A DNA stretch of 64,000 nucleotides from contig JADBKN010000046.1 in assembly GCA_014896375.1 (NCBI GenBank), positions 1 to 64,000 on the forward strand. The letters run 5' to 3'. The position numbers and the translations under genes are program-made. Below are positions 1 to 64,000 of this stretch, piece after piece; position 1 is the first letter of the stretch; each line of letters opens with the position of its first letter. The notes under the pieces were generated by a model, which did no database searches, was not told the origin of the DNA, and was given only the letters and a program-made list of their open reading frames with translations. Origin of the DNA: Bacillota bacterium (lineage in GTDB: Bacteria; Bacillota; Sulfobacillia; RBS10-35; Bu92).

Positions 1-1329
1 GATGCTGAGCATCACGTCTTCCGCGAGCGCCGCCATCTCCACGGCCAGCACGCCCTCCGCGATCAGCTCGCCGGCACCCGGCCCGGCGATGCCCACGCCC
101 AGCACGCGCTTGGTGTCCGGGTCGACGATCATCTTCGTCACGCCGTCGTTGCGGCCGAGGGTCGTCGCCCGGCCGGAGGCGCCCCACGGGAAGCGCGCCA
201 CCTGCACGGCGCGTCCCTGCGCCTTCGCTTCCGTCTCCGTGAGGCCGCACCAGGCGATCTCCGGATCGGTGAACACGACGGCCGGGATGGCCCGCGGCTC
301 GAAGGCCGCGCGGCGCCCGGCGATGGCTTGCGCGGCCACGCGCCCCTCGTGCGAGGCCTTGTGCGCGAGCATCGGCTGGCCGGCCACGTCGCCGATGGCG
401 AAGATGTGCGGCTCCGCCGTGCGCCGGGCGGCGTCGACCTGGATAAAGCCCCGTCCGTCGACGACGACGCGCGTGTTCTCCAGGCCGATGTCCTGCGTGT
501 TGGGGACGCGCCCCACGGCCACGAGCACCTTGTCGAACTCCTGCTCCGGCTGCTCGATGCCCGGCCCCTCCAGGCGCACGCGCACGCGCCGGCCGCTCTC
601 CTTCAGCTCCACCACGCGCGTTTGGAAGTGCAGCGCCTTCATCTCCGCCTTCATGCGGTTCTGCAGCGGGCGGACGAGGTCGCGGTCGACGCCCGGCAGG
701 AGGCCCTCCGTCAGCTCGACGATCGTCACGTTGGAGCCGAGCGCCGCGTAGACCGTGGCCAGCTCCGCGCCGATGTACCCGCCGCCGACGACGAGCAAGT
801 CCTCCGGCACGTCCTCGATCTCCAGCGCCGCCGTGGAATCCATCACCCGCGGGCTGTCCAGCGCGAGCGCCGGGATGGCGAGAGGGCGGGACCCCGTGGC
901 GAGGATGAGGTACTCGAACGCGATCGACGTCTCGCCGCCGTCGACGAGGCGCACGTCCAGCGTGTGCGCGTCGCGCAGGCGGCCGCGGCCCTGGACATAA
1001 CGGATCTTCCGCTGCTTCGTGAGCACGCCCAGCCCGCCCGTGAGCTTCTGCACCACCTGGCCCTTCCAGGCGCGCAGCCGGTCGAGGTCCACGCGCGGCT
1101 GGCCGAAGGTGACGCCCCACTCACCGGCGCGCTCCGCCTCGCGGATGAGAGCGGCCACATGGAGCAGCGCCTTCGACGGGATGCAACCGCGGTAGAGGCA
1201 CACGCCGCCGGGGTTGGCGGCCTCGTCGACGAGCGTCACCTCCAGCCCCAGGTCCGCGGCGGCGAAGGCGGCGGCGTAGCCGCCGGGCCCGCCGCCGAGC
1301 ACGAGCACCTGCGCCTTGTCGGTCGGCAT
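1..1329 (-). CDS. lpdA: dihydrolipoyl dehydrogenase (E3), 3' end cut by window edge
   Basis: Flavoprotein that reoxidises the dihydrolipoyl group of the pyruvate dehydrogenase complex with NAD+. The N-terminus starts with a Rossmann FAD site (GGGPGGYAAA, residues 12-21). The redox-active disulfide CLYRGC follows at residues 44-49, in the family's C-x4-C position before IPSKALLH. About 443 residues are visible; the family runs to roughly 460-475, so the last 20-30 residues (the part with the His-Pro-His-Pro active-site stretch) lie outside the window. The ATG at 1329 is 4 bases after the aceF stop, so E3 is third gene of an aceE-aceF-lpd operon. Identification is firm from the disulfide motif and context. 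Confidence 0.95.
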   Translation of the reverse strand, partial: MPTDKAQVLVLGGGPGGYAAAFAAADLGLEVTLVDEAANPGGVCLYRGCIPSKALLHVAALIREAERAGEWGVTFGQPRVDLDRLRAWKGQVVQKLTGGLGVLTKQRKIRYVQGRGRLRDAHTLDVRLVDGGETSIAFEYLILATGSRPLAIPALALDSPRVMDSTAALEIEDVPEDLLVVGGGYIGAELATVYAALGSNVTIVELTEGLLPGVDRDLVRPLQNRMKAEMKALHFQTRVVELKESGRRVRVRLEGPGIEQPEQEFDKVLVAVGRVPNTQDIGLENTRVVVDGRGFIQVDAARRTAEPHIFAIGDVAGQPMLAHKASHEGRVAAQAIAGRRAAFEPRAIPAVVFTDPEIAWCGLTETEAKAQGRAVQVARFPWGASGRATTLGRNDGVTKMIVDPDTKRVLGVGIAGPGAGELIAEGVLAVEMAALAEDVMLSI

Positions 1330-1333
1330 CGGC

Positions 1334-2719
1334 TCAGCCCTCCAATGCGAGCAGCAGCGGGTGTTCGAGCGCCTCCACGATCCACCGCAGGAAGCGGGCG
1401 GCGTCGGCGCCGTCGATCACGCGGTGGTCATACGAGAGCGAGAGCGGCAGGATGGTGCGCGGCTCGAAGCGGTCGCCCAGATAGACGGGCCGCACCTGCG
1501 TGCGGGAGACGCCGAGGATGGCCACTTCCGGGGCGTTGACGATCGGCGTGAAGTTGCTGCCGCCGATGCCGCCGAGGTTGGAAATGCTGAAGCAGCCCCC
1601 CTGCATGTCCTCCGGGGTCAGCTTGCGCTGGCGCGCGCGCTCCGCCACCTGGCCGAGCTCCACGGCCAGCTGGATGAGGCTTTTCTTGTCGACGTCGCGG
1701 ATGACGGGCACGAGGAGGCCGTGCTCGGTGTCCACGGCGACGCCGATGTGGCAGTAGTTCTTGTAGATCAGCTCTTCCGCGGCCATGTCGAGGCTCGTCG
1801 CGAACTTCGGGAAGACCTTGAGCGCGTGGGCCACGACCTTCAAAAGGATGGCCGTCACCGTGAGCTTGCCGCCGGCCGCCTCCACGCGCGGCCCGTAGGC
1901 CTTGCGGAAGCGCTCGATCTCCGTGACGTCCGCCTCGTCGAAGTGCGTGACCTGCGGCACGGTGGCCCACACGCGCGCCATGTGGTGGGCCGTGGCCTTG
2001 CGCACGCCGCTCATCTTCTCCCGGCGGATCTCGCCCCAGCGGCTGAAGTCCGGGAGCGGGACGGCCAGCGCCGAAGGCGCGAGCGCGCCGGGGACGGCCG
2101 CGCCCGGCAGGGCGGCCGCGCCGGCCGCGGCCAGCGCCTGCTGGCGTTCGCGCACGTAAGCCTTGACATCGTCCATGGAAATGCGGCCGCCGGGTCCGGT
2201 GCCGCGCACCTGCGTGATGTCGACGCCGAGCTCGCGCGCGAAGCGGCGCACGGAGGGCGCGGCCGGGACGAGGGAGCCGTTGCGCGCGCCGGCCGGCGCG
2301 GGCGCGGGCGCGGCGGGCGTGGGCGCGGGCGCGGGCGCGGGGGCGGAGGCGGCCGCCGCCGCCTGGGCAGGCCCGGCCGTGCCGTCGGCCGCGCCGCCGG
2401 GCGCGCCCGGGGCCGTCGCACGCGCGCCCTCTGCGCCGCCACGCGCCTGCGCGCCACCCGCCCCCGCGGCCTCCGCGGCCGCGTCCTCGTCGACCGTGAC
2501 GAGCGGCGCGCCCTCCTTCACCTCGTCCCCTTCACGAACGTGAACCGCCCGCACCACGCCGCTGACCGTGGACGGGACCTCGACGACCGCCTTCTCCGTC
2601 TCCACCTCGACGATGCCTTGGTCGACCTCGACGCGGTCGCCGACCGAGACGAGCACCTTCACGACCGTCCCGGTCTTGCCGCCCTCGGCGAGGCTCGGCA
2701 GCTTCAGTTCCGTCGCCAT
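1334..2719 (-). CDS. aceF: pyruvate dehydrogenase complex E2, dihydrolipoyl acetyltransferase
   Basis: E2 core of the pyruvate dehydrogenase complex, transferring acetyl from lipoate to CoA. It has one lipoyl domain (residues about 3-78, lipoylated Lys43 in VETEKAVVE), then a long Ala/Pro/Gly linker. A peripheral subunit-binding domain follows (around VRRFARELGVDITQVRGTG), a second Ala-rich linker, and a C-terminal catalytic acyltransferase domain ending with SYDHRVIDGADAARFL, which carries the catalytic His and Asp. It has a single lipoyl domain where E. coli AceF has three. The start is either ATG 2719 or an in-frame GTG at 2734; the ATG is preferred because AGGGGA abuts the GTG directly. 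It lies 102 bases after aceE and 4 bases before lpd. Confidence 0.94.
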   Translation of the reverse strand: MATELKLPSLAEGGKTGTVVKVLVSVGDRVEVDQGIVEVETEKAVVEVPSTVSGVVRAVHVREGDEVKEGAPLVTVDEDAAAEAAGAGGAQARGGAEGARATAPGAPGGAADGTAGPAQAAAAASAPAPAPAPTPAAPAPAPAGARNGSLVPAAPSVRRFARELGVDITQVRGTGPGGRISMDDVKAYVRERQQALAAAGAAALPGAAVPGALAPSALAVPLPDFSRWGEIRREKMSGVRKATAHHMARVWATVPQVTHFDEADVTEIERFRKAYGPRVEAAGGKLTVTAILLKVVAHALKVFPKFATSLDMAAEELIYKNYCHIGVAVDTEHGLLVPVIRDVDKKSLIQLAVELGQVAERARQRKLTPEDMQGGCFSISNLGGIGGSNFTPIVNAPEVAILGVSRTQVRPVYLGDRFEPRTILPLSLSYDHRVIDGADAARFLRWIVEALEHPLLLALEG

Positions 2720-2821
2720 CGGATTCGCGTCCACTCCCCTGGTCCGTCATCGTAGGTCCGCCGCGCCCCGCCGCCCCGCGGAGCCGCGGGATCGGCCATG
2801 GCCGCGGGACCGCCGAAGCGC

Positions 2822-5491
2822 TCAGCTCTTGACGGGATCCGGCTTTTCCGCGTCGATGCCGAGCTCGCGCATCGCCGCCGCCACCGCGCCCGCCTCCAGC
2901 CGGCCCTCGCGCGCGAGGCTCCAGAGCACCGCGTATGTGATCCAGCGGGCGTCGACCTCGAAGAACGCCCGCAGCGCCTCCCGGGACTCGCTGCGCCCGA
3001 ACCCGTCCGTGCCCAGAGAGACCAGAGGCCGCGGCAGCCAGCGCCCGATGGAGTCCGGCAGCGCCTTCACGTAGTCCGAGGCGGCGACGATCGGCCCCTC
3101 CGTGCCCTCCAGCAGCTGCCGCACGTACGGCACCTTCGGCTTCGCCTCCGGGTGCAGGAGGTTCCAGCGCTCCGCTTCCACGGCGTCGCGATACAGCTCC
3201 TTGTAGCTCGTCACGCTCCACACGTCCGCGGCCACGCCGTACTCCTCAAGGAGATCCTGCGCCTTGAGCACCTCGTTCATGATCGCGCCGCTGCCGAGGA
3301 GCTGCGCGCGGTACACGGGCTTTCTCAGGCTGGACTTCCGGAAGAGGTACATGCCCCGGACGATGCCCTCTTCGACGTTCTTGCCCTTCGGCATCGGCAG
3401 CTGGACGTAGTTCTCGTTGCCGACGGTGAAGTAGTAGAACACGTCCTCGCCCTCGACGAACATGCGCCGCAGCCCGTCCTTCACGATGGCCGCGATCTCG
3501 AAGGCGAAAGCCGGGTCGTACGCCTTGAGGTTCGGATAGGGGTAGGCCAAGAGGTGGCTGTGGCCGTCCTGGTGCTGCAAGCCCTCGCCGGCCAGCTGCG
3601 TGCGCCCGCAGAGCCCGCCCACAAGGAAGCCCTTCACACGCTGCTCGGCCGCGGCCCAGGCGAGATCGCCGAAGCGCTGCAGCCCGAACATCGAGTAGAA
3701 CCAGAAGAAGGGCACCATGGTGATGCCGTTCGTGTAGCCCGACGTGCCGGCCGCGATGAACGACGCCATCGCGCCGTCCTCCGTGATGCCCTCCTCCAGC
3801 ATCTGGCCGTTCTCGGCCTCCTTATACGGGAGAAGGGTGTTCGAGTCGACGGGGTCGTACAGCTGCCCGACGGGCGAGTAGATGCCGATCTGGCGGAAGA
3901 GGCTCTCCATACCGAACGTGCGCGCCTCGTCCGGGACGATCGGCACGATGCGCGCGCCGATGTTCTTGTCGCGCAGGAGGTTCGTGAGGAGGCGCACCGT
4001 CGCCATGGTGGTGCTGACCTTGCGGTCGCTGCCCTCCTTGAACTCCTCGAAGGCGGCCGCGTCCGGCGCAGGCAGCCGCTCCATGGTCTCGCGCCGCTGC
4101 GGCAGGCTCCCGCCCAGCGCGCGGCGGCGCTCCCGCGCGTAGGTGACCTCGCGGCTGTCGTCCGCGGGGCGATAGAACTCGACGGCGCGCACCTGCTCAT
4201 CGGTGAGCGGCAGGCCCAGCCGGTCGCGGAAGGCGAGCAGTTCGTCGTCGTCCATCTTCTTCCGGTCATGGGCGACGTTCCGCGCCTCGTCCTTCTCGCC
4301 CAGAAGATAGCCCTTCACGGTCTGGGTGAGGATGACGACGGGCGAGCCGGTGTGCTCCACCGCCGCCTTGTACGCGGCATAGACCTTGACCGGGTCATGG
4401 CCGCCGCGGCGCAGCTGCTTCAGCTGCACGTCCGAGAGGTGGTCGACGAGCTCCTTCAGTTCCGGCGTGTTGAAGAGGTGCTCCCGCATGTAGGCGCCGC
4501 TCTCGACGGCGTACTTCTGGAGCTCCCCGTCCAGCACGCGGTTCAGGCGCTCCACCAGCCGGCCGTCGCGGTCGCGCGCGAGGATCGGGTCCCAGTCGCT
4601 GGACCAGAGCACCTTGATCACGTGCCAGCCGGCGCCGCGGAAGAGCGCCTCGAGCTCCTGGATGATCTTGCTGTTGCCGCGCACCGGGCCGTCCAACCGC
4701 TGCAGGTTGCAGTTGACGACGAAGATGAGGTTGTCGAGCTCCTCCCGCGCCGCGAGGCGCAGCGCGCCTGTGGCTTCGGGCTCGTCCATCTCGCCGTCGC
4801 CGAGGAAGGCCCAGACCTTCGCGTCGCTGCGCGGCTTGAGCCCGCGGTGCTCCAGGTAGCGGTCGAAACGCGCCTGGTAGATCGCCATGAGAGGGCCGAG
4901 GCCCATCGACACGGTGGGGAACTGCCAAAACCCCGGCATCAGCCATGGGTGCGGGTAGGAGGAGAGGCCGCCCCCCTCCGCGAGCTCGCGGCGGAAGTTG
5001 TGCAGCTGCGTCTCCGTGATGCGCCCTTCAAGGAAGGCGCGCGCGTAGATGCCGGGTGCGGCGTGGCCCTGGAAGAAGACCTTGTCGCCGCCGCTCGGGT
5101 GGTCCGGGCCACGGAAGAAATGGTGGAAGCCGACTTCATACAGGGTGGCCGCCGACGCGTAGGTGGAGAGGTGGCCGCCGATGCCGTCCTCGCGCCGGTT
5201 GGCGCGCACGACCATCGCCGCCGCGTTCCAGCGCAGGATGTTCTCGATGCGCCGCTCGATCTCCAGGTCCCCGGGGTAGGGCGGCTGCCGGTCTTCAGGG
5301 ATGGTGTTGATGTAGGGCGTCGTCAGGGGGACGGGGGTGTCGATGCCGGCCTGCTGCGCCCGCGCGCGCAGCGCGGCGAGGAGCTCGCGGACGCGCTGCG
5401 GGCCTTCCTTCTGGATGACGAAATCCAGCGACTCCAGCCACTCGCGGGTCTCGATCTCGCGGATGAGCTCGTCCAGGGTGGTGTTCGCCAT
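2822..5491 (-). CDS. aceE: pyruvate dehydrogenase E1, homodimeric AceE type
   Basis: Thiamine-diphosphate enzyme that decarboxylates pyruvate and acetylates E2. At 889 residues it matches the single-chain AceE family (about 890) rather than the alpha/beta PdhA-PdhB pair usual in low-GC Bacillota. The TPP/Mg motif [14 protein letters not shown] followed by [11 protein letters not shown] is intact, and the N-terminal E2-binding segment, which holds [20 protein letters not shown], is present. It is the first gene of the aceE-aceF-lpd operon. The ATG at 5491 has only a weak purine stretch upstream. A candidate sigma-A promoter sits at 5540-5568. Confidence in family and function is very high. Confidence 0.96.
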
Positions 5492-5539
5492 GGTCCCCAG
5501 TCCTTTACCTTCAATGTCTCTGAAAACCAGTCCTCTACC

Positions 5540-5568
5540 ACTATACCCTTGACGGCGCGGATTCTGTA
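5540..5568 (-). promoter_or_regulatory. candidate promoter of aceE operon
   Basis: Read on the minus strand, TATAGT (5540-5545) lies 17 bases after TACAGA (5563-5568), about 50 bases before the aceE start. The -10 matches 5 of 6 consensus bases; the -35 is poor (3 of 6). The sequence between it and aceE is A/T-richer than its surroundings and holds two copies of GGACTGG about 27 bases apart, which could be an operator. Confidence 0.35.
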
Positions 5569-5631
5569 GGGCTGGCGCGGGCTGGGGCGCGCGGGGCGCG
5601 GCCGCGGCGCGGGGGCGGCCGCGTGCCGATG

Positions 5632-5658
5632 AAAAAAAGCGCCTCCAAAGGAGGCGCT
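5632..5658 (-). terminator. intrinsic terminator after tRNA-Lys
   Basis: A perfect 9-bp stem (5638-5646 with 5650-5658, three-base loop) is followed on the minus strand by seven T residues (5632-5638). It sits directly downstream of tRNA-Lys on the same strand. Confidence 0.85.
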
Positions 5659-5666
5659 GTCCGCAA

Positions 5667-5739
5667 TGGGCTCGCAGGGAGTCGAACCCTGAACCTACCG
5701 GTTAAGAGCCGGTTGCTCTGCCAATTGAGCTACGAGCCC
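5667..5739 (-). tRNA. tRNA-Lys(CTT)
   Basis: A 73-base cloverleaf with acceptor stem GGGCTCG/CGAGCCC, a D-arm AGCTCAATTGGCAGAGC, an anticodon stem ACCGG/CCGGT around loop CTCTTAA (anticodon CTT) and a T-arm with GGTTCGA-type loop. The 3' CCA is not encoded. An intrinsic terminator follows at once. Confidence 0.95.
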
Positions 5740-5800
5740 AGAGCCATTTTCCACAAGCATGCGCGCGCCGTCAACGGCAAATGCAGGGCGGGAGCGGCGC

Positions 5801-5890
5801 ACGGTCACGGTCGCGGTCGCGCGGTGCGGTCGCGCTTGGGCGGCGCGGCGTGGTCGCGGTTGCGCGGTTACGGTTGCGCGGTCACGGTGG
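5801..5890. repeat. degenerate GGTCGCG/GGTTGCG short repeats
   Basis: Between the two tRNAs lies a run of imperfect 6-8-base units of the form CGGTYRCG (for example GGTCACGGTCGCGGTCGCG and GGTTGCGCGGTTACGGTTGCG). No gene is convincing in it; it looks like slippage-grown low-complexity DNA. The rest of 5740-5945 shows nothing else. Confidence 0.5.
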
Positions 5891-5945
5891 GGCGCCACAC
5901 CCATTGGCGTGCGGCCGTCATCCGTACGGGCTGAGAAAGGATGAA

Positions 5946-5968
5946 GCGCCCCGGCTCCGCCGGGGCGC
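5946..5968 (-). terminator. GC-rich hairpin after tRNA-Met
   Basis: A 9-bp perfect GC stem (5946-5954 with 5960-5968) lies just downstream of tRNA-Met on the minus strand. The bases after it read TTCATCCTTTC, so the U-tract is weak. It is probably a terminator or an RNA-processing hairpin. Confidence 0.45.
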
Positions 5969-5985
5969 CAAACCGCTCAAAATCT

Positions 5986-6062
5986 TGGTAGCGGCGGGTG
6001 GATTCGAACCACCGACACTGCGGGTATGAACCGCATGCTCTGACCAGCTGAGCTACGCCGCC
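5986..6062 (-). tRNA. tRNA-Met(CAT), elongator type
   Basis: A 77-base gene including an encoded CCA (5986-5988). The acceptor stem is GGCGGCG/CGCCGCT with a first G-U pair. The anticodon stem TGCGG/CCGCA encloses loop TTCATAC. The lack of the three G-C pairs typical of initiator tRNA, and the close likeness to Bacillus elongator tRNA-Met, favour elongator Met; a TilS-modified tRNA-Ile(CAT) is less likely. Confidence 0.93.
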
Positions 6063-6443
6063 ACGTGGCACACGTGATTATACCAGCGCCGCGTTCGCGC
6101 CGGCAAGCAGGCGCCGCCATCGCCGCGCGGCCGCCGAAGCGAGTCGTCGCCTTGGAATCAAACGGCGCGCAAAAACGGGAACTGCGGCCACATGTGGCGC
6201 GGCGAGTGCCAGCGTTGGCGAGTGCCAGCGTTTCGGTCGGCGACAGGCTACGTTCATTTGCCCGCGACTGATCCCCAACGCTCCCACTCGCAGCCGCCCG
6301 GGGCAGAAGGCGCATTTTGGGTTTGTTGACAAACCCGAAACAGGCCTTAGCACCATCCGGCGACAACCGGTCCATCGCATGACGGCCGTGCCATCGCCGC
6401 ACGATCGCCGCCCCGCGCGCCCGCGCCACCGCGCGCCCCCGCC
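6063..6443. other. non-coding gap with one palindrome
   Basis: About 380 bases between tRNA-Met and the end of bshC. No open frame here has a ribosome site or a recognisable product. Its only clear structure is the inverted repeat at 6319-6336. Nearby, a direct repeat of GCGAGTGCCAGCGTT-like sequence occurs at about 6210-6235. Confidence 0.5.
6315..6336. promoter_or_regulatory. palindromic TTGTTGACAA element, copy 1
   Basis: A 7-bp inverted repeat GGGTTTG/CAAACCC with central TTGA (6319-6336), preceded by TTTT. Eighteen of its 22 bases recur in the reverse orientation at 43239-43260, in front of the ABC export operon. The core read on the other strand, TTTGTCAACA, resembles a Spo0A box (TTTGTCRAA). 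It also contains a perfect -35 TTGACA, but no -10 follows. Confidence 0.35.
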
Positions 6444-8216
6444 TCACCCGGGCCCCGCGCCGGCCGCCTCCCGCGCCCCGTGTCCCGCACCTGCCTCCGC
6501 CTCCGCCACCGCCACACTCGCCGCAGGCGGCATGGGCGCCGTCGTCGCGAACTCCCGCCAGGCGTCCCGGCCGAAGCGGCCGAAGAGCGCGAACACGCAA
6601 TAGTCCCGCTCCTGCGGCCGCCCCTGCGGGCGCAGCGCGTCGCGCAGGCGCTGCCAGCGGCGCCACTCGTCGCGGTGGGCGCGGCGCTGGTGCTGGCGCG
6701 CCTTCGCCGCGAAGTAGTCGAGCTGGCGGCGCACGCGCTCCAGGTTCGCGCGGCCGATCGGCTCCAGGTGCGGGCTGACGCGCGCGCGCAGCTCGCCGAT
6801 CAGCCGCTCGTACGCGGCCTCGACGGCCCCGCGCGCCTCGGCGAAGAGCACGTCCACATCGGCGCCGTCGGCGGCCGCGAGCCGCTCCTGCAGGCGCGCC
6901 CGCCAGGCCGGCTCGTCGAAGAAGGTCTCCACGGACACGCCCCAGCGCGCCGCGTCCTCAGCCCACTCCGGCCAGACGACGGTCGCCGAGAGCCGCGGCG
7001 TCCACACCGGCGCCTGCCAGCCGGCCACCGCGTACGCCGGCAGCACCTCCGGCAGGTAGGCGAGCTCGCCGGGCCCGCCCACCTGCACCACCGTGGGCAG
7101 GAGCCAGTCCTGCACCAGCGGCCTCAAGGGCGCGGCGGGGCTGAACATCTCCGGCTCCGCCACGATCGCCTCCGGCAGGCGCGCGCGCTCGACCGACCAT
7201 TCCCCGTGACGCGTGGCGGCCAACGCACCCTCGCGCACGAGGGCCAGCCGCCGGCCCTGCACGTAACGGAAGAGGCAGAGGCTGCGCCGGTCGATGGGCA
7301 TCTGCGGCGCGAAGCCGGCCGCGCGCACGCGCCGCTCTCCCTCGGCCAGCGCATCCACCACATCGTCCGCGCGCGCCATGAGCGCCGCGAGCGGCGCGGC
7401 CGAGAGCCGCCGGATCTCGGGCGACATCGGATCGAGGAGCACCAGCCCGTCGTCCTCAAAGAGCGACGCCAGCTGGCGGGCGAACCACTCCCCCAGCGTC
7501 TGCGAGCGCTCGAGCGTGCGCAGGATGGCGTCCTCCAGCCAGGCGCGGCCGGGCGACGCGGTCGGCGCCGCGCCCTCGACGAGCTCCTGCGCGAGGCGGC
7601 GCGCAGCCGGAGGTACGGGCAGCGTCCCCACGGAGCGCAGCGCAGGCGCCGGCGGCAGGCGGAACGGCAGCCGGCGCCCCGCGGCATCGAAGCCGGAGAC
7701 GGACGCGGCTTCGTCGTAGTCATGATCCTCGCCCGCGATCCAGAAGACCGGCACGACGGGCCGGCCCAGCTCCGCCTCCAGCCGCTCCGCCAGCCGCAGC
7801 GCGGTGACGGCCTTATAGGCCGTGTAGGCCGGCCCCGTGAAGAGGCCGGCCTGCTGTCCCGTCACCACGACCACGGCGTCCGGGTTGCGCAGCTCCGCCG
7901 CGCGCGCGCAGGCACGCGGCGAGTTGCCCACCCGCTCCTGATACGTCACAAGCGCGCGCGCCAGGGCGGCGCGATGCTCCAGCGCCGCCGCCGCGCCGCC
8001 GTGCGCCTCCGTCCAACCCTCCGCGAGCCAGCGCGCGCGGGAGGCGTAACCCTCGGGCGCGAAGGGATGGGCCGGGTACAGCCCGGCGACGCGCGAAAAA
8101 TCGTCGATGAGGGCTCCCGCCAGGGAGCCCTCGTCCCGCACGGTTGGATGGTAGCGCCATCGACAGCCCACAACTCGACCCCCGAGCGCAATCGCGGTAT
8201 CGCCGTCGTCCACCAT
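6444..8216 (-). CDS. bshC: bacillithiol synthase BshC (cysteine-adding enzyme)
   Basis: BshC joins cysteine to GlcN-malate in the last step of bacillithiol synthesis, in the cytoplasm. Diagnostic segments are VTGQQAGLFTGPAYTAYK (residues about 119-136) and PVFWIAGEDHDYDEAASV. The C-terminal half holds the expected coiled-coil stretch (FAEARGAVEAAYERLIGELRARV). At 590 residues it is longer than Bacillus BshC (about 540); the excess is an N-terminal extension and an Ala/Gly tail, so the true start may lie downstream of ATG 8216, which has no clear ribosome site. It starts 27 bases after the MaoC gene, so it is probably in one operon with 8244-9133. The other bsh genes are not in the window. Confidence 0.93.
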   Translation of the reverse strand: MVDDGDTAIALGGRVVGCRWRYHPTVRDEGSLAGALIDDFSRVAGLYPAHPFAPEGYASRARWLAEGWTEAHGGAAAALEHRAALARALVTYQERVGNSPRACARAAELRNPDAVVVVTGQQAGLFTGPAYTAYKAVTALRLAERLEAELGRPVVPVFWIAGEDHDYDEAASVSGFDAAGRRLPFRLPPAPALRSVGTLPVPPAARRLAQELVEGAAPTASPGRAWLEDAILRTLERSQTLGEWFARQLASLFEDDGLVLLDPMSPEIRRLSAAPLAALMARADDVVDALAEGERRVRAAGFAPQMPIDRRSLCLFRYVQGRRLALVREGALAATRHGEWSVERARLPEAIVAEPEMFSPAAPLRPLVQDWLLPTVVQVGGPGELAYLPEVLPAYAVAGWQAPVWTPRLSATVVWPEWAEDAARWGVSVETFFDEPAWRARLQERLAAADGADVDVLFAEARGAVEAAYERLIGELRARVSPHLEPIGRANLERVRRQLDYFAAKARQHQRRAHRDEWRRWQRLRDALRPQGRPQERDYCVFALFGRFGRDAWREFATTAPMPPAASVAVAEAEAGAGHGAREAAGAGPG

Positions 8217-8243
8217 ATGTCTTTATCACAACCGCCGCCGCGC

Positions 8244-8693
8244 TTAGAGCGGCAGCTCCACGACGGCCTGGCCGCGGCTCAGGACGCGCTCCCCGCGCTG
8301 GTTGACGCCCGTGAGCGCAAGCCGCAGCCGTCCCACGCGGCCTCCGGAGCCCTCCACCACTTCCGCGGCCGTCACCTCGCCCGTGCAGGTGAGGGTGTCT
8401 CCCGGGCGGACGACACCCGAGAAACGCACCGAGAGCGAGCGCAGCGCGGCCGGGTCGCCCAGCCACTCCGTCAGCATCGTGCCGAGGAAGGCCATGCTCA
8501 GAAGCCCATGGGCGATGATGCCGTCCAGCCCCACGCTCCGCGCGAACTCCTCGTCCAGGTGGATCGGGTTGCGGTCGCCGGACGCCTCCGCGTACGCCGC
8601 GATCTGCTCCCGCGTGACAGTGCGCACGAGGGGCGGGATGGCGGCGCCCACGGGGTAGTCGCCGAAACGCGGGCGGAGCGCGCCGGCGCTCAT
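8244..8693 (-). CDS. MaoC-family hydratase/dehydratase
   Basis: A hot-dog fold enzyme that hydrates enoyl thioesters or dehydrates 3-hydroxyacyl thioesters. It is 149 residues long with the hydratase-2 signature D-x4-H inside YAEASGDRNPIHLDEEFA and the following GLDGIIAHGLLSMAFLGTML. The ATG at 8693 overlaps the stop of the upstream gene (ATGA), so the two are translationally coupled and probably form a heterodimer like mycobacterial HadA/HadB. The substrate is unknown; a fatty-acid or polyketide-like 3-hydroxyacyl thioester is the general expectation. Confidence 0.9.
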   Translation of the reverse strand: MSAGALRPRFGDYPVGAAIPPLVRTVTREQIAAYAEASGDRNPIHLDEEFARSVGLDGIIAHGLLSMAFLGTMLTEWLGDPAALRSLSVRFSGVVRPGDTLTCTGEVTAAEVVEGSGGRVGRLRLALTGVNQRGERVLSRGQAVVELPL

Positions 8694-9133
8694 CGCTCGC
8701 CACCTCCGCGGACGACGAACGTCGCGCGGCCGCGCACGACGGCCTCGCCCGCGCCGTCCCGCGCCTCCGTGGCGATCACGATGAACTGGTGGCCCGCGCG
8801 CGCGTAGGCCTCGACCACCTCGCCGGCCACGGTGAGCCGCTCGCCGGCGACGACCGGCCGGGCGAACTCGTACGCCTGGTCGCCGTGCACGAGGCGGCCG
8901 AGGTCGACGGCGAGCTCGGGATCGGTGAGCAGCGCCAGGACCGGCTTCATCATGAAGATGGCGGCCGCGGTGGGCGGCGCCGCGATGTCGGGGTACCCCG
9001 CGCGGCGCGCGGCGTCCGCGTCGCGGTAGAGGGGGTTCGGATCGCCCACGGCGTCCGCGTACGCGCGGATCTCCGCGGCGGTGAGGGTGTGTTCGATCGG
9101 CGCGCTGCGCCGGCCGACGATCTCGCCCGTCAT
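8690..9133 (-). CDS. MaoC N-terminal-domain (FAS1-like) dehydratase subunit
   Basis: A protein of 147 residues of the MaoC_dehydrat_N family: hot-dog fold, PNPLYRDADAARRAGYPDIA near residue 33, APPTAAAIFMM, and YEFARPVVAGERL. This family usually lacks the catalytic Asp-His of the partner and helps bind the acyl chain, as HadA does with HadB. Start ATG 9133 has a strong AAGGAGG ribosome site. It is first gene of a coupled set with 8244-8693 and probably bshC. Confidence 0.88.
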   Translation of the reverse strand: MTGEIVGRRSAPIEHTLTAAEIRAYADAVGDPNPLYRDADAARRAGYPDIAAPPTAAAIFMMKPVLALLTDPELAVDLGRLVHGDQAYEFARPVVAGERLTVAGEVVEAYARAGHQFIVIATEARDGAGEAVVRGRATFVVRGGGER

Positions 9134-9286
9134 GGAAGGCCTCCTTCAGTGGCCGGCCGTCTGGCGCGGCCGGCCGACGGCCACTCATTCGCCGCGGGGC
9201 GCAGGACGATCCTTCGCCGCCGCGAACTTTGCCTTCCGCGATCCGTCAAAGCATATCGATTCAGTACTCATCGGAGGTCCAGACGC

Positions 9287-10567
9287 ATGCCACAATGGAA
9301 CGCTCCCGGCGCCCGCCCGCTCCTCGCCCTCTGTCTCGCCGCCGCCCTCCTGACGAGCGGCTGCGGCGCGTGGTTCGCCGCCGCCCCCGGCGGCGCTCCC
9401 GACGGCCGGACGGTCCCGCCCGCGACGGCCGGCGGCGGCGGTGCGATAGCCGGCGGCGGCGCGGCACCTGGCGGCAGCACGGCGGCCGGCGGCGCGGCGA
9501 CGGGCGGCGGCGCCTCCAGCGAGGCGCCCGGAGCCGACGCCCCGGGAGCCTCCGGCGGCGGTGCCGAGGCCGAAGCCCTGCGCGCCCTCGGCCTCACGCC
9601 GCCGCCGGCGCATGTGCCGCCCGGGCCGCTCGCGCCCAATGAGGCCGGGCAGATCATGGTGCTCATGTACCACCAGATCCGCCGCGACAGCCGCGACTGG
9701 CGCTGGTCGCGCACGCCGGAGGGCTTCCGCCAGGACCTCGAGGCGCTCTATGAACGCGGCTACCGGCCCGTGAACATGGTCGACGTCGTCCGCGGCCGCA
9801 TCGACGTGCCGCGCGGCTACACGCCGGTGGTGCTCACCTTCGACGACTCCACGGAAGGCCAGCTGCGCTTCCTCCCGGCCGCAGGCGGCTCCACCGCGCC
9901 GCCCGCGACGCTCAAGGAGGCCGTGGCGCGCCTCGATCCCGACTGCGCTGTGGGCATCCTCGTCGCCTTCCACGAGGAGCACCTGGACTGGCCGCTGCGC
10001 GCGAGCTTCTACGTCAACGCCGGCACCGGTCCCTTCGGCCCGCGGGACGAAGGTGAGATCAAGCTGCGCCTGCTCGCCGCGCTCGGTTTCGAGATCGGCA
10101 ACCACACCTACACGCACGAGAACCTCAACGCGCTTTCGGAAGAGGGGACGAGGCGGCAGCTGGCGCTGGACCAGGCCGCCGTGGCGAAGGCGGTGCCGGG
10201 GTACGAGCTGCTCACGCTGGCGCTGCCCTTCGGCGGCTACCCCAAGCGGCCGGACCTCCTCAAGAGCGGCGAGGCGGACGGCACGCGTTACCGCAATCTG
10301 GCCTTCCTGCTGGTGGGCGCCAATCCGGCGCCGTCGCCGTTCCTCTCGACCTTCGATCCGTACCGCGTGCCGCGCGTACAGGTCGTCGACCCCGCGCGCA
10401 AGCTGTCGGCGACGTTTCCGTACACCTGGCTGGCGGAGTTCGACAAGCATCCGGAGCGGCGGTTTGTGAGCGACGGCGACCCGGACACCGTCACCGTGCC
10501 GCCGGAGGCGGCGCAAAAGGTGCGGCCGGGGGCGTGGCGCGTCGTCGTGGCGGAGGGCAGCCGCTGA
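9287..10567 (+). CDS. lipoprotein polysaccharide deacetylase
   Basis: A predicted cell-surface carbohydrate esterase family 4 protein. The start ATG 9287 has GGAGG at 9273-9277 and gives a lipoprotein signal (Arg9, hydrophobic core, lipobox LLTSGC with Cys near residue 25). Residues about 30-100 are a Gly/Ala/Pro-rich low-complexity spacer. The NodB-type domain follows: VLMYHQI, then the metal-binding VVLTFDDST, then FEIGNHTYTHENL holding the two metal His residues, and later LALPFGGY. It probably acts on peptidoglycan or a surface glycan. A 45-base gap separates it from the hydrolase gene downstream. Confidence 0.9.
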   Translation: MPQWNAPGARPLLALCLAAALLTSGCGAWFAAAPGGAPDGRTVPPATAGGGGAIAGGGAAPGGSTAAGGAATGGGASSEAPGADAPGASGGGAEAEALRALGLTPPPAHVPPGPLAPNEAGQIMVLMYHQIRRDSRDWRWSRTPEGFRQDLEALYERGYRPVNMVDVVRGRIDVPRGYTPVVLTFDDSTEGQLRFLPAAGGSTAPPATLKEAVARLDPDCAVGILVAFHEEHLDWPLRASFYVNAGTGPFGPRDEGEIKLRLLAALGFEIGNHTYTHENLNALSEEGTRRQLALDQAAVAKAVPGYELLTLALPFGGYPKRPDLLKSGEADGTRYRNLAFLLVGANPAPSPFLSTFDPYRVPRVQVVDPARKLSATFPYTWLAEFDKHPERRFVSDGDPDTVTVPPEAAQKVRPGAWRVVVAEGSR

Positions 10568-10612
10568 CGGCGGCGAAGATCTCTTGAAATCCTCTCTCTG
10601 GGAGGGCGCCCC

Positions 10613-11482
10613 TTGCAGGAACGGCGCTTGCCCGTCTGGGACACATCGGTGCTGCTGCTGGAAGACGGCCCGCCGGGCGGGCCGTGCGTGGCGCTGATGC
10701 ACGGCCTCGGCAGCGGGGCGCGGGCATGGGAGGAGCCCATGCGCTGCCTCGCGGGCGCGGGGCTGCGCTGCCTGGCCTTCGACCTTCCCGGCTTCGGAGA
10801 GACGCCGCCGCTGCCAGGCCGCGTCCTCCACCGCCCGGAGGAGGCGGCGGCGTACGTCACCGCCGTGCTGGACGCGGCTGGCGTGGCGCGGGCGCACCTC
10901 GTGGGCTGGTCGCTGGGCGGCGGCGTCGCCTTGCACGCCGCCCTGCGCGCGCCGGAGCGCGTGGCCGGGCTCGTGCTCGTCGCCTCGGCGGCGCTGGGTG
11001 CGGACGTCTCCTGGGGAATCCGGCTCATGGGCGTGCCGCTCATAGGGCCGCGGCTCCTGGCCGCGATGCCTCCCCTGCCGCCCGAGGGCGATTTCGTCCG
11101 CGTGCCGCCCGCGCTGGCCCACCGGCCGCTGCCGCGCGCGTTCGTCGCCGCTCACCTCGACATGCTCCGCCAGCCGTGGTTCGTCCCGGCGCAGCACGCG
11201 CTCCTCCGCCGGCTGGGCGTGGCGCTCTTCGGGCAGCGGCGCGCGCAGGTGACCCATGAGCTGCACCGCATCCAGGCGCCGGTCCTCATCCTCTGGGGGC
11301 GGGAGGACCGCTTGATCCCGCCGGCGCACGGCCGGCGGGCGGCGCTCCTTCTGCCCAACGCGCGCCATGTGGAGTACGAGGACTGCGGGCACTGCCTGCC
11401 CGTCGAGCAGCCCGAGCGCTTCTGCCGCGACGTCCTTGCCTTCGTCCGGGAGACGGCCGCCGGCGGCCTCGGGCGCGCGTGA
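10613..11482 (+). CDS. alpha/beta-fold hydrolase
   Basis: A 289-residue serine hydrolase of unknown substrate. The oxyanion segment MHGLGSGARAWEE sits near residue 24, and the nucleophile elbow GWSLGG near residue 101. The acid ILWGREDRLIP and the catalytic His in EDCGHCLPVEQPERF complete the triad. TTG 10613 is the likely start, since GGAGG at 10601-10605 is 7 bases away. The cap region is short and Leu/Pro-rich. It may be co-transcribed with the deacetylase upstream. Confidence 0.88.
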   Translation: MQERRLPVWDTSVLLLEDGPPGGPCVALMHGLGSGARAWEEPMRCLAGAGLRCLAFDLPGFGETPPLPGRVLHRPEEAAAYVTAVLDAAGVARAHLVGWSLGGGVALHAALRAPERVAGLVLVASAALGADVSWGIRLMGVPLIGPRLLAAMPPLPPEGDFVRVPPALAHRPLPRAFVAAHLDMLRQPWFVPAQHALLRRLGVALFGQRRAQVTHELHRIQAPVLILWGREDRLIPPAHGRRAALLLPNARHVEYEDCGHCLPVEQPERFCRDVLAFVRETAAGGLGRA

Positions 11483-11639
11483 CGTGCGCGCGCGACGGCC
11501 TCGCGTGACGTGCGCGTTGGACGGCCGCGCCGCTGCGGCGCGCAACCGTCGCGCGCCGCGCGCGTGAGCGGCCGCCGGCGCATGAAACGGCGCGCGACGC
11601 GCCATCCTAACGGCAGAACACGTGGAGGAGGTGCGTCGC

Positions 11640-11903
11640 GTGACGCTGACCGATTCTTTTGAGAACTTTCTCACTGAACTGAAGCAGAAGATTGAAGTGG
11701 CGAAGACGACGGGCATGTCGGAGTCGCAGATCACGAACCAGGCCGCCAAGGTGGGCGACTGGCTCTCCAAGTACTACGACCCGAAAAGCCCGGAGCAGCG
11801 CCTGCTGAAAGAGCTTTGGGACGTCAGCAGCGAGAGCGAGCAGAAGGCGATCGCCTCCGCCCTCTATAAGCTCGTGGAGCGCAAGGTGCCGGCCACCCGT
11901 TAG
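11640..11903 (+). CDS. DUF3243 family protein (YmfJ-like)
   Basis: A small cytoplasmic protein (87 residues) matching the DUF3243 pattern of sporulating Bacillota: FLTELKQKIEVAKTTGMSE, then KVGDWLSKYYDPKSPEQ and LLKELWDVSSESEQKAIA. Its function is not known. GTG 11640 is preferred over an in-frame GTG at 11622, because GGAGGAGGT (11624-11632) is placed exactly 7 bases before it and would overlap the longer frame's start. Lys and Asp/Glu content is higher than in its neighbours. The 157 bases before it hold no gene. Confidence 0.85.
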   Translation: MTLTDSFENFLTELKQKIEVAKTTGMSESQITNQAAKVGDWLSKYYDPKSPEQRLLKELWDVSSESEQKAIASALYKLVERKVPATR

Positions 11904-11934
11904 GACCGCGCCCCGCCCACCCTTGACGTGAAGA

Positions 11935-11966
11935 AGCCCCCGGCGGGTGCACCGCCGGGGGCTTTC
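11935..11966. terminator. bidirectional intrinsic terminator
   Basis: A 12-bp stem (11935-11946 with 11952-11963) ends in TTT on the plus strand and CTTCTTC on the minus strand. It sits between the 3' ends of the DUF3243 gene (plus) and ferredoxin (minus) and can serve both. Confidence 0.8.
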
Positions 11967-12011
11967 GGGTTCACGCAGGGACACGCAATCGGCGCTTCCG
12001 GGAGGGCGGGC

Positions 12012-12248
12012 CTACTTCTGGAAGAAGGCCCGGTTCTTTTCAATGTAGTGGCGCCACTTCTCCGGAACTTCATCCTCGTCGTAGATGGCTTCCACCGGGC
12101 AGGCCGTGGTGCAGAGGCTGCAGCCGATGCACTCGTCCGGGTTGATGTAGTACTGGTCCTCGCCTTCGTAGATGCAGTTGACCGGGCACACCTCGACGCA
12201 GCTGGCGTCTTTGACCCCGATGCAGGGTTCGGTGATGACGAAGATCAT
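12012..12248 (-). CDS. fdxA: 7Fe ferredoxin ([3Fe-4S][4Fe-4S])
   Basis: A small electron carrier, 78 residues. The first cluster site is EPCIGVKDASCVEVCPVNCI, in which Val replaces the second Cys of a classic 4Fe site, so that cluster is expected to be [3Fe-4S], as in Thermus and mycobacterial 7Fe ferredoxins. The second site, CIGCSLCTTACPVEAI, binds [4Fe-4S]. The tail VPEKWRHYIEKNRAF matches the Thermus-type family. The ATG has GGAGGG upstream. The divergent lrp gene starts 68 bases away. Confidence 0.94.
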   Translation of the reverse strand: MIFVITEPCIGVKDASCVEVCPVNCIYEGEDQYYINPDECIGCSLCTTACPVEAIYDEDEVPEKWRHYIEKNRAFFQK

Positions 12249-12316
12249 GACTCGCCCTCCTCCCGTGCGCTCCGATGTACCTCATCCATGCTAGCATACA
12301 CGGCAAGGGGCTGAAT

Positions 12317-12772
12317 ATGGACGAGATCGACCGCTACCTGGCGGACCACCTGCAGCGGGATGCCCGCGCGTCCTGGAGCGAGCTGGGCCGCGTCGTCGGC
12401 CTCACCGGCCCGGCCGTGGCGGAGCGCGTGCGCAAGCTGGAGCGCGCCGGCTGGATCCAGGGCTACCACGCCCACCTCAACCCCGCTCGCTGGGGCTTCG
12501 GGTTGATGGCCTTCGTGGCCGTGACGATCAGCGCTCCGGAGTACTACCCGGGGTTCCTCGCGGCCATCGCCGGGCGGCCCGAGGTGCTCGAGTGCCACCA
12601 CGTCACCGGCGACGACTCGTACCTCATGAAGGTCACCGTCCCGGACACGGCCCACCTGGAGACGTTCATCATGGAAGTGCTGAAGACCCTGCCCGGCGTG
12701 CAGCGCACGCGCACCACCATCGTGATGTCCTCGCCCAAGGAGTGGAGCCCGCTGCCGCTATCGCAGGTGTAG
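12317..12772 (+). CDS. Lrp/AsnC family transcriptional regulator
   Basis: A DNA-binding regulator of 151 residues. The N-terminal winged HTH (MDEIDRYLADHLQRDARASW, then LGRVVGLTGPAVAERVRKLE) is followed by the RAM ligand-binding domain with HHVTGDDSYLMKVTVPDTAH. ATG 12317 is preferred over an upstream in-frame ATG because AAGGGG precedes it closely. The divergent gap to ferredoxin contains a perfect 10-bp palindrome ATGCTAGCAT (12288-12297) that could be its operator. Its 3' end overlaps the convergent gluzincin gene by 15 bases. Confidence 0.9.
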   Translation: MDEIDRYLADHLQRDARASWSELGRVVGLTGPAVAERVRKLERAGWIQGYHAHLNPARWGFGLMAFVAVTISAPEYYPGFLAAIAGRPEVLECHHVTGDDSYLMKVTVPDTAHLETFIMEVLKTLPGVQRTRTTIVMSSPKEWSPLPLSQV

Positions 12773-13678
12773 GCCCCGCCGCAGCTCATCCTCCGCCGCG
12801 CGCACGAACGCCTCTTCAGAAAGGCCGAAGACAGCGGGGAAGGCCGTGGCCGTGTCGACATACCCCTCTTCCTGGGCGCGCAGGAGCTTCTCCAGGCCGT
12901 CCCAACCGTATCGCTGTAGAAAGATCTGGAAGATGAGATGGCTCTGCTGCTCCACGGGGTAGCTGGAGAGGAGGCCGTAATAGGCCGCCGCGTCCAGGGG
13001 CAGGCGGCGGAAGCCGCCGCGGTGCGCTGCGGATAGGACGTCGTCGCGCTCGGCCTCGAGGAAGGCGCGGCCGCCCGGGGTGTCGGCGGCGCCATCGTGG
13101 ACGCGCATCTCCACCTCCGTGGCGACGGCCTCGTTCAGCCAGGCGGACATGTCCGGGATGTCGAGGCTCGCCAGCACGGTGTGCGCCAGCTCGTGGGCGA
13201 GCACGCCGGAGAGGTCGTAGGAGGGGTCGTCGGCCAGGATGTGGATCGTGCCGCCGATGGTCTCCCCCTGGACGGCGAAGATCTCGTCGTCCACTTCATC
13301 GACGGAGATGCCCTCCTGGAGGAGGCCGTCGCGCAGCGCGTCCCGGCTGTCATAGAGGCGCACGGTGACGGGCAGCACCGGCGTGCGGCCGAGAAGCTCC
13401 GTCACGCGTGGGAAGATGCGGCGTTCGAAATCGGCGTCGAGCCGCTCCACGTAGCCTTTGGGAAACCTACCGACAGCGAAGAAGAGCGCGTGGGCGGAGC
13501 GCACCACGTGCTGTGGCCGCGCGGCGATATGGCGCGCCGCCGCGAGCCACGGCTCGCTCGGCTCCGGCGGCGCGCCGGCGCCGGGCGCGCCGGCGGGCGC
13601 CGGGGTACGCGCCGTGGCGCCGGGAGCCGCAAGGAAGGCGATGAACAGGAGGACCGTCCAGAACCGCCGCCGCTTCAT
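12758..13678 (-). CDS. secreted gluzincin-type metallopeptidase (peptidase MA-like)
   Basis: A 306-residue protein with an N-terminal signal peptide (RRR then WTVLLFIAFLAAPGATA). The zinc motif HELAHTVLA lies near residue 163, and about 20 residues later a downstream Glu in WLNEAVATEVE gives the HExxH...E arrangement of gluzincins. This resembles the Peptidase_MA_2 group seen in many Bacillota. It is likely exported or anchored at the cell surface, and its substrate is unknown. The C-terminus overlaps the lrp 3' end. It diverges from trxA with a 72-base gap. Confidence 0.82.
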   Translation of the reverse strand: MKRRRFWTVLLFIAFLAAPGATARTPAPAGAPGAGAPPEPSEPWLAAARHIAARPQHVVRSAHALFFAVGRFPKGYVERLDADFERRIFPRVTELLGRTPVLPVTVRLYDSRDALRDGLLQEGISVDEVDDEIFAVQGETIGGTIHILADDPSYDLSGVLAHELAHTVLASLDIPDMSAWLNEAVATEVEMRVHDGAADTPGGRAFLEAERDDVLSAAHRGGFRRLPLDAAAYYGLLSSYPVEQQSHLIFQIFLQRYGWDGLEKLLRAQEEGYVDTATAFPAVFGLSEEAFVRAAEDELRRGLHLR

Positions 13679-13716
13679 GGTGCAGGCGCCCCGCTATCCT
13701 TCGGATACCGATGGTG

Positions 13717-13722
13717 TACAAT
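13717..13722 (+). promoter_or_regulatory. candidate -10 box of trxA
   Basis: TACAAT lies 28 bases before the trxA ATG. No good -35 is visible. A small inverted repeat TATCC-TTC-GGATA (about 13695-13707) lies where the -35 would be. Confidence 0.3.
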
Positions 13723-13750
13723 CGAGCGTGAACGAGGAGGCGATGAAGGT

Positions 13751-14071
13751 ATGGCGCACGATGTCACTTCGGCCACCTTCGCGGAAGTCGTCGAGCGCAG
13801 CGAGGTGCCGGTGCTCGTCGACTTCTGGGCCCCTTGGTGCGCCCCCTGCCGCCAGCTCGCTCCCATTCTAGAGCGTGCGGCGGCCTCTTGGGGCGATTCC
13901 ATCAAGGTCGTCAAGGTGAACGTGGACGAGAATCCTGACCTCGCGACCCGCTTCGGCATCATGGGCATCCCCACCATGGTCCTCTTCAAGGACGGCAAGG
14001 AGGTGGGCCGGCTCACGGGCGTCCGCCCGGAGGACCGGCTCAAGGCGGAGGTCGCGAAGCTGCTCGGCTGA
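13751..14071 (+). CDS. trxA: thioredoxin
   Basis: A 106-residue cytoplasmic dithiol protein. The WCAPC active site is at about residue 30 (VLVDFWAPWCAPCRQLAP), and the cis-Pro loop is GIMGIPTMVLFKDG. ATG 13751 is chosen because a GAGGAGG site lies 10 bases upstream and all domain signals start just after it. An intrinsic terminator follows. In a bacillithiol producer it would act alongside that thiol system. Confidence 0.95.
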   Translation: MAHDVTSATFAEVVERSEVPVLVDFWAPWCAPCRQLAPILERAAASWGDSIKVVKVNVDENPDLATRFGIMGIPTMVLFKDGKEVGRLTGVRPEDRLKAEVAKLLG

Positions 14072-14138
14072 GCGCTCCCGCCGGCACGAGCACGCTGGGC
14101 CGGCCGCCGTGGTTGGCCGCGTTGGCCGGCCGCCCGTC

Positions 14139-14166
14139 GCCCGCCGCTGCGCCGGCGGGCTTTTTG
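14139..14166 (+). terminator. intrinsic terminator of trxA
   Basis: An 8-bp GC stem (14139-14146 with 14153-14160) is followed by TTTTT (14161-14165). Confidence 0.85.
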
Positions 14167-14217
14167 CGTGTCCGCGCAGCCGCTGGATCTGCGCTGACCC
14201 AGGCTCTAGACCGGTAA

Positions 14218-16077
14218 GTGTGTGGTGAACACGAGCGCGGCCAATGGCGGAAGCCCAAGCCGTGGACGGACGAAGCGGCGGCGGCGCTGGAGAGGCTCTC
14301 GCCGGCCGAGCTGGCCGAACGCGCGCGGCGCGCGGAGCGAGCCGCCGAGGAGCGGCGCGCCCGGGAGCAGGAGGTGCGGGCGCTGCGCCGGGCGTTGGAG
14401 GCGGCGGGCGCGGAGGTCCCTGAGGGGGCGGTCGTGGGCGACGCGACTGCGGGGGTGGACGCGGGCGTCCCGCCCGCCGCGCCCGCCGCCCCTCGCGCCG
14501 CCACCCTCGCGGCGGCCGCCGCGGCCGCGGCCGGCCTCGCCGGCCTCGCCGGCGCCGCCCTCGCGCTCGCCGGCCACAGCTGGGGCTGGGGGCTGGCGGC
14601 CGGCGCCGGCGTCGCGGCCGCGCTGCTCGCGTGGCGGGCGCACGCCGCGGCCGTGGCGGCCGCGGCGGCCGCGGCGCGGGAGGCGGCCCTGGCGGCGGCG
14701 GCAGAGGCGGCGCGGGAGGCGGCCCCGGGCGTTGAGGCCCTGCGCGCCGCCCAAGAGGCGCTGGAGGCCGCGCAAGCGGAAGCCGCCGCGGCGGCGGAGG
14801 CGGTGCGGGAGGCGCTCGGCGGGCTGCCGGTGGCGCCGGCGTTCGCCGAGGCCCCGGATGTCGAGCTGGCGCAGCGGGTGCGCGAGCTTCGCCGCTACTG
14901 GGAGGCGCTGCGCGACCTGCAGGAGGAGGCGGCGGCGCTGCGCCGGGCCCTGCAAGCCCGCGAGGCCGGCGTGCGCGACTGGGCGCGCCGTCTTGGGATG
15001 GTCGAGGGCGTGGAGGACGTCGACGCCCTCGTCCTCGCCCGTCGCCTTGAGGACGCGCTGGACCGCGCCCGGCGCCGCCGGCGGGAGGCGGAGCAGGCGG
15101 CGGACGAGCGGGCGCGGCTGCAGGCCGAACTGCGAGAGCTCGAAGCGCAGCGGGCCGAGACGGTCCGCCAGCGAGACGCCCTGCTGGAGCGGCTCGGCGC
15201 GTTCGGGCCGGACGTCGAGGCGGCGCTCCTTGAGGTGCGCGAGCGGCGCGACGCGTGGCAGCGCGCGCGCTTCCTCGCGGACGCGCTGGAGCGCCGCCCG
15301 GGCGGCCTGCAGGGCGTGCGCCGCGAGGTGCGCGCCGCCCGGGAGGCCGGCGACCTGCCCTGGACGGACGCGGAGCGCGGGCGCGCCGCGGAGGAGGAGC
15401 GCGCGCTGGCGGAGGCGTTGAAGGAGACCGACCGTCGCATCGGCGAGCTCCGCCGTGAGCTGCAGGAGCTGGAGACACGTGAAAAGGCCGCGGATGTGGC
15501 CGGGTGGATCGCGGCGCGCGCGGAGGAACGGGAGGCTTTGCTTCGCCGGCGCGACCGGCTGGCGCTCGCCGCGGCGCTCGTGCGGCTGGGGGCGGAACGC
15601 TTCCGCGAGCGCCACCAGCCCGACATCCTCAAGCGGGCGGGCGAGCACCTCGCGGCCTTCACGGAAGGGCGCTACGACCGCCTGCTCTTCGACGAAGCAC
15701 AGAACGTGGAACTGCCCTCCGGCGCGGAGGAGGCGCGCGTGCCGGGCGCCGGCGCGGCGACGGCGCTCCTCGTCCGGCGCGCCGCGGACGGCGAGCTCAT
15801 CCCCGCCGCGCCGCCCCTCAGCGAGGGGACGCTGCACCAGATTCACCTCGCCCTGCGCCTTGCGTTGGCGGACCACCTGGACGAAGGCGGAGAGCGGCTG
15901 CCGGCCTGCTTCGACGAGACCTTCCTCCACTGGAGCGAGCGCCGCCGGCGCGCGGGACTGCGCCATCTCGCGGCGTGGGCCGCGCGCCGGCAGGTGCTGC
16001 TCTTCACCTGCCACCCGTGGTTCGCCGAGGAGGCGCAAGAAGAAGCGGGAGCCACCGTGCTCCGGCTCCCCGGCTGA
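14218..16077 (+). CDS. YhaN/SbcC-like coiled-coil ATPase lacking the Walker A half
   Basis: A 619-residue frame. Residues about 95-155 form an Ala/Gly/Leu-rich stretch with two membrane-like segments. A long Arg/Glu/Ala coiled coil follows, and the last 170 residues match the C-terminal ATPase half of YhaN/SbcC proteins: the signature-like PLSEGTLHQIHLALRLALAD, Walker B LPACFDETFLHWS and the switch-region VLLFTCHPW. The N-terminal Walker A/P-loop lobe (about 180 residues) is absent. An in-frame TAA directly precedes GTG 14218, and the trxA terminator lies only 52 bases upstream. The gene is either a truncated relic kept open or a protein that pairs with another P-loop protein. The start is uncertain, since no good ribosome site is seen. 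Confidence 0.7.
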   Translation: MCGEHERGQWRKPKPWTDEAAAALERLSPAELAERARRAERAAEERRAREQEVRALRRALEAAGAEVPEGAVVGDATAGVDAGVPPAAPAAPRAATLAAAAAAAAGLAGLAGAALALAGHSWGWGLAAGAGVAAALLAWRAHAAAVAAAAAAAREAALAAAAEAAREAAPGVEALRAAQEALEAAQAEAAAAAEAVREALGGLPVAPAFAEAPDVELAQRVRELRRYWEALRDLQEEAAALRRALQAREAGVRDWARRLGMVEGVEDVDALVLARRLEDALDRARRRRREAEQAADERARLQAELRELEAQRAETVRQRDALLERLGAFGPDVEAALLEVRERRDAWQRARFLADALERRPGGLQGVRREVRAAREAGDLPWTDAERGRAAEEERALAEALKETDRRIGELRRELQELETREKAADVAGWIAARAEEREALLRRRDRLALAAALVRLGAERFRERHQPDILKRAGEHLAAFTEGRYDRLLFDEAQNVELPSGAEEARVPGAGAATALLVRRAADGELIPAAPPLSEGTLHQIHLALRLALADHLDEGGERLPACFDETFLHWSERRRRAGLRHLAAWAARRQVLLFTCHPWFAEEAQEEAGATVLRLPG

Positions 16078-16146
16078 CGCCGCCGCGACGGGTCCCCGTC
16101 ACCGCGGCGGGCGTCTCACCGCCAGCTTCGGCGCGGCGGTGCGGCG

Positions 16147-17409
16147 TCACTCCCAAGCGGCGAAGAACCGCTTGAGGCGGCGCATGCCCTCCTCGATACG
16201 CTCCATCGATGTCGCGTAGCTGAGCCTCAGCGCGCCGGGGACGCCGAAGCCCTCGCCCGGCACCACGGCCACGCCGGCTTCCACGAGGATCGCCTCGGCC
16301 AGCTCGTCCGTCGTGTGGAAGACGCGCCGGGCGGCGCCGCCCTCACGCGGCGCTGCCGCGCACTCCGCACCCGCCGTCGCCGCTGCACCCGCCCGCTCCC
16401 GGCCGAGGTACGCCCGCACGTCGACGAACACGTAGAACGCCCCCTCCGGCAGCGGCACGAAGAGGCCCGGGATCTCGTTCAGCGCCGCGCACATGGCCCG
16501 GCGGCGCTCGTCGAAGGTGCGCACCATCGCGGCGACCGGCTCGTCCGGGCCGCGCAGGGCGCCGAGCGCCGCCATCTGGCTCACGGAGGAGGCGCCGGAC
16601 GTCAGCTGCGTCTGGATCGTGAGCATGGCCGCCGTGAGGGCGGCGTCCGCGCAGGCGGTGTAGCCGATGCGCCATCCTGTCATGGCGTAGGCCTTCGACA
16701 TGCCGTTGACGACGACCGTGCGCCGGTACGCGTCCTCGCTGAACGTGGCCGGGCTGACGTGGCGCGCGCCGTCGTAGACGAGGCGCTCGTAGATCTCGTC
16801 CGAGATCACCCAGAGGTCGTGCTCCTTCGCGAGGTCCATGAGGGCGCGCAGCTCTGGCTCCGTGTACACGGCGCCGCTCGGGTTGTTGGGGCTGTTGAGG
16901 ACGATCGCCTTCGTCCGCGGCGTGACGGCCGCCGCCACGCGCTCCACACGAGGGTGGTAGCGGTCCTCCGCCTCCGTGGGCACGACGACCGGCCGCGCCC
17001 CCACGAGCTTGACCTGCTCCGGGTAGCTCACCCAGTAGGGCGCGAGGAGGATGACTTCGTCGCCCTCCTCGCAGATGGCGGCGAGCGCCTGGAAGATGGA
17101 TTGCTTCGCGCCGTTCGAGACGACGATGTCCTGCGGCCGGTAGACGAGGCCCTGGTCGCGGCGCAGCTTCTCGCAGATCGCCTGCCGCAGGCGCAGGTCG
17201 CCGGCGGCGGCCGTGTACTTGGTGAAGCCTTCGTCGATGGCCGCCTTGGCGGCCTCATTGGCGGCCGGCACCGAGGGGAAGTCCGGCTCGCCCACGCTGA
17301 AGCTCACGATGTCGTGGCCCGCGGCCACGAGCTCCTTGGTGCGGCTGTCCAGGGAGACGGTCGGGGACGCGCTGATGGTCCTGGCGCGCCAGGAGAGCGG
17401 GCGGGTCAT
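16147..17409 (-). CDS. pyridoxal-phosphate aminotransferase, aspartate (AT-Ib) type
   Basis: A fold-type I aminotransferase of 420 residues. The PLP lysine lies in VVVNGMSKAYAMTGWRIGY (about residue 240), the N-terminal substrate loop is SVGEPDFPSVPAA, and SPNNPSGAVYTEPEL carries the PLP-ring Asn. An Ala/Gly-rich insertion of about 28 residues (around GAAATAGAECAAAPREGG) interrupts the small domain and is not typical of the family. Aspartate aminotransferase is most likely, but alanine or aromatic substrates cannot be excluded. It diverges from the M32 gene, with a 183-base gap. Confidence 0.9.
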   Translation of the reverse strand: MTRPLSWRARTISASPTVSLDSRTKELVAAGHDIVSFSVGEPDFPSVPAANEAAKAAIDEGFTKYTAAAGDLRLRQAICEKLRRDQGLVYRPQDIVVSNGAKQSIFQALAAICEEGDEVILLAPYWVSYPEQVKLVGARPVVVPTEAEDRYHPRVERVAAAVTPRTKAIVLNSPNNPSGAVYTEPELRALMDLAKEHDLWVISDEIYERLVYDGARHVSPATFSEDAYRRTVVVNGMSKAYAMTGWRIGYTACADAALTAAMLTIQTQLTSGASSVSQMAALGALRGPDEPVAAMVRTFDERRRAMCAALNEIPGLFVPLPEGAFYVFVDVRAYLGRERAGAAATAGAECAAAPREGGAARRVFHTTDELAEAILVEAGVAVVPGEGFGVPGALRLSYATSMERIEEGMRRLKRFFAAWE

Positions 17410-17592
17410 GGCGTCGCTCCTCTTCGTGGGATGATGGGGTTCGTCGGTCTGATCCTAATGTACTGTCTGGGCGGGGCAATTCCACAGGGGGCGCGCCCGG
17501 CCCCAGGCCCGGCGGCGAGGCGCGGCAGGAGTGGCGCGCCACAGGTGTCGAAGCAAAGGACGTAACCCAATTCTGATACGGGAGAGAAGCCG

Positions 17593-19095
17593 TTGAACGA
17601 GAAGCTGCAGCGCATGTTGGAACTCTACCGCGAAGTCAGCCACCTCGCGATGGCCGCCGGCCTTTTGGATTGGGACCAGCAGTGCTACATGCCCCCGGGC
17701 GGCGCCGCGCTGCGCGCGGAGCAGCTGGCCACTTTGGCCAAGCTGGCCCACGAGCGCCTCACTTCCCCGGAGATGGGCCAGCTCCTGGATGAGCTCGAGC
17801 CTTGGGCGGCGTCCCTGGACCCCGACTCCTTTGAGGCGAGCGTCGTGCGCGTCGCCCGGCGCGAGTACGACCGCGCCACACGCATCCCGGCGGAGCTGGA
17901 GGCGGAGTTTTCCCGCGCGGCCTCGGCCGGTTTCGCCGCGTGGGCGGAGGCGCGCCAGGCCGGGGACTTCCGCATCTTCGCGCCGAAGCTGGAACGCCTC
18001 GTGCAGCTGACCATCGAGCGCGCAGAGGCGCTGGGCTACGAGGAGCGGCGCTACGACGCGCTCCTCAACCTCTTCGAGCCCGGCAGCCGCACGAGCCAGG
18101 TGCAGGCGCTCTTTCAGCAGCTGAAGGAGGGCCTCGTGCCGCTCGTGCACGCCGTCGCGGAGCGCGTGGACCGCGTGAAGAACGACTTCCTCTTCGGCGG
18201 CTACGATGAGCGCAAGCAGTGGGACTTCGGCGTGCGGCTTCTCAAGGCCATCGGCTTCGACTTCCAACGGGGGCGCCAGGACCGTTCGGAGCACCCCTTC
18301 ACGGTCGGTTTCGGCTCGGGCGATGTGCGCCTCACCACGCGCTTCCAGCCGTATCTCGGGTCGGCGCTCTTCGGCACACTGCACGAGGGGGGCCACGGCC
18401 TGTATGAGCAGGGCATTCCCCCGGAGTTCGCCGGCACCCCGGTGGGCTCCGCCGCCTCCTTCGGCGTGCACGAGTCGCAGTCGCGGCTGTGGGAGAATCT
18501 CGTCGGCCGCTCGCGCGCATTCTGGCGGCATTTCTATCCGGAGCTGCAGGCGCTCTTCCCGGAGCGGCTGGGAGAGGTCGACCTGGACACCTTCTACGCC
18601 GCCATCAACCGCGTGGAGCCGTCCCTCATCCGCGTCGAGGCCGACGAGCTCACGTACAACCTGCACATCTTTTTGCGTTTCGACCTGGAACTGAAGCTGA
18701 TCGAAGGCGACCTCAAGGTGGCCGACCTGCCGGAGGCCTGGCGCGCCGGCATGCGTGAGCTCCTCGGCCGCGCGCCGGAGAACGACCGCGACGGCGTCAT
18801 GCAGGACGTGCACTGGAGCCAGGGCGCCTTCGGCTACTTCCCGTCCTACACGCTGGGCAACGTGCTGTCCGTGCAGCTCTTTGAGAAGGCCAAGGAGGAG
18901 CGGCCGGACATCCCACAGGAGATCGAGCGCGGCGAGTTCGCGGGCCTCCTCGGCTGGATGCGGGAGCGCATCCACCGGCACGGCGGCAAGTTCACCGGCA
19001 CGGAGCTCATCGTGCGGGCGACGGGCCGCGAGGCCGACGCCGCCCCGTATCTGCGCTACCTGCGCGAAAAGTACGAGGAGATCTACGGGCTGTGA
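17593..19095 (+). CDS. M32 family carboxypeptidase (Taq type)
   Basis: A 500-residue zinc carboxypeptidase of thermophiles and Bacilli. The zinc motif is in FGTLHEGGHGLYEQGIP, followed by VHESQSRLWENLVGRS with the third ligand Glu, and the N-terminus shows the family's LLDWDQQCYMPPGG. TTG 17593 has GGGAGAG upstream. It probably removes C-terminal residues from peptides in the cytoplasm. Its stop overlaps the next gene's GTG start by 3 bases. Confidence 0.95.
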   Translation: MNEKLQRMLELYREVSHLAMAAGLLDWDQQCYMPPGGAALRAEQLATLAKLAHERLTSPEMGQLLDELEPWAASLDPDSFEASVVRVARREYDRATRIPAELEAEFSRAASAGFAAWAEARQAGDFRIFAPKLERLVQLTIERAEALGYEERRYDALLNLFEPGSRTSQVQALFQQLKEGLVPLVHAVAERVDRVKNDFLFGGYDERKQWDFGVRLLKAIGFDFQRGRQDRSEHPFTVGFGSGDVRLTTRFQPYLGSALFGTLHEGGHGLYEQGIPPEFAGTPVGSAASFGVHESQSRLWENLVGRSRAFWRHFYPELQALFPERLGEVDLDTFYAAINRVEPSLIRVEADELTYNLHIFLRFDLELKLIEGDLKVADLPEAWRAGMRELLGRAPENDRDGVMQDVHWSQGAFGYFPSYTLGNVLSVQLFEKAKEERPDIPQEIERGEFAGLLGWMRERIHRHGGKFTGTELIVRATGREADAAPYLRYLREKYEEIYGL

Positions 19096-19763
19096 GCGGA
19101 GCGCCGGCGCGGGCGGTGGTGGCGTGGAGCGGCGGCAAGGACAGCGCGCTCGCGCTTTGGGAGGCACGGCGGCGCGGCTGGCCCGTCGCCGGCCTCCTGA
19201 CCACCGTGACGCAGCCGTATGACCGCATCAGCATGCACGGCGTGCGCACGTCCCTCCTGGATGCCCAGGCGCGCGCGCTGGGGCTGCCCTGCACGCGCGT
19301 CGAGATCCCGCCGGACTGTCCGAACGACGTGTACGAGGAACGCATGGGCCGGGCGCTCGTGCGGTTGCGGGAAGAGGGCGTCGACGCCGTCGTGTTCGGA
19401 GACCTTTTTCTTGAGGACATCCGCGCGTACCGCGAGCGCCAGATGGAGGGCAGCGGCCTGCGGCCTCTCTTCCCGCTCTGGGGCCGCAATACAGCGGCTT
19501 TGGCGCGGGAGTTCCTGGCCGCCGGCTTCCGTGCCGTCGTGGTGACGGTGGATCCGCGCCAGCTGGACCCTCGTTTCGCGGGGCGCGAGTACGACGCGGA
19601 CTTTCTCGCCGAGCTGCCGCCGGGCGTGGATCCCTGCGGGGAGCGCGGCGAGTTCCACACCTTCGTGTACGCCGGGCCGATCTTCCCGGCGCCCGTGCCG
19701 GTGCGGCGCGGCGAGGTCGTGGAGCGCGGCGGGTTCGTCTTCGCGGACCTCGTTCCGGAGTGA
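19092..19763 (+). CDS. Dph6-like PP-loop ATP pyrophosphatase (diphthine-ammonia ligase family)
   Basis: A 223-residue adenylating enzyme. The PP-loop SGGKDSALALW is near residue 13; the family-typical GVRTSLLDAQARALGLP, VVFGDLFLEDIRAYRERQ and GVDPCGERGEFHTFVYAGP follow. In eukaryotes and archaea the family makes diphthamide, but bacteria lack diphthamide on EF-G, so the bacterial substrate is unknown. It is translationally coupled to the M32 peptidase. The 157 bases after it hold nothing recognisable. Confidence 0.85.
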   Translation: MSGAPARAVVAWSGGKDSALALWEARRRGWPVAGLLTTVTQPYDRISMHGVRTSLLDAQARALGLPCTRVEIPPDCPNDVYEERMGRALVRLREEGVDAVVFGDLFLEDIRAYRERQMEGSGLRPLFPLWGRNTAALAREFLAAGFRAVVVTVDPRQLDPRFAGREYDADFLAELPPGVDPCGERGEFHTFVYAGPIFPAPVPVRRGEVVERGGFVFADLVPE

Positions 19764-19920
19764 TCGTGCCCGGCGGTGACCGCCCGAAGGGCGCGCCGGA
19801 CCCGGACCGCGGCCAGGAGCCTGCGAAGGCGCGGAAGCGTGAGCGCGGCGAGGAGCGCGCGGCGGCGCGCCGCGGGCCTTCCGCGACGCGCCGCGCTCCC
19901 CGCCGCCGGGCGGAGGGCTC

Positions 19921-20259
19921 TCAGCCGCGGGGCGGCTGCGCGCCGTTCGCCAGCTGCTCCTCGGCCAGGCGGATCAGGCGGCGCACCATCTGCCCGCCGA
20001 TGTGCCCCCCCAGATAGCCGGCCTGCCGCGCCGTGAGCTCGCCGTTGTAGCCGCGCTGCAGCGGCACGCCGAGCTCCTGCGCCAACTCGAACTTGAGATC
20101 CTCGTACCGGCGGCCCGCTGCGAACGCGGAGGCGCCGCCCTCGCCGGGCGCAAGCTCCTCAGAAGCCTCGAAGTCGAGCGGCCGCCCCAGGAGTTCCGCC
20201 GTCACCTGGTATTTCAACTGGTCCAAAGGGCGTCCGATCAGCGTCGCGTTGTTCGCCAC
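19921..20259 (-). CDS. alpha/beta-type small acid-soluble spore protein, extended form
   Basis: A DNA-binding spore coat-core protein that protects spore DNA. The C-terminal part is a clear SASP: YEDLKFELAQELGVPLQ (with the germination-protease cleavage motif FELAQELG) and GGHIGGQMVRRLIRLAEEQL. At 112 residues it is longer than the usual 60-75, because the N-terminus begins like a SASP (MANN..., then PLDQLKYQVTAELLG) and breaks off before the second conserved block. GTG 20259 has GGAGGTG 8 bases upstream. A sigma-G-like -10 lies at 20279-20285. Confidence 0.92.
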   Translation of the reverse strand: MANNATLIGRPLDQLKYQVTAELLGRPLDFEASEELAPGEGGASAFAAGRRYEDLKFELAQELGVPLQRGYNGELTARQAGYLGGHIGGQMVRRLIRLAEEQLANGAQPPRG

Positions 20260-20278
20260 GTCGCTTCACCTCCGTCGT

Positions 20279-20285
20279 TAGCATG
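20279..20285 (-). promoter_or_regulatory. sigma-G/F-like -10 box of SASP gene
   Basis: On the minus strand CATGCTA matches the forespore CATNNTA -10 exactly, about 20 bases before the GTG. The expected -35 (GNATR) is not well matched at 17-18 bases spacing, so this rests on the -10 and the gene type. Confidence 0.4.
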
Positions 20286-20353
20286 GGACGGCGCGCGCAT
20301 GCGCAAACTAGTGAACTCGCGCCATGGCAACGCTGGCGAAAGTTTGCGCGCGA

Positions 20354-21010
20354 TCAGCTCGCGTCACCCTCGAAGGCCCGGCGCCGGATTTCGGCCGCCG
20401 CCCGTTCAGGATCGCCGGCGCGCATGATCGCCGAAACCACCGCGAGCCCGGCAAGGCCGGCGGCGATCAACTCCCGGGCGTTTTCGGCGTCCACTCCTCC
20501 GATGGCCACGGCCGGCCCAGGGCGGAACGCGCGGGCCACCCGGGCCGTGCCCTCCACGCCCAACGGCGCGGCGGCATCCGGCTTCGTGGCCGTGGCGCGG
20601 ACGGGACCGACGCCGACGTAGTCCGCGCCGGCGGCTCTCGCGGCGCGCGCCTGCTCCTCCGTGTCCACCGAAAGGCCGATCACGAACCCTTCGCCGGCGA
20701 CTTGCCGGGCGATGCGGCGGGCCTCGGGGACGGGGAGGTCCGTCTGGCCGAGGTGGACGCCGTCCGCGCCGGAGGCCAGGGCCACGTCGAGGCGGTCGTT
20801 CACGATGAAGAGAACGCCGCGTTCGCGGCACAGGGCCGCCAGCCGCCGGGCCTCCTCCCACATGGGGCGGCCGTCCGCCCCTTTCACCCGCAACTGCACA
20901 GCCGTCACGCCGCCCCGGATGGCGGCCGCGACGACCGTCGCGAGGTCCCGGCCGCCGGCCAGGCCGTGGTCGGTGACGAGGTATAGGCGCAACCGTTCCG
21001 CCAGCGTCAC
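20354..21010 (-). CDS. thiE: thiamine-phosphate synthase
   Basis: Joins HMP-PP and thiazole phosphate to thiamine phosphate. At 218 residues it is the full family length, with [48 protein letters not shown], and [19 protein letters not shown] 21010 overlaps the stop of the thiM fragment by 3 bases. It is the only intact gene of the riboswitch-controlled thiamine locus. Confidence 0.94.
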
Positions 21011-21250
21011 GCCCGCGCTGCCTCCACTTCAATACGCGCCCCGGCTGAAGCCGATTGGGGCGTGAGCCGGAAGAGCTCGTCGAAGAGGCGCGGCTGCAGG
21101 GTGCCTGGCCCGGCGGCGCCGGCGGCCGCCAGCTCCGCGGCCCAGCCGTAGCACGCCAGCGCGGCCGCGGCGCCTTCCCACGGGTCCGGAGCCACGGCCA
21201 GAAACGCCGCCACGACAGATGTGGCCATGCAACCGGCGCCCGCGACCTCG
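21007..21250 (-). pseudogene. thiM: 3' fragment of hydroxyethylthiazole kinase
   Basis: Only the last 80 or so residues remain: [20 protein letters not shown] (the VTGTGCM active-site region) through [20 protein letters not shown] to [10 protein letters not shown]. The first two thirds, with the thiazole-binding residues, are gone. The fragment joins directly, in a different frame, to the ABC ATPase fragment upstream. The junction lies within 21235-21258, where both reading frames still look homologous to their families. Confidence 0.82.
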
Positions 21251-21596
21251 CGGTGCGCGCAGGCACGCCTCGCACCATGAGACCGAGCGCGGCGTTGTCG
21301 AGGACGGACTTCCACGGGAGCAAGAGGTCGCGCTGGGGCATATACCCGACGACGCCCAGACGCTGCGCTTGCGGCCGCCCATCCAGCGCCACGGCGCCGG
21401 CCTCCGGGCTCAGGAGGCCCGCGAGGATGCGCAAGAGCGTGCTCTTGCCGCAGCCGCTCGGCCCGAGGATGGCGAGGAACTCGCCTTCATCCAGAGAGAG
21501 GTCGATGCCATGGAGGACGGGCAGGACGTCCGCACCTCGCCCGTACGCGAACGAGATGCCCCGAGCCTCAAGGGCGGGCGGGCGGTTCCGGGACAT
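21251..21596 (-). pseudogene. 5' fragment of ABC transporter ATPase (ThiZ-like)
   Basis: From ATG 21596 (GGGGAGG upstream) the frame encodes about 115 residues of a nitrate/taurine/thiamine-type ABC ATPase. It has Walker [19 protein letters not shown] and Q-loop [18 protein letters not shown]. The signature, Walker B and H-loop are missing; after [11 protein letters not shown] the frame runs out of register into the thiM/thiE region. It lies directly behind a TPP riboswitch, which supports a former role in uptake of a thiamine precursor. Confidence 0.85.
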
Positions 21597-21641
21597 GAAA
21601 ACGCCTCCCCTGGGATGGGGAGGGCGCACGCGAGCTCGAAC

Positions 21642-21665
21642 AAAAACGGCCCCCAAGGGGGGCCG
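21642..21665 (-). terminator. riboswitch expression-platform terminator
   Basis: An 8-bp stem (21647-21654 with 21658-21665) is followed on the minus strand by TTTTT (21642-21646), between the TPP aptamer and the thiZ' start. It is expected to form when TPP is bound. Confidence 0.85.
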
Positions 21666-21675
21666 GCTCTATTCT

Positions 21676-21768
21676 TGTTCCCTTCCCTGCGCTGGCATTA
21701 CCCAGATCAGGTGGTGAGGGTCTGCGCCGCCACAGGCGGCGCACTCTCAGCGTGACGCTCCCCTAGGT
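21676..21768 (-). promoter_or_regulatory. TPP riboswitch (THI box)
   Basis: Minus-strand RNA holds the conserved blocks in order: TAGGGGAGC, GCTGAGAGTGCG, a variable GC hairpin, GACCCTC, ACCTGATCTGGGTAATGCCA, and the closing GCGCAGGGAAG. It controls the broken thiZ'-'thiM-thiE unit by transcription termination. Confidence 0.95.
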
Positions 21769-21770
21769 GT

Positions 21771-21934
21771 GACCATCATACTTCAGTGCATGGCGGAGGG
21801 CAACGGGGGCGAGCGTGGCGGCACACGATTTGTTGATGCATGGCGCCGCAGCCCATATGCCTTCTTGATGCGTGCCATGCGCATAATAGGCGCCGATAGC
21901 CTGTCCAGCGTCCAACGGGAGGCGACGAGGGGTC
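21771..21934. other. upstream region of kdp operon
   Basis: This stretch between the TPP riboswitch and the first kdp small gene should contain the kdp promoter and the KdpE site. Candidates such as TTGTTG with CATATG (18-base spacing, about 21827-21856) or CATAAT near 21890 are weak. A minus-strand frame over it has no ribosome site. Confidence 0.4.
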
Positions 21935-22024
21935 GTGACTGATGCAGTATACCTCGCGGTGATTGCGTTCTTCTTCGCCTCGTGCAGGGCGTTCATCCGC
22001 TTGTGCGACAGGCTTGGCGGGTGA
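21935..22024 (+). CDS. small kdp-associated membrane protein, 29 aa
   Basis: A 30-codon frame starting GTG 21935: VTDAVYLAVIAFFFASC and then RAFIRLCDRLGG. It is one hydrophobic helix with a positively charged, cytoplasmic-type end. It ends 7 bases before kdpF. Similar tiny proteins are often found just before kdpF in other bacteria, usually unannotated. Purine-rich GGGAGG and GAGGGG lie at 21917-21932. Its role is unknown; stabilising or regulating the Kdp complex is an inference from position. Confidence 0.6.
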   Translation: MTDAVYLAVIAFFFASCRAFIRLCDRLGG

Positions 22025-22031
22025 TCCAGCC

Positions 22032-22115
22032 ATGGAGGCCCTTGCGGCTGTGCTCGCAGCCGGCCTGTTCGTATACCTGCTCATCTTCCTCTTGAAACCG
22101 GAGGCCTTCGAATGA
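22032..22115 (+). CDS. kdpF: potassium-transporting ATPase small subunit KdpF
   Basis: A 27-residue single-helix peptide: MEALAAVLAAGLFVYLLIFL then a Lys-Pro-Glu tail. Length, the LLKPE ending and position directly before kdpA match KdpF, which stabilises the KdpABC complex in the membrane. Its stop overlaps the kdpA ATG by 2-3 bases. Confidence 0.88.
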   Translation: MEALAAVLAAGLFVYLLIFLLKPEAFE

Positions 22116-23854
22116 TGTTCGCCGCCGTCATCCACGGCGCCTCCGTGATCGCTGCGGCGCTGGCGATCGCGTGGCCGCTTGGACGATACATCGCACGTGT
22201 GTTCCGCGGAGACCGAACGACGCTGCACGGCGTCCTGCACCCCATCGAACGAGCGTGCTACCGAATGTGCCGGATCGATCCCGCCGCGGAAATGACGTGG
22301 TCGGCCTACGCAACGGCAACCGTCCTCTTTGGCGCGGTGAGTGTGACCGGGCTCTACCTGTTGCAACGCGTTCAAGGGAACCTGCCTCTGAACCCCCTTC
22401 ACCTGTCCGCGGTACGCCCCGATCTGGCGTTCAACACTGCCGTCTCGTTCGTTACGAACACCAACTGGCAGGCTTATGTGGGTGAGCAGACCATGAGCAC
22501 GCTCACCCAGATGACAGGCTTGGCCGTGCAGAATTTCGCCTCTGCCGCAACCGGCCTTGCTGTGGCGGTGGCGCTGATACGCGGCCTGACGCGTCGTGAG
22601 GCCGCCACCCTGGGGAACTTTTGGGTGGACCTGACGCGCTCGGTCCTATATGTGCTGCTGCCACTGGCGCTGCTGTTCGCGCTTATCCTGGTCTCGCAGG
22701 GCGTGGTGCAGACGTTCGGGGGGCCTGTGGAGGCCCATCTGCTCAACCCTCCCCAGGGGGCCGGCCATGCGCCCACGGATATCCAAGTCATCCCGCGGGG
22801 TCCGGTCGCTTCCCAAGAGTCAATCAAGCTTCTTGGCACCAACGGAGGGGGATATTTCGGGGCCAATTCGGCCCACCCGTTCGAAAACCCCACCCCTTTC
22901 AGCAATTGGCTGGAAATGGTGGCTATGCTGGTGATCCCTTTTGCCCTGCCCTTTACGTTGGGTGAGTTCGCCGGGCACCGCCGGCATGCCTGGACTCTCT
23001 GGGTCGTGATGGCCACGCTGCTCTTCGTCGGCATGGGTGTTGCCGTGTGGTCGGAGGCGCAGGGGAACCCTCTTGTCGCCGAGGCTGGTGGCATGGACAA
23101 GGTCCCATCGCCAAACCTTGAGGGCAAGGAGGTGCGGTTCGGTCCCCTAGACTCTGCCCTATTTGCTGCAGTGACCACGGGTACGTCGACAGGAGCGGTC
23201 GACTCCTCTCACGATTCGTACACCCCCTTAGGGGGTCTGGTGCCCCTGTGGTTGATGCTGTTGGGCGAAGTGGCGCCTGGAGGTGTGGGGTCGGGCCTAT
23301 ACGGGATGCTCGTCATGGTGGTGATCGCCGTATTCGTGGCGGGCCTGATGGTGGGCCGTACACCGGAGTATCTAGGCAAGAAGATCGAGCCCTTTGAGAT
23401 GAAGATGGCCGCGCTCTACTTCCTCATTATGCCGGCCCTCATCCTCGTGGCTACGGCTCTGGCCTTAGTTACCCCCGAGGGTGCCAGGGGAATCACCAAT
23501 CCGGGCCCTCACGGGCTCAGCCAGGTGCTCTACGCGTTCACCTCGGCGGCCAACAACAACGGCAGTGCTTTTGCAGGCTTACTGGCTGACTCCACCTTCT
23601 ACAATACGGCCACCGGACTCATCATGTTCATGGGCCGGTTCTGGATGATGATCCCCGTTCTCGCCATGGCGGGTTCGTTGGCACGTAAGAAAGTGCGCCC
23701 CGTAACCGCGGGCACCCTGCCGCTCCACGGATTCCTCTTTGCAGGGTGGTTGCTAGCGGTGATCCTGATCGCCGGTGCGCTCAACTTCCTGCCCGTTCTT
23801 GCTCTTGGTCCGGTTGTGGAGCATCTGCTCATGGCGCAGGGGAGGTCGTTCTGA
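22112..23854 (+). CDS. kdpA: K+-transporting ATPase subunit A
   Basis: The K+-selective channel-like subunit (580 residues, about ten membrane helices). Selectivity-filter regions are recognisable, for example [42 protein letters not shown] and [17 protein letters not shown] 22112 or the adjacent ATG 22115 is the start, overlapping kdpF. The base composition is clearly lower in GC than the flanking aceE or met genes, with many A/T third positions, as in the whole kdp block. Confidence 0.97.
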
Positions 23855-25938
23855 TGGCGCCCCGGTCGTTCGGCGTCGTTTCCCGCGGCTCATGGGTGAG
23901 GCAAGCGCTCGTCGCGGCCGTGGTCAAGCTCAATCCTGTCCATCAGGTACGTAACCCTGTGATGTTCGTCGTAGAGGTCGGGGGAATCCTTACCACCGTC
24001 TTGTGGGTGCAAGCGTGGACCGGTCGGGGAGAGGCGCCGGCGAGCTTCATCGGTCAGGTGACGCTCTGGCTATGGTTCACTGTGCTGTTCGCCAACTTCG
24101 CCGAGGCATTGGCTGAGGGACGTGGAAAGGCCCACGCGGAAGCTCTGCGCCGCACGCGGCGGGACGTGATGGCTAGGCGCCTTCAAAGCCCTGAGCGCGA
24201 CTCTCCGTATGAGGTGGTACCTGCGCAGGATCTTCGTAAGGGCGAATTCGTGCTCGTCGAAGCGGGAGACATCGTCCCCGTGGACGGTGAGGCGGTGCTC
24301 GGGGTTGCTGCCGTTGACGAAAGCGCCATAACAGGAGAGAGCGCACCCGTAATTCGGGAGTCCGGCGGTGACCGAAGCGCTGTCACGGGAGGTACGCGTA
24401 TCCTCAGCGACTGGCTGGTCATTCGCGTCACCGCGAACCCTGGTGAGACATTCCTGGACCACATGATCGCTTTAGTAGAAGGGGCCAGGCGCAAAAAGAC
24501 GCCCAACGAGGTCGCGCTCGGTGTCCTCCTTACCAGCTTTACGATCGTCTTCCTGCTGGTCTGCGCGACGTTGCTGCCCATCTCAAGCCACAGCGCCATG
24601 GCCGCGGGACGGGGGACCACTGTGCCCCTGACCATGCTGGTGGCTCTCTTGGTTGCCCTCATCCCCACGACCATCGGTGGCCTGTTAAGTGCCATAGGAA
24701 TCGCTGGAATGAATCGTCTAGTCAAGCGCAACGTGCTGGCGCTATCCGGGCGGGCCATTGAGGCAGCCGGAGACGTGGACGTCCTGCTTCTCGACAAGAC
24801 GGGCACGATTACACTGGGCAATCGCCAAGCGGTGGCCTTCCTCCCAGCCACCGGATTGGACGAGAAGACGCTGGCGGAGGCCGCCCAGCTGGCGTCGCTG
24901 GCGGACGAAACGCCGGAGGGTCGGAGCATCGTGGTACTGGCCAAAGAACGGCACGGGTTGCGGGCGCGTGATCTGCAGGCTACAGGGGCGGTGTTCGTTC
25001 CGTTCACGGCACACACCCGAATGAGCGGGGTCGACCTACCCGGGCGCCAGATCCGCAAAGGAGCGGCCGACGCCATCCGCGCTTGGGTGGGTGGAAGCCT
25101 GCCAGCGGATATCGAGGCCACCGTACGCGAAATTGCGACCGGCGGCGGCACACCCTTGGTGGTGGCGGAGGCGGGGGATGGCGGGCGGCGGGTCCTGGGA
25201 GTGGTCCACCTCAAGGATGTGGTCAAGGGCGGCATCCGTGAGCGTTTCGAGCAACTGCGCCGGATCGGCATTCAGACGGTGATGATCACTGGGGACAACC
25301 CTTTGACTGCGGCCGCGATCGCAGCAGAGTCGGGCGTCGATGACTTCCTGGCGGAGGCTAAGCCGGAGGATAAGCTGCGGTTGATCCGTGAACTCCAGGC
25401 TCAGGGCCACATCGTCGCTATGACTGGGGACGGGACGAATGACGCGCCCGCGTTGGCACAGGCGGACGTGGCGGTGGCCATGAATACTGGAACCCAAGCG
25501 GCCAAGGAAGCGGCCAACATGATCGATTTAGACAGCAATCCGACCAAGCTCATCGACATCGTCGAAGTCGGCAAACAGCTCTTGATGACTCGGGGTGCGC
25601 TGACCACCTTCAGCCTTGCCAATGACATCGCGAAGTATTTTGCCATCATACCGGCCATGTTTGCACCCATCTATCCGGAGCTGAAGGTTCTCAACTTAAT
25701 GGCCTTACACAATCCCGCGAGTGCTATCCTCTCCGCCATTATATTTAACGCGCTCATCATTCCGGCGCTGATCCCCATTGCCCTGCGCGGAGTTCGCTAT
25801 CGCGCATTGGACGCTGGGGCGCTACTGCGTCAGAATCTACTGGTTTACGGGTTGGGCGGCGTGGCGGTGCCCTTTCTAGGCATAAAGGTCATCGATTGGA
25901 TTGTGGTCGCACTCGGGATGGTCGGGTGGGGAGGATAA
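23854..25938 (+). CDS. kdpB: K+-transporting P-type ATPase subunit B
   Basis: The catalytic P-type ATPase of the Kdp pump (694 residues). The phosphorylation site is [15 protein letters not shown], the actuator loop is [16 protein letters not shown], and the hinge is [23 protein letters not shown] 23854 shares a base with the kdpA stop (TGATG), so translation is coupled. Upstream frame extension is not needed, as GGGGAGG lies at 23839-23845. Confidence 0.97.
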
Positions 25939-25944
25939 GCGGAA

Positions 25945-26508
25945 GTGTGGACAGCACTACGAATGTTTCTAGCCCTAACGGTGTTGACCGGCATGGTCTA
26001 CCCGATCGTCGTCACGACCCTGGCACAGGCTCTGTTCCCTCAACAGGCCGAGGGCAGCCTGGTGGTACGGCAGGGCGAAATTGTGGGCTCCAAGTTGATC
26101 GGGCAGCCTTTTTCCGATCCTCGCTACTTTTGGCCACGCCCGTCGGCCACGCCCGGTGTGCCCTATAACTCTCTATCGTCGGCGGCCTCCAATCTGGGCC
26201 CAACAAACCGGCGGCTGATCCAGGAGGTCGGTCTTCGTGCCGCTTCCTGGCGTGCCGCGGACCCAGATACGCCTAGCCCCGTGCCGGCGGACCTTGTGAC
26301 AGCGTCCGCCAGTGGGCTCGATCCGCATATCAGTGTGCAGGGCGCTCTCTACCAAGCGCGGCGGGTGGCGAGGGCGCGCGGGCTCCCAGAGGAAGTTGTG
26401 CGGGATCTTGTACTCCGTCATGTTGAATCCCGTGCCCTAGGCCTTTTCGGTGAGCCGCGAGTGAACGTGCTATTGTTGAACCTACAGCTCGATCGGCTCG
26501 GCCGATAG
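25945..26508 (+). CDS. kdpC: K+-transporting ATPase subunit C
   Basis: A membrane-anchored assembly and ATP-binding helper subunit, 187 residues. One N-terminal helix (LRMFLALTVLTGMVYPIVVT) is followed by the family's GSKLIGQPFSDPRYFWPRPS, YNSLSSAASNLGPTN and SGLDPHISVQGALYQARRVA. GTG 25945 lies 6 bases after kdpB, with a GGAGG site at 25929-25933. Confidence 0.96.
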   Translation: MWTALRMFLALTVLTGMVYPIVVTTLAQALFPQQAEGSLVVRQGEIVGSKLIGQPFSDPRYFWPRPSATPGVPYNSLSSAASNLGPTNRRLIQEVGLRAASWRAADPDTPSPVPADLVTASASGLDPHISVQGALYQARRVARARGLPEEVVRDLVLRHVESRALGLFGEPRVNVLLLNLQLDRLGR

Positions 26509-26521
26509 GAGGGCCGGTGAT

Positions 26522-29224
26522 TTGGAACGCGACGAGCGCCCGAACACGGAGGATCTGCTCGAGGCCGCACAAATGGAAGAGGAGGCGCGGCACCGCGGCA
26601 GGCTCAAGATCTTCTTCGGCTACGCCGCTGGAGTGGGCAAGACGTATGCCATGCTTGAGGCCGCGCGCCAGCGCAAGAACGAGGGCGCTGACGTAGTCGT
26701 CGGCTATGTCGAGACACATGGACGGAAAGAGACGGAGGCCCTACTCGACGGTCTGGAAATCATCCCCCGGCGCAGGGTGCCCTACCGCAACGTGGCCCTT
26801 GAAGAGATGGACCTCGACGCCATTCTTGAGCGCCGGCCCGAGCTGGTGTTGGTGGATGAGCTGGCCCACACCAACGCCCCCGGTTCTCGCCACCTTAAGC
26901 GTTACCAGGATGTGGAGGAGCTCCTGAGCGCCGGCATTCACGTGTACACGACGCTCAATGTTCAGCATTTGGAGAGTTTTAACGATGTTGTGGCTCAGAT
27001 TACTGGAATCCGCGTGCGGGAGACGGTCCCAGACCGGATTTTCGACAAGGCGGACGAGATCGAGCTCATCGACCTGCCTCCGGAGGAACTCCTGCAACGC
27101 CTTAAGGAAGGCAAAGTATACATTCCCGAACAAGCGGAGCGAGCCATACGTAAGTTCTTCCGGCCCGGGAATCTGCTGGCTTTGAGGGAGCTGGCGCTGC
27201 GGCGGACGGCGCAGCGTGTGGACCGGCAGATGAGGGCCTATATGGTGACGCACGGCATCCCGGGCCCGTGGCCGGCAGCCGAACGGGTTCTGGTTTGCTT
27301 GGGGCCAACACCTATGGCGGAGCAGCTCGTACGGACGGCACATCGGCTGGCGGCACATCTGGATGCCGAGTGGTTTGCCCTCCACGTGGATACACCGGCG
27401 GACCGGGAGCGGCCGCCCGCTGAGCAGGACCTGGTACGCCGCGCTTTGAGACTCGCGGAGGAGTTGGGCGGCAAGGCGGTCACTGTGCCTGGGCTGGATG
27501 TGGCCGCGGAGATCATCCATTACGCCAAGGCTCATAACATCACGAAGATCGTGCTGGGGAAGTCCCCCGGATCCCGTTGGCGCGAGGTGCTGAGGACATC
27601 AATCGTCGACCATATCCTGCAGCACAGCGATCACGTGGATGTGCATATCATCAGCGCCCGAGGTGATGCGTTTCGGAGGACACGATGGCGCGTCGGCCGC
27701 ACGTCGGGAACCCTCCGGGGGGTCCTGGCCGGCAGTGCCCTGGTGGCGGCTGTGACGGTGGCGGGGCACCTGGCGCTCGGCCATATTGTGCCAGTAAACC
27801 TTGTTATGTTCTATCTGCTCGCGGTCGTCATCGCGGGTTTGTGCTGGGGACAGGCATCGGCGGTAGTGGCCTCATTGCTCGGTGTTCTCGCCTTCGATTA
27901 CTTCTTTGTGCCGCCCAGGTTGAGCTTCGGAGTCTCTGATGCCCAATACCTGATCACGTTTGCTGGGCTCCTCACAGTGGCGCTGACGGTAGGTTCCTTG
28001 ACGGGCAGGCTGCGAGAGCAAGTCGAGCTGGCACGGCAGCGGGAGCGGGAGAACGCCATGGTTTACGATCTGACCCGCGCACTGGTCGCTGCCCAGACGG
28101 TGGATGAGATCGCCCGCATTGTGGTGCGGGAGTTAGAGCGGTCGGGCTGGCAGGCGGCGGTACTCCTTCCGGATGGGGGCGCACTGCGAGCTGTGACGGC
28201 GAGTCCGGGCCTGCATCTTGACGACAAGGAAAACGCTGCGGCGAACTGGACATATCGCTACGGCCAGCCCTCTGGACGAGGGGAGAAGACCCTTCCCGGC
28301 ACCCGGGCGCGCTACCTGCCACTGCGTGGGGGGAAAGGTGTGCTCGGCACGCTGGCAGTGGCGGGCGTGGGAGAGGCGGAGATCCAGAGCCCCGGGCACC
28401 GCCGCGTTCTGGACGCATTGGCTGCCCAGGTCGCCACAGCCATCGAGAGGGCGCAGCTGGCTGAGGAAGCGCGGCGTGCACAACTGGCCTCGGAAGCGGA
28501 GCGTCTGTATGCCATCCTACTGAACTCCGTCTCCCACGACCTGCGCACGCCGCTCGCCACCATCATCGGCGCATTGTCGGCGCTGACCCGGGCGAAGCAC
28601 ACGCCAGCCGATCCAGAGTGGAGTGAGCTCCTCGAAACTGCACGTGAGGAAGCTGATCGCCTGAACCGGCTCGTCGGGAACCTTCTCGATATCACGCGGT
28701 TGCAGGCGGGGCGCCCGCAATTGCTATTGGACTGGTGTGACCTGGAAGACGTCGTCAGCCACGCTCTCGAACAGATGACGCCGTACCTCAAGGACCGGCC
28801 GGTGCGGGTGCTCTCGGACGCCGGGTTGCCGCTCGTTCGTGCCGACCAGGGTCTGATGACACAAGTGCTGATCAACCTATTGGACAACGCGGCAAAATAC
28901 TCGCCCCCAGGGAGTCCGATCGAGATTTCTCTGAGGAAGGGAAACGGCGAGGTGCACGTTCAGATCGCGGACCGGGGGCAAGGCATCCCGGAGCAGCACC
29001 GGGAGCGTGTGTTCGAGAAGTTCTATCGGGTGGAACAGCCCGGTAGCCCACCGGGCACCGGCTTGGGCCTCGCCATTTGTAAGACAGCGGTGGAGGCCCA
29101 CGGTGGACACATTTGGTTGGAACCACGTCCGCGCGGGGGCACGGTGGTGACCTTCTCCCTTCCGGCGGCCAGGGGAAAGGAGGTAGAGCAGGGCGATGAC
29201 ACGCACGGCGACTCAGCGGGGTGA
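26522..29224 (+). CDS. kdpD: osmosensitive K+ sensor histidine kinase
   Basis: A full-length KdpD of 900 residues. In order: an N-terminal KdpD domain with Walker A FFGYAAGVGKTYAML (about residue 30), a Usp domain (LVCLGPTPMAEQLVRTAHRL), four membrane helices (about 400-500), a GAF-like region, HisKA with SVSHDLRTPLATIIG, and an ATPase domain with LLDNAAKYSPPG and GTGLGLAICK. TTG 26522 is the start, with TAGGAGGG upstream. It phosphorylates KdpE when K+ is limiting. Its end overlaps kdpE by 29 bases. Confidence 0.96.
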   Translation: MERDERPNTEDLLEAAQMEEEARHRGRLKIFFGYAAGVGKTYAMLEAARQRKNEGADVVVGYVETHGRKETEALLDGLEIIPRRRVPYRNVALEEMDLDAILERRPELVLVDELAHTNAPGSRHLKRYQDVEELLSAGIHVYTTLNVQHLESFNDVVAQITGIRVRETVPDRIFDKADEIELIDLPPEELLQRLKEGKVYIPEQAERAIRKFFRPGNLLALRELALRRTAQRVDRQMRAYMVTHGIPGPWPAAERVLVCLGPTPMAEQLVRTAHRLAAHLDAEWFALHVDTPADRERPPAEQDLVRRALRLAEELGGKAVTVPGLDVAAEIIHYAKAHNITKIVLGKSPGSRWREVLRTSIVDHILQHSDHVDVHIISARGDAFRRTRWRVGRTSGTLRGVLAGSALVAAVTVAGHLALGHIVPVNLVMFYLLAVVIAGLCWGQASAVVASLLGVLAFDYFFVPPRLSFGVSDAQYLITFAGLLTVALTVGSLTGRLREQVELARQRERENAMVYDLTRALVAAQTVDEIARIVVRELERSGWQAAVLLPDGGALRAVTASPGLHLDDKENAAANWTYRYGQPSGRGEKTLPGTRARYLPLRGGKGVLGTLAVAGVGEAEIQSPGHRRVLDALAAQVATAIERAQLAEEARRAQLASEAERLYAILLNSVSHDLRTPLATIIGALSALTRAKHTPADPEWSELLETAREEADRLNRLVGNLLDITRLQAGRPQLLLDWCDLEDVVSHALEQMTPYLKDRPVRVLSDAGLPLVRADQGLMTQVLINLLDNAAKYSPPGSPIEISLRKGNGEVHVQIADRGQGIPEQHRERVFEKFYRVEQPGSPPGTGLGLAICKTAVEAHGGHIWLEPRPRGGTVVTFSLPAARGKEVEQGDDTHGDSAG

Positions 29225-29927
29225 AGACAATCGACTCGCCCGAGTGCTGGTGGTGGACGACGAGCGGCCGATGCGGCGTCTTCTACGCGTGGTACTGGCG
29301 GGCGAGGGGTATGAGGTACTGGAGGCAGAGGATGCCAGCACAGCCGTTCGCACGGCCGCGGCGGACCGACCAGATGCCATCATTCTCGATCTGGGACTGC
29401 CGGACGGCGACGGTATTGAGGTGATCGAGCGCGTGCGCGAGTGGTCTGCTGTACCCATCATCGTGTTGTCCGTGCGCGACCAAGAACGGGAGAAGATCCG
29501 CGCGTTGGACGCGGGCGCCGATGACTATTTGACCAAGCCTTTTGGGACTGGTGAGCTCCTAGCGCGCCTAAGGGCTGCTCTCCGGCGCATCGTGCGGACG
29601 GCCGATGAACCCGTGGTCACGCTGGGGGACCTTGCGGTTGATGTGGTCCGGCGCAGGGTCACGGTCCGTGGCCAGGAAGTGCACTTGACGAGTACTGAAT
29701 ACACACTCCTCAAGACCTTGGCCGTCAATGCAGGCAAGGTGATGACGCACAGGCAGCTGCTGCGTGCTGTTTGGGGCCCCGGGTACGAGGACGCCGTGCA
29801 CTTACTACGGGTGAACATGAGCAATCTTCGGCGCAAGATCGAGCCGGATCCCGTCAAACCGTGCTACCTGATCACGGAACCGGGGGTGGGTTACCGCCTG
29901 CGGGAGGCTCCGCAGACGGGTCAGTAA
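29196..29927 (+). CDS. kdpE: Kdp response regulator (OmpR family)
   Basis: An OmpR/PhoB-type regulator, 243 residues. The receiver has the acidic pair VVDDERPM, the phospho-Asp in AIILDLGLPDGDG and Lys in YLTKPFGTGELLAR. The winged-helix DNA-binding domain follows (LTSTEYTLLKTLAVNAGKVM to VGYRLREAP). It activates the kdp promoter. It is the last gene of the kdp block and ends about 40 bases before the IS110-like stem-loop. Confidence 0.95.
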   Translation: MTRTATQRGEDNRLARVLVVDDERPMRRLLRVVLAGEGYEVLEAEDASTAVRTAAADRPDAIILDLGLPDGDGIEVIERVREWSAVPIIVLSVRDQEREKIRALDAGADDYLTKPFGTGELLARLRAALRRIVRTADEPVVTLGDLAVDVVRRRVTVRGQEVHLTSTEYTLLKTLAVNAGKVMTHRQLLRAVWGPGYEDAVHLLRVNMSNLRRKIEPDPVKPCYLITEPGVGYRLREAPQTGQ

Positions 29928-29968
29928 ACATTCCTGTGGGCGCTAAGAGAGCGGGTTTGAGCAGAGGA

Positions 29969-30046
29969 AGACCGCCTCAGTAGGATGGGACTTGCCACGG
30001 GTCAAAGCCCTCACTAAAAAGTCCCATCGAGCAAGGGAGGCGGTCT
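29969..30046 (+). repeat. two-tier inverted repeat at IS110 left end
   Basis: Outer arms AGACCGCCTC (29969-29978) and its complement at 30037-30046; inner arms GATGGGACT (29984-29992) and its complement at 30020-30028. Both are perfect. The apical loop is about 27 bases. Confidence 0.8.
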
Positions 30047-30291
30047 ACATGAAGCGTAAGGCATACGAGCGGCTGAATCAAAGGGTGGCCCGCATCCGGC
30101 CCACGACGCTGGTGGTGGGCATCGACATCGCCAAGAAGCGCCATGCCGCGCAGGCGGTGGACTTTCGCGGTGTAGTGCTCAATCACCGTGCTCACGTGTT
30201 TGCCAACAGCGAAAAGGGGTTTGAGTGCTTCGAGGCCTGGATTCGCGACTTACAAGCCGAACACGGCATGGACGACGTCGTGGTGGGCCTA
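29969..30291 (+). mobile_element. IS110-family insertion sequence remnant
   Basis: The left end survives: a long stem-loop (29969-30046), a strong GGGAGG ribosome site, and the first 80 codons of the transposase. The remainder and the right end are missing, because the sequence departs from the family at about 30291. IS110 elements keep a structured non-coding RNA at this end that guides target choice (bridge/seek RNA), so the stem-loop may be its relic. It marks the downstream border of the lower-GC kdp block. Confidence 0.75.
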
Positions 30292-30402
30292 AATCACCAT
30301 CCGTCGCCACCTCTTGCTCCGGTCGGCTGCGCACACGGCCGCTCAAGGTCTATCCGAGAGGACAGAGAGACTCACCACACACCGACCAGCTTGGAGCCTT
30401 GA
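30049..30402 (+). pseudogene. truncated IS110-family transposase
   Basis: From ATG 30049 the frame reads as an IS110 DEDD transposase N-terminus: TTLVVGIDIAKKRHAAQAVD (first catalytic Asp), then ANSEKGFECFEAWI and MDDVVVGL. At 30291 the expected EPTGHYW motif with the catalytic Glu is replaced by unrelated residues until a stop at 30402. The protein would be inactive. Confidence 0.85.
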
Positions 30403-30463
30403 CCGCGTTGACACCGCGCAGCCCCTTGTGTAGCATTCAAGCCAAACTCCATACCGCTGGATT

Positions 30464-30588
30464 CTCTTATCCAGAGAGGCGGAGGGAGACGGCCCGATGA
30501 AGCCCGGCAACCGGCCTTGCCGCGCGGCACGTTCGCGGCGGGGTGGCGGTGCCAACTCCGGCGCGGCTGCGCCCGCGCGAGATGAGAG
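30464..30588 (+). promoter_or_regulatory. SAM-I riboswitch (S box)
   Basis: P1 strands CTCTTAT (30464-30470) and ATGAGAG (30582-30588). In between lie the conserved CCAGAGAGGCGGAGGGA, CGGCCCGATGAAGCCCGGCA with the CCGG kink-turn partner, and GGTGCCAACTCCGGCG. It precedes metY-metX and should turn them off at high S-adenosylmethionine. Confidence 0.95.
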
Positions 30589-30616
30589 GAGGCCTGCATG
30601 GCGGTTCAGCGTGCGA

Positions 30617-30642
30617 CCTCTTCCATCGGAAGGGGTTTTTTT
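30617..30642 (+). terminator. SAM riboswitch terminator
   Basis: An 8-bp stem (30617-30624 with 30628-30635) and seven T residues (30636-30642), 50 bases before the metY GTG. Confidence 0.85.
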
Positions 30643-30693
30643 GTGGGGAGATCCAGCGGCCACTCTGGGGAGCCTGGAGGAGGCCGTTCCACC

Positions 30694-31995
30694 GTGACGA
30701 TCGAACACGTTCACCTCGACACCCTCGCCGTCCACGCCGGGCAGAAGCCCGACCCCGCCACCAAGGCGCGCGCCGTGCCGATCTACGCCACCACCTCGTA
30801 CGTCTTCGACAGCGCCGAGCACGCCGCGAACCTCTTCGCCCTGAAGGAGTTCGGCAACATCTACACGCGCATCATGAACCCCACGACCGACGTGTTCGAG
30901 CAGCGCCTCGCCGCCCTTGAAGGCGGTGTGGGGGCGCTGGCCACGGCCTCGGGGCAGGCGGCGATCACCTTTGCCGTGCTCAACATCGCCAGGGCCGGCG
31001 AGAACATCGTCTCGGCCACAAGCCTCTATGGCGGCACGTGGAACCTCTTCGTCCACACGCTGCCGCGCCTCGGCGTGCAGGTGAAGCTCGTCGACCCGTC
31101 CGACCCGCAGAACTTCGCGCGCGCCATCGATGAGCGCACGAAGGCCGTGTACATCGAGGCGATCGGCAACCCGAAGCTCGACGTGCCGGATTTCGAGGCG
31201 ATCGCGGACGTCGCCCACCGGCGCGGCATCCCCTTGATCGTCGACGCCACCTTCCTCACCCCGGCCCTCTTCCGGCCGTTTGAGCACGGCGCGGACATCG
31301 TTGTCCACTCCGCGACGAAGTTCATCGGCGGGCACGGGACGGCCATCGGCGGCGTGATCGTCGACGGCGGCCGCTTCGACTGGACGGGGAGCGGCAGGTT
31401 CCCGGAGCTCACGCAGCCGGACCCGACCTACCATGGCGTCGTCTACACGGAGGCGTTCGGCCCGGCGGCGTACATCGTGAAGGCGCGCGTCCAGCTTCTA
31501 CGCGACCTCGGTGCCTGCCTCTCGCCCTTCAACAGTTTCCTCTTCCTCCAGGGCCTGGAGACGCTCGGCCTCCGCATGAAGCGCCACTCGGAGAACGCCC
31601 TCGCGGTCGCCGAGTGGTTGGCGGAACACCCCGGCGTCATGTGGGTGAACTATCCAGGCCTTCCTTCCCACCCGGATCACGCGCGCGCCCGGCGCTACTT
31701 CCCGGAGGGGCAGGGCGCCATCCTTACGTTCGGCGTGAAGGGCGGCTACGAGGCCGCCAAGGAGGTCGTCGACCGCGTGGAGCTCTTCTCCCACCTCGCC
31801 AACGTGGGGGACGCGAAGTCGCTCATCATCCACCCGGCTTCGACGACGCACTCGCAGCTCACGGCCGCCGAGCAGCTGGAGGCGGGCGTGACGCCGGACA
31901 TGATCCGGCTTTCGATCGGCCTCGAGGACGTGCGCGACCTCATCGCCGACCTCGACCAGGCGCTCAAGGCCGCGGGGCAGGCAGAGACGGCGTGA
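30694..31995 (+). CDS. metY: O-acetylhomoserine sulfhydrylase
   Basis: A PLP enzyme making homocysteine from O-acetylhomoserine and sulfide (433 residues). The PLP lysine is in [19 protein letters not shown], and [20 protein letters not shown] and [15 protein letters not shown] are family hallmarks. The start is GTG 30694 with GGAGGAGG 10 bases upstream. An ATG at 30598 in the same frame would put the start before the riboswitch terminator and cannot be used normally. metX follows after 11 bases, so sulfide assimilation into homocysteine is encoded as one SAM-controlled unit. Confidence 0.95.
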
Positions 31996-32006
31996 GGAGG
32001 AGACCC

Positions 32007-33269
32007 GTGCGCGCCGGCGCCGTGCCACGCAAGGCGGTGCGCACGGACCGCCTTCCGCCCGACCTGCGAGTGCTGCGCGTCGCGGGTCAGGGGGAGTTCG
32101 CGCTGGAGAGCGGGGCGCGCTTCGGGCCGGTCGAGCTGGCCTACCAGACGTGGGGCGCATACGACCCGCACGCCTTTGACGGCGCGGGCAACGCCGTGCT
32201 CGTCTGCCACGCGCTCACCGGAGACAGCGACGCGCCCGGCTGGTGGCCGGGAGTGGTGGGGCCCGGGGGAGCGCTCGACCCCTCCCGCCACTTCATCATC
32301 TGCAGCAACGTGCTGGGCGGCTGCCGCGGCTCCACGGGCCCGGGGAGCCCGGACCCGGAGACCGGTCGCCCCTACGGCCTGCACTTCCCCGTCATCACCG
32401 TCGGGGACATCGTCCGCGCCCAGGCGCGGCTCCTCGACGCGCTGGGCGTGGAGCGCCTGGCGCTGGTGACGGGCGGCTCCCTTGGAGGCATGCAGGCGCT
32501 GGCGTGGGCGCTGCTCTTCCCGGAGCGCCTGGCCGCGGCCGTGGTGATGGCCGCGCCGTGGGCGGCGTCGCCGATGTCGATCGCCTGGAACGAGGTGGGC
32601 CGGCAGGCGATCCTCCTCGACCCGGACTTCGCCGGCGGCGACTACGCGCCCGGCGGCGGGCCGGCGCGCGGGCTGGCCGTGGCGCGCATGCTGGCCATGA
32701 CCACCTACCGGAGCGGGGAGAGCTTCTGGCTGCGCCACGGCCGCGCCGAGGTGCCGGCCGGCGAGGATCCCGTGGCCGCGCGGCTCGGCGCCTACGCCAC
32801 GCAGAGCCCCGCCGGCCACCCCTTCGGGCTGCGCTTCCAGATCGAGAGCTACCTCCACTACCAGGGAGAGAAGCTCGTCCGCCGCTACGACGCCAACACC
32901 TACCTCTACCTCACGCGCGCCATGGACCTCTTCGACGGGGACCGCCTCGCGGCGCAGGGGGCGGAGCGGCGCGCGGCCGCCGCGGCGCGCGGCCACCTGC
33001 CGGCCGTGCTGGCCGTCGGCATCGACAGCGACATCCTCTACACGGCCGAGGAGGTGCGAGAGGTGGCCGGCCGCCTGCGGCTCCTCGGCTACCCGGCGGA
33101 CTACCGCGAGATCCGCAGCCCCCACGGGCACGACGCCTTCCTCATCGAGGCGGACGAGGCGGCCGCCTGCGTGGCCCAGGGGCTTGAGGCCGCGACGCGC
33201 GGCCCGGCCGTGGCGCGCGGCCCGGCCGTGGCCCACTGGGCGCACCGCGGCAACGCCTGGGGCGTGTAG
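32007..33269 (+). CDS. metX: homoserine O-acetyltransferase
   Basis: An alpha/beta-hydrolase acyltransferase (420 residues) that acetylates homoserine to feed MetY. Nucleophile elbow VTGGSLGGMQALAWALLF; VLVCHALTGDSDAPGWW near the N-terminus; C-terminal acid in VGIDSDILYTAEEVRE and His in SPHGHDAFLIEADE. GTG 32007 has AGGAGGAG 5 bases upstream. The C-terminus ends in a short GPAVARGPAVA repeat that looks like a small duplication. Confidence 0.95.
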   Translation: MRAGAVPRKAVRTDRLPPDLRVLRVAGQGEFALESGARFGPVELAYQTWGAYDPHAFDGAGNAVLVCHALTGDSDAPGWWPGVVGPGGALDPSRHFIICSNVLGGCRGSTGPGSPDPETGRPYGLHFPVITVGDIVRAQARLLDALGVERLALVTGGSLGGMQALAWALLFPERLAAAVVMAAPWAASPMSIAWNEVGRQAILLDPDFAGGDYAPGGGPARGLAVARMLAMTTYRSGESFWLRHGRAEVPAGEDPVAARLGAYATQSPAGHPFGLRFQIESYLHYQGEKLVRRYDANTYLYLTRAMDLFDGDRLAAQGAERRAAAAARGHLPAVLAVGIDSDILYTAEEVREVAGRLRLLGYPADYREIRSPHGHDAFLIEADEAAACVAQGLEAATRGPAVARGPAVAHWAHRGNAWGV

Positions 33270-33317
33270 GCGAAAGGCCCCGCGGGGGCGAATCCGTCCC
33301 GTGGAGGGGATGCGCCC

Positions 33318-34310
33318 GTGGAGACGTTCCGCGCCTATCTCGTGGAGCAGACGGAGGAAGGCTTTCGCGCCGGGCTTGCCCGCCTGGCGGAGGACAGGCT
33401 GCCGCCGGGCGAGGTCACCGTGCGCGTGGCCTATACCAGCGTGAACTACAAGGACGGCCTGGCGACGCTGCCGGACGGCAAGGTGGTGCGCGCCTACCCG
33501 ATGGTGCCGGGCATCGACCTCGCCGGCACCGTGGTGGCCTCCGCGGACCCGCGCTTCCGCCCGGGCCAGGCCGTGCTGGCGACGGGCTACGACCTCGGCG
33601 TCTCGCACTTCGGGGGCTACGCGGAGCTCGCGCGCCTGCCGGCGGACTGGCTCCTGCCGCTGCCGGAGGGGCTGACGCTCCGAGAGGCGATGGCGCTCGG
33701 CACGGCCGGCTTCACCGCGGCGCTGGCGATCGCGCGCATGCAGGAGAACGGCCTCACGCCTGGCACCGGACCGGTGCTCGTGACGGGCGCCACGGGCGGG
33801 GTGGGCTCCCTCGCCGTCAACATCCTGGCGAAGCTCGGCTACGAGGTGGCCGCCAGCACCGGCAAGGCGGGCGAGCATGAGTACCTGCGCCGTCTGGGCG
33901 CGGCGGCCGTCCTGGACCGCGCGGAGACCACCGGTCCCGGCCGGCCGCTGGAGAAGGCGCGCTGGGCGGGGGCGGTCGACACCGTGGGCGCGGCCACACT
34001 GCCGTACGTCCTGCGCACCACGCGCCCCTGGGGCACGGTGGCGCTCTTGGGGAACGCCGGCGGGGCCGCCTTCGAGACGACCGTCTTCCCCTTCATCCTG
34101 CGCGGCGTGAGCCTTCTGGGCATCGATTCCGCCTACTGCCCGATGGAGCGCCGCCGCGAGCTCTGGCGGCGGCTCGCCGGCGAGTGGAAGCCGCCGGCCC
34201 TGGATCTCATCGCTTCTGAAGAGGTGGATCTCGACGGGCTACCGGATGCGCTCGGGCGCATCCTGCGCGGCGGGCTGCGGGGCCGCGTCGTTGTGCGGCT
34301 GGGCGGGTGA
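33318..34310 (+). CDS. YhdH/AcuI-family acryloyl-CoA reductase-like oxidoreductase
   Basis: A zinc-free medium-chain dehydrogenase, 330 residues. Signals are SVNYKDGLATLPDGKVVRAY, PGIDLAGTVV, the NADPH site VLVTGATGGVGSLAVNILAK, and AFETTVFPFILRGVSLLGID. The AcuI/YhdH/YhfP family reduces acryloyl-CoA or related enoyl compounds with NADPH. GTG 33318 follows a GTGGAGGGG site. The last 72 bases overlap the convergent HD-GYP gene. It may be read from the met operon, but no functional link is evident. Confidence 0.9.
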   Translation: METFRAYLVEQTEEGFRAGLARLAEDRLPPGEVTVRVAYTSVNYKDGLATLPDGKVVRAYPMVPGIDLAGTVVASADPRFRPGQAVLATGYDLGVSHFGGYAELARLPADWLLPLPEGLTLREAMALGTAGFTAALAIARMQENGLTPGTGPVLVTGATGGVGSLAVNILAKLGYEVAASTGKAGEHEYLRRLGAAAVLDRAETTGPGRPLEKARWAGAVDTVGAATLPYVLRTTRPWGTVALLGNAGGAAFETTVFPFILRGVSLLGIDSAYCPMERRRELWRRLAGEWKPPALDLIASEEVDLDGLPDALGRILRGGLRGRVVVRLGG

Positions 34311-35414
34311 GGGGACGTCCATGCGCTCCAGCTGCTCCAGCACCTTGATGGGGTAGTCCGCGAGCACGGAGCGGACCGTCGTCTCCGGGGAGCTCCCGTC
34401 CATCACGCGCACCTCCGGCGCGCGCAGGTTCAGCTCGCCGTCGGTGACGACGCGCACGCGCGGCGCGCTGCCGACCTCCGTTTGCCCGATGACGATCGCC
34501 ATCTCCCCCGCGGCGGTGAGGAGGATCGTGCCCTCCGGATAGACGGCGAGGCGCCCCATGAGCGCCCTCACAGCGCGCGCGTCCAGCTTGCCCTCTTCGG
34601 CCATGGCGCGCACCTCGGCCATCGCCTCATGCGGCGGCTGGCCCAGCCCGTATGTGCGGTCGGCCGTGATCGTGTCGTAGATGTCGGCCACCGCGGTGAT
34701 GCGCGCCCACGGGTGGATGGCCTCGCCGCTGAGGCCGCGGGGATAGCCGGAGCCGTCGAGCCGCTCGTGGTGCTGGTAGGCCACATGGGCCACGAGGATG
34801 GGCATGCCCGGCTGGCGCCGGAGGAGGTCGTAGCCGTCCCGGGCGTGCTGCTGGATGCGCTCGTACTCCTCCGGCGTGAGGCGGCCTCGCTTCTGGACGA
34901 GCTCCATGTAGAAGACTTTGCCGATGTCGTGCAGGAGCGCGCCGATGCCCAGCGGGCGCTGATCTTCCGGCGGGATCCCCAGCGAGGCGGCGATGAGCAG
35001 GGAGTAGACGCAGACGTTGACCGAGTGCACGAAGAGGCCGTCGTCGAGGTTGCGCAGCATGGACACGTTCAGGGCGAGGTTCGGCTCCCGGCGGATCTCC
35101 GCGAGGATGCGGTCGATGATCAGCTGTACCGCCTGCGGCGTGACGACGCCGTTGGAGCGCATCCGCTCCAACGTCTTCGCGACGACGTTCATGGCCGCGC
35201 GGCGCGTCTCCTCCCTCAGCGCATCACCCGGCACGGCGTCCGGGGCGAGCGGATCCATGACGGGGATGGAGAGGTAACCCCTCTGCCGCAACTGCCGGAC
35301 GTAATCCTGCGTGAGAACCACGCCTGCGGCGAGCAGCACGCGCCCGGCGCGGTCGTGGATCGTCTGGCCGAGCTTCATGCCGATCACCCGATCATCGAGG
35401 TGCACGATGCGCAT
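34239..35414 (-). CDS. HD-GYP domain protein (likely c-di-GMP phosphodiesterase)
   Basis: A 391-residue signalling protein. The N-terminal 60 residues resemble the beta-rich cap common before HD-GYP domains. The HD-GYP core follows: FVHSVNVCVYSLLIA, ALLHDIGKVFYMEL, and YQHHERLDGSGYPRGLSG with the GYP signature. A C-terminal region of about 110 residues has no assigned domain. It probably hydrolyses cyclic di-GMP. GGAGG lies about 11 bases before ATG 35414. The upstream sequence contains ATTTGTCGCAAT, which resembles a Spo0A box. It lies next to a response regulator gene, divergently. Confidence 0.9.
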   Translation of the reverse strand: MRIVHLDDRVIGMKLGQTIHDRAGRVLLAAGVVLTQDYVRQLRQRGYLSIPVMDPLAPDAVPGDALREETRRAAMNVVAKTLERMRSNGVVTPQAVQLIIDRILAEIRREPNLALNVSMLRNLDDGLFVHSVNVCVYSLLIAASLGIPPEDQRPLGIGALLHDIGKVFYMELVQKRGRLTPEEYERIQQHARDGYDLLRRQPGMPILVAHVAYQHHERLDGSGYPRGLSGEAIHPWARITAVADIYDTITADRTYGLGQPPHEAMAEVRAMAEEGKLDARAVRALMGRLAVYPEGTILLTAAGEMAIVIGQTEVGSAPRVRVVTDGELNLRAPEVRVMDGSSPETTVRSVLADYPIKVLEQLERMDVPSPAQPHNDAAPQPAAQDAPERIR

Positions 35415-35507
35415 CTAAGGGAAAACCTCCGCAGGATTGCGACAAATTGTGGCAAATACTGTCACGCAATGACATGGAGAATGAAAGAGGGCAGGCACCC
35501 GCAGGAC

Positions 35508-36185
35508 ATGGGAGTTTCCCCCCGGCGCGCCGTGCGTGTGGCGATCGTCGAGGATGAGCCGCTCTACCGCGACCTCCTTGAGGTGGCGCTGGAGCAGGAT
35601 CCGGAATTGGAGGTCGTGGCGGCCTGCGGCGATGCCGCCGAGGCGCTGGAGCGGCTGCCGCCGCTCAAGCCGGACGTGGCGCTTTTGGACCTGGACCTCG
35701 GCGAGGGGCCCGACGGCGTCCAGCTGGGGCGGGAGCTGCGCCGCAGGCTCGCCGGCCTCGGCATCATCCTGCTCTCCCACCACCGTGACCCTCGCTGGCT
35801 GGAGGGCGTCCCGCCAGGGGAACTCGCCGGCTGGTCCTATCTCCTCAAGCGCAGCCTCGCCGACGCGTCCGCCCTGCGGCGCGCCGTGCGGGGCGCGGCC
35901 GAAGGACTCGTCGTCCTCGATCCGGCGCTCGTGGCCGGATTCACGCCGCGCCGGCCCAGCCGGCTGGAGAGCCTCACGCCGCGCCAACGGGAGATCCTGG
36001 CCCTGATGGCACAGGGCTTCCACAACGGCGCCATCGCCCGCCGCCTGCGGCTCACGGCGAAGTCCGTGGAGAACCAGATCCACGCCCTCTACCAGGCGCT
36101 CGGCATCAAGGAGGAGGCGGACTGGGCGCATCCGCGGGTGCAGGCCGTGCTCATCTATCTGCAGGAGAGCCGCTACGCCACCTAA
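35508..36185 (+). CDS. NarL/LuxR-family response regulator
   Basis: A receiver domain (VAIVEDEPLYRDLLEVALEQ, phospho-Asp in VALLDLDLGEGP, Lys in SYLLKRSLAD; the usual switch Thr is Ser in ILLSHH) followed by a LuxR-type HTH (LESLTPRQREILALMAQGFH to SVENQIHALYQALGI). ATG 35508 gives 225 residues, beginning just before the receiver; in-frame ATGs at 35481 and 35469 are possible, and none has a good ribosome site. It converges on the histidine kinase gene and overlaps it by 4 bases, so the two are probably partners. Confidence 0.9.
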   Translation: MGVSPRRAVRVAIVEDEPLYRDLLEVALEQDPELEVVAACGDAAEALERLPPLKPDVALLDLDLGEGPDGVQLGRELRRRLAGLGIILLSHHRDPRWLEGVPPGELAGWSYLLKRSLADASALRRAVRGAAEGLVVLDPALVAGFTPRRPSRLESLTPRQREILALMAQGFHNGAIARRLRLTAKSVENQIHALYQALGIKEEADWAHPRVQAVLIYLQESRYAT

Positions 36186-37366
36186 AGGGGCAGTTCCACC
36201 TCGACGCGCGTGCCGCGGCCGGGCGCGCTCTCCACGGCCCAGCGCCCGCCGTGCGCCTCCGCGAGCAGCGCGATCGTCTTGAGCCCCAACCCGGGAGAAA
36301 CGGCGCGAGGGTCGAAGCCGGCGCCGTCGTCCCGCACCACGGCCCGCAAGCGCTCGCCGTCCGTGTGGAGCTCGACCTCCACGTGCGCAGCGCCCGCGTG
36401 GCGGCAGGCGTTGCCCAGCGCGGCCTCGAGGATGCGGTAGAGGGCGAGGCGCAGCGCCTCGGGGAAGCCGGGGCCGGCCGGTCCATCGCGGAACACGACG
36501 GCCGGGGAGGCCCGCACCTCCACGGCCGCCGTGCCGCCGGCGGCGTCCGCGAGCGAGCGCACGGCCGGCAGCAGCCCGGCGCGGATGACGGCCGGGTGGA
36601 GCGCGTGGCTGAGGTGGCGGACGTCCTCCTCGCGCAGGCGGTCGAGCAGCTCGCGCACCTCGCCCAGTTCGGCATGGGCGGGGGAGGCCGGGTCGAGGCG
36701 CGCCTGGACCTGCCCCAGGCGATGCCAGGCCACGAGGAGGCGCGTCTGCACGCGCCCGTGGAGCGCGTAGGCGACCTCCCGGCGCACGCGCTCCGCCGAT
36801 TCCACCGCCACGCGCCGCGAGGCCGCGAGTTCCGCGACGGCCGCCTCCAGGCGGCGGACCGCGGCGTCGCGCTCGACGGCGAGGGCCGCGAGCCGCACGA
36901 GCGCCTCGCACGCGCGGCGCAGCTGGGGGCCGAAGGGGCGGGCGTGGTGGAAGGCGAGGGCGCCGACGACCCGCCCCTCCACCCGCAGCGGCGAGGAGTA
37001 GGTGTGGCTGAGCCCTCCCACAGTGCAGGCGAGCTCCAGAAGGCGCGCATCCACCGTGCCGGCCGCCACTTCGCGCATGGGGGCGCAGACCGGCCGGCCT
37101 TCGAGGTAGATTCGGCGCACCCACGGATTGACGTCGGCGGCGAACTCCAGGCGCCCGGGGTGGAAGCCGGGCGCCACGCCTGCGGCGAGGCCGGCCAGGC
37201 GCTGGAGGGCGGGGTGGGCGAAGCGCGCGGAGGGGCCCGCCCACACGCGGCCGCTCTGGGCGTCATAATGGAGCAGGTGCACCCAGCGCACGCGCGTGGC
37301 CGTGCGCGCCTGTTCGACGATCTCTTGTAGGAGGGACGGGTGCGCGCGAACGCCGGCGGCCGTCAT
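36182..37366 (-). CDS. GAF-domain histidine kinase, NarL-partner type
   Basis: A soluble two-component kinase, 394 residues, with no membrane segment. Residues 1-160 form a GAF-like sensor region (WVHLLHYDAQSGRVW, LRVEGRVVGALAFHHA). A dimerisation helix region contains the probable phospho-His in REVAYALHGRVQTRLLVAWH. The ATPase domain has ALYRILEAALGNACRHAGA, VRDDGAGFDP and GLGLKTIALLAEAHGGRW. Its substrate is most likely the convergent regulator at 35508-36185. The signal is unknown. Confidence 0.88.
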   Translation of the reverse strand: MTAAGVRAHPSLLQEIVEQARTATRVRWVHLLHYDAQSGRVWAGPSARFAHPALQRLAGLAAGVAPGFHPGRLEFAADVNPWVRRIYLEGRPVCAPMREVAAGTVDARLLELACTVGGLSHTYSSPLRVEGRVVGALAFHHARPFGPQLRRACEALVRLAALAVERDAAVRRLEAAVAELAASRRVAVESAERVRREVAYALHGRVQTRLLVAWHRLGQVQARLDPASPAHAELGEVRELLDRLREEDVRHLSHALHPAVIRAGLLPAVRSLADAAGGTAAVEVRASPAVVFRDGPAGPGFPEALRLALYRILEAALGNACRHAGAAHVEVELHTDGERLRAVVRDDGAGFDPRAVSPGLGLKTIALLAEAHGGRWAVESAPGRGTRVEVELPL

Positions 37367-37431
37367 GGCGCATTCGTCTTCGCCGGGCGCGGCTCCATTC
37401 CTTGCGGACGACGGGAAAGGACGGGAGGCCG

Positions 37432-38427
37432 GTGGATCTCTGGCTCCTGGGGGTGGACGGCGGCGGCACCCGCACGACGGCCGTGGTCGGCGACGCGGCG
37501 GGTGAGGTATGGGGCGCCGGCGAGGCGGGGCCGTCGAACCACCACAACGTGGGCCTGGCGCGCGCCGCGCGCGCGGTGGAGACGGCCGTGCGGCGCGCGC
37601 TGCGGGCGGCGGAGCGGCGCTGGCGCCGCCTGCGCGCGGGCGCGCCGCTCCCGCCGGTGGCGGCCGCGGCCCTGGGGCTGGCCGGCCTGGACGCCGGACG
37701 GGACCTGGAACGCTGGTCGGCCGCGCTCTCCGGCCGCCTTCCGGCCGCGCGCCTCAGGCTCATGCACGACGGCGAGATCGCGCTGCGCGCCGCCTTTCCC
37801 CGAGGTTCGGGCCTCCTCGTCATCGCCGGCACGGGCTCCGTGGTGCTGGCCACCGACGGCCGGCGGCAGGTGCGCGTGGGCGGCTGGGGGCGCTGGCTGG
37901 GGGACCAGGGCAGCGCCTGGGAGGTCGGCCTGGCGGGCCTGCGTGCGGCCGTGGCCGCGCACGACGGCTGGGGCGAGCCCACGGAGCTCGTGGAGCGGCT
38001 GCGCGCCGCCTGGCCGGCGGGGGATCCGCGGGAGCTGGTGGCGGAGGGCCTGGAGGGGCCGCGCGCCATGCGGCGCATCGCCGCGTTCGCGGCCGAGGTG
38101 ACGGCCGCGGCGGCGGCCGGCGACGCCGTCGCGGCGCGCATCCTGGACGCCGCGGCCGCGGCGCTCGCGGCCCAGGCGGCGGCGGCGCGGCGCCGCCTGG
38201 GCGCGCCGGTGACGGCGGCGGCGCTCACGGGCGGCATGTTCCGCGCCGCCGCGTACCGCGAGCGCGTCGCCGCCGCGCTGCGCCGCGCCCTGCCCGGGGT
38301 GGAGGCGGCGCCCGCGGCGGCGCCGCCGGTGCTCGGCGCGCTCGCCGCCGCGGCCGCGGACGCGGGCGTGGCGCCGCCCGCGGCGCTGCGCGTGCCGGCG
38401 GAGTTCGCCGCGCGCCTGAAGAACTGA
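37432..38427 (+). CDS. BadF/BadG-type sugar kinase (N-acetylglucosamine kinase-like)
   Basis: An actin-fold ATPase, 331 residues. Phosphate-1 loop LLGVDGGGTRTTAVVGD, the family GPSNHHNVGLARA, ALGLAGLDAGRDLE, catalytic-region MHDGEIALRAAFP, phosphate-2 VIAGTGSVVLATDG and GDQGSAWEVGL. This matches the N-acetylglucosamine kinase branch and is consistent with cell-wall amino-sugar recycling. GTG 37432 is 3 bases after GGGAGG; TTG 37402 is an alternative. It is convergent with the DapA-like gene. Confidence 0.86.
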   Translation: MDLWLLGVDGGGTRTTAVVGDAAGEVWGAGEAGPSNHHNVGLARAARAVETAVRRALRAAERRWRRLRAGAPLPPVAAAALGLAGLDAGRDLERWSAALSGRLPAARLRLMHDGEIALRAAFPRGSGLLVIAGTGSVVLATDGRRQVRVGGWGRWLGDQGSAWEVGLAGLRAAVAAHDGWGEPTELVERLRAAWPAGDPRELVAEGLEGPRAMRRIAAFAAEVTAAAAAGDAVAARILDAAAAALAAQAAAARRRLGAPVTAAALTGGMFRAAAYRERVAAALRRALPGVEAAPAAAPPVLGALAAAAADAGVAPPAALRVPAEFAARLKN

Positions 38428-38443
38428 ATGCGCCCGCGCGCGG

Positions 38444-39340
38444 CTACACAGCCAGCGCGCGCAGCACCTGCGCCACCTCTTCCGCCAGCGCGCGCCGCTC
38501 CTCCTCCGGCAGGGGCAGGAGCGGCGCCCGCGGCGCCCCGCCGGTGAAGCCGGCCGCGTCCATGCCGGCCTTGTACCCGGGGATGCCGAGCCGGTTCAGC
38601 CGCCGCAGCGCCGGCAGGAGCCTGCGGTGCAGCGCCGCCGCCTCCTCCGCGCGGCCCGCCCGGAGGAGCCCGTCGATCCGCCCCAACGCCTCCGGGAAGA
38701 CGTTCGCGCTGGCGAGGATCGCGCCGCGCGCGCCGAGCAGCCGGGCGGCCGGGAGAAGCACGTCGGCGCCCGTGAAGACGCCGAAGCCCGGGGGCGCCAG
38801 CTGCACGAGGTCCGCGATCTGCGCGAGATCCCCGGCGCTGTCCTTGATGCCGGCGATGTTGCCGTGCGCGGCCAGCTCCGCCACCTGCCGCGCGCTCAGG
38901 TTGAGGCCTGTCGTCTGGGGGATGTTGTAGACGAGGACCGGGATCGGCGAGGCGTCCGCCACGGTCCGGAAGAAGGCGGCCACCTCGCGTTCCCGCAAGG
39001 CGTTCTTGTAGTAGGAGGGCGTCACCACCAGCGCCGCCTGCGCGCCGAGCTCCGCCGCGCGCCGCGTCAGCCGCACGGTGGCGGCTGTCGACGGCTCGCC
39101 CGTCTGCGCGATCACCGGCCGCCCCGCGGCCTCCTCCACCACCGCCGCGATCGCCCGTTCCTTCTCCTCGAAGGAGAGATGCGGGAACTCCCCCGTGGAC
39201 CCGAGCACGAGGTACCCGCCGAGCGGCGCCTCCCGCAGCGCGCGCACGTTGCGCCGCAGGGCCGCCTCGTCCAGCTCGCCGTCCGCTGTGAAGGGCGTCG
39301 CCAATGCCGGCACGACGCCCTCAAGCGCGAATTCCGCCAC
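38444..39340 (-). CDS. DapA/HOGA-family aldolase
   Basis: A class I (beta/alpha)8 aldolase or lyase, 298 residues. GYLVLGSTGEFPHLSFEEKE is the substrate-carboxylate site (GSTGE rather than the GTTGE of many DapA enzymes), the Tyr is in VLVYNIPQTTGLNL, and the Schiff-base Lys is in NIAGIKDSAGDLAQI. The variant motif suggests 4-hydroxy-2-oxoglutarate aldolase or another pyruvate-dependent lyase rather than lysine synthesis. It faces the sugar kinase, so sialic or keto-acid sugar breakdown is possible, but this is an inference. Confidence 0.88.
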   Translation of the reverse strand: MAEFALEGVVPALATPFTADGELDEAALRRNVRALREAPLGGYLVLGSTGEFPHLSFEEKERAIAAVVEEAAGRPVIAQTGEPSTAATVRLTRRAAELGAQAALVVTPSYYKNALREREVAAFFRTVADASPIPVLVYNIPQTTGLNLSARQVAELAAHGNIAGIKDSAGDLAQIADLVQLAPPGFGVFTGADVLLPAARLLGARGAILASANVFPEALGRIDGLLRAGRAEEAAALHRRLLPALRRLNRLGIPGYKAGMDAAGFTGGAPRAPLLPLPEEERRALAEEVAQVLRALAV

Positions 39341-39406
39341 CGCCTGCGCCTCCCCGGGCGGCCCGCCGCGCGCCCCGCCCGCGGGCGGGCGCAGGCGGCG
39401 CGGGCC

Positions 39407-40009
39407 CTACTTCGATTGCGGCGACCAGTGCTTCGGGTCCACGGAGAGGTCGGCGGCCAGGGCCGGCGAGAGGAGGTAGACGCCGGGGTGGCCGTCGATC
39501 AGCGCGTAATCGTTGCCGGTGATCGGGTCGTTGGCGCCGATCGTGACCTTCACCGTGCTGCCGTCCTCCTGGGTGACGGTGACCACCCAGCGCGGGTCTC
39601 CGAAGCCGTACTCGCTGGCCTTGCCCGGGTTCTCGATCTTCTTCGCGGCCGTCAGGTGCCTGAAGTGCCGGTCCAGGAAGGCCCGCACCTGCGCCGCGTC
39701 CGCCTCTCCGACGGTGCGGCCGGCGCCGTTGACCATCGTCCACTTGGAGCCCTGAAGGAGCAGTCCGAGATCCTCCATCTGCTGGTTCTCCATGGTGATC
39801 TCGTTCACCTTGGACGTGTCGACGTCCGCGAGGTGCAGGGGCGCGTTCTGCCGTTCCGCCTGGCGCGGCTGCCAGACGAAGACCCAGGCGGCCAGCCCGG
39901 CGACGACGACCAGCGCCACGAGCGGCGCGAACCAGCGCGCGGCCTGCGCGCGGCCGGGGCGGGCGGCGCCGGGCGCTGCAGTCCCGCGGGCGGGGTGTTT
40001 CTTGGCCAA
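39407..40009 (-). CDS. DUF4340 membrane-anchored protein
   Basis: A 200-residue protein with one N-terminal membrane helix (WFAPLVALVVVAGLAAWVFV) and an extracytoplasmic beta-rich part containing KWTMVNGAG, EYGFGDPRWVVTVTQEDG and HPGVYLLSPALA, typical of DUF4340. DUF4340 genes commonly follow GldG-type ABC transporter genes, as here. TTG 40009 is preceded by GGAGGAGG. Its function is unknown; it may be an accessory of the export complex. Confidence 0.82.
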   Translation of the reverse strand: MAKKHPARGTAAPGAARPGRAQAARWFAPLVALVVVAGLAAWVFVWQPRQAERQNAPLHLADVDTSKVNEITMENQQMEDLGLLLQGSKWTMVNGAGRTVGEADAAQVRAFLDRHFRHLTAAKKIENPGKASEYGFGDPRWVVTVTQEDGSTVKVTIGANDPITGNDYALIDGHPGVYLLSPALAADLSVDPKHWSPQSK

Positions 40010-40102
40010 GGGGATGCCTCCTCCGCTCGAAAATGCGATGCTTTACCAAAGAGTCCTGCCCATGAGTGTACCCTCTTGGCGCGCGGCGCGCGGCCGCGGC
40101 CC

Positions 40103-41536
40103 TCACAGCCGCCGGCGGCGCCACCACACGAGCGCCCCGGCGCCCAGCGCCAGGAGCGGCAGGAGCACCACGGTCACGATCATGAGGATCGTCGCCTGTG
40201 CGGCGTCGATCGCCATCGGCGCGGCCACGACCGGTTTCGGCCGCAGCGTCACGCCCTCCTGGCGCCCGGAGAGCCAGCCGGCGGCGTTGAGGAGCAGGTC
40301 GTGGTTCCCCTGGATGCCGAACCACTGCTGCGTCGCGAAGACGCTGCCGCCGAAGACGACGGCGCGGAAGCCCTTGCCGGCGCCCGCGCCCGGCGCCGCC
40401 TCGCTGGAGCCGGCGCCCTGGCCGGGCAGCCCGTCCACGGCCACGGCCACCGTCAGCGGGCCGGTGCGGTCCGTGCCTTTACTGAACGACGCCGCGTTCT
40501 TAAAGTCCGTCTCGCCCCACGCCTGGTCGGAGGTCGTGAGGAGCGGCGTCACGCGCCCGCGCTGGGAGTCGTAGTCCAGGCCCCCGGCGGCCGGGAAGAC
40601 GGTCGCCACGCGCGCGTCGTCCAGCGGCTGGACGATCGGCGAATACCCGTACTGCGGGATCAGCGCCGTCGGATCCGTCAGGTAGTGGCGCGCCGGGTCG
40701 ATGACGTAGTCCCGCTGCGGCGTCACGCCCCATTCCTTGAGGAGCGCGTCCAGGTGCGGCAGCGGCGTGTCGGACGGGTCGCGCATCACGAGGATGTGAC
40801 CGCCCTTGGCCGCGTACTTGCGCACGGCGTCGGCCTCCGCGGGTTGCAGGTCATGCTGCGGCGCGGCGATGACGAGCACCGCGGCGTCGTCCGGCACGGC
40901 GGGCTGCTGGAGGAGGTTCAGCCGCAGCACGTCGTAGCCCTGGTCGCGCAGCGCCTGGCTGAAGGCGTAGAGCTCGCGGTCCTCGGCCAGCTCGCCGTGC
41001 CCTTCAAGGAAGTAGACCTTGAGCGTCTCCGGGTGCGCCACGCGGAGGATGGCGCTCGTCAGCGCCGCCTCGCCGTTCCAGTCGTTGGGGCTCTGGCTCG
41101 TGCCGTAGAAGTCCCAGGAGTGGAGCACTTCCCGGTGGCCGCCCTGGGCCACCACGACCTCGTCGGCCTCCGTCACGCCGTACTTCTGCGCCTCGCTGGG
41201 GTGCGCCGTCGGGTCGATCGCCTGGAAGCGCACGCGGCCCGGCACTGCGTGCTGGTAAGCGCGCACGAGGTCCTCGAGCGGCCTGGCGAAGCTGCTGTCG
41301 GATGTGACGAACGCGATCACGTCGACCGGCTGCTTCAGCTCCTTCAGCACCTCCACCGTCTGCGGTGCAAGGGTGTACATGCGGTTGAGCGTCAGGTCCC
41401 AGCTGCGGGAGGCGCGCACGCCCGCCACGTTGGCGAGGATCAGGGCGGCGATGACGGCCGCCGTGTAGGTCGCCGAGAAGGCGCGCCAGCGGCGGCGTGC
41501 GGCGGCCGCGGCGGAGTCGTTCGGCATCTCGGGCAC
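40103..41536 (-). CDS. GldG-like ABC transporter substrate-handling subunit
   Basis: A 477-residue protein of the ABC_transp_aux (GldG) family. An N-terminal helix (AAVIAALILANVAGV) and a C-terminal helix (ATILMIVTVVLLPLLALGAG) flank a large extracellular region with LNRMYTLAPQTVEVLKEL, VIAFVTSDSSFARPLEDLV, and VYFLEGHGELAEDRELYAFS. It works with the permease and ATPase encoded just upstream. In Bacteroidetes GldG belongs to gliding and secretion; in Bacillota the substrate is not known. The gene is 4 bases from the permease stop. Confidence 0.88.
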   Translation of the reverse strand: MPEMPNDSAAAAARRRWRAFSATYTAAVIAALILANVAGVRASRSWDLTLNRMYTLAPQTVEVLKELKQPVDVIAFVTSDSSFARPLEDLVRAYQHAVPGRVRFQAIDPTAHPSEAQKYGVTEADEVVVAQGGHREVLHSWDFYGTSQSPNDWNGEAALTSAILRVAHPETLKVYFLEGHGELAEDRELYAFSQALRDQGYDVLRLNLLQQPAVPDDAAVLVIAAPQHDLQPAEADAVRKYAAKGGHILVMRDPSDTPLPHLDALLKEWGVTPQRDYVIDPARHYLTDPTALIPQYGYSPIVQPLDDARVATVFPAAGGLDYDSQRGRVTPLLTTSDQAWGETDFKNAASFSKGTDRTGPLTVAVAVDGLPGQGAGSSEAAPGAGAGKGFRAVVFGGSVFATQQWFGIQGNHDLLLNAAGWLSGRQEGVTLRPKPVVAAPMAIDAAQATILMIVTVVLLPLLALGAGALVWWRRRRL

Positions 41537-41540
41537 CTCC

Positions 41541-42246
41541 TCACGTCCAGCGGCGCGCCTCGATGGAGCGCACCGCGAAGAACAGTCCGGCGAAGATCAG
41601 GCTGCCGAAGTAGATCAGATGCTGCGTGTCGATGACGCCGCGCACGAAGTCCCAGAGGTGCCGGTAGACGGCCAGGTAGTTGAGCACGTCCCCCAGGCGG
41701 CCGCCCACGGAGCCGCCGAGCCAGTCGGCGAGCCAAAGGAGCAGCGTGAAGCCGAAGCCGATCATCCCGGCCACCACCGGGTTGTCCGAGAGGCTCGACG
41801 CCCAGAGGCCGAGGGACAGGAAGGCGGCGCCGAGGAGCACCAGGCCCAGGTACGTCGTGAGCATGGCGTGCCAGTCGAAGGAGCCGCCGTAGTGCCAGAC
41901 GGCCAGCGGGTAGACGAGCGTCACGACGAGGAACGCCAGGTAGAGGACCAGCGTGCCCAGGAACTTGCCGGCCACCCACTGCCATGGGCTCACGGGCGAG
42001 GTGAGGATGAGCTCCTCCGTCCCCGCGCGCCGCTCCTCGGAGAGAAGGCGCATCGTCCACACGGGCGCGATGAAGACGAAGAGCAGTGCCACGTTGCCGA
42101 GAAGCCCCGACACGTCCGGGGCGCTGGAGACCACCACGAGCGTGACGAAGAAGTAGCCGCAGATGGCGGCGAAGACGGCGAGCAGCACGTACGCCGTCGG
42201 CGAGGTGAAGTAGGAGCCCAGCTCGCGCCGGGCCACGGTCCACACC

Positions 42247-42254
<8 letters not shown>
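41541..42254 (-). CDS. ABC-2 type permease (GldF-like)
   Basis: An integral membrane permease of 237 residues with six predicted helices (for example AYVLLAVFAAICGYFFVTLV and VVAGMIGFGFTLLLWLADWL). The cytoplasmic MRLLSEERRAGTEELILTSP motif between helices 2 and 3 is typical of ABC-2 exporters of the GldF/NosY kind. Start ATG 42254 overlaps the end of the ATPase gene by 8 bases. Confidence 0.9.
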
Positions 42255-43206
<952 letters not shown>

Positions 43207-43238
43207 GCTGCGTCCCTCCCGCCCGGCCAGTGTGAAAT

Positions 43239-43260
43239 GCGATTGTCAACAAAATCAAAA
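43239..43260 (-). promoter_or_regulatory. TTGTTGACAA element, copy 2
   Basis: The minus strand carries TTTTGATTTTGTTGACAATC, matching copy 1 (6315-6336) at 18 of 22 positions. It stands between the ABC export operon and the divergent UPF0173 gene. The plus strand reads ATTGTCAACA, Spo0A-box-like. Confidence 0.38.
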
Positions 43261-43328
43261 CCGACAGGATTTGCGTTGGCGAAGCCGGTACAATTTTCAT
43301 GAACCGCCTTGGAAAGGGGAGAGCGCCC

Positions 43329-44009
43329 ATGGCACTGGAGGTCAAGTGGGTCGGCCACGCCACGTTTGAACTGAGAACGGCGTCCGGCCGCACGGTGGTC
43401 ATCGACCCGTGGTACACCGGAAGCCCCGTGGCCAAGGACCCCCTGCCGGACCGCGTCGACTTCGTCCTCCTGACCCACGACCACTTCGACCACGTCAAGG
43501 ACGTGGCGGAGCTCGCGCGGCGCGGCGCGAAGGTCGTGACGCAGCCGGAGACGGGCGCGCGCCTCAAGCGCGAGGAGGGTGCTCCGGAAGACCGCATCCT
43601 CGACATGAACCTGGGCGGCACCGTCTCCCTGGCGGATGATCTGCAGGTGACGATGATCCCCGCCCTGCACACCTCGAACACCGGCGTCCCCTCGGGCTAC
43701 ATCGTGCGCGCGGGCGGGTTCACCGTGGCGCACCTCGGGGACACGGCGCTCTTCCGTGACCTGGAACTGTACGGCGAGATGTATCCCATCGACCTGGCCC
43801 TCGTGCCGATCGGCGACCACTACACGATGGGACCGCGCGCCGCGGCGAGGGCCGTGGCGTTCCTGAAGGCGCGCGTGGCCGCGCCCATGCACTACCGGAC
43901 CTTCCCGGTCCTCGCCCGGTCGGCGGAGCCGTTCGTCGCCGCGCTCAAGGACCTGGCGCCGAAGGCGGCGCCGTGGGTGCCGGAGATCGGCGAGAGCCGC
44001 ACGTTTTGA
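43329..44009 (+). CDS. UPF0173 metal-dependent hydrolase (beta-lactamase fold)
   Basis: A metallo-beta-lactamase-fold hydrolase of 226 residues: VKWVGHATFELRTASGRTVV, IDPWYTGSP, the metal motif LLTHDHFDHVKD, HLGDTALFRDLELYGE, PIGDHYTMGPRAAA and MHYRTFPVL. The substrate of the UPF0173 family is not established. ATG 43329 has GGAAAGGGGAG upstream. TACAAT (43289-43294) may be its -10. The histidine kinase gene follows after 38 bases. Confidence 0.92.
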   Translation: MALEVKWVGHATFELRTASGRTVVIDPWYTGSPVAKDPLPDRVDFVLLTHDHFDHVKDVAELARRGAKVVTQPETGARLKREEGAPEDRILDMNLGGTVSLADDLQVTMIPALHTSNTGVPSGYIVRAGGFTVAHLGDTALFRDLELYGEMYPIDLALVPIGDHYTMGPRAAARAVAFLKARVAAPMHYRTFPVLARSAEPFVAALKDLAPKAAPWVPEIGESRTF

Positions 44010-44047
44010 CGCGTGTTCCGCCGCCCTGGAGAGGGGAGGAACGAGGT

Positions 44048-45694
44048 GTGTCTTTCTCCCTGCATCGCCGCCAGCTACTGCCATGGATCGCAGCCGCGCA
44101 CCTCGCCTTCACCCACTCGTCCGACCCGCGTGAAGCCCGGCGCCTCGCCCGGCTGATCGGTCTGCACGCCGCGGCGTGGCTGGACGGCCACGTGGCCGCG
44201 GGGGCTTCTATGGAGCCGCGCCCGGATGACGTGGCGGCGGTGCTCCTCTCTTGTGCCGAGGGTTTCGGCTTCGACGCAGCCCCGCTGGCCGTGCGGCCGG
44301 AGGCTGTGCGCGCGCGCGTGGGGGTGCCGCGGTCCCGCGTGCAGTCCCCGTGGTTCGAGGCCGGCGCGCGCGTCTTGGCCTCCATGGTGGGTGGCTTTGC
44401 TGCCCGGCGCTTCGGCTACGCCAAGGTGGCGCTGGAGCGCCTGGAGACGGCCGGGCCGTGGGTGGATCACATGTGCTGCGTGTTTCTTGAGGAGACGCCC
44501 GCCGCCGCCGCCGTGCCCGGCTGGACGTTCCGCCCGGACCGCCTGCCCGAGCACGCGGACATCCTTCGCTCCCTTGAGGAGGCGCTGCGCCTCGTCAGCC
44601 CGCGGGAGGCCGAGACGTTCTTGGAGCCCGCCCCCTCTGTGCGCGAGGACGTTCTGCACGTGGCCGGCCTCGGTGCCGCTCTATTGGAGGGCGACGGCCG
44701 CCCCGTGTGGCTGGCCGGCCACGCGCGCCGGCTGCTCTCCGCCCTGGGGGACCCGGCGCCCCACCTCGCCGCCCTGGCGCAGGAGACGCTGCGCAAGGGC
44801 GGCCCGCACAGCACCGTGTGGGAATCCGACCACACCCAGCCGCGCCTCTGGGTGCGCGCCTGCGCCGTGCCCTACGGGCGGGGGGTGCTCGCCTCTTTCG
44901 AGGACTGCACAAGGGAGCGCGCGCTACAGCAGGCGCTCGCGGACATCGAGCGCGTGCGCGTGATCGGCGAGCTGGCCGCGGCCGCCGCCCATGACCTGCG
45001 CAACCCCCTCACCGCCGTGCGCGGCATGGTAGAGCTGGAAGCGCGCGAGGGCCGGCTGGGCGAAGCGGCCGACTTCATTCTGAAAGAGCTGGACCGCGCC
45101 GCCGCCATGCTGGGGGACCTCATGACGATCGCCGGCACGTCCAACCCGCGTGTGGGACCGGTCTCCGTGCGGCAGGTGTTCGCGCAGGTGCGGCGCCTCG
45201 TGGCCCCCACGTGCGCGAAGTCCCGCGTGGAGCTCGTCATGCGGCCCGCGGACGCCACCATCCTGGCGGACCGGGCCTACCTCGTCCGCGTGCTCCTCAA
45301 CCTTGCCTCCAACGCGCTGGACGCCATGGGCCCCGGCGGGCGCCTCGTCATCGCGGCGGAGCCGGCCGCGGACCGCGTCCTCCTGCGCGTGACGGACAAC
45401 GGCCCCGGGATTCCGGAAGAGATCCGCAAGCAGATCTTCCATCACATCGTGACGACGAAGCCCACCGGCACGGGGCTGGGCCTCTACAACTGCAAGCGCT
45501 TTGTGGAACGCATGGGCGGCACCATTGAGTTCCGCACCCGCTCCGGGCACGGCACCACCTTCACCCTCAGCTTCCCGAAGGCGCCGGCCGCCGCGCCGGA
45601 GGCTGCGCCGGATGCGGGGGTTCCCGAGGCCGCGGCGGACCCGAACGGCCCGGACCCCTTGCCGGACGACTACGGCCTGTTCTTCCTCCTTTAG
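44048..45694 (+). CDS. soluble sensor histidine kinase
   Basis: A 548-residue kinase without membrane segments. Residues 1-150 are an unassigned helical sensor region with Cys-Cys in WVDHMCCVFLEE. A PAS-like segment follows (residues about 200-300), then HisKA with AAAHDLRNPLTAVRGMVELE and an ATPase domain with LLNLASNALDAMGPGG, VTDNGPGIPEEIR and GTGLGLYNCKRF. The H-box HDLRNPLTAVRG resembles sporulation kinases of Bacilli. The C-terminus is a Pro/Ala/Asp-rich tail. GTG 44048 follows GGAGG. No response regulator gene is adjacent, which also fits an orphan, phosphorelay-type kinase. The flagellin gene follows. Confidence 0.88.
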   Translation: MSFSLHRRQLLPWIAAAHLAFTHSSDPREARRLARLIGLHAAAWLDGHVAAGASMEPRPDDVAAVLLSCAEGFGFDAAPLAVRPEAVRARVGVPRSRVQSPWFEAGARVLASMVGGFAARRFGYAKVALERLETAGPWVDHMCCVFLEETPAAAAVPGWTFRPDRLPEHADILRSLEEALRLVSPREAETFLEPAPSVREDVLHVAGLGAALLEGDGRPVWLAGHARRLLSALGDPAPHLAALAQETLRKGGPHSTVWESDHTQPRLWVRACAVPYGRGVLASFEDCTRERALQQALADIERVRVIGELAAAAAHDLRNPLTAVRGMVELEAREGRLGEAADFILKELDRAAAMLGDLMTIAGTSNPRVGPVSVRQVFAQVRRLVAPTCAKSRVELVMRPADATILADRAYLVRVLLNLASNALDAMGPGGRLVIAAEPAADRVLLRVTDNGPGIPEEIRKQIFHHIVTTKPTGTGLGLYNCKRFVERMGGTIEFRTRSGHGTTFTLSFPKAPAAAPEAAPDAGVPEAAADPNGPDPLPDDYGLFFLL

Positions 45695-45832
45695 CCCCGC
45701 CTGAGCGGCCATGGCGCCGTCTCCTGGAGAACTTCGGTTCATCGGTGCATGATGGCAGCTTCACCTGTCTCCGTTGCTCCGAATATCGCCCATTCTCTCC
45801 CGTTTTCATCCCTCCGGCCCCCCGTGCCTCCC

Positions 45833-45840
45833 GCCGATAA
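45833..45840 (+). promoter_or_regulatory. sigma-D-type -10 box of flagellin gene
   Basis: GCCGATAA is an exact match to the flagellar sigma-D/sigma-28 -10, 72 bases before the flagellin GTG. At the expected 15-base spacing there is no TAAA; the -35 region is C-rich, so the promoter may depend on the -10 alone or the match is chance. Confidence 0.5.
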
Positions 45841-45912
45841 CGCCAGTGAACCGGTGACGGGTCAAGGCGCCGGCCCGCGCCGGAAACGCACATCTGCCGG
45901 AGGTGGCAAGAC

Positions 45913-47130
45913 GTGTATATCAACGACAACATCGCGTCGTTGAACGCCTGGCGGAACCTGACGGCCACGGGCAACCGCATGAACTCGGTGCTCGAGCACC
46001 TGTCGTCGGGCCTCCGCATCAACAAGGCGGCCGACGACGCGGCGGGTCTGGCGATCAGCCAGAAGATGCTGGCGCAGGTCAACGGCTTGGACCAGGCGAC
46101 GCGCAACGCGCAGGACGCGATCTCGCTGGTGCAAACGGCTGAAGGCGCGATGGGCCAGGCGCAGGACATCCTGCAACGCATGCGCCAGCTGGCGGTCCAG
46201 GCGAGCAGCGACACGGAGACATCCAGTGACCGCGTCCAGCTGCAGATCGAAATGGACCAGCTCGCGAAGCAGCTCACGGACATCGCAAACAACACCGAAT
46301 TCAACACCAAGCGGCTCTTGACGGGCGAGTTCTCATCGGGGCAGACAAACGTGTCCATCCTGGTGGGCGCGAACGCTGGTCAGAACCTGTCGTTCAACAT
46401 CGGTGCGGTCGATGCTAAGACGCTCCAAGTATCCCGTGATGTGGCCGATACGGCCACTGCTCCAACGTACGCTGGCTCCACAAATGCCACTGCGGCCGCC
46501 TTTACACCCGGGACGCAAAACTACTACGCCGTCGGTACCTACACCGTGCAGTTCACGCAGGATACAGGCACAGGCATCTTCTACGCGCAATTGCAGGACC
46601 CCAATGGAAACAACATTGGGAGCAAAGTGGCTGTCTCGGACACAAGTGGGAACAGCCTTGGCGGTACGGTCACCGTCGGAGACACGGCGGCCGGTCAGGC
46701 GTTTGACATTACCTTGGCGACAGCAGGCACCGCGCTCGCGGCCGGAAGCGGAACCATTACGGTACAGGCCGCCACAACGTCAGTCGCTGGCAGCAGCAGC
46801 AACTCGTGGAACGCCTCGGCGGCGGGCGGGCTCCTGCTGGTCACCGCGGGGCAAGCGAGCGACGCGCTTAAGGCCATCGACGCCGCCATTAATACGATCT
46901 CCGGCGAGCGCGCAAAGCTCGGCGCCACCCAGAACCGCCTGCAGTACATCATCAACGACCTGCAGATCACCTCGCAGAACCTCTCCGACGCCAAGTCGCG
47001 CATCACAGACACCGACATGGCGAAGGAGATGGCGGAGTTCACCAAGTACCAGATCCTGCAGCAGGCGGGCGTGGCCATGCTGGCCCAGGCGAACGCCATG
47101 CCGCAGGCGGTGCTCAAGCTCCTCGGCTAG
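45913..47130 (+). CDS. hag: flagellin
   Basis: The filament subunit, 405 residues. The N-terminal D0/D1 segment NIASLNAWRNLTATGNRMNS through LSSGLRINKAADDAAGLAIS and the C-terminal NRLQYIINDLQITSQNLSDA to QANAMPQAVLKLLG are conserved. The central part (about residues 150-290) is Thr/Gly/Ala-rich beta-type sequence and is visibly lower in GC than both ends, as expected for a variable surface domain. GTG 45913 has GGAGGTGG 7 bases upstream. A strong hairpin terminator follows. Confidence 0.97.
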   Translation: MYINDNIASLNAWRNLTATGNRMNSVLEHLSSGLRINKAADDAAGLAISQKMLAQVNGLDQATRNAQDAISLVQTAEGAMGQAQDILQRMRQLAVQASSDTETSSDRVQLQIEMDQLAKQLTDIANNTEFNTKRLLTGEFSSGQTNVSILVGANAGQNLSFNIGAVDAKTLQVSRDVADTATAPTYAGSTNATAAAFTPGTQNYYAVGTYTVQFTQDTGTGIFYAQLQDPNGNNIGSKVAVSDTSGNSLGGTVTVGDTAAGQAFDITLATAGTALAAGSGTITVQAATTSVAGSSSNSWNASAAGGLLLVTAGQASDALKAIDAAINTISGERAKLGATQNRLQYIINDLQITSQNLSDAKSRITDTDMAKEMAEFTKYQILQQAGVAMLAQANAMPQAVLKLLG

Positions 47131-47193
47131 AGCTTCGGGCGCGTCGCATCCCGCGGCGCGGTCCGGAGAAGAGGCAAGCGCCGCCGCAACGGT

Positions 47194-47234
47194 GGAAGGG
47201 GCGGGACCGAAGAGGGTCCCGCTCCTTCCTTCTG
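47194..47234 (+). terminator. flagellin terminator
   Basis: A 15-bp stem with one G-U pair (47194-47208 with 47215-47229, 6-base loop) followed by TTCT. The U-tract is short, but the stem is very strong. It lies between flagellin and galU. The rest of 47131-47377 shows no gene. Confidence 0.7.
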
Positions 47235-47377
47235 CGTTCTGGTACCGATCTTCGACATCGCCGGGCGAGAGCTGTCGCACGAACGTTCGGGGACTGGCAG
47301 GGACTGACAGGCAAGGCGCCGAACTTCCAACCTCATCTTTCTGAATGACCGAGCTGTGAAAGAGGGGCGCGGTTCCG

Positions 47378-48310
47378 TTGGGGATTCGCAAGGCCGTCAT
47401 TCCGGTCGCGGGCTTGGGCACGCGCTTTCTCCCCGCGACGAAGTCGCTGCCGAAGGAGATGCTGCCGCTCCTCAATAAGCCCGCCATCCAGTACATCGTC
47501 GAGGAGGCCGTGTCGGCGGGGATCGATGACGTCCTGCTGATCACCGGGCGCTTGAAGCGCGCTATCGAGGACCACTTCGACCGCATCCACCTCGTGGAGA
47601 AGCACCTGGAGATGAGCGGGAAGACGGAGCTCTTGCGCATCGTCGTGGAGCCGGCCGGGCTCGCCAATCTGCACTACATCCGGCAGCCGGAGCCCCGCGG
47701 CCTGGGACACGCCGTGCTGCAGGCGCGCTGGCACGTGGGCAAGGAGCCCTTCGCGCTCCTTCTGGGCGACGACGTGTACCAGGGAGACCCTGCCGCCATC
47801 TCCCAGCTGATCGCCGTGCACGAGGAGACGGGGATGTCGGTCGTCGGCGTGCTGCCGGTATCCATGGCGGAGACGGGCCGCTACGGCATCGCGGACTTCG
47901 GCCCGGAGGACGCCAACCCGGCGAAGGGTCCGGTCCTGGCCCGCGACTTTGTGGAGAAGCCGGATCCGGAAGAGGCCCCCTCGAACTGGGCCATCATGGG
48001 CCGGTACGTCCTCACGCCGGACATCTTCGAGGCGCTGGAGGAGACCCCCAAGGGCCGCGGAGGAGAGATCCAGCTGACGGATGCGCTGCGCACCCTCGCG
48101 CGCCGGGGCCGGGTCTGCGTCGTAGCGCTGCAAGGAGAGCGGTATGACGTCGGGGATCCGGTGAGCTTCGTCAAGTCCACCATCGCCATGGCGCTGCGGG
48201 ATCCGGCCATCGGCCCGGAGATCCGGGACTTCGTCACGGCGTTGCTCGCCGAAGGCGTGCGCCAGGCGGCGGCGGCCGCGGAGGAGCCGGGCGCGGAGAA
48301 GCGGGCGTAG
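47378..48310 (+). CDS. galU: UTP-glucose-1-phosphate uridylyltransferase
   Basis: Makes UDP-glucose for surface polysaccharides (310 residues). The nucleotide motif KAVIPVAGLGTRFLPATKSL with the following PKEMLPLLNKPAIQYIVEEA is diagnostic; ALLLGDDVYQGDPAA, FVEKPDPEEAPSNWAIMGRY and the catalytic-loop GGEIQLTDALRTL are present. TTG 47378 is the start, with AGAGGGG upstream. It opens the polysaccharide region. A C-terminal Ala/Glu tail is extra. Confidence 0.95.
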   Translation: MGIRKAVIPVAGLGTRFLPATKSLPKEMLPLLNKPAIQYIVEEAVSAGIDDVLLITGRLKRAIEDHFDRIHLVEKHLEMSGKTELLRIVVEPAGLANLHYIRQPEPRGLGHAVLQARWHVGKEPFALLLGDDVYQGDPAAISQLIAVHEETGMSVVGVLPVSMAETGRYGIADFGPEDANPAKGPVLARDFVEKPDPEEAPSNWAIMGRYVLTPDIFEALEETPKGRGGEIQLTDALRTLARRGRVCVVALQGERYDVGDPVSFVKSTIAMALRDPAIGPEIRDFVTALLAEGVRQAAAAAEEPGAEKRA

Positions 48311-48351
48311 CGCGGGCGCGCCGGCGCATGGGAGCGGCGGCCGGGAGCCGC

Positions 48352-49002
48352 CTACTCCTCGTCCACCTGCGGCCGGCGCGGCCGCGTGCGCGCTCGTGCG
48401 GCGCCGCGGTTGCGGCCGTTCTTGCGGCGCGAGGGCTTCGCGAACTGGATGCGCGTGACCTCCTCGATGCCGTTCAGCACGAGCCCCGCCACGTGGACGA
48501 TCGCGTTGGCGTTGCGGATGGAATAGCCCTTCACGAACGCCTTCCCGCCGATGAAGAGAAACGTGATCACGCCGATGCCGAGCGCGTTCAGGAGGCTGTG
48601 CGGCACATGCAGCCCCTCCGCCAGGCCGGCGATGATGGCGACGGTCGCCGCGCCGGCCACGGCGGCTGTGACGTCGCCGGTGATGTCCATGGCGATGCTC
48701 GCCACGCGGTCCGCCCGCTGGATGAGGTAGAGCGCCTGCCGCGCGCCGGGCTCGCGCTTGCTGGCCTTCGCGTGGAAGGGGACGGGATCCGCGGCCGTGA
48801 CGGCCACGCCCAACATGTCCAGGACCACGGCCACGCCGATGATGAAGAGCACCAGCGGCACCGCCAGTCCCGGCGGGATGCGCGCCACGAGCTCTTCTGA
48901 AGGCAGGCCCACGCCCACGGCGATGAAGAAGCCGAGGAGGCCGAGGCTCAGCCCCGTGCGCCAGGGGTTCCCGTAGGCGTTTCGGCGTTTGTCGCCGGAC
49001 AT
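48352..49002 (-). CDS. CorB-like integral membrane protein
   Basis: A 216-residue protein with three or four membrane helices (LSLGLLGFFIAVGVGL, LVLFIIGVAVVLDMLGVAVT, VIAGLAEG region, IGVITFLFIGGKAFV). The conserved cytoplasmic loop AVTAADPVPFHAKASKREPG and ALYLIQRADRVASIAMDITG occurs in Bacillota proteins often labelled Mg2+/Co2+ transporter CorB, but CBS domains are lacking. It ends in an Arg-rich basic tail. Function is not proven. Start ATG 49002 is 4 bases after the sugar transferase stop, so the two are co-transcribed. Confidence 0.75.
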   Translation of the reverse strand: MSGDKRRNAYGNPWRTGLSLGLLGFFIAVGVGLPSEELVARIPPGLAVPLVLFIIGVAVVLDMLGVAVTAADPVPFHAKASKREPGARQALYLIQRADRVASIAMDITGDVTAAVAGAATVAIIAGLAEGLHVPHSLLNALGIGVITFLFIGGKAFVKGYSIRNANAIVHVAGLVLNGIEEVTRIQFAKPSRRKNGRNRGAARARTRPRRPQVDEE

Positions 49003-49006
49003 CGCT

Positions 49007-50383
49007 TCACCTGTTTACGGATTTTACCACGGGACCGGCGGCCTCCCGGGCCCACGCGGGAAAGGCGCCCGCGCGACCGGGGAGAAGGACCGCGCGCACG
49101 GTGAGGAAGAGGATTTTCAGGTCGAGGAGCGGCGAGGCCTGCATGATGTAGGTGAGGTCGTAGCGGAGCTTCTCCTCTGCGTCGGTGGAGTAGGCCGCCA
49201 TCACCTGCGCGAGGCCCGTGAGCCCCGGGCGCACGTTGTGGCGCAGGCGGTAGTGGGGTAGCTGCGCCTCGAAGGCGCGCACGAACTCCGGCCGCTCCGG
49301 GCGCGGTCCCACGAGGCTCATGTCGCCGCGCAGGACGTTCCACACCTGCGGGAGCTCGTCGAGGCGCAGGGCGCGCAGCCAGCGGCCGACGGGCGTGACG
49401 CGCGGGTCGTCGGCAGTGGCGAGGGTGGGGCCGGTCTCGGCTTCGGCGTCGACACGCATGGTGCGGAGCTTGTAGATCGTGAACGGCCGGCCGTGCAGCC
49501 CCACGCGCGTCTGGCGGTAGAGGACGGGACCGGGCGAGGTGAGCGCGATGGCGGCCGCGGCAAGGGCCAGGACGGGCGCCGTCGCCGCCCCCAGGAGGAG
49601 CGCGCCGGCCACGTCGACGAGCCGCTTCAGCCAGGCGTAGTCCGGCGGGATCTCCGGCGGCCGCGCGCCGATCACGGGCAGGTCGCCCACGCGCGTGGAC
49701 TGGCTGCGCAGCATGAGGATGTCGTAGAGGGACGGCACGGCGTAGAACTGCCGCCCGCGCGCGAGGGCCCAGGACTGCGCGGCGAGGCGCAACTCCGGCG
49801 AGGCGTGCGGCCCGACGAAGACGGCATCGGCGTCCGGCTCGGTGACGGCGGCCGGGGCCGCGAACGCATCCGCCGCCTCCGCCGCCGTGAGCGCGAGGAC
49901 GTGCACGGCGCCGAAGGAGCCGCGCACAAGGCGCGCGAGCGTGGCCGCGTCCTCCGCCGTGGCGCCGACGACGATGAACCGCCGCTCCCGGAAGGCGCGC
50001 CGCGCGGCCGCGATCCACGGCCAGCGGGAGGCGCTGAGGAGCGCGAACTGCAGGGGCGCGGCGATGAGGAAGACGCTGCGCGGGAAGGCCGGCGCGCCGA
50101 AGACGTAGGGGAGCGTGAGGCCGAGCGCCGTGGCCATCGTCACGGCGAGGGCGAGGGAGGCGTAGGTGTCGAACGGCTCGCGGTGGAGGTCCCGGTGCGT
50201 CTCATAGGTGGTGAGGAGCAGCACGCCGAGGAGCGCCAGGAGCGGGCCCAGCACCGGGAAGGGCACGAAGTTGCGGTGCGGGATGGCGCCGTGGAAGCGC
50301 ACATAGTACGCCAGTAGGTACGCGAGCAGGATGAGGAGGAAGTCCGTCGCCACGATCACCGCCTGCCGCGTGCGCGGCGACAT
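49007..50383 (-). CDS. polyprenyl-phosphate sugar-1-phosphate transferase (WbaP/WcaJ type)
   Basis: Starts exopolysaccharide repeat units on undecaprenyl phosphate (458 residues). Four N-terminal helices, a CoA-binding-like middle domain ([20 protein letters not shown]), then the bacterial sugar transferase domain: [59 protein letters not shown] and [14 protein letters not shown] 50383 is chosen since GGGAGG lies just upstream and the first helix follows immediately; a much longer upstream frame has no coding character. It lies between the CorB-like gene and the epimerase gene. Confidence 0.92.
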
Positions 50384-50468
50384 GCCCCCGCCTCCCTTCG
50401 TCTCCCGTTCTTGAGCCTCTCTTGAGCCGCGCTGAGGAGGATCGACGAGGAAGATCGCGGCGCCGCGC

Positions 50469-51404
50469 TCAGGCGCGGGCCCGCGCGCGGAACCACGCCA
50501 CGGTGCGGCGCAAACCCTCATCGAGATCCACGGCCGGCGTCCAGCCGAGCTCCGCGCGCGCCTTGGCGGGATCCACGCGGCTGGAGCGCAGGTCCCCGGG
50601 GCGCGGCGGGCCGTAGCGCGGCTCCGCCGCCGGGTCCGCCAGCGCGCGCAGGCGCGAGAAGAGCTCGTTGACGTCCGTGCCTTGGCCCGTGCCGATGTTA
50701 TACGCCTCGCCGGGCCGGCCGCGCTCCAGCGCCAGCACGTTCGCGCGCGCCACGTCCTCCACGTAGACATAGTCGCGCACATACCGCCCGTCACCGTGGA
50801 TCACGCACGGCTCTCCGCGCAGCAGCCGCTCCGTGAAGATGGCCACGACACCCGCCTCGCCGTGCGGATCCTGGCGCGGCCCGTAGACGTTCGCGTATCG
50901 CAAGGATACCGCGTGCAGGCCATGCTGGCGGTGGAAAAAGCGGACATACGCCTCGCCCGCCATCTTGCTGATGCCGTAGGGCGAGATGGGGTCCGCCGGG
51001 TGCGTCTCCGGCGCCGGCTCGTCGACGTCTCCATAGAGGACGCCGCCGGAGGAGGCGAAGACGAAGCGCTCCGTTCCGCTCTCCACGCTCGCCTCTAGGA
51101 CGTTGAGGAGCCCGAGGAGGTTCACTTCCGCATCGAATCGGGGCTCTCGCGTGGACCGGCTCACGGACACCTGCGCCGCCTGATGGGAGACCCACTCCGG
51201 CCGGACTTCGGCGAACACGGAGCGGACGAAGGCGGCGTCGCGCACATCGCCCTCGTACACCGTGACGCGCGGGGGCACGTTCGCGCGCCGGCCGGTGGAG
51301 AAGTCGTCGAGCACCGCCACCTCGTGGCCGGCGGCGAGGAGCGCGTCGCAGACGTGGCTGCCGATGAAGCCGGCGCCGCCGGTGACAAGCGTTCTCTTGG
51401 GCAT
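50469..51404 (-). CDS. NAD-dependent UDP-sugar epimerase
   Basis: An extended short-chain dehydrogenase of the GalE-like group (311 residues). NAD motif LVTGGAGFIGSHVCDALLAA, VSHQAAQVSVSRSTREP, the catalytic YGISK in DPISPYGISKMAGEAYVRFF, and RYANVYGPRQDPHGEAGVV. It probably interconverts UDP-glucose and UDP-galactose, or N-acetyl or uronate forms, for the polysaccharide made here. The ATG follows GGAGG (about 51407-51415). The 216 bases upstream of it show nothing clear. Confidence 0.92.
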   Translation of the reverse strand: MPKRTLVTGGAGFIGSHVCDALLAAGHEVAVLDDFSTGRRANVPPRVTVYEGDVRDAAFVRSVFAEVRPEWVSHQAAQVSVSRSTREPRFDAEVNLLGLLNVLEASVESGTERFVFASSGGVLYGDVDEPAPETHPADPISPYGISKMAGEAYVRFFHRQHGLHAVSLRYANVYGPRQDPHGEAGVVAIFTERLLRGEPCVIHGDGRYVRDYVYVEDVARANVLALERGRPGEAYNIGTGQGTDVNELFSRLRALADPAAEPRYGPPRPGDLRSSRVDPAKARAELGWTPAVDLDEGLRRTVAWFRARARA

Positions 51405-51620
51405 GCGGAGGGGCCTCCTTGTCGTTGGGCGTGCGGGAGTCCGAGTCGACGGTCAGCGCTACGCCGGTGCGGTCCGGGACGCGGAGCGCGGACGACGAAG
51501 GATTCGCGGCTCCTTGCGGCCCTCCTTTCCGGCACGGCGCGCGAACGTCCGGCACACGGCACGCGCGTCAGGAGTGCCGTGGAGCAGCCCACGCCGTGCG
51601 GCGACGGCGCCCGGCCGGGG

Positions 51621-52238
51621 TCAGCAACCGCCCGACGCGCCGCACCATTGCGATACCTCCCGCAGCGCTGCGGCCGCGAGCAGAACGCCCGCCACGGCCA
51701 GCATCGTGTACTCCGGCGCGCGCAGGGGACGTGGGTCAAGGCGCCGCACCGGCCCGCCAAGCCAGCTCTCCTGGCACCATCGCGACCAGCCCGCCGTCGC
51801 TGCAGCAACCAAGACGTAGGCAGTGAGCTCCATGAAGCCGGAACGAGCGAGGATCGTGGCCAGCGACGGTGCCGGCCGCTCGGGCAGCGGCGGGACGAAC
51901 GAGTTCGTGCCCAGCAGCTGCCCGTAAAGTCCCCAGTACACCAGGGGTGGGACGAAACCGAGCGGCAGTCGCCGAACGCGGAGCCGGTTCGCCCCAGCCA
52001 CGAACACCGCGGCGGCCAGGACGTTCCAACCCAGCACGGCGACGACGCGACCGGCGGTGTCCAACCGCTCAAGCGGTAGGGCGGCAGGGAGCATGCGGCC
52101 CCGCAAGACACCCTCGGGCAGCCACGCGTACCCCGCCCACCAGGCCAGCCAGAAGAGCCCCTGGGCTGAAGCGAACAACTGAAGGAACGTGCGCAAGGGC
52201 GCCAAGGGAGCCAGCCTTTCGTCGAGCGGATACGACAC
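51621..52238 (-). CDS. multi-pass membrane protein, possibly SpoIIM-like
   Basis: A protein of 205 residues with about five predicted helices (LFWLAWWAGYAWLPEGV, VVAVLGWNVLAAAVFVAG, FVPPLVYWGLYGQLLG, GFMELTAYVLVAAATAGW, YTMLAVAGVLLAAAALRE). The fourth helix resembles the H-G-x-x-E-L segment of SpoIIM/DUF95 proteins, but this is a weak match. It ends in a Cys-containing tail (WCGASGGC). GTG 52238 is preferred because AAGGGGG lies about 9 bases upstream; the frame opens at 52304. Confidence 0.6.
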   Translation of the reverse strand: MSYPLDERLAPLAPLRTFLQLFASAQGLFWLAWWAGYAWLPEGVLRGRMLPAALPLERLDTAGRVVAVLGWNVLAAAVFVAGANRLRVRRLPLGFVPPLVYWGLYGQLLGTNSFVPPLPERPAPSLATILARSGFMELTAYVLVAAATAGWSRWCQESWLGGPVRRLDPRPLRAPEYTMLAVAGVLLAAAALREVSQWCGASGGC

Positions 52239-52390
52239 GGTCGGACGCCCCCTTCGACAGTCGTTGGACTCGTCGTGGGTCACACGGAGGCCCGGACCGC
52301 GCACATCGATCCGGTCGAAGGCATTCTGCCCTTCGCCTACCGGCCGTGCAAGTGGATGCGTTCAATCCCGCAACGCGACAGGGCTCCGCC

Positions 52391-52414
52391 GTCATCCCCG
52401 CGAATACCGGAAAC
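52391..52414. repeat. REP-like element
   Basis: GTCATCCCCGCGAATACCGG resembles the widespread extragenic palindrome GTCATTCCCGCGAAAGCGGG. A minus-strand frame across it reads FPVFAGMT, a familiar by-product of such repeats. It sits in the 260-base gap before the ligase gene, where no gene is seen. Confidence 0.35.
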
Positions 52415-52498
52415 CTGTGCGCGTCGGTGCGGATCTCCACCCCGCCCCGGCGATGGGTCTCAGCCGCGACGGATCATTACGCGTGAAAGGTTGGTCGC

Positions 52499-54985
52499 AT
52501 GGCGAAACGTCGGTCGGCCGCCAGGAGGGCGCCGCAGCCAGCAGCGTACGGGACGCCGAGCAAGGGGGCCAGGGAGGCCGAGGGCGCCCTCGGCACCGCT
52601 TGGGGCCGGGTCCTGCCGTTCGCCTACATGGCGGTTCTCATCTTTTCTCCTGAACTTCGCGGCCTCTACTTTCCGTTTCAGCAGATGGAGATCTTCGCGC
52701 TGCTCATCGTGCTTCTCTTCGCCTGGGTGACGTGGCGAAGACTATCGCTCAAAGAAGACGCATGGCAGGGGTGGGGCCGGTTCGAGGCGGCGGCGGCCGC
52801 GCTCGTGGCGCTGTACCTCGCCTCGGCCGCGTGGGCGGCTGACCCGCGCGCCGCGGTGCAGACGGCCATCCTCTATGGGCTGAGCCTCGCCGGCCTCCTC
52901 TTCGCCGCGCGGCTGGACGCGCCGGAGCGCGTCCGGCTGATGTGGGCGGCCGTAGCGGCGGGGACGCTCGTGGCCGCGCTCGGCGTCGGCGCCGCGGCGG
53001 GCACCGTGCACGGCAACGGGTACGTGGATGGCACACGCGTGCTTTCCGCCTTGCAGTACCCGAACAGCACGGCCGCCTACCTCATGACGTGCCTGCTCGT
53101 GGCGTACGGCCTTTGGACGCGTCAGACGGCGCCGCGGGCTTGGACGTCGGCCGTGGCGGCTGCGGCGGCGTCGGTCATGCTCGTCGTCTTCGTCTACACG
53201 CAGTCGCGCGGCGCGTGGCTCGTGTTCCCGGCGGGTCTCCTCCTTTTGTGGGCCAGCCAGCCGGCGGGGCTCCGCCTCCGCGTGGTGGAGGCGGCCATGG
53301 CCACGCTCGCGGCGGCCGCGCCGGCGGTCGTCCTCTTCAACCGGTTCTTCAACCCGTCGACGCTGTCAGCGCCGGCGCGCCCCGGCGTGTGGCTGGCGGT
53401 CCTGGCGGCCGTCGTCCTGGGCGCGGCGCTCGGGGCGGTCGTGCCCTGGCTCTGGCGCCGGTCGGCGGGGGTGCGCCTCGCGCTGGTGGCCGCCGTGGCG
53501 TTCGCGGGCGCGGCGGCCGCAGCCTTGTACCTGAGGGTCCACGGCCTGCCGTCGGCGATCGCCCAGCGGGCTTCGGACATCTCCCTGTCGACGTTCAATG
53601 CGTACTCCCGTGTCGTGTACACGCAGGATGCGTTGAAGATCGTGCGGGACCATCCCGTGCTCGGCGTCGGAGGAGGCGGGTGGAACGCGGTCTACCACGC
53701 GTACCAGACGTTCAACTACTACACCACCCAGGTGCACAACGACTTCGCGCAGGTGTGGGTGGAAGTCGGCACGGTTGGGATGCTGCTCTACCTGGGCCTG
53801 TGGGCCGCGTTCCTGTGGGCCGGCGCGCGGCTCTGGCGGGCGGACGCCGCCTCGCCAGGGGTGCCGGCGACGGCCGCGGCCCTGGCTCTCGGGGCGCACA
53901 GCGCCATCGACTTCAACCTCTCGCTCGGCGCCATCAACCTCCTGCTGTGGAGCCTCTGGGGCGTCGTCTGGGCGGAGGCGCGGCGGGCGGCCGCGGGCGG
54001 GGCTGGCCGGAGCGGCGCCGTGGCGCGCGGCGTTGGTGCGGTCGCCGAATCGGGCGCGGCGCGGCCGGAGGTGGCGGCGGCGCGGGGCGAGGGCGCTCGC
54101 CCGCGGCCGCGCCCCCGGCGCTACGCCGCACGGGCCTCGCGCCCCTCGTGGGGCGCCGCGGCAGCATTCCACGCGCTCTGCGGCCTGGCGCTCCTGGGCA
54201 CGCTGATCCTCATGCTGGGCTACGCCAGCGGGGACGCGGCGGCCCAGGCGCTGAACAGGGGCGACGCTCAACGGGCGCGCACGCTGTTCCAGCGCGCCGT
54301 GGCCGCCGACCCCTTTCAGGCCACCTACCGCATGGACCTGGGCCAGTCGCTCTACCTGGTGGGCGACGCGGACGGCGATGCCGGGCTGAAGGCCCAGGGC
54401 ATGGCCGCCATGGCGCGCGCCGTTCGCATGGCCCCTTATGACGCCAACCTGCGCACGACGTACGCGAACTACCTCCTTCGCGCCGGTGACATCGCGGCCG
54501 GTCTGCAAGAGCTGCGCCGGGCGCTGCAGCTCAACCCGACGGAGCCGCGCCGCTACGAAAACCTGGCTGCCGGCCTCGTCAGCGCGGCGGCGGCGTACGT
54601 GCGGGCCGGCCGCCCGGAGCAGGCGCGGCCGCTTCTCGACGAGGTCATCGCGCTGCCGCAGAAGCTCAAGGCGCAGCACGACGCCGAGCCGGAGGCGGCG
54701 CAGTCGCAACGCACGCCCGATCGCACCGACGCCTTGGACGGCCTTGCCGGCCGGGCGTACGCCATGCGCGGCGACTGGGCGCAGGCGGCGACGCTCCTGG
54801 AGCGCGGCACGCACGTGGCGCAGCAGCCGGCGGCCGGCGAAGCGACGCTGTGGCTGGGGCTCGTCAAACAGAAGACCGGGGCGCAGGACGCACAAGCCAC
54901 GCTGGATCGCGCGCGCCAGCTGCTGGGCGGCGCCTACGACCAAGCGGTGAAGGAAACGGAGCCGCTCCTCGGGGCGGTGAAGTGA
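52499..54985 (+). CDS. O-antigen ligase/Wzy-like polymerase with C-terminal TPR domain
   Basis: A membrane protein of 828 residues with 11-13 predicted helices in the first 560. The Wzy_C signature is in the loop YTQDALKIVRDHPVLGVGGG and QVHNDFAQVWVEVGTVGMLL; the smaller GNGYVDGTRVLSALQYPNST precedes it. A cytosolic Ala/Arg/Gly-rich linker (about 500-545), one more helix and tetratricopeptide-like repeats (about 580-820: NRGDAQRARTLFQRAVAADP, LRRALQLNPTEPRRYENLAA) follow. It probably polymerises or ligates the surface glycan. ATG 52499 follows GTGAAAGG. It precedes the CDP-polyol block by 81 bases. Confidence 0.9.
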   Translation: MAKRRSAARRAPQPAAYGTPSKGAREAEGALGTAWGRVLPFAYMAVLIFSPELRGLYFPFQQMEIFALLIVLLFAWVTWRRLSLKEDAWQGWGRFEAAAAALVALYLASAAWAADPRAAVQTAILYGLSLAGLLFAARLDAPERVRLMWAAVAAGTLVAALGVGAAAGTVHGNGYVDGTRVLSALQYPNSTAAYLMTCLLVAYGLWTRQTAPRAWTSAVAAAAASVMLVVFVYTQSRGAWLVFPAGLLLLWASQPAGLRLRVVEAAMATLAAAAPAVVLFNRFFNPSTLSAPARPGVWLAVLAAVVLGAALGAVVPWLWRRSAGVRLALVAAVAFAGAAAAALYLRVHGLPSAIAQRASDISLSTFNAYSRVVYTQDALKIVRDHPVLGVGGGGWNAVYHAYQTFNYYTTQVHNDFAQVWVEVGTVGMLLYLGLWAAFLWAGARLWRADAASPGVPATAAALALGAHSAIDFNLSLGAINLLLWSLWGVVWAEARRAAAGGAGRSGAVARGVGAVAESGAARPEVAAARGEGARPRPRPRRYAARASRPSWGAAAAFHALCGLALLGTLILMLGYASGDAAAQALNRGDAQRARTLFQRAVAADPFQATYRMDLGQSLYLVGDADGDAGLKAQGMAAMARAVRMAPYDANLRTTYANYLLRAGDIAAGLQELRRALQLNPTEPRRYENLAAGLVSAAAAYVRAGRPEQARPLLDEVIALPQKLKAQHDAEPEAAQSQRTPDRTDALDGLAGRAYAMRGDWAQAATLLERGTHVAQQPAAGEATLWLGLVKQKTGAQDAQATLDRARQLLGGAYDQAVKETEPLLGAVK

Positions 54986-55066
54986 GGGCGCCGGACGGCG
55001 AAGCGGGACGCGCCCCCGAAAGCGCGTCCGGGCGCGCGGCGAAGCGCGCGGCGGGAGGTGGAGGCG

Positions 55067-55720
55067 ATGGATGCGATCGTTTTGGCGGCCGGCCGCGGTG
55101 TGCGCATGGGGCGTGAGATGCCCAAGCAGTTCCTGCGCCTCGCCGGCAAGCCGCTCCTCGTCCATGTGCTGGAGGTCTTCGAGGCGATGGAGGAAGTGGA
55201 GCGCGTGTGGGTCACGGCGCTCGCCGGCTACGAGGACGAGTACCGCCGCCTCTTCCGGCAGTACCGCCTTGAGAAGCCGGAGCTGGTGCCGGGCGGCGAG
55301 ACGCGGCAGTGGTCCGTGGCGCGCGCGCTTGAGGCCGTGCGCAGCCCGCGCGTGATCGTGCATGAGGCCGTGCGGCCGTTCATCGGCGCCGGCTTCGTCC
55401 GGGAGCTCCTCGCCTGGCCGGATGCGGCCGTCGTGCCCACGCAGCCGATCCCCTTCACCGTGGCCGAGGGCGACGCGTTCATGACGGCGGAGCTCAACCG
55501 TGCGCGCCTCCACAATGTGCAGCTGCCGCAGGTGTTCGACACGGCCGTCCTGCGGGAGGCGCACCGCCGTTTCCGGGAGCCGGGCGACGCGACGGAAGAC
55601 TCGCTGCTCGTCTTCCGCCTGGGGGAGCGGGTGCGCTTCGTCCCCGGGCGGGAGGAGAACATCAAGATCACGACGCCGCTCGACCTGCAACTGGCCGAGC
55701 TGATCTACCGTGAGCGCTGA
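55067..55720 (+). CDS. IspD/TarI-family cytidylyltransferase
   Basis: A cytidylyltransferase of 217 residues: the CTP loop IVLAAGRGVRMGREMPKQFL, GGETRQWSVARALEAV, VIVHEAVRPFIGAGFV (the family has HDAARPF), and C-terminal ENIKITTPLDLQLAE. It could be IspD of the MEP pathway, but it is coupled to an SDR gene and two CDP-alcohol phosphotransferases. This favours making a CDP-polyol such as CDP-ribitol, as TarI or the Haemophilus Bcs1 N-domain do. ATG 55067 has GGGAGGTGGAGG upstream; the frame's earlier GTG 55058 overlaps that site. Confidence 0.88.
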   Translation: MDAIVLAAGRGVRMGREMPKQFLRLAGKPLLVHVLEVFEAMEEVERVWVTALAGYEDEYRRLFRQYRLEKPELVPGGETRQWSVARALEAVRSPRVIVHEAVRPFIGAGFVRELLAWPDAAVVPTQPIPFTVAEGDAFMTAELNRARLHNVQLPQVFDTAVLREAHRRFREPGDATEDSLLVFRLGERVRFVPGREENIKITTPLDLQLAELIYRER

Positions 55721-56438
55721 GGGCGGGCGTGTCGTCATCGTCACGGGGGCGAGCCGCGGCATCGGCCGCGCCATCGCCGTGGAATTGAGCCGCGCCGGGG
55801 AGTCCGTGGTGGCCGTGGCGCGCACGGCGAGGGACCTCGAGGAGACGTTGCGGTTCATGGAGGAGGTCCGCCCGGCGGGGAGCGCGGCGCGCCACTCCAT
55901 CCACATCGCCGACGTCACGCGGGAGAGCGAGGTCGAGGCCCTCTTCCGCGGCGCGGCGGAGCGGTACGGCCGCGTCGACGTGCTCGTCAACAACGCCGGC
56001 CACGTCGACCCCGTCGGCATCCTGGAGATGACGCTGGAGAACTGGACGCACACGCTGGCCACCAACCTCACGGCCGCGTTCCTCTGCACGCGGGAGTTCG
56101 TGCGCGCGAACAAGCGCGTGGGCGGCAAGATCATCAACATCGCGAGCACCGCCGGCCTCACGCCGCGGCCGGGGTGGAGCGCATACGCGGCCGCCAAGGC
56201 GGGGCTGATCAACTTCTCCCTGACGATGTCGGAAGAGCTGAAGCCGTACGGCATTAAGGTATATTGCGTGGCTCCGGGGCGCACCGCCACGGAGCTGCGG
56301 CAGAAACTCGCTCCAGAGGAGGATCCGGCGACGATCCTGCAACCGGCGGCCGTCGGGCGGCTGGTGCGGCTGCTCGTGTCCCCGGAGGGGGACTACATCG
56401 ACCAGCAGACGATCGTCATCCGGAAGCCGCTGCCATGA
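55710..56438 (+). CDS. SDR oxidoreductase coupled to cytidylyltransferase
   Basis: A classical short-chain dehydrogenase, 242 residues: VVIVTGASRGIGRAIAVELS, VLVNNAGHVDPVG, catalytic Ser in IINIASTAGL and YAAAK (YxxxK) in GWSAYAAAKAGLINFSL. It overlaps the cytidylyltransferase by 11 bases and the next gene by 4. In Haemophilus Bcs1 an SDR fused to a TarI-like domain reduces ribulose-5-phosphate to ribitol-5-phosphate. A similar ketose-phosphate or related reduction is the likely role, but the exact sugar cannot be read from sequence. Confidence 0.88.
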   Translation: MSAEGGRVVIVTGASRGIGRAIAVELSRAGESVVAVARTARDLEETLRFMEEVRPAGSAARHSIHIADVTRESEVEALFRGAAERYGRVDVLVNNAGHVDPVGILEMTLENWTHTLATNLTAAFLCTREFVRANKRVGGKIINIASTAGLTPRPGWSAYAAAKAGLINFSLTMSEELKPYGIKVYCVAPGRTATELRQKLAPEEDPATILQPAAVGRLVRLLVSPEGDYIDQQTIVIRKPLP

Positions 56439-57196
56439 AAGGGCCGAGGACGGGCGGGACGGGCGCGGCGGTCACGCCGGGCGCGGCGCCGCGCGTGCGT
56501 GAGGGGCTGCGCGCGGCGGACAACCCCTTCACGGTGATCTTCATCGACCCTCTGGCCGTGCCGCTCGTGCGCTGGCTGGCGCGCCGGCCGCGGGTGCGGC
56601 CGAACCACGTGACGCTTGCAGGGCTGGCGTTGGGGCTGCTCGCCGGACCGCTCTACGCGTGGGGCGAGGCCGCGTGGGGGAACCCCTGGCCGGGCGCCGT
56701 GGCCTTCTATCTCGCGCTGCTGGCGGACTGCGTGGACGGGAAGCTGGCGCACTTCACCGGGCGGACGAGCGCCGCCGGCAAGCGGCTGGAGAACCTCGCC
56801 GACCGCGGCCGCGTACTTTCCGCGTGGCTCGGCTTCTGGATGCTGGCTGCGCTGCGGGGCGACCTCTGGCTCGCCGCCGCCGCCGGAGGCTACGCGCTGG
56901 TGCCGGCGGTGCGCGCACTCGACCGGCGCCGGCGCGGACCGCAGGCGCCCGACCCCGGCCGCTGGCTGCAGGCGAGGCTGCGCGTGCCGGAGGCGCTGCG
57001 GCGGCGGCGCATCGGCGTGTGGTACGGCAGCTGGGACCGGGCGGCCCTGTGCTTCGCCGTGGCGCCGTGGCTCGATGACGGGGCGGGGCCGCTGGCGCTC
57101 GCCGCCGTGCTCCTGGACGCGCTGCAATACGCGGCCGGAGCGTGGTGGATGCGGCGCGCCGGCCGGGACGCGTGGGCGGGGGCGGTCCGCGGGTGA
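56435..57196 (+). CDS. CDP-alcohol phosphotransferase with variant active site
   Basis: A membrane phosphotransferase of 253 residues with five or six helices. The CDP-AP motif D-x2-DG-x2-AR-x8-G-x3-D-x3-D is recognisable as DCVDGKLAHFTGRTSAAG followed by KRLENLADR. The Arg is His and the third Asp is Glu; the first, second and fourth Asp are kept. RVRPNHVTLAGLALGLLAGP is the usual first helix. It probably transfers a phospho-alcohol from a CDP-alcohol made by its neighbours. ATG 56435 overlaps the SDR stop. Confidence 0.85.
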   Translation: MKGPRTGGTGAAVTPGAAPRVREGLRAADNPFTVIFIDPLAVPLVRWLARRPRVRPNHVTLAGLALGLLAGPLYAWGEAAWGNPWPGAVAFYLALLADCVDGKLAHFTGRTSAAGKRLENLADRGRVLSAWLGFWMLAALRGDLWLAAAAGGYALVPAVRALDRRRRGPQAPDPGRWLQARLRVPEALRRRRIGVWYGSWDRAALCFAVAPWLDDGAGPLALAAVLLDALQYAAGAWWMRRAGRDAWAGAVRG

Positions 57197-59076
57197 GCGC
57201 GCCGCGCGTGACGGTACTCGTCGTCGTGCGGAACGAGGCGGCCGCGCTCGACCGCCTGCTGGAGAGCCTCATGCGCCAGACGCTCCCTCCGGAGGAGTGG
57301 GAGTGGATCGTCGTCGACGGCCTTTCGGAAGACGGCAGCCGCGCCGTGGCGGAGCGCTGGGCCGCGCGTTGCGCGGCGCGGGGCGGCCCGGCGGCGCTCG
57401 TCTTGGAGAACCCCGGGCGCATCCTGGCGAGCGGCTGGAACATCGGCCTGCGCGCGGCGCGCGCGCCGGTGGTGCTGCGCCTCGATGCGCACGCGGCCGT
57501 GCCGCCCGACTTTCTTGAGCGCTCGCTCGCCGCCTTGGACGCGCGCCGAGAGGCGTGGGCGGCGGGCGGTGTGCTGCGCACCGTGGGCCGCGGCTACTGG
57601 GGGCGCGTCAACGCCGTGGTGCTGAGCCACCCCTTCGGCGTGGGGGATTCGCCCTTCCGCGTGAGCGCGGGCGCACGGGCGCGCAGAGCGGGCGCCGGCG
57701 AGCCCCGCTGGGCCGACACCGCCCCCTACGCCGCCTACCGGCGCTGGGTCTTCGAGCGCGTGGGGTACTTTCGAGAGGCGTTGCGGCGCAACGAGGACCT
57801 GGAGCTGCATGCGCGCGTGCGCGCAGCCGGCGGGCGGTTCTGGCTGGATCCGTCGATCGTGGTCGAGTACGAGGCGCGCCCCACCCTGCGCGGCCTTCTT
57901 CAGAAGGCGTGGGGCGACGGCTTTTGGAGCGTGCGCGCGTGGCGCCTGCAGCGCGGCGCCTTCCGCCCGCGCCACTTGGCGCCGCCCGTCTTCGCCGCCG
58001 CGATTCTGCTGGCGCTGGGGGCGCTCCTCTGGCCCGCGGAGCGGCCGGCCGGCGCGGCCCTGCTCCTTGCGTACTGCGCCGCGGTGCTCGTCGCGGCGGC
58101 GCACGCCGCCGCGCGCGCGGGCGACCCGCGCCTCTTCCCGGGTCTCTGCCTCGCCTTCCCCGCCTTCCACCTCACGCGCGGCCTCGCTTCGCTCGTGAGC
58201 CTCGCCCTGCGGTGGCGGGCGGACCCTCCGGGGCGTCCGGCCGCCCGCGATCCCTTCCGCGCCGCCGTGCAGGCCGGCATCGTCGACGCGCCGGGGGAGT
58301 CGTGGTACGGGCCGCTCGTCTCGCGGCGCGTCTCGCACCGCATCTCACGCTGGCTCGTGCGGCGCACGCGCGTGACGGCGAACCAGGTGACGGCCGCCAT
58401 GGTGGCCGCGGGCGCGGTGGGCGTCGCCCTCTTCGCGGGCCGGCCGCCGCTCGCTTGGCTCCTGGGGGCGGCGCTTCTGCACGCCTGGCTCATCCTGGAC
58501 GCCGTGGACGGCGAGGTGGCGCGCGGCCGCGGCGCCACGAGCGCCGCCGGCGTGTACCTCGACCACGTGGGCCACTACCTCGTCAATCCGGGGCTTCTCT
58601 GGGCGCTCTGGATGACGGAGCGGCTGCTCCCGGGGGAGGCGCGCTGGGCGCTCGGCACGGCCGGATTCGCCGCGGGGGTGCTCTCCAAGGCGGTGGGCGA
58701 CGCGGCCGCCGCCCTGCGCCTGCACGCGCTGGAGGCGCGGCACCGGCGGCAGGCGGAGGCGGCCGGTGCGGATGCGGGCGCCGCGGACGGCGCGGGCGCG
58801 CCGGCGGGCGTGGGTGGAGGGGCGGCGGGCGCGGGCGGAGGGGCGCCGGAACCCGGAGACGGCCGCCTGGCCGCCTTCCGCTGGCTCAGCGACGCCGCCA
58901 CGCCGCTTTCGGCGCTGACGGTCATCGCCGTCTGGGCGGCTGTCGTCCCGGGCACAGCCGGGCCCTTCCTCGCCGGCGGCCTGGCGGGGGCGGCTCTCAC
59001 GCTGGTGCACCTCGCCAAGGCGGCCGTCGTCTTCTCCGGCCACTACCGCGCCTTCTCCCGCGCGGCCCGCAGCTGA
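57193..59076 (+). CDS. GT2 glycosyltransferase fused to CDP-alcohol phosphotransferase
   Basis: A bifunctional 627-residue protein. Residues 1-250 are a family 2 glycosyltransferase of the ExoA kind (VTVLVVVRNEAAALDRLLES, IVVDGLSEDGS, LRLDAHAAVPPDFLE, acceptor-site RNEDLELHARVRAAGG). Membrane helices follow (about 265-345), then a CDP-AP domain from about 390 (RVTANQVTAAMVAAGAVGV, DAVDGEVARGRGATSAAG, VYLDHVGHYLVNPGLLW). In this motif the last Asp is His. A Gly/Ala-rich loop of about 40 residues interrupts the C-terminal part. GTG 57193 overlaps the previous stop. The fusion points to one pathway in which a glycan and a phospho-polyol meet. Confidence 0.85.
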   Translation: MSAPRVTVLVVVRNEAAALDRLLESLMRQTLPPEEWEWIVVDGLSEDGSRAVAERWAARCAARGGPAALVLENPGRILASGWNIGLRAARAPVVLRLDAHAAVPPDFLERSLAALDARREAWAAGGVLRTVGRGYWGRVNAVVLSHPFGVGDSPFRVSAGARARRAGAGEPRWADTAPYAAYRRWVFERVGYFREALRRNEDLELHARVRAAGGRFWLDPSIVVEYEARPTLRGLLQKAWGDGFWSVRAWRLQRGAFRPRHLAPPVFAAAILLALGALLWPAERPAGAALLLAYCAAVLVAAAHAAARAGDPRLFPGLCLAFPAFHLTRGLASLVSLALRWRADPPGRPAARDPFRAAVQAGIVDAPGESWYGPLVSRRVSHRISRWLVRRTRVTANQVTAAMVAAGAVGVALFAGRPPLAWLLGAALLHAWLILDAVDGEVARGRGATSAAGVYLDHVGHYLVNPGLLWALWMTERLLPGEARWALGTAGFAAGVLSKAVGDAAAALRLHALEARHRRQAEAAGADAGAADGAGAPAGVGGGAAGAGGGAPEPGDGRLAAFRWLSDAATPLSALTVIAVWAAVVPGTAGPFLAGGLAGAALTLVHLAKAAVVFSGHYRAFSRAARS

Positions 59077-59111
59077 AGCCGGGGGCTGCCGGGCGGCCGC
59101 GCGCGCCGGTG

Positions 59112-59468
59112 TCACGGCCGGCCCGCAGGGCGCGTCGAGAGGCGCCGGTACACGTCCGCCGGCGCGTGACGGTGGCCGAAGCCCAACATCTCCGTCCGGT
59201 CCCCGCGCGGCCGGTACACGATGCGAAGGTCGGCCCGCGCCCGCCGTTCGGGCCGTGCGGGGAACGCGTGCCGCCGCCAGCCCTGGAAGCGTCCCGTCAG
59301 ATCCTTGCCCGGCCGCCGGGTGTGCACGATGCGCAACTGATGGAGGATGGCCGCAAGCGCCGTCCAGTGGGCGTGGGCATCGGGATATGCGTGTTCAAGA
59401 TCGCGAAGGTCACGGGACAGATCCCCCGCGTGGATGAGGAGGCAGTCCATTTCGGCGAGCTGTGCCAA
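59112..59468 (-). CDS. RelE-like toxin candidate
   Basis: A basic protein of about 118 residues. The C-terminal half (RRARADLRIVYRPRGDRTEM then LGFGHRHAPADVYRRL) resembles RelE/ParE-type toxins or phage-derived killer proteins. The N-terminal half is helical (DLSRDLRDLEHAYPDAHAHW). The start is uncertain: TTG 59468 is the first in the open frame, and the frame extends upstream without a better start. It lies 48 bases after the antitoxin-like gene on the same strand. Confidence 0.6.
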   Translation of the reverse strand: MAQLAEMDCLLIHAGDLSRDLRDLEHAYPDAHAHWTALAAILHQLRIVHTRRPGKDLTGRFQGWRRHAFPARPERRARADLRIVYRPRGDRTEMLGFGHRHAPADVYRRLSTRPAGRP

Positions 59469-59516
59469 GAACCGCAGGCTGTTCTCCCGGTGAAGCCGTG
59501 ATGCCGGAGGCAGTCC

Positions 59517-59846
59517 TCACTCCTCCTCCAACAGCAGCCGGGCCTTCCGCGCTTCTGCTTCCGCCGGCCGGCGCTCGTGATCGAGCCGCTCGCCCCAGAC
59601 GCGCTCGATCTCGAGCTGCTCCAGTTGTTCCTCCAGTTGTTCGGCGTACGCTTCCAGGCGTTGCACGGCCCGCCACGCGTCCGGGCTCAGCAGCACGCCC
59701 ACCACTTCGTGGCGGTGCACCACGCGCAGCTTGCCCGCGGCCGCCAGCCGGCGCCTCCATTCCGGCTGCCGCAGCTCCGTGAGGCTCACCTGCGCATCCA
59801 GGTCGAACCCGCGGCGGATCTCCTCCCTCAACGCGTCGAGCGACAT
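59517..59846 (-). CDS. Phd/YefM-like antitoxin candidate
   Basis: A 109-residue acidic protein. The middle segment (SLTELRQPEWRRRLAAAGKL, VVHRHEVVGVLLSPDAWRAV) has the Phd/YefM plan: an N-terminal DNA-binding half, then HEVVGVLLSP. A Glu/Leu/Gln-rich coiled coil (QRLEAYAEQLEEQLEQLEIE) forms the likely toxin-binding tail. ATG 59846 is chosen because GGAGGAAGGG lies just upstream. A promoter and palindrome lie at 59879-59927. It is first gene of a pair with the toxin candidate. Confidence 0.65.
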   Translation of the reverse strand: MSLDALREEIRRGFDLDAQVSLTELRQPEWRRRLAAAGKLRVVHRHEVVGVLLSPDAWRAVQRLEAYAEQLEEQLEQLEIERVWGERLDHERRPAEAEARKARLLLEEE

Positions 59847-59878
59847 GTTCCCTTCCTCCTCCACGGTCTGCGCCTCCA

Positions 59879-59927
59879 ACTTATGGCAATGGACAGTTCT
59901 GTGTCAATAAATTGACAGTTCATTGTC
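59879..59927 (-). promoter_or_regulatory. palindromic operator/promoter of the toxin-antitoxin pair
   Basis: This is an A/T-rich island in GC-rich DNA. TGTCAAT-AA-ATTGACA (59902-59917) is a perfect palindrome, flanked by a further GACA (59892-59895) and TGTC (59924-59927). On the minus strand TTGACA (59902-59907) with ATAAGT 17 bases further (59879-59884) forms a promoter toward the antitoxin. The other half gives a divergent TTGACA toward the plus strand. Confidence 0.6.
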
Positions 59928-60047
59928 ACTGATATGCATTCGCCACGTGCGGGATGTCTCATCGCATCCCGCCACTCGATACCCCGGCCGCCCCCCGCCG
60001 CCCCGCCCGTTCCTCCCCCGCGGAAGGACCGCACCCCCGACGCGCGG

Positions 60048-60053
60048 TAGAAT
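60048..60053 (+). promoter_or_regulatory. candidate -10 of molybdenum hydroxylase operon
   Basis: TAGAAT lies 29 bases before the start of the iron-sulfur subunit gene. No good -35 is seen in the GC-rich stretch before it. Confidence 0.3.
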
Positions 60054-60081
60054 GGAAGTCGATCGCGAAGGGGGTAGGCGC

Positions 60082-60618
60082 ATGGCCATCCAGACCGTGG
60101 AACGGACCGGCCGCCCGCGCAAGGTGCCGGTCACGTTCACCGTCAACGGCGAGCTCCGCGAAGTGTGGGTGGAGCCGCGCCGCACGCTCCTTGATGCGTT
60201 GCGCATCGACCTCGGCCTCACCGGCACCAAGGAGGGCTGCGACCACGGCAACTGCGGCGCCTGCACGGTGATCGTCGACGGCCGCGCCGTCTACAGCTGC
60301 CTCACGCTGGCCGTCTCCTGCGAGGGCGCCTCCATCGAGACCGTCGAGGGGCTGAGCCGGCCGGGCCGGCTGCATCCCATCCAACAGGCCTTCCTTGAGC
60401 GCGACGCCTTCCAGTGCGGCTACTGCACGCCTGGGCAGATCATGAGCGCCAAGGCGCTCCTCGACCGCCGCCCGGACCCGTCTCCGGAAGAGATCCGCGA
60501 GGCGATGTCCGGCAACCTCTGCCGTTGCGGCGCGTACCCGCGCATCGTCGAGGCCGTGCGCGCCGCCGCCGCCGCGCTGCGCGCGGAGGGCGCGGGGGAG
60601 GGCGGAGCCCGTGCCTAG
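60082..60618 (+). CDS. molybdenum hydroxylase small subunit, two [2Fe-2S] clusters
   Basis: An electron-transfer subunit (178 residues) of a xanthine-dehydrogenase-family enzyme. The N-terminal plant-type cluster motif is GCDHGNCGACTVIVDG with a later Cys in YSCLTLA. The C-terminal helical cluster is FQCGYCTPGQIM and GNLCRCGAYPRIV. ATG 60082 is preferred to ATG 60052 since GAAGGGGG lies just before it. No Tat signal is evident in the first 20 residues, so the enzyme is probably cytoplasmic. It overlaps the large-subunit gene by 8 bases. Confidence 0.93.
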   Translation: MAIQTVERTGRPRKVPVTFTVNGELREVWVEPRRTLLDALRIDLGLTGTKEGCDHGNCGACTVIVDGRAVYSCLTLAVSCEGASIETVEGLSRPGRLHPIQQAFLERDAFQCGYCTPGQIMSAKALLDRRPDPSPEEIREAMSGNLCRCGAYPRIVEAVRAAAAALRAEGAGEGGARA

Positions 60619-62989
60619 GATCGTCAAAACGCAGTACGAGTACGAGGGCCGCATCCGCGAGCAGATCACCGTGGTGGAGGAGGACGACCTGCCCCGCTGG
60701 GGGGAGGAAGCGCAACTGCGACTCGTGGGCCGGCCGCAGCCGCGCGTCGACGGCGAGGCGCGCGTGACGGGCGCGGCGCGCTACACGGCCGACATCGACC
60801 TGCCCGGCATGCTCTTCGCCAAGGTGCTGCGCAGCCCGCACGCGCGCGCCCGCGTGCGGCGCATCGACACGTCCAAGGCGGAGGCCCTTCCCGGCGTGCG
60901 CCTCGTCCTCACCGCCGACAACCTCCCCCCCGGCATCCTCAAGAAGGGCCCGGCGCCGCTCGTCAAGGAGGTGCGCTTCTTCGGCGAGGAGGTGGCGCTC
61001 GTCGTCGCGGACGAGGAGGAGACGGCGTATGACGCCCTCCGGCTCATCGACGTCGACTACGAGGTCCTGCCGCCCGTCCTGACCTGGGAGGAGGCGCTCG
61101 CCGAGGGCGCGCCGCGCGTCACCGAGCAAGGCAACGTGGAGGGCGGCCAGCCCGTCATCAAGACCTACGGTGACGTGGAACGCGGCCTCGCCGAGGCGGA
61201 CGTCGTCATCGAGCGCACCTACACCACCCAGGTGGAGTTGCACAACGCCCTTGAGCCGCACGGCACCGTCGCCCTTTGGGAGGGCGACCGCCTCACGGTG
61301 TGGGAGTCGACGCAATCCGTGAGCGGCGTGCGCAAGGGCCTGGCTCAGGCATACGGCCTCCCGGACGAGGACGTGCGCGTGATCTGCGAGTACATGGGCG
61401 GCGGCTTCGGCGCCAAGTTCGGGCCGCACCGCCACACGCACCTGGCCGTCATCGCCGCGCGCATCCTGGGGCGCCCGGTGCGCCTCGTGCTCGACCGGCG
61501 CGACGAGGACCTCGCCACCGGCAACCGTCCGGCCACGGTGCAAAAGCTGCGCATCGGCGCGAAGCGTGACGGCACGCTCACCGCCATCGACCTCGTCAGC
61601 TACCAGATCCAGGGCGCCGGCGGCACCGGCGGCGCCGTGGGCGGCCCCGCGCGCGACCAGTACCGCTGCCCCAACGTGCGCACGGTGGAGTACGGCGTGT
61701 ACACGAACGCCGGGCCCTCCACCTCCTTCCGCGCGCCCGGCTACCCTGAGGGCGCCTTCGCGCTGGAGAGCGCGCTGGACGAGCTTGCGCAGGAGCTCGG
61801 GCTCGACCCCCTGGAGCTGCGCCGCCGCAACTTCACCGACCGCCGCCGCGACGGGAAGAGGTACGCCCAGAACTCGTTCCTGGAGGCGTACGAGGTCGGC
61901 GCCAAGGCCTTCGGCTGGAGCGGCCGGCCCCAGCCGCCCGACCCGGCGGAGCTCTGGCGGCGCCGCGAGCGCGGAGAGCCGCTCGTGGTGCGCGGCGTGG
62001 GCGTGGCGGCGGGCATGTGGGGCTCGGCCGGCTGGCCGCCCGCCTACGCATGGGTGCAGCTCCACCACGACGGCACGGCCACGGTGACGAGCGCCACACA
62101 GGACATCGGCACGGGCACGAAGACGGCGCTGGCCATGGTGGCGGCCGAGGAGCTCGGCTACCGCCTCGACGACATCCGCATGCGCTTCGGCGACACCGTC
62201 ATGGCGCCTTGGGGTACCGGCTCCGGCGGCAGCGGCACGACGAGCTCCATGGCGCCGGCCGTGCGCGCCGCCGCGGCCGACGCTCGTCGCCAGCTCCTGC
62301 AGCTCGTGGCGGACTACTTCGGCGTCTCGCCGGAGCAGGTGGAGCTGCGCGACGGCGTACTGCGCGTGCAGGGCGCGGCCGAGGGCGGAGGCGCCGTGGA
62401 GCGGCGCGTCGCCGAGTTCTTCCGCGACATCGGCCCCATCAACATCGTCGGGCGCGGCGGCCGCGCGCCGAACCCCGCCGACCTCGCCGCCATCTCCATC
62501 GCCGTCCACTTCGCGGAGGTCAGCGTGGACGTGCAGACGGGCCGCGTGGCGGTGGAGCGCATCCTCGCCGTGCACGAGTCCGGACGCGTGATCAACCCGC
62601 TGACGATGACGGCGCAGATCGAGGGCGGCGTGCTCTTCGGCGTGGGCTTCGCCCTCACGGAGGAGCGGCGCCTCGACCCGCGGCGCGGCTGGGTGCTGAA
62701 CCCGGACCTCGAGAACTACAAGATCCTCACCGTCAAGGACGCGCCGCGCATCGAGACGATCGTCCTCGACCGGCCCGACGACCAGCTCAACAACAGCGCC
62801 GTCAAGGGCATCGGCGAGCCGCCGGTGATCCCGCCGGCGGCGGCGATCGCGAACGCCGTCCACAACGCCACCGGGCTGCGCTTCCGCGACCTGCCCATCA
62901 CGCCGGAGAAGGTGCTGGCGGCGCTCGCGGCGGCCGGCCGCGCGGCGGGCGGGCGCGCGGCGGAGAAGGAAGGGGTGAGGCCGCGGTGA
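60611..62989 (+). CDS. molybdenum hydroxylase large (molybdopterin) subunit
   Basis: The catalytic subunit (792 residues) binding the molybdenum cofactor. GEARVTGAARYTADIDLPGM and YMGGGFGAKFGPHRHTHLAV are the family Gly-rich motifs; SFRAPGYPEGAFALESALDE follows; the C-terminal VKGIGEPPVIPPAAAIANAV carries the catalytic Glu. No VAYXCSFR-type CO dehydrogenase loop is seen, so it is not a form I CO dehydrogenase; an aldehyde or aromatic N-heterocycle substrate is more likely. GTG 60611 overlaps the upstream gene. Gene order is FeS, large, FAD. Confidence 0.92.
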   Translation: MPRIVKTQYEYEGRIREQITVVEEDDLPRWGEEAQLRLVGRPQPRVDGEARVTGAARYTADIDLPGMLFAKVLRSPHARARVRRIDTSKAEALPGVRLVLTADNLPPGILKKGPAPLVKEVRFFGEEVALVVADEEETAYDALRLIDVDYEVLPPVLTWEEALAEGAPRVTEQGNVEGGQPVIKTYGDVERGLAEADVVIERTYTTQVELHNALEPHGTVALWEGDRLTVWESTQSVSGVRKGLAQAYGLPDEDVRVICEYMGGGFGAKFGPHRHTHLAVIAARILGRPVRLVLDRRDEDLATGNRPATVQKLRIGAKRDGTLTAIDLVSYQIQGAGGTGGAVGGPARDQYRCPNVRTVEYGVYTNAGPSTSFRAPGYPEGAFALESALDELAQELGLDPLELRRRNFTDRRRDGKRYAQNSFLEAYEVGAKAFGWSGRPQPPDPAELWRRRERGEPLVVRGVGVAAGMWGSAGWPPAYAWVQLHHDGTATVTSATQDIGTGTKTALAMVAAEELGYRLDDIRMRFGDTVMAPWGTGSGGSGTTSSMAPAVRAAAADARRQLLQLVADYFGVSPEQVELRDGVLRVQGAAEGGGAVERRVAEFFRDIGPINIVGRGGRAPNPADLAAISIAVHFAEVSVDVQTGRVAVERILAVHESGRVINPLTMTAQIEGGVLFGVGFALTEERRLDPRRGWVLNPDLENYKILTVKDAPRIETIVLDRPDDQLNNSAVKGIGEPPVIPPAAAIANAVHNATGLRFRDLPITPEKVLAALAAAGRAAGGRAAEKEGVRPR

Positions 62990-63978
62990 TCCCGCGCATC
63001 GATTACGATCGCCCGGCCGCGCTGGACACCGTGCTCGACGTCCTCCTGCGGGAGGGCCGGCGCGCGCGGCCGCTGGCGGGCGGCACGGACCTCCTGCAGC
63101 TCTTGAAGGACGGGCTTCTTGAGGTGGAGCACCTCCTCGACCTGCGCGCGCTGGCGCCCACCCTCTCCGGCATCGCCGTGGGGCCGGGCGGCGCGCTGCG
63201 CATCGGCGCGCTCACCACGCTGGCGGAGGTGGCGGAGCACCCGCTGGTGCGCGGCTCCTTCCGCGCGCTCGCGCAGGCGGCGCAGCTCTCCGCCAGCCCG
63301 CAGCTGCGCAACATGGCGACGATCGGCGGCAACCTCCTGCAGCTGAACCGCTGCGAGTACTTCCGGAGCGACCTGCCCTGCTGGCTGCACGGCGGCCGGA
63401 GTTGCCTCGCGGCGGAGGGCGATCACCGCCACCACGCGATCTTCCCGCAGGCGCCGTGCCTCGCCGTCCACCCCTCGGACCCGGCCACGGCGCTCCTCGC
63501 GTTCGACGCACGTGTGGAGATCGCGCGCCCCGGCGGCGCGGTGGTGGAGGAGCCGCTCAGCGCGCGGCTCAAGGATCCGGATCCGGACGATCCGCACCAC
63601 TTCCACCTGGAGGAGGGCGAGCTCATCACGGCTGTGCTTCTGCCCCCGGCGGAGGGCGAGAGCGTGTACGAGAAGGCGATGGAGCGCGCCGCGTGGTCGT
63701 TCGCCCTGGCGGCCGCGGCCGTGCGGCTCTCGTTCTCCGACGGCGGACGCGTGGCGGCGGCGCGCGTGGTGCTGGGCGGCGTGGCCGGCCGGCCGCGCCG
63801 CGCGGAGGCGGCGGAGGCGGCGCTCCTCGGCCGGCCGCTGGACGCGGAGGCGGTGGCGGCCGCCGTCGAGGCCGCGCTGGAGGGCGCGGCGCCCCTGCCC
63901 GGCAACGCCTACAAGGTGGAGCTGGCGAAGGGCATTTTGCGGAAGGCGCTGCAGCGGCTCTCGCCGCAGGCGGGCTGA
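62986..63978 (+). CDS. molybdenum hydroxylase FAD subunit with [4Fe-4S] signature
   Basis: An FAD-binding subunit (330 residues) that passes electrons out of the enzyme. RARPLAGGTDLLQLLKDGLL and LRNMATIGGNLLQLNRCEYF are the FAD contacts. A Cys-rich insert follows: NRCEYFRSDLPCW, GGRSCLAAEGDHRHHAIF and APCLAVHPSDPATAL. These four cysteines match the extra [4Fe-4S] site of PaoB and 4-hydroxybenzoyl-CoA reductase beta. GTG 62986 overlaps the large-subunit stop (GTGA). Downstream genes, possibly maturation factors, are beyond the window. Confidence 0.92.
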   Translation: MIPRIDYDRPAALDTVLDVLLREGRRARPLAGGTDLLQLLKDGLLEVEHLLDLRALAPTLSGIAVGPGGALRIGALTTLAEVAEHPLVRGSFRALAQAAQLSASPQLRNMATIGGNLLQLNRCEYFRSDLPCWLHGGRSCLAAEGDHRHHAIFPQAPCLAVHPSDPATALLAFDARVEIARPGGAVVEEPLSARLKDPDPDDPHHFHLEEGELITAVLLPPAEGESVYEKAMERAAWSFALAAAAVRLSFSDGGRVAAARVVLGGVAGRPRRAEAAEAALLGRPLDAEAVAAAVEAALEGAAPLPGNAYKVELAKGILRKALQRLSPQAG

Positions 63979-64000
63979 ACGTGCGCGCGACGGGGGAGCC

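Follow-up and report, generated by a model that had tools for sequence, protein, structure and literature searches.

A long open reading frame that carries the motifs of a YhaN/SbcC-type ATPase C-terminus but lacks a Walker A motif raises the question of whether a half-enzyme exists here or whether an ordinary gene has lost its front. The frame lies in a stretch of 64,000 nucleotides from a Bacillota bacterium (contig JADBKN010000046.1, positions 1 to 64,000 of the forward strand; hereafter, the window). ATPases of the YhaN type, whose N-terminal lobe is described by Pfam family PF13514 (AAA_27), pair with an SbcD/YhaO-like nuclease; our literature search, judged by titles, returned no paper title on YhaN with a YhaO/SbcD pair. 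As detailed below, the frame is most likely what is left of a gene truncated recently and does not represent a novel type of half-enzyme. The features on which the argument rests are collected in Table 1.

TABLE 1 Features at and around the junction (positions in the window)
Feature	Position	Strand	Remarks
trxA (thioredoxin), left of the junction	13751..14071	+	Reading frame; homologues in 4 of 4 relatives searched
Terminator-like hairpin behind trxA	14139..14165	+	Stem 14139-14160, then TTTTT
Left end of repeated element, 58 bases including the terminal inverted repeat	14202..14259	+	Source of the TAA, the GTG and the first 14 codons
yhaN-type ATPase gene, 3′ part	14260..16077	+	Coiled coil, membrane-like stretch and C-lobe (signature-like motif, Walker B region, switch); without the Walker A lobe
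Aminotransferase gene (named by eye)	16147..17409	-	Downstream neighbor kept in G001, G004, G007 and G003
M32-type carboxypeptidase gene (named by eye)	17593..19095	+	Next neighbor, kept in G001, G004, G007 and G003

The frame comprises 619 codons on the forward strand (14218 to 16077), begins with GTG, and has a TAA codon immediately 5′ of that GTG. Its homology to YhaN/SbcC-type ATPases, in their C-terminal part, begins at residue 15. An alignment of six homologues shows no variation in the signature-like S-G-T-L-x-Q, in the Walker B-region Asp, or in the T-C-H switch (S521, G523, T524, L525, Q527, D552, T583, C584 and H585, counted from the Pro codon at 14260), and no Walker A motif is found anywhere between 14218 and 16077. 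The original prediction, made from the letters of the window, had described exactly this combination, and the alignment bears it out. Scans of the frame with Pfam and NCBIfam models returned nothing useful. The silence of Pfam is no argument against homology, because the C-terminal part of the corresponding gene in a relative of the same genus (G001) is also without a Pfam match. The prediction had also drawn attention to the 619 open codons. The frame is indeed open, but its length is weak evidence of function and not remarkable, because the DNA is 80% G+C and the antisense frame between 14260 and 16077 is open over 606 codons; moreover, the first 14 residues derive from a repeated element and not from the ATPase.

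Relatives carry the gene at full length. One contig of G001 has an amidase gene, two MFS transporter genes, an sbcD-like nuclease gene (Metallophos, PF00149) and a YhaN-type N-lobe, in that order; the N-lobe, with the Walker A sequence GPNEAGKST and a PF13514 score of 79.8 bits, comes directly after the nuclease gene and stays open to the contig end. A second G001 contig opens with the C-terminal part, which is approximately 80% identical to the window; the genes that lie downstream in the window come next, their order unchanged. We infer that the G001 gene is continuous across the gap between these two contigs. G001 residue ~362 is the counterpart of the window codon at 14260, so that ~361 N-terminal residues are missing in the window. 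The frame is thus orthologous to the C-terminal part of YhaN-type ATPases, with ~80% identity to G001 and downstream genes in common, but it lacks the Walker A lobe (PF13514) and an adjacent sbcD-like gene, and it is shortened in comparison with orthologues at the locus with the same downstream neighbors.

The arrangement around the full-length gene can be read in other genomes as well. In G007, the genes for the MFS transporter, the sbcD-like nuclease, the YhaN-type ATPase, the aminotransferase and the M32-type carboxypeptidase are contiguous. The yhaN-type gene follows the sbcD-like gene as a single frame in G007, G029 and G049. The same holds for G004, whose contig starts within the nuclease gene; the G003 contig stops inside the ATPase gene. 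As to the transporters, G007 has its MFS gene directly before the sbcD-like gene, whereas in G001 a second MFS transporter gene (L036:3238-4512, on G001 contig C83) separates the MFS gene of the block from the sbcD-like gene.

A match to the frame was found in 24 of the 61 genomes searched, its own genome included, and a scan of named genomes yielded at least 525 relatives, the best 80 of which were kept. Among these best 80 of at least 525, a Walker A pattern stands in the same frame in 70, one (L080) falls outside the pattern yet has AKNEGGKST and a strong N-lobe match, and nine have an N-lobe that is incomplete because the contig ends first. All 71 relatives in this best-80 set that are uncut by a contig edge therefore have the P-loop in the same frame. 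A same-strand sbcD-like match accompanies 71 of the best 80, and the nine without one are the same nine at contig edges.

The left edge of the homology coincides with the end of a repeated element. Positions 14205 to 14259 match the left end of the element copy on contig C13 of the same genome (G000) at 98%, with one mismatch in 55 bases, and the two sequences part at 14260. That copy (L005:1323-2037; G000:C13:27322-28036) is the best one. An ORF of the intact element starts with the frame's first 14 residues (14218 to 14259). When intact, the element is 715 bp long and has 25-base terminal inverted repeats at 96%; its right end is missing in the window, where the copy consists of 58 bases only. 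A search of the genome with the frame gave one full match, which is the sole copy, and three weak matches to the element-derived N-terminus. The original prediction was correct that an in-frame stop precedes the GTG, that a terminator lies ~52 bases upstream behind trxA, and that no nuclease gene adjoins the frame, but the stop, a TAA, belongs to the end of the repeated element. No purine-rich ribosome-binding site was found before the GTG, and no sigma-70-like promoter was found at 14040 to 14420. Of the two readings that had been offered, the decayed locus is the one supported: in relatives the gene is full length and follows an sbcD-like gene; here its front is gone, and the cut coincides with where a repeated element ends. 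We consider it highly probable that the frame is the remnant of an ordinary sbcD-yhaN locus that was cut by a recent deletion or rearrangement at this element. It is a truncated gene of an ordinary kind.

A junction at a repeat could also be a product of assembly, with contigs misjoined at the element, so that the trxA neighborhood or, in the extreme, the truncation itself would be a draft artifact. The element is at or near contig ends on C1, C6, C15, C18, C21 and C30, and the 45 bases from 14215 to 14259, which are identical to the C13 copy, could mislead a short-word assembler. Against this, the five other element copies tested have merely 14 to 23 bases exactly in common, the N-lobe and the sbcD-like gene are on no other contig, and no repeat spans the switch from element to gene at 14259/14260, which makes the truncation hard to explain as an artifact. 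We regard such an error as unlikely. A wrong join to trxA is possible, and the truncation is more secure than the trxA neighborhood because no repeat runs across the element-gene switch.

The original prediction had proposed a search elsewhere in the genome for a detached N-terminal lobe and a partner nuclease. Neither turned up in the draft assembly, which has 65 contigs and is 93.5% complete. The G001 N-lobe matched only the window's own overlap. A search with the sbcD-like protein, run without a positive control, gave no match, although this protein does match the loci in G004, G007, G029 and G049. PF13514 gave six weak matches in the assembly, one of them just above the cut-off; four of the six weak P-loop matches were inspected by eye and rejected as candidates, being of the SMC, RecF and ABC-transporter types. 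Contig C19 carries the amidase and MFS genes of the block; next to them is a diverged copy of the element (86% over its main piece), and after that copy comes a different gene. The former block is thus broken, with an element copy at each of its visible edges. Two points count against the remnant account here: in a draft that is ~93% complete the missing parts could be unassembled, and the gene that once stood to the left of the element is not readable from G001, whose contig ends before trxA, inside the gene upstream of it. The trxA stretches fetched from the more distant genomes G003, G004 and G007 contained no yhaN-type match.

Selection on the remnant does not look relaxed. Its dN/dS against G001 is 0.27, above the values of the six other genes measured, which range from 0.09 to 0.20. 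Over the last ~343 codons the value is 0.185, versus 0.227 when the intact pair G003/G007, for which dS is high, is compared over the corresponding part. Polarized changes number 27 in G000 and 28 in the intact copy of G001. Full-length relatives and relaxed selection in this copy had been named together in the original prediction as grounds for rejecting it; the former exist, and the latter is not seen, as would be expected if the cut is recent. The substitution pattern thus shows no sign of relaxed selection and does not by itself establish function: either the cut is recent or the fragment has been kept, and the data fit both. The element remnant differs from its best copy at one base in 55 (95% interval, 0.05 to 9.7%), and the probability that the frame stays stop-free is ~0.6 at 1% neutral divergence and ~0.1 at 5%.

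Some observations favor a functional half-ATPase, that is, an expressed P-loop-less coiled-coil/C-lobe protein acting by itself or together with another SMC-like ATPase. No stop interrupts the frame, its C-lobe motifs are intact and conserved, and its rate equals that of the intact G001 copy, all of which also count against a remnant. This conservation is nonetheless explained by a recent cut, given the stop-free probability at 1% divergence. Searches of the assembly found no YhaN-type N-lobe, and none of the 71 uncut relatives (among the best 80 of at least 525) is split, so that the predicted pairing of a half-ATPase with a separate P-loop protein finds no support; in addition, the GTG is without a ribosome-binding site and stands behind a terminator. 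We therefore judge a working half-ATPase very improbable. It seems just as doubtful that expression begins at the element-derived GTG, or at a start close to it, and that the cell retains the fragment as a stand-alone coiled-coil/C-lobe protein, such as a regulator dimerizing with another SMC-like ATPase. Were the fragment functional, it would be an ABC-type C-lobe at work without its P-loop.

Returning to the remnant of an sbcD-yhaN locus, we propose the following order of events, inferred from the junction and the relatives. The ancestral state would have been a full-length yhaN-type gene directly downstream of an sbcD-like nuclease gene. The repeated element would have arrived upstream of this locus, and a deletion or rearrangement would then have taken most of the element copy, the nuclease gene, and the first ~361 ATPase codons, fusing element base 58 to ATPase codon ~362. 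A product without the P-loop lobe and the nuclease would be expected neither to bind ATP by the usual route nor to form an SbcCD-like complex. The remnant is probably unmade or made at a low level, and its decay may be just starting. On this account, what remains after a cut at a repeated element can be a long, clean open frame that lacks the catalytic half, and at 80% G+C such a remnant may pass for a new half-enzyme if judged by length and openness alone.

The element itself appears to be MITE-like on sequence grounds, with terminal inverted repeats, several copies, and no transposase gene found. The 58 bases before the gene resemble bacterial elements of this kind in that they form an end of a repeat whose termini are 25-base inverted repeats, and differ from them in that the window copy is down to 58 bases and that no PF01610 transposase was found in G000 (4 of 14 control genomes were positive). 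By eye, likely target-site duplications measure 8 bases at C13 and C52 and 9 bases at C47, with none evident at C63. From its inverted repeats the element may be mobilized by an ISL3-type transposase, but the PF01610 search of G000 gave no candidate. An Rfam search of the element gave no match, and its longest ORF has 135 codons. G000 has several copies (20 matching pieces); besides the one on C13 there are copies on C63, C52, C47 and C19 and fragments on C1, C6, C15, C18, C21, C28 and C30. Element matches occur in 2 of the 41 genomes searched, G000 included, the other being one weak end-like match in G001. Within the element are four 27-base palindromic repeats (like GAAATAGGCCAAAGAATTTGGCTTATC), spaced at 51, 62 and 51 bases.
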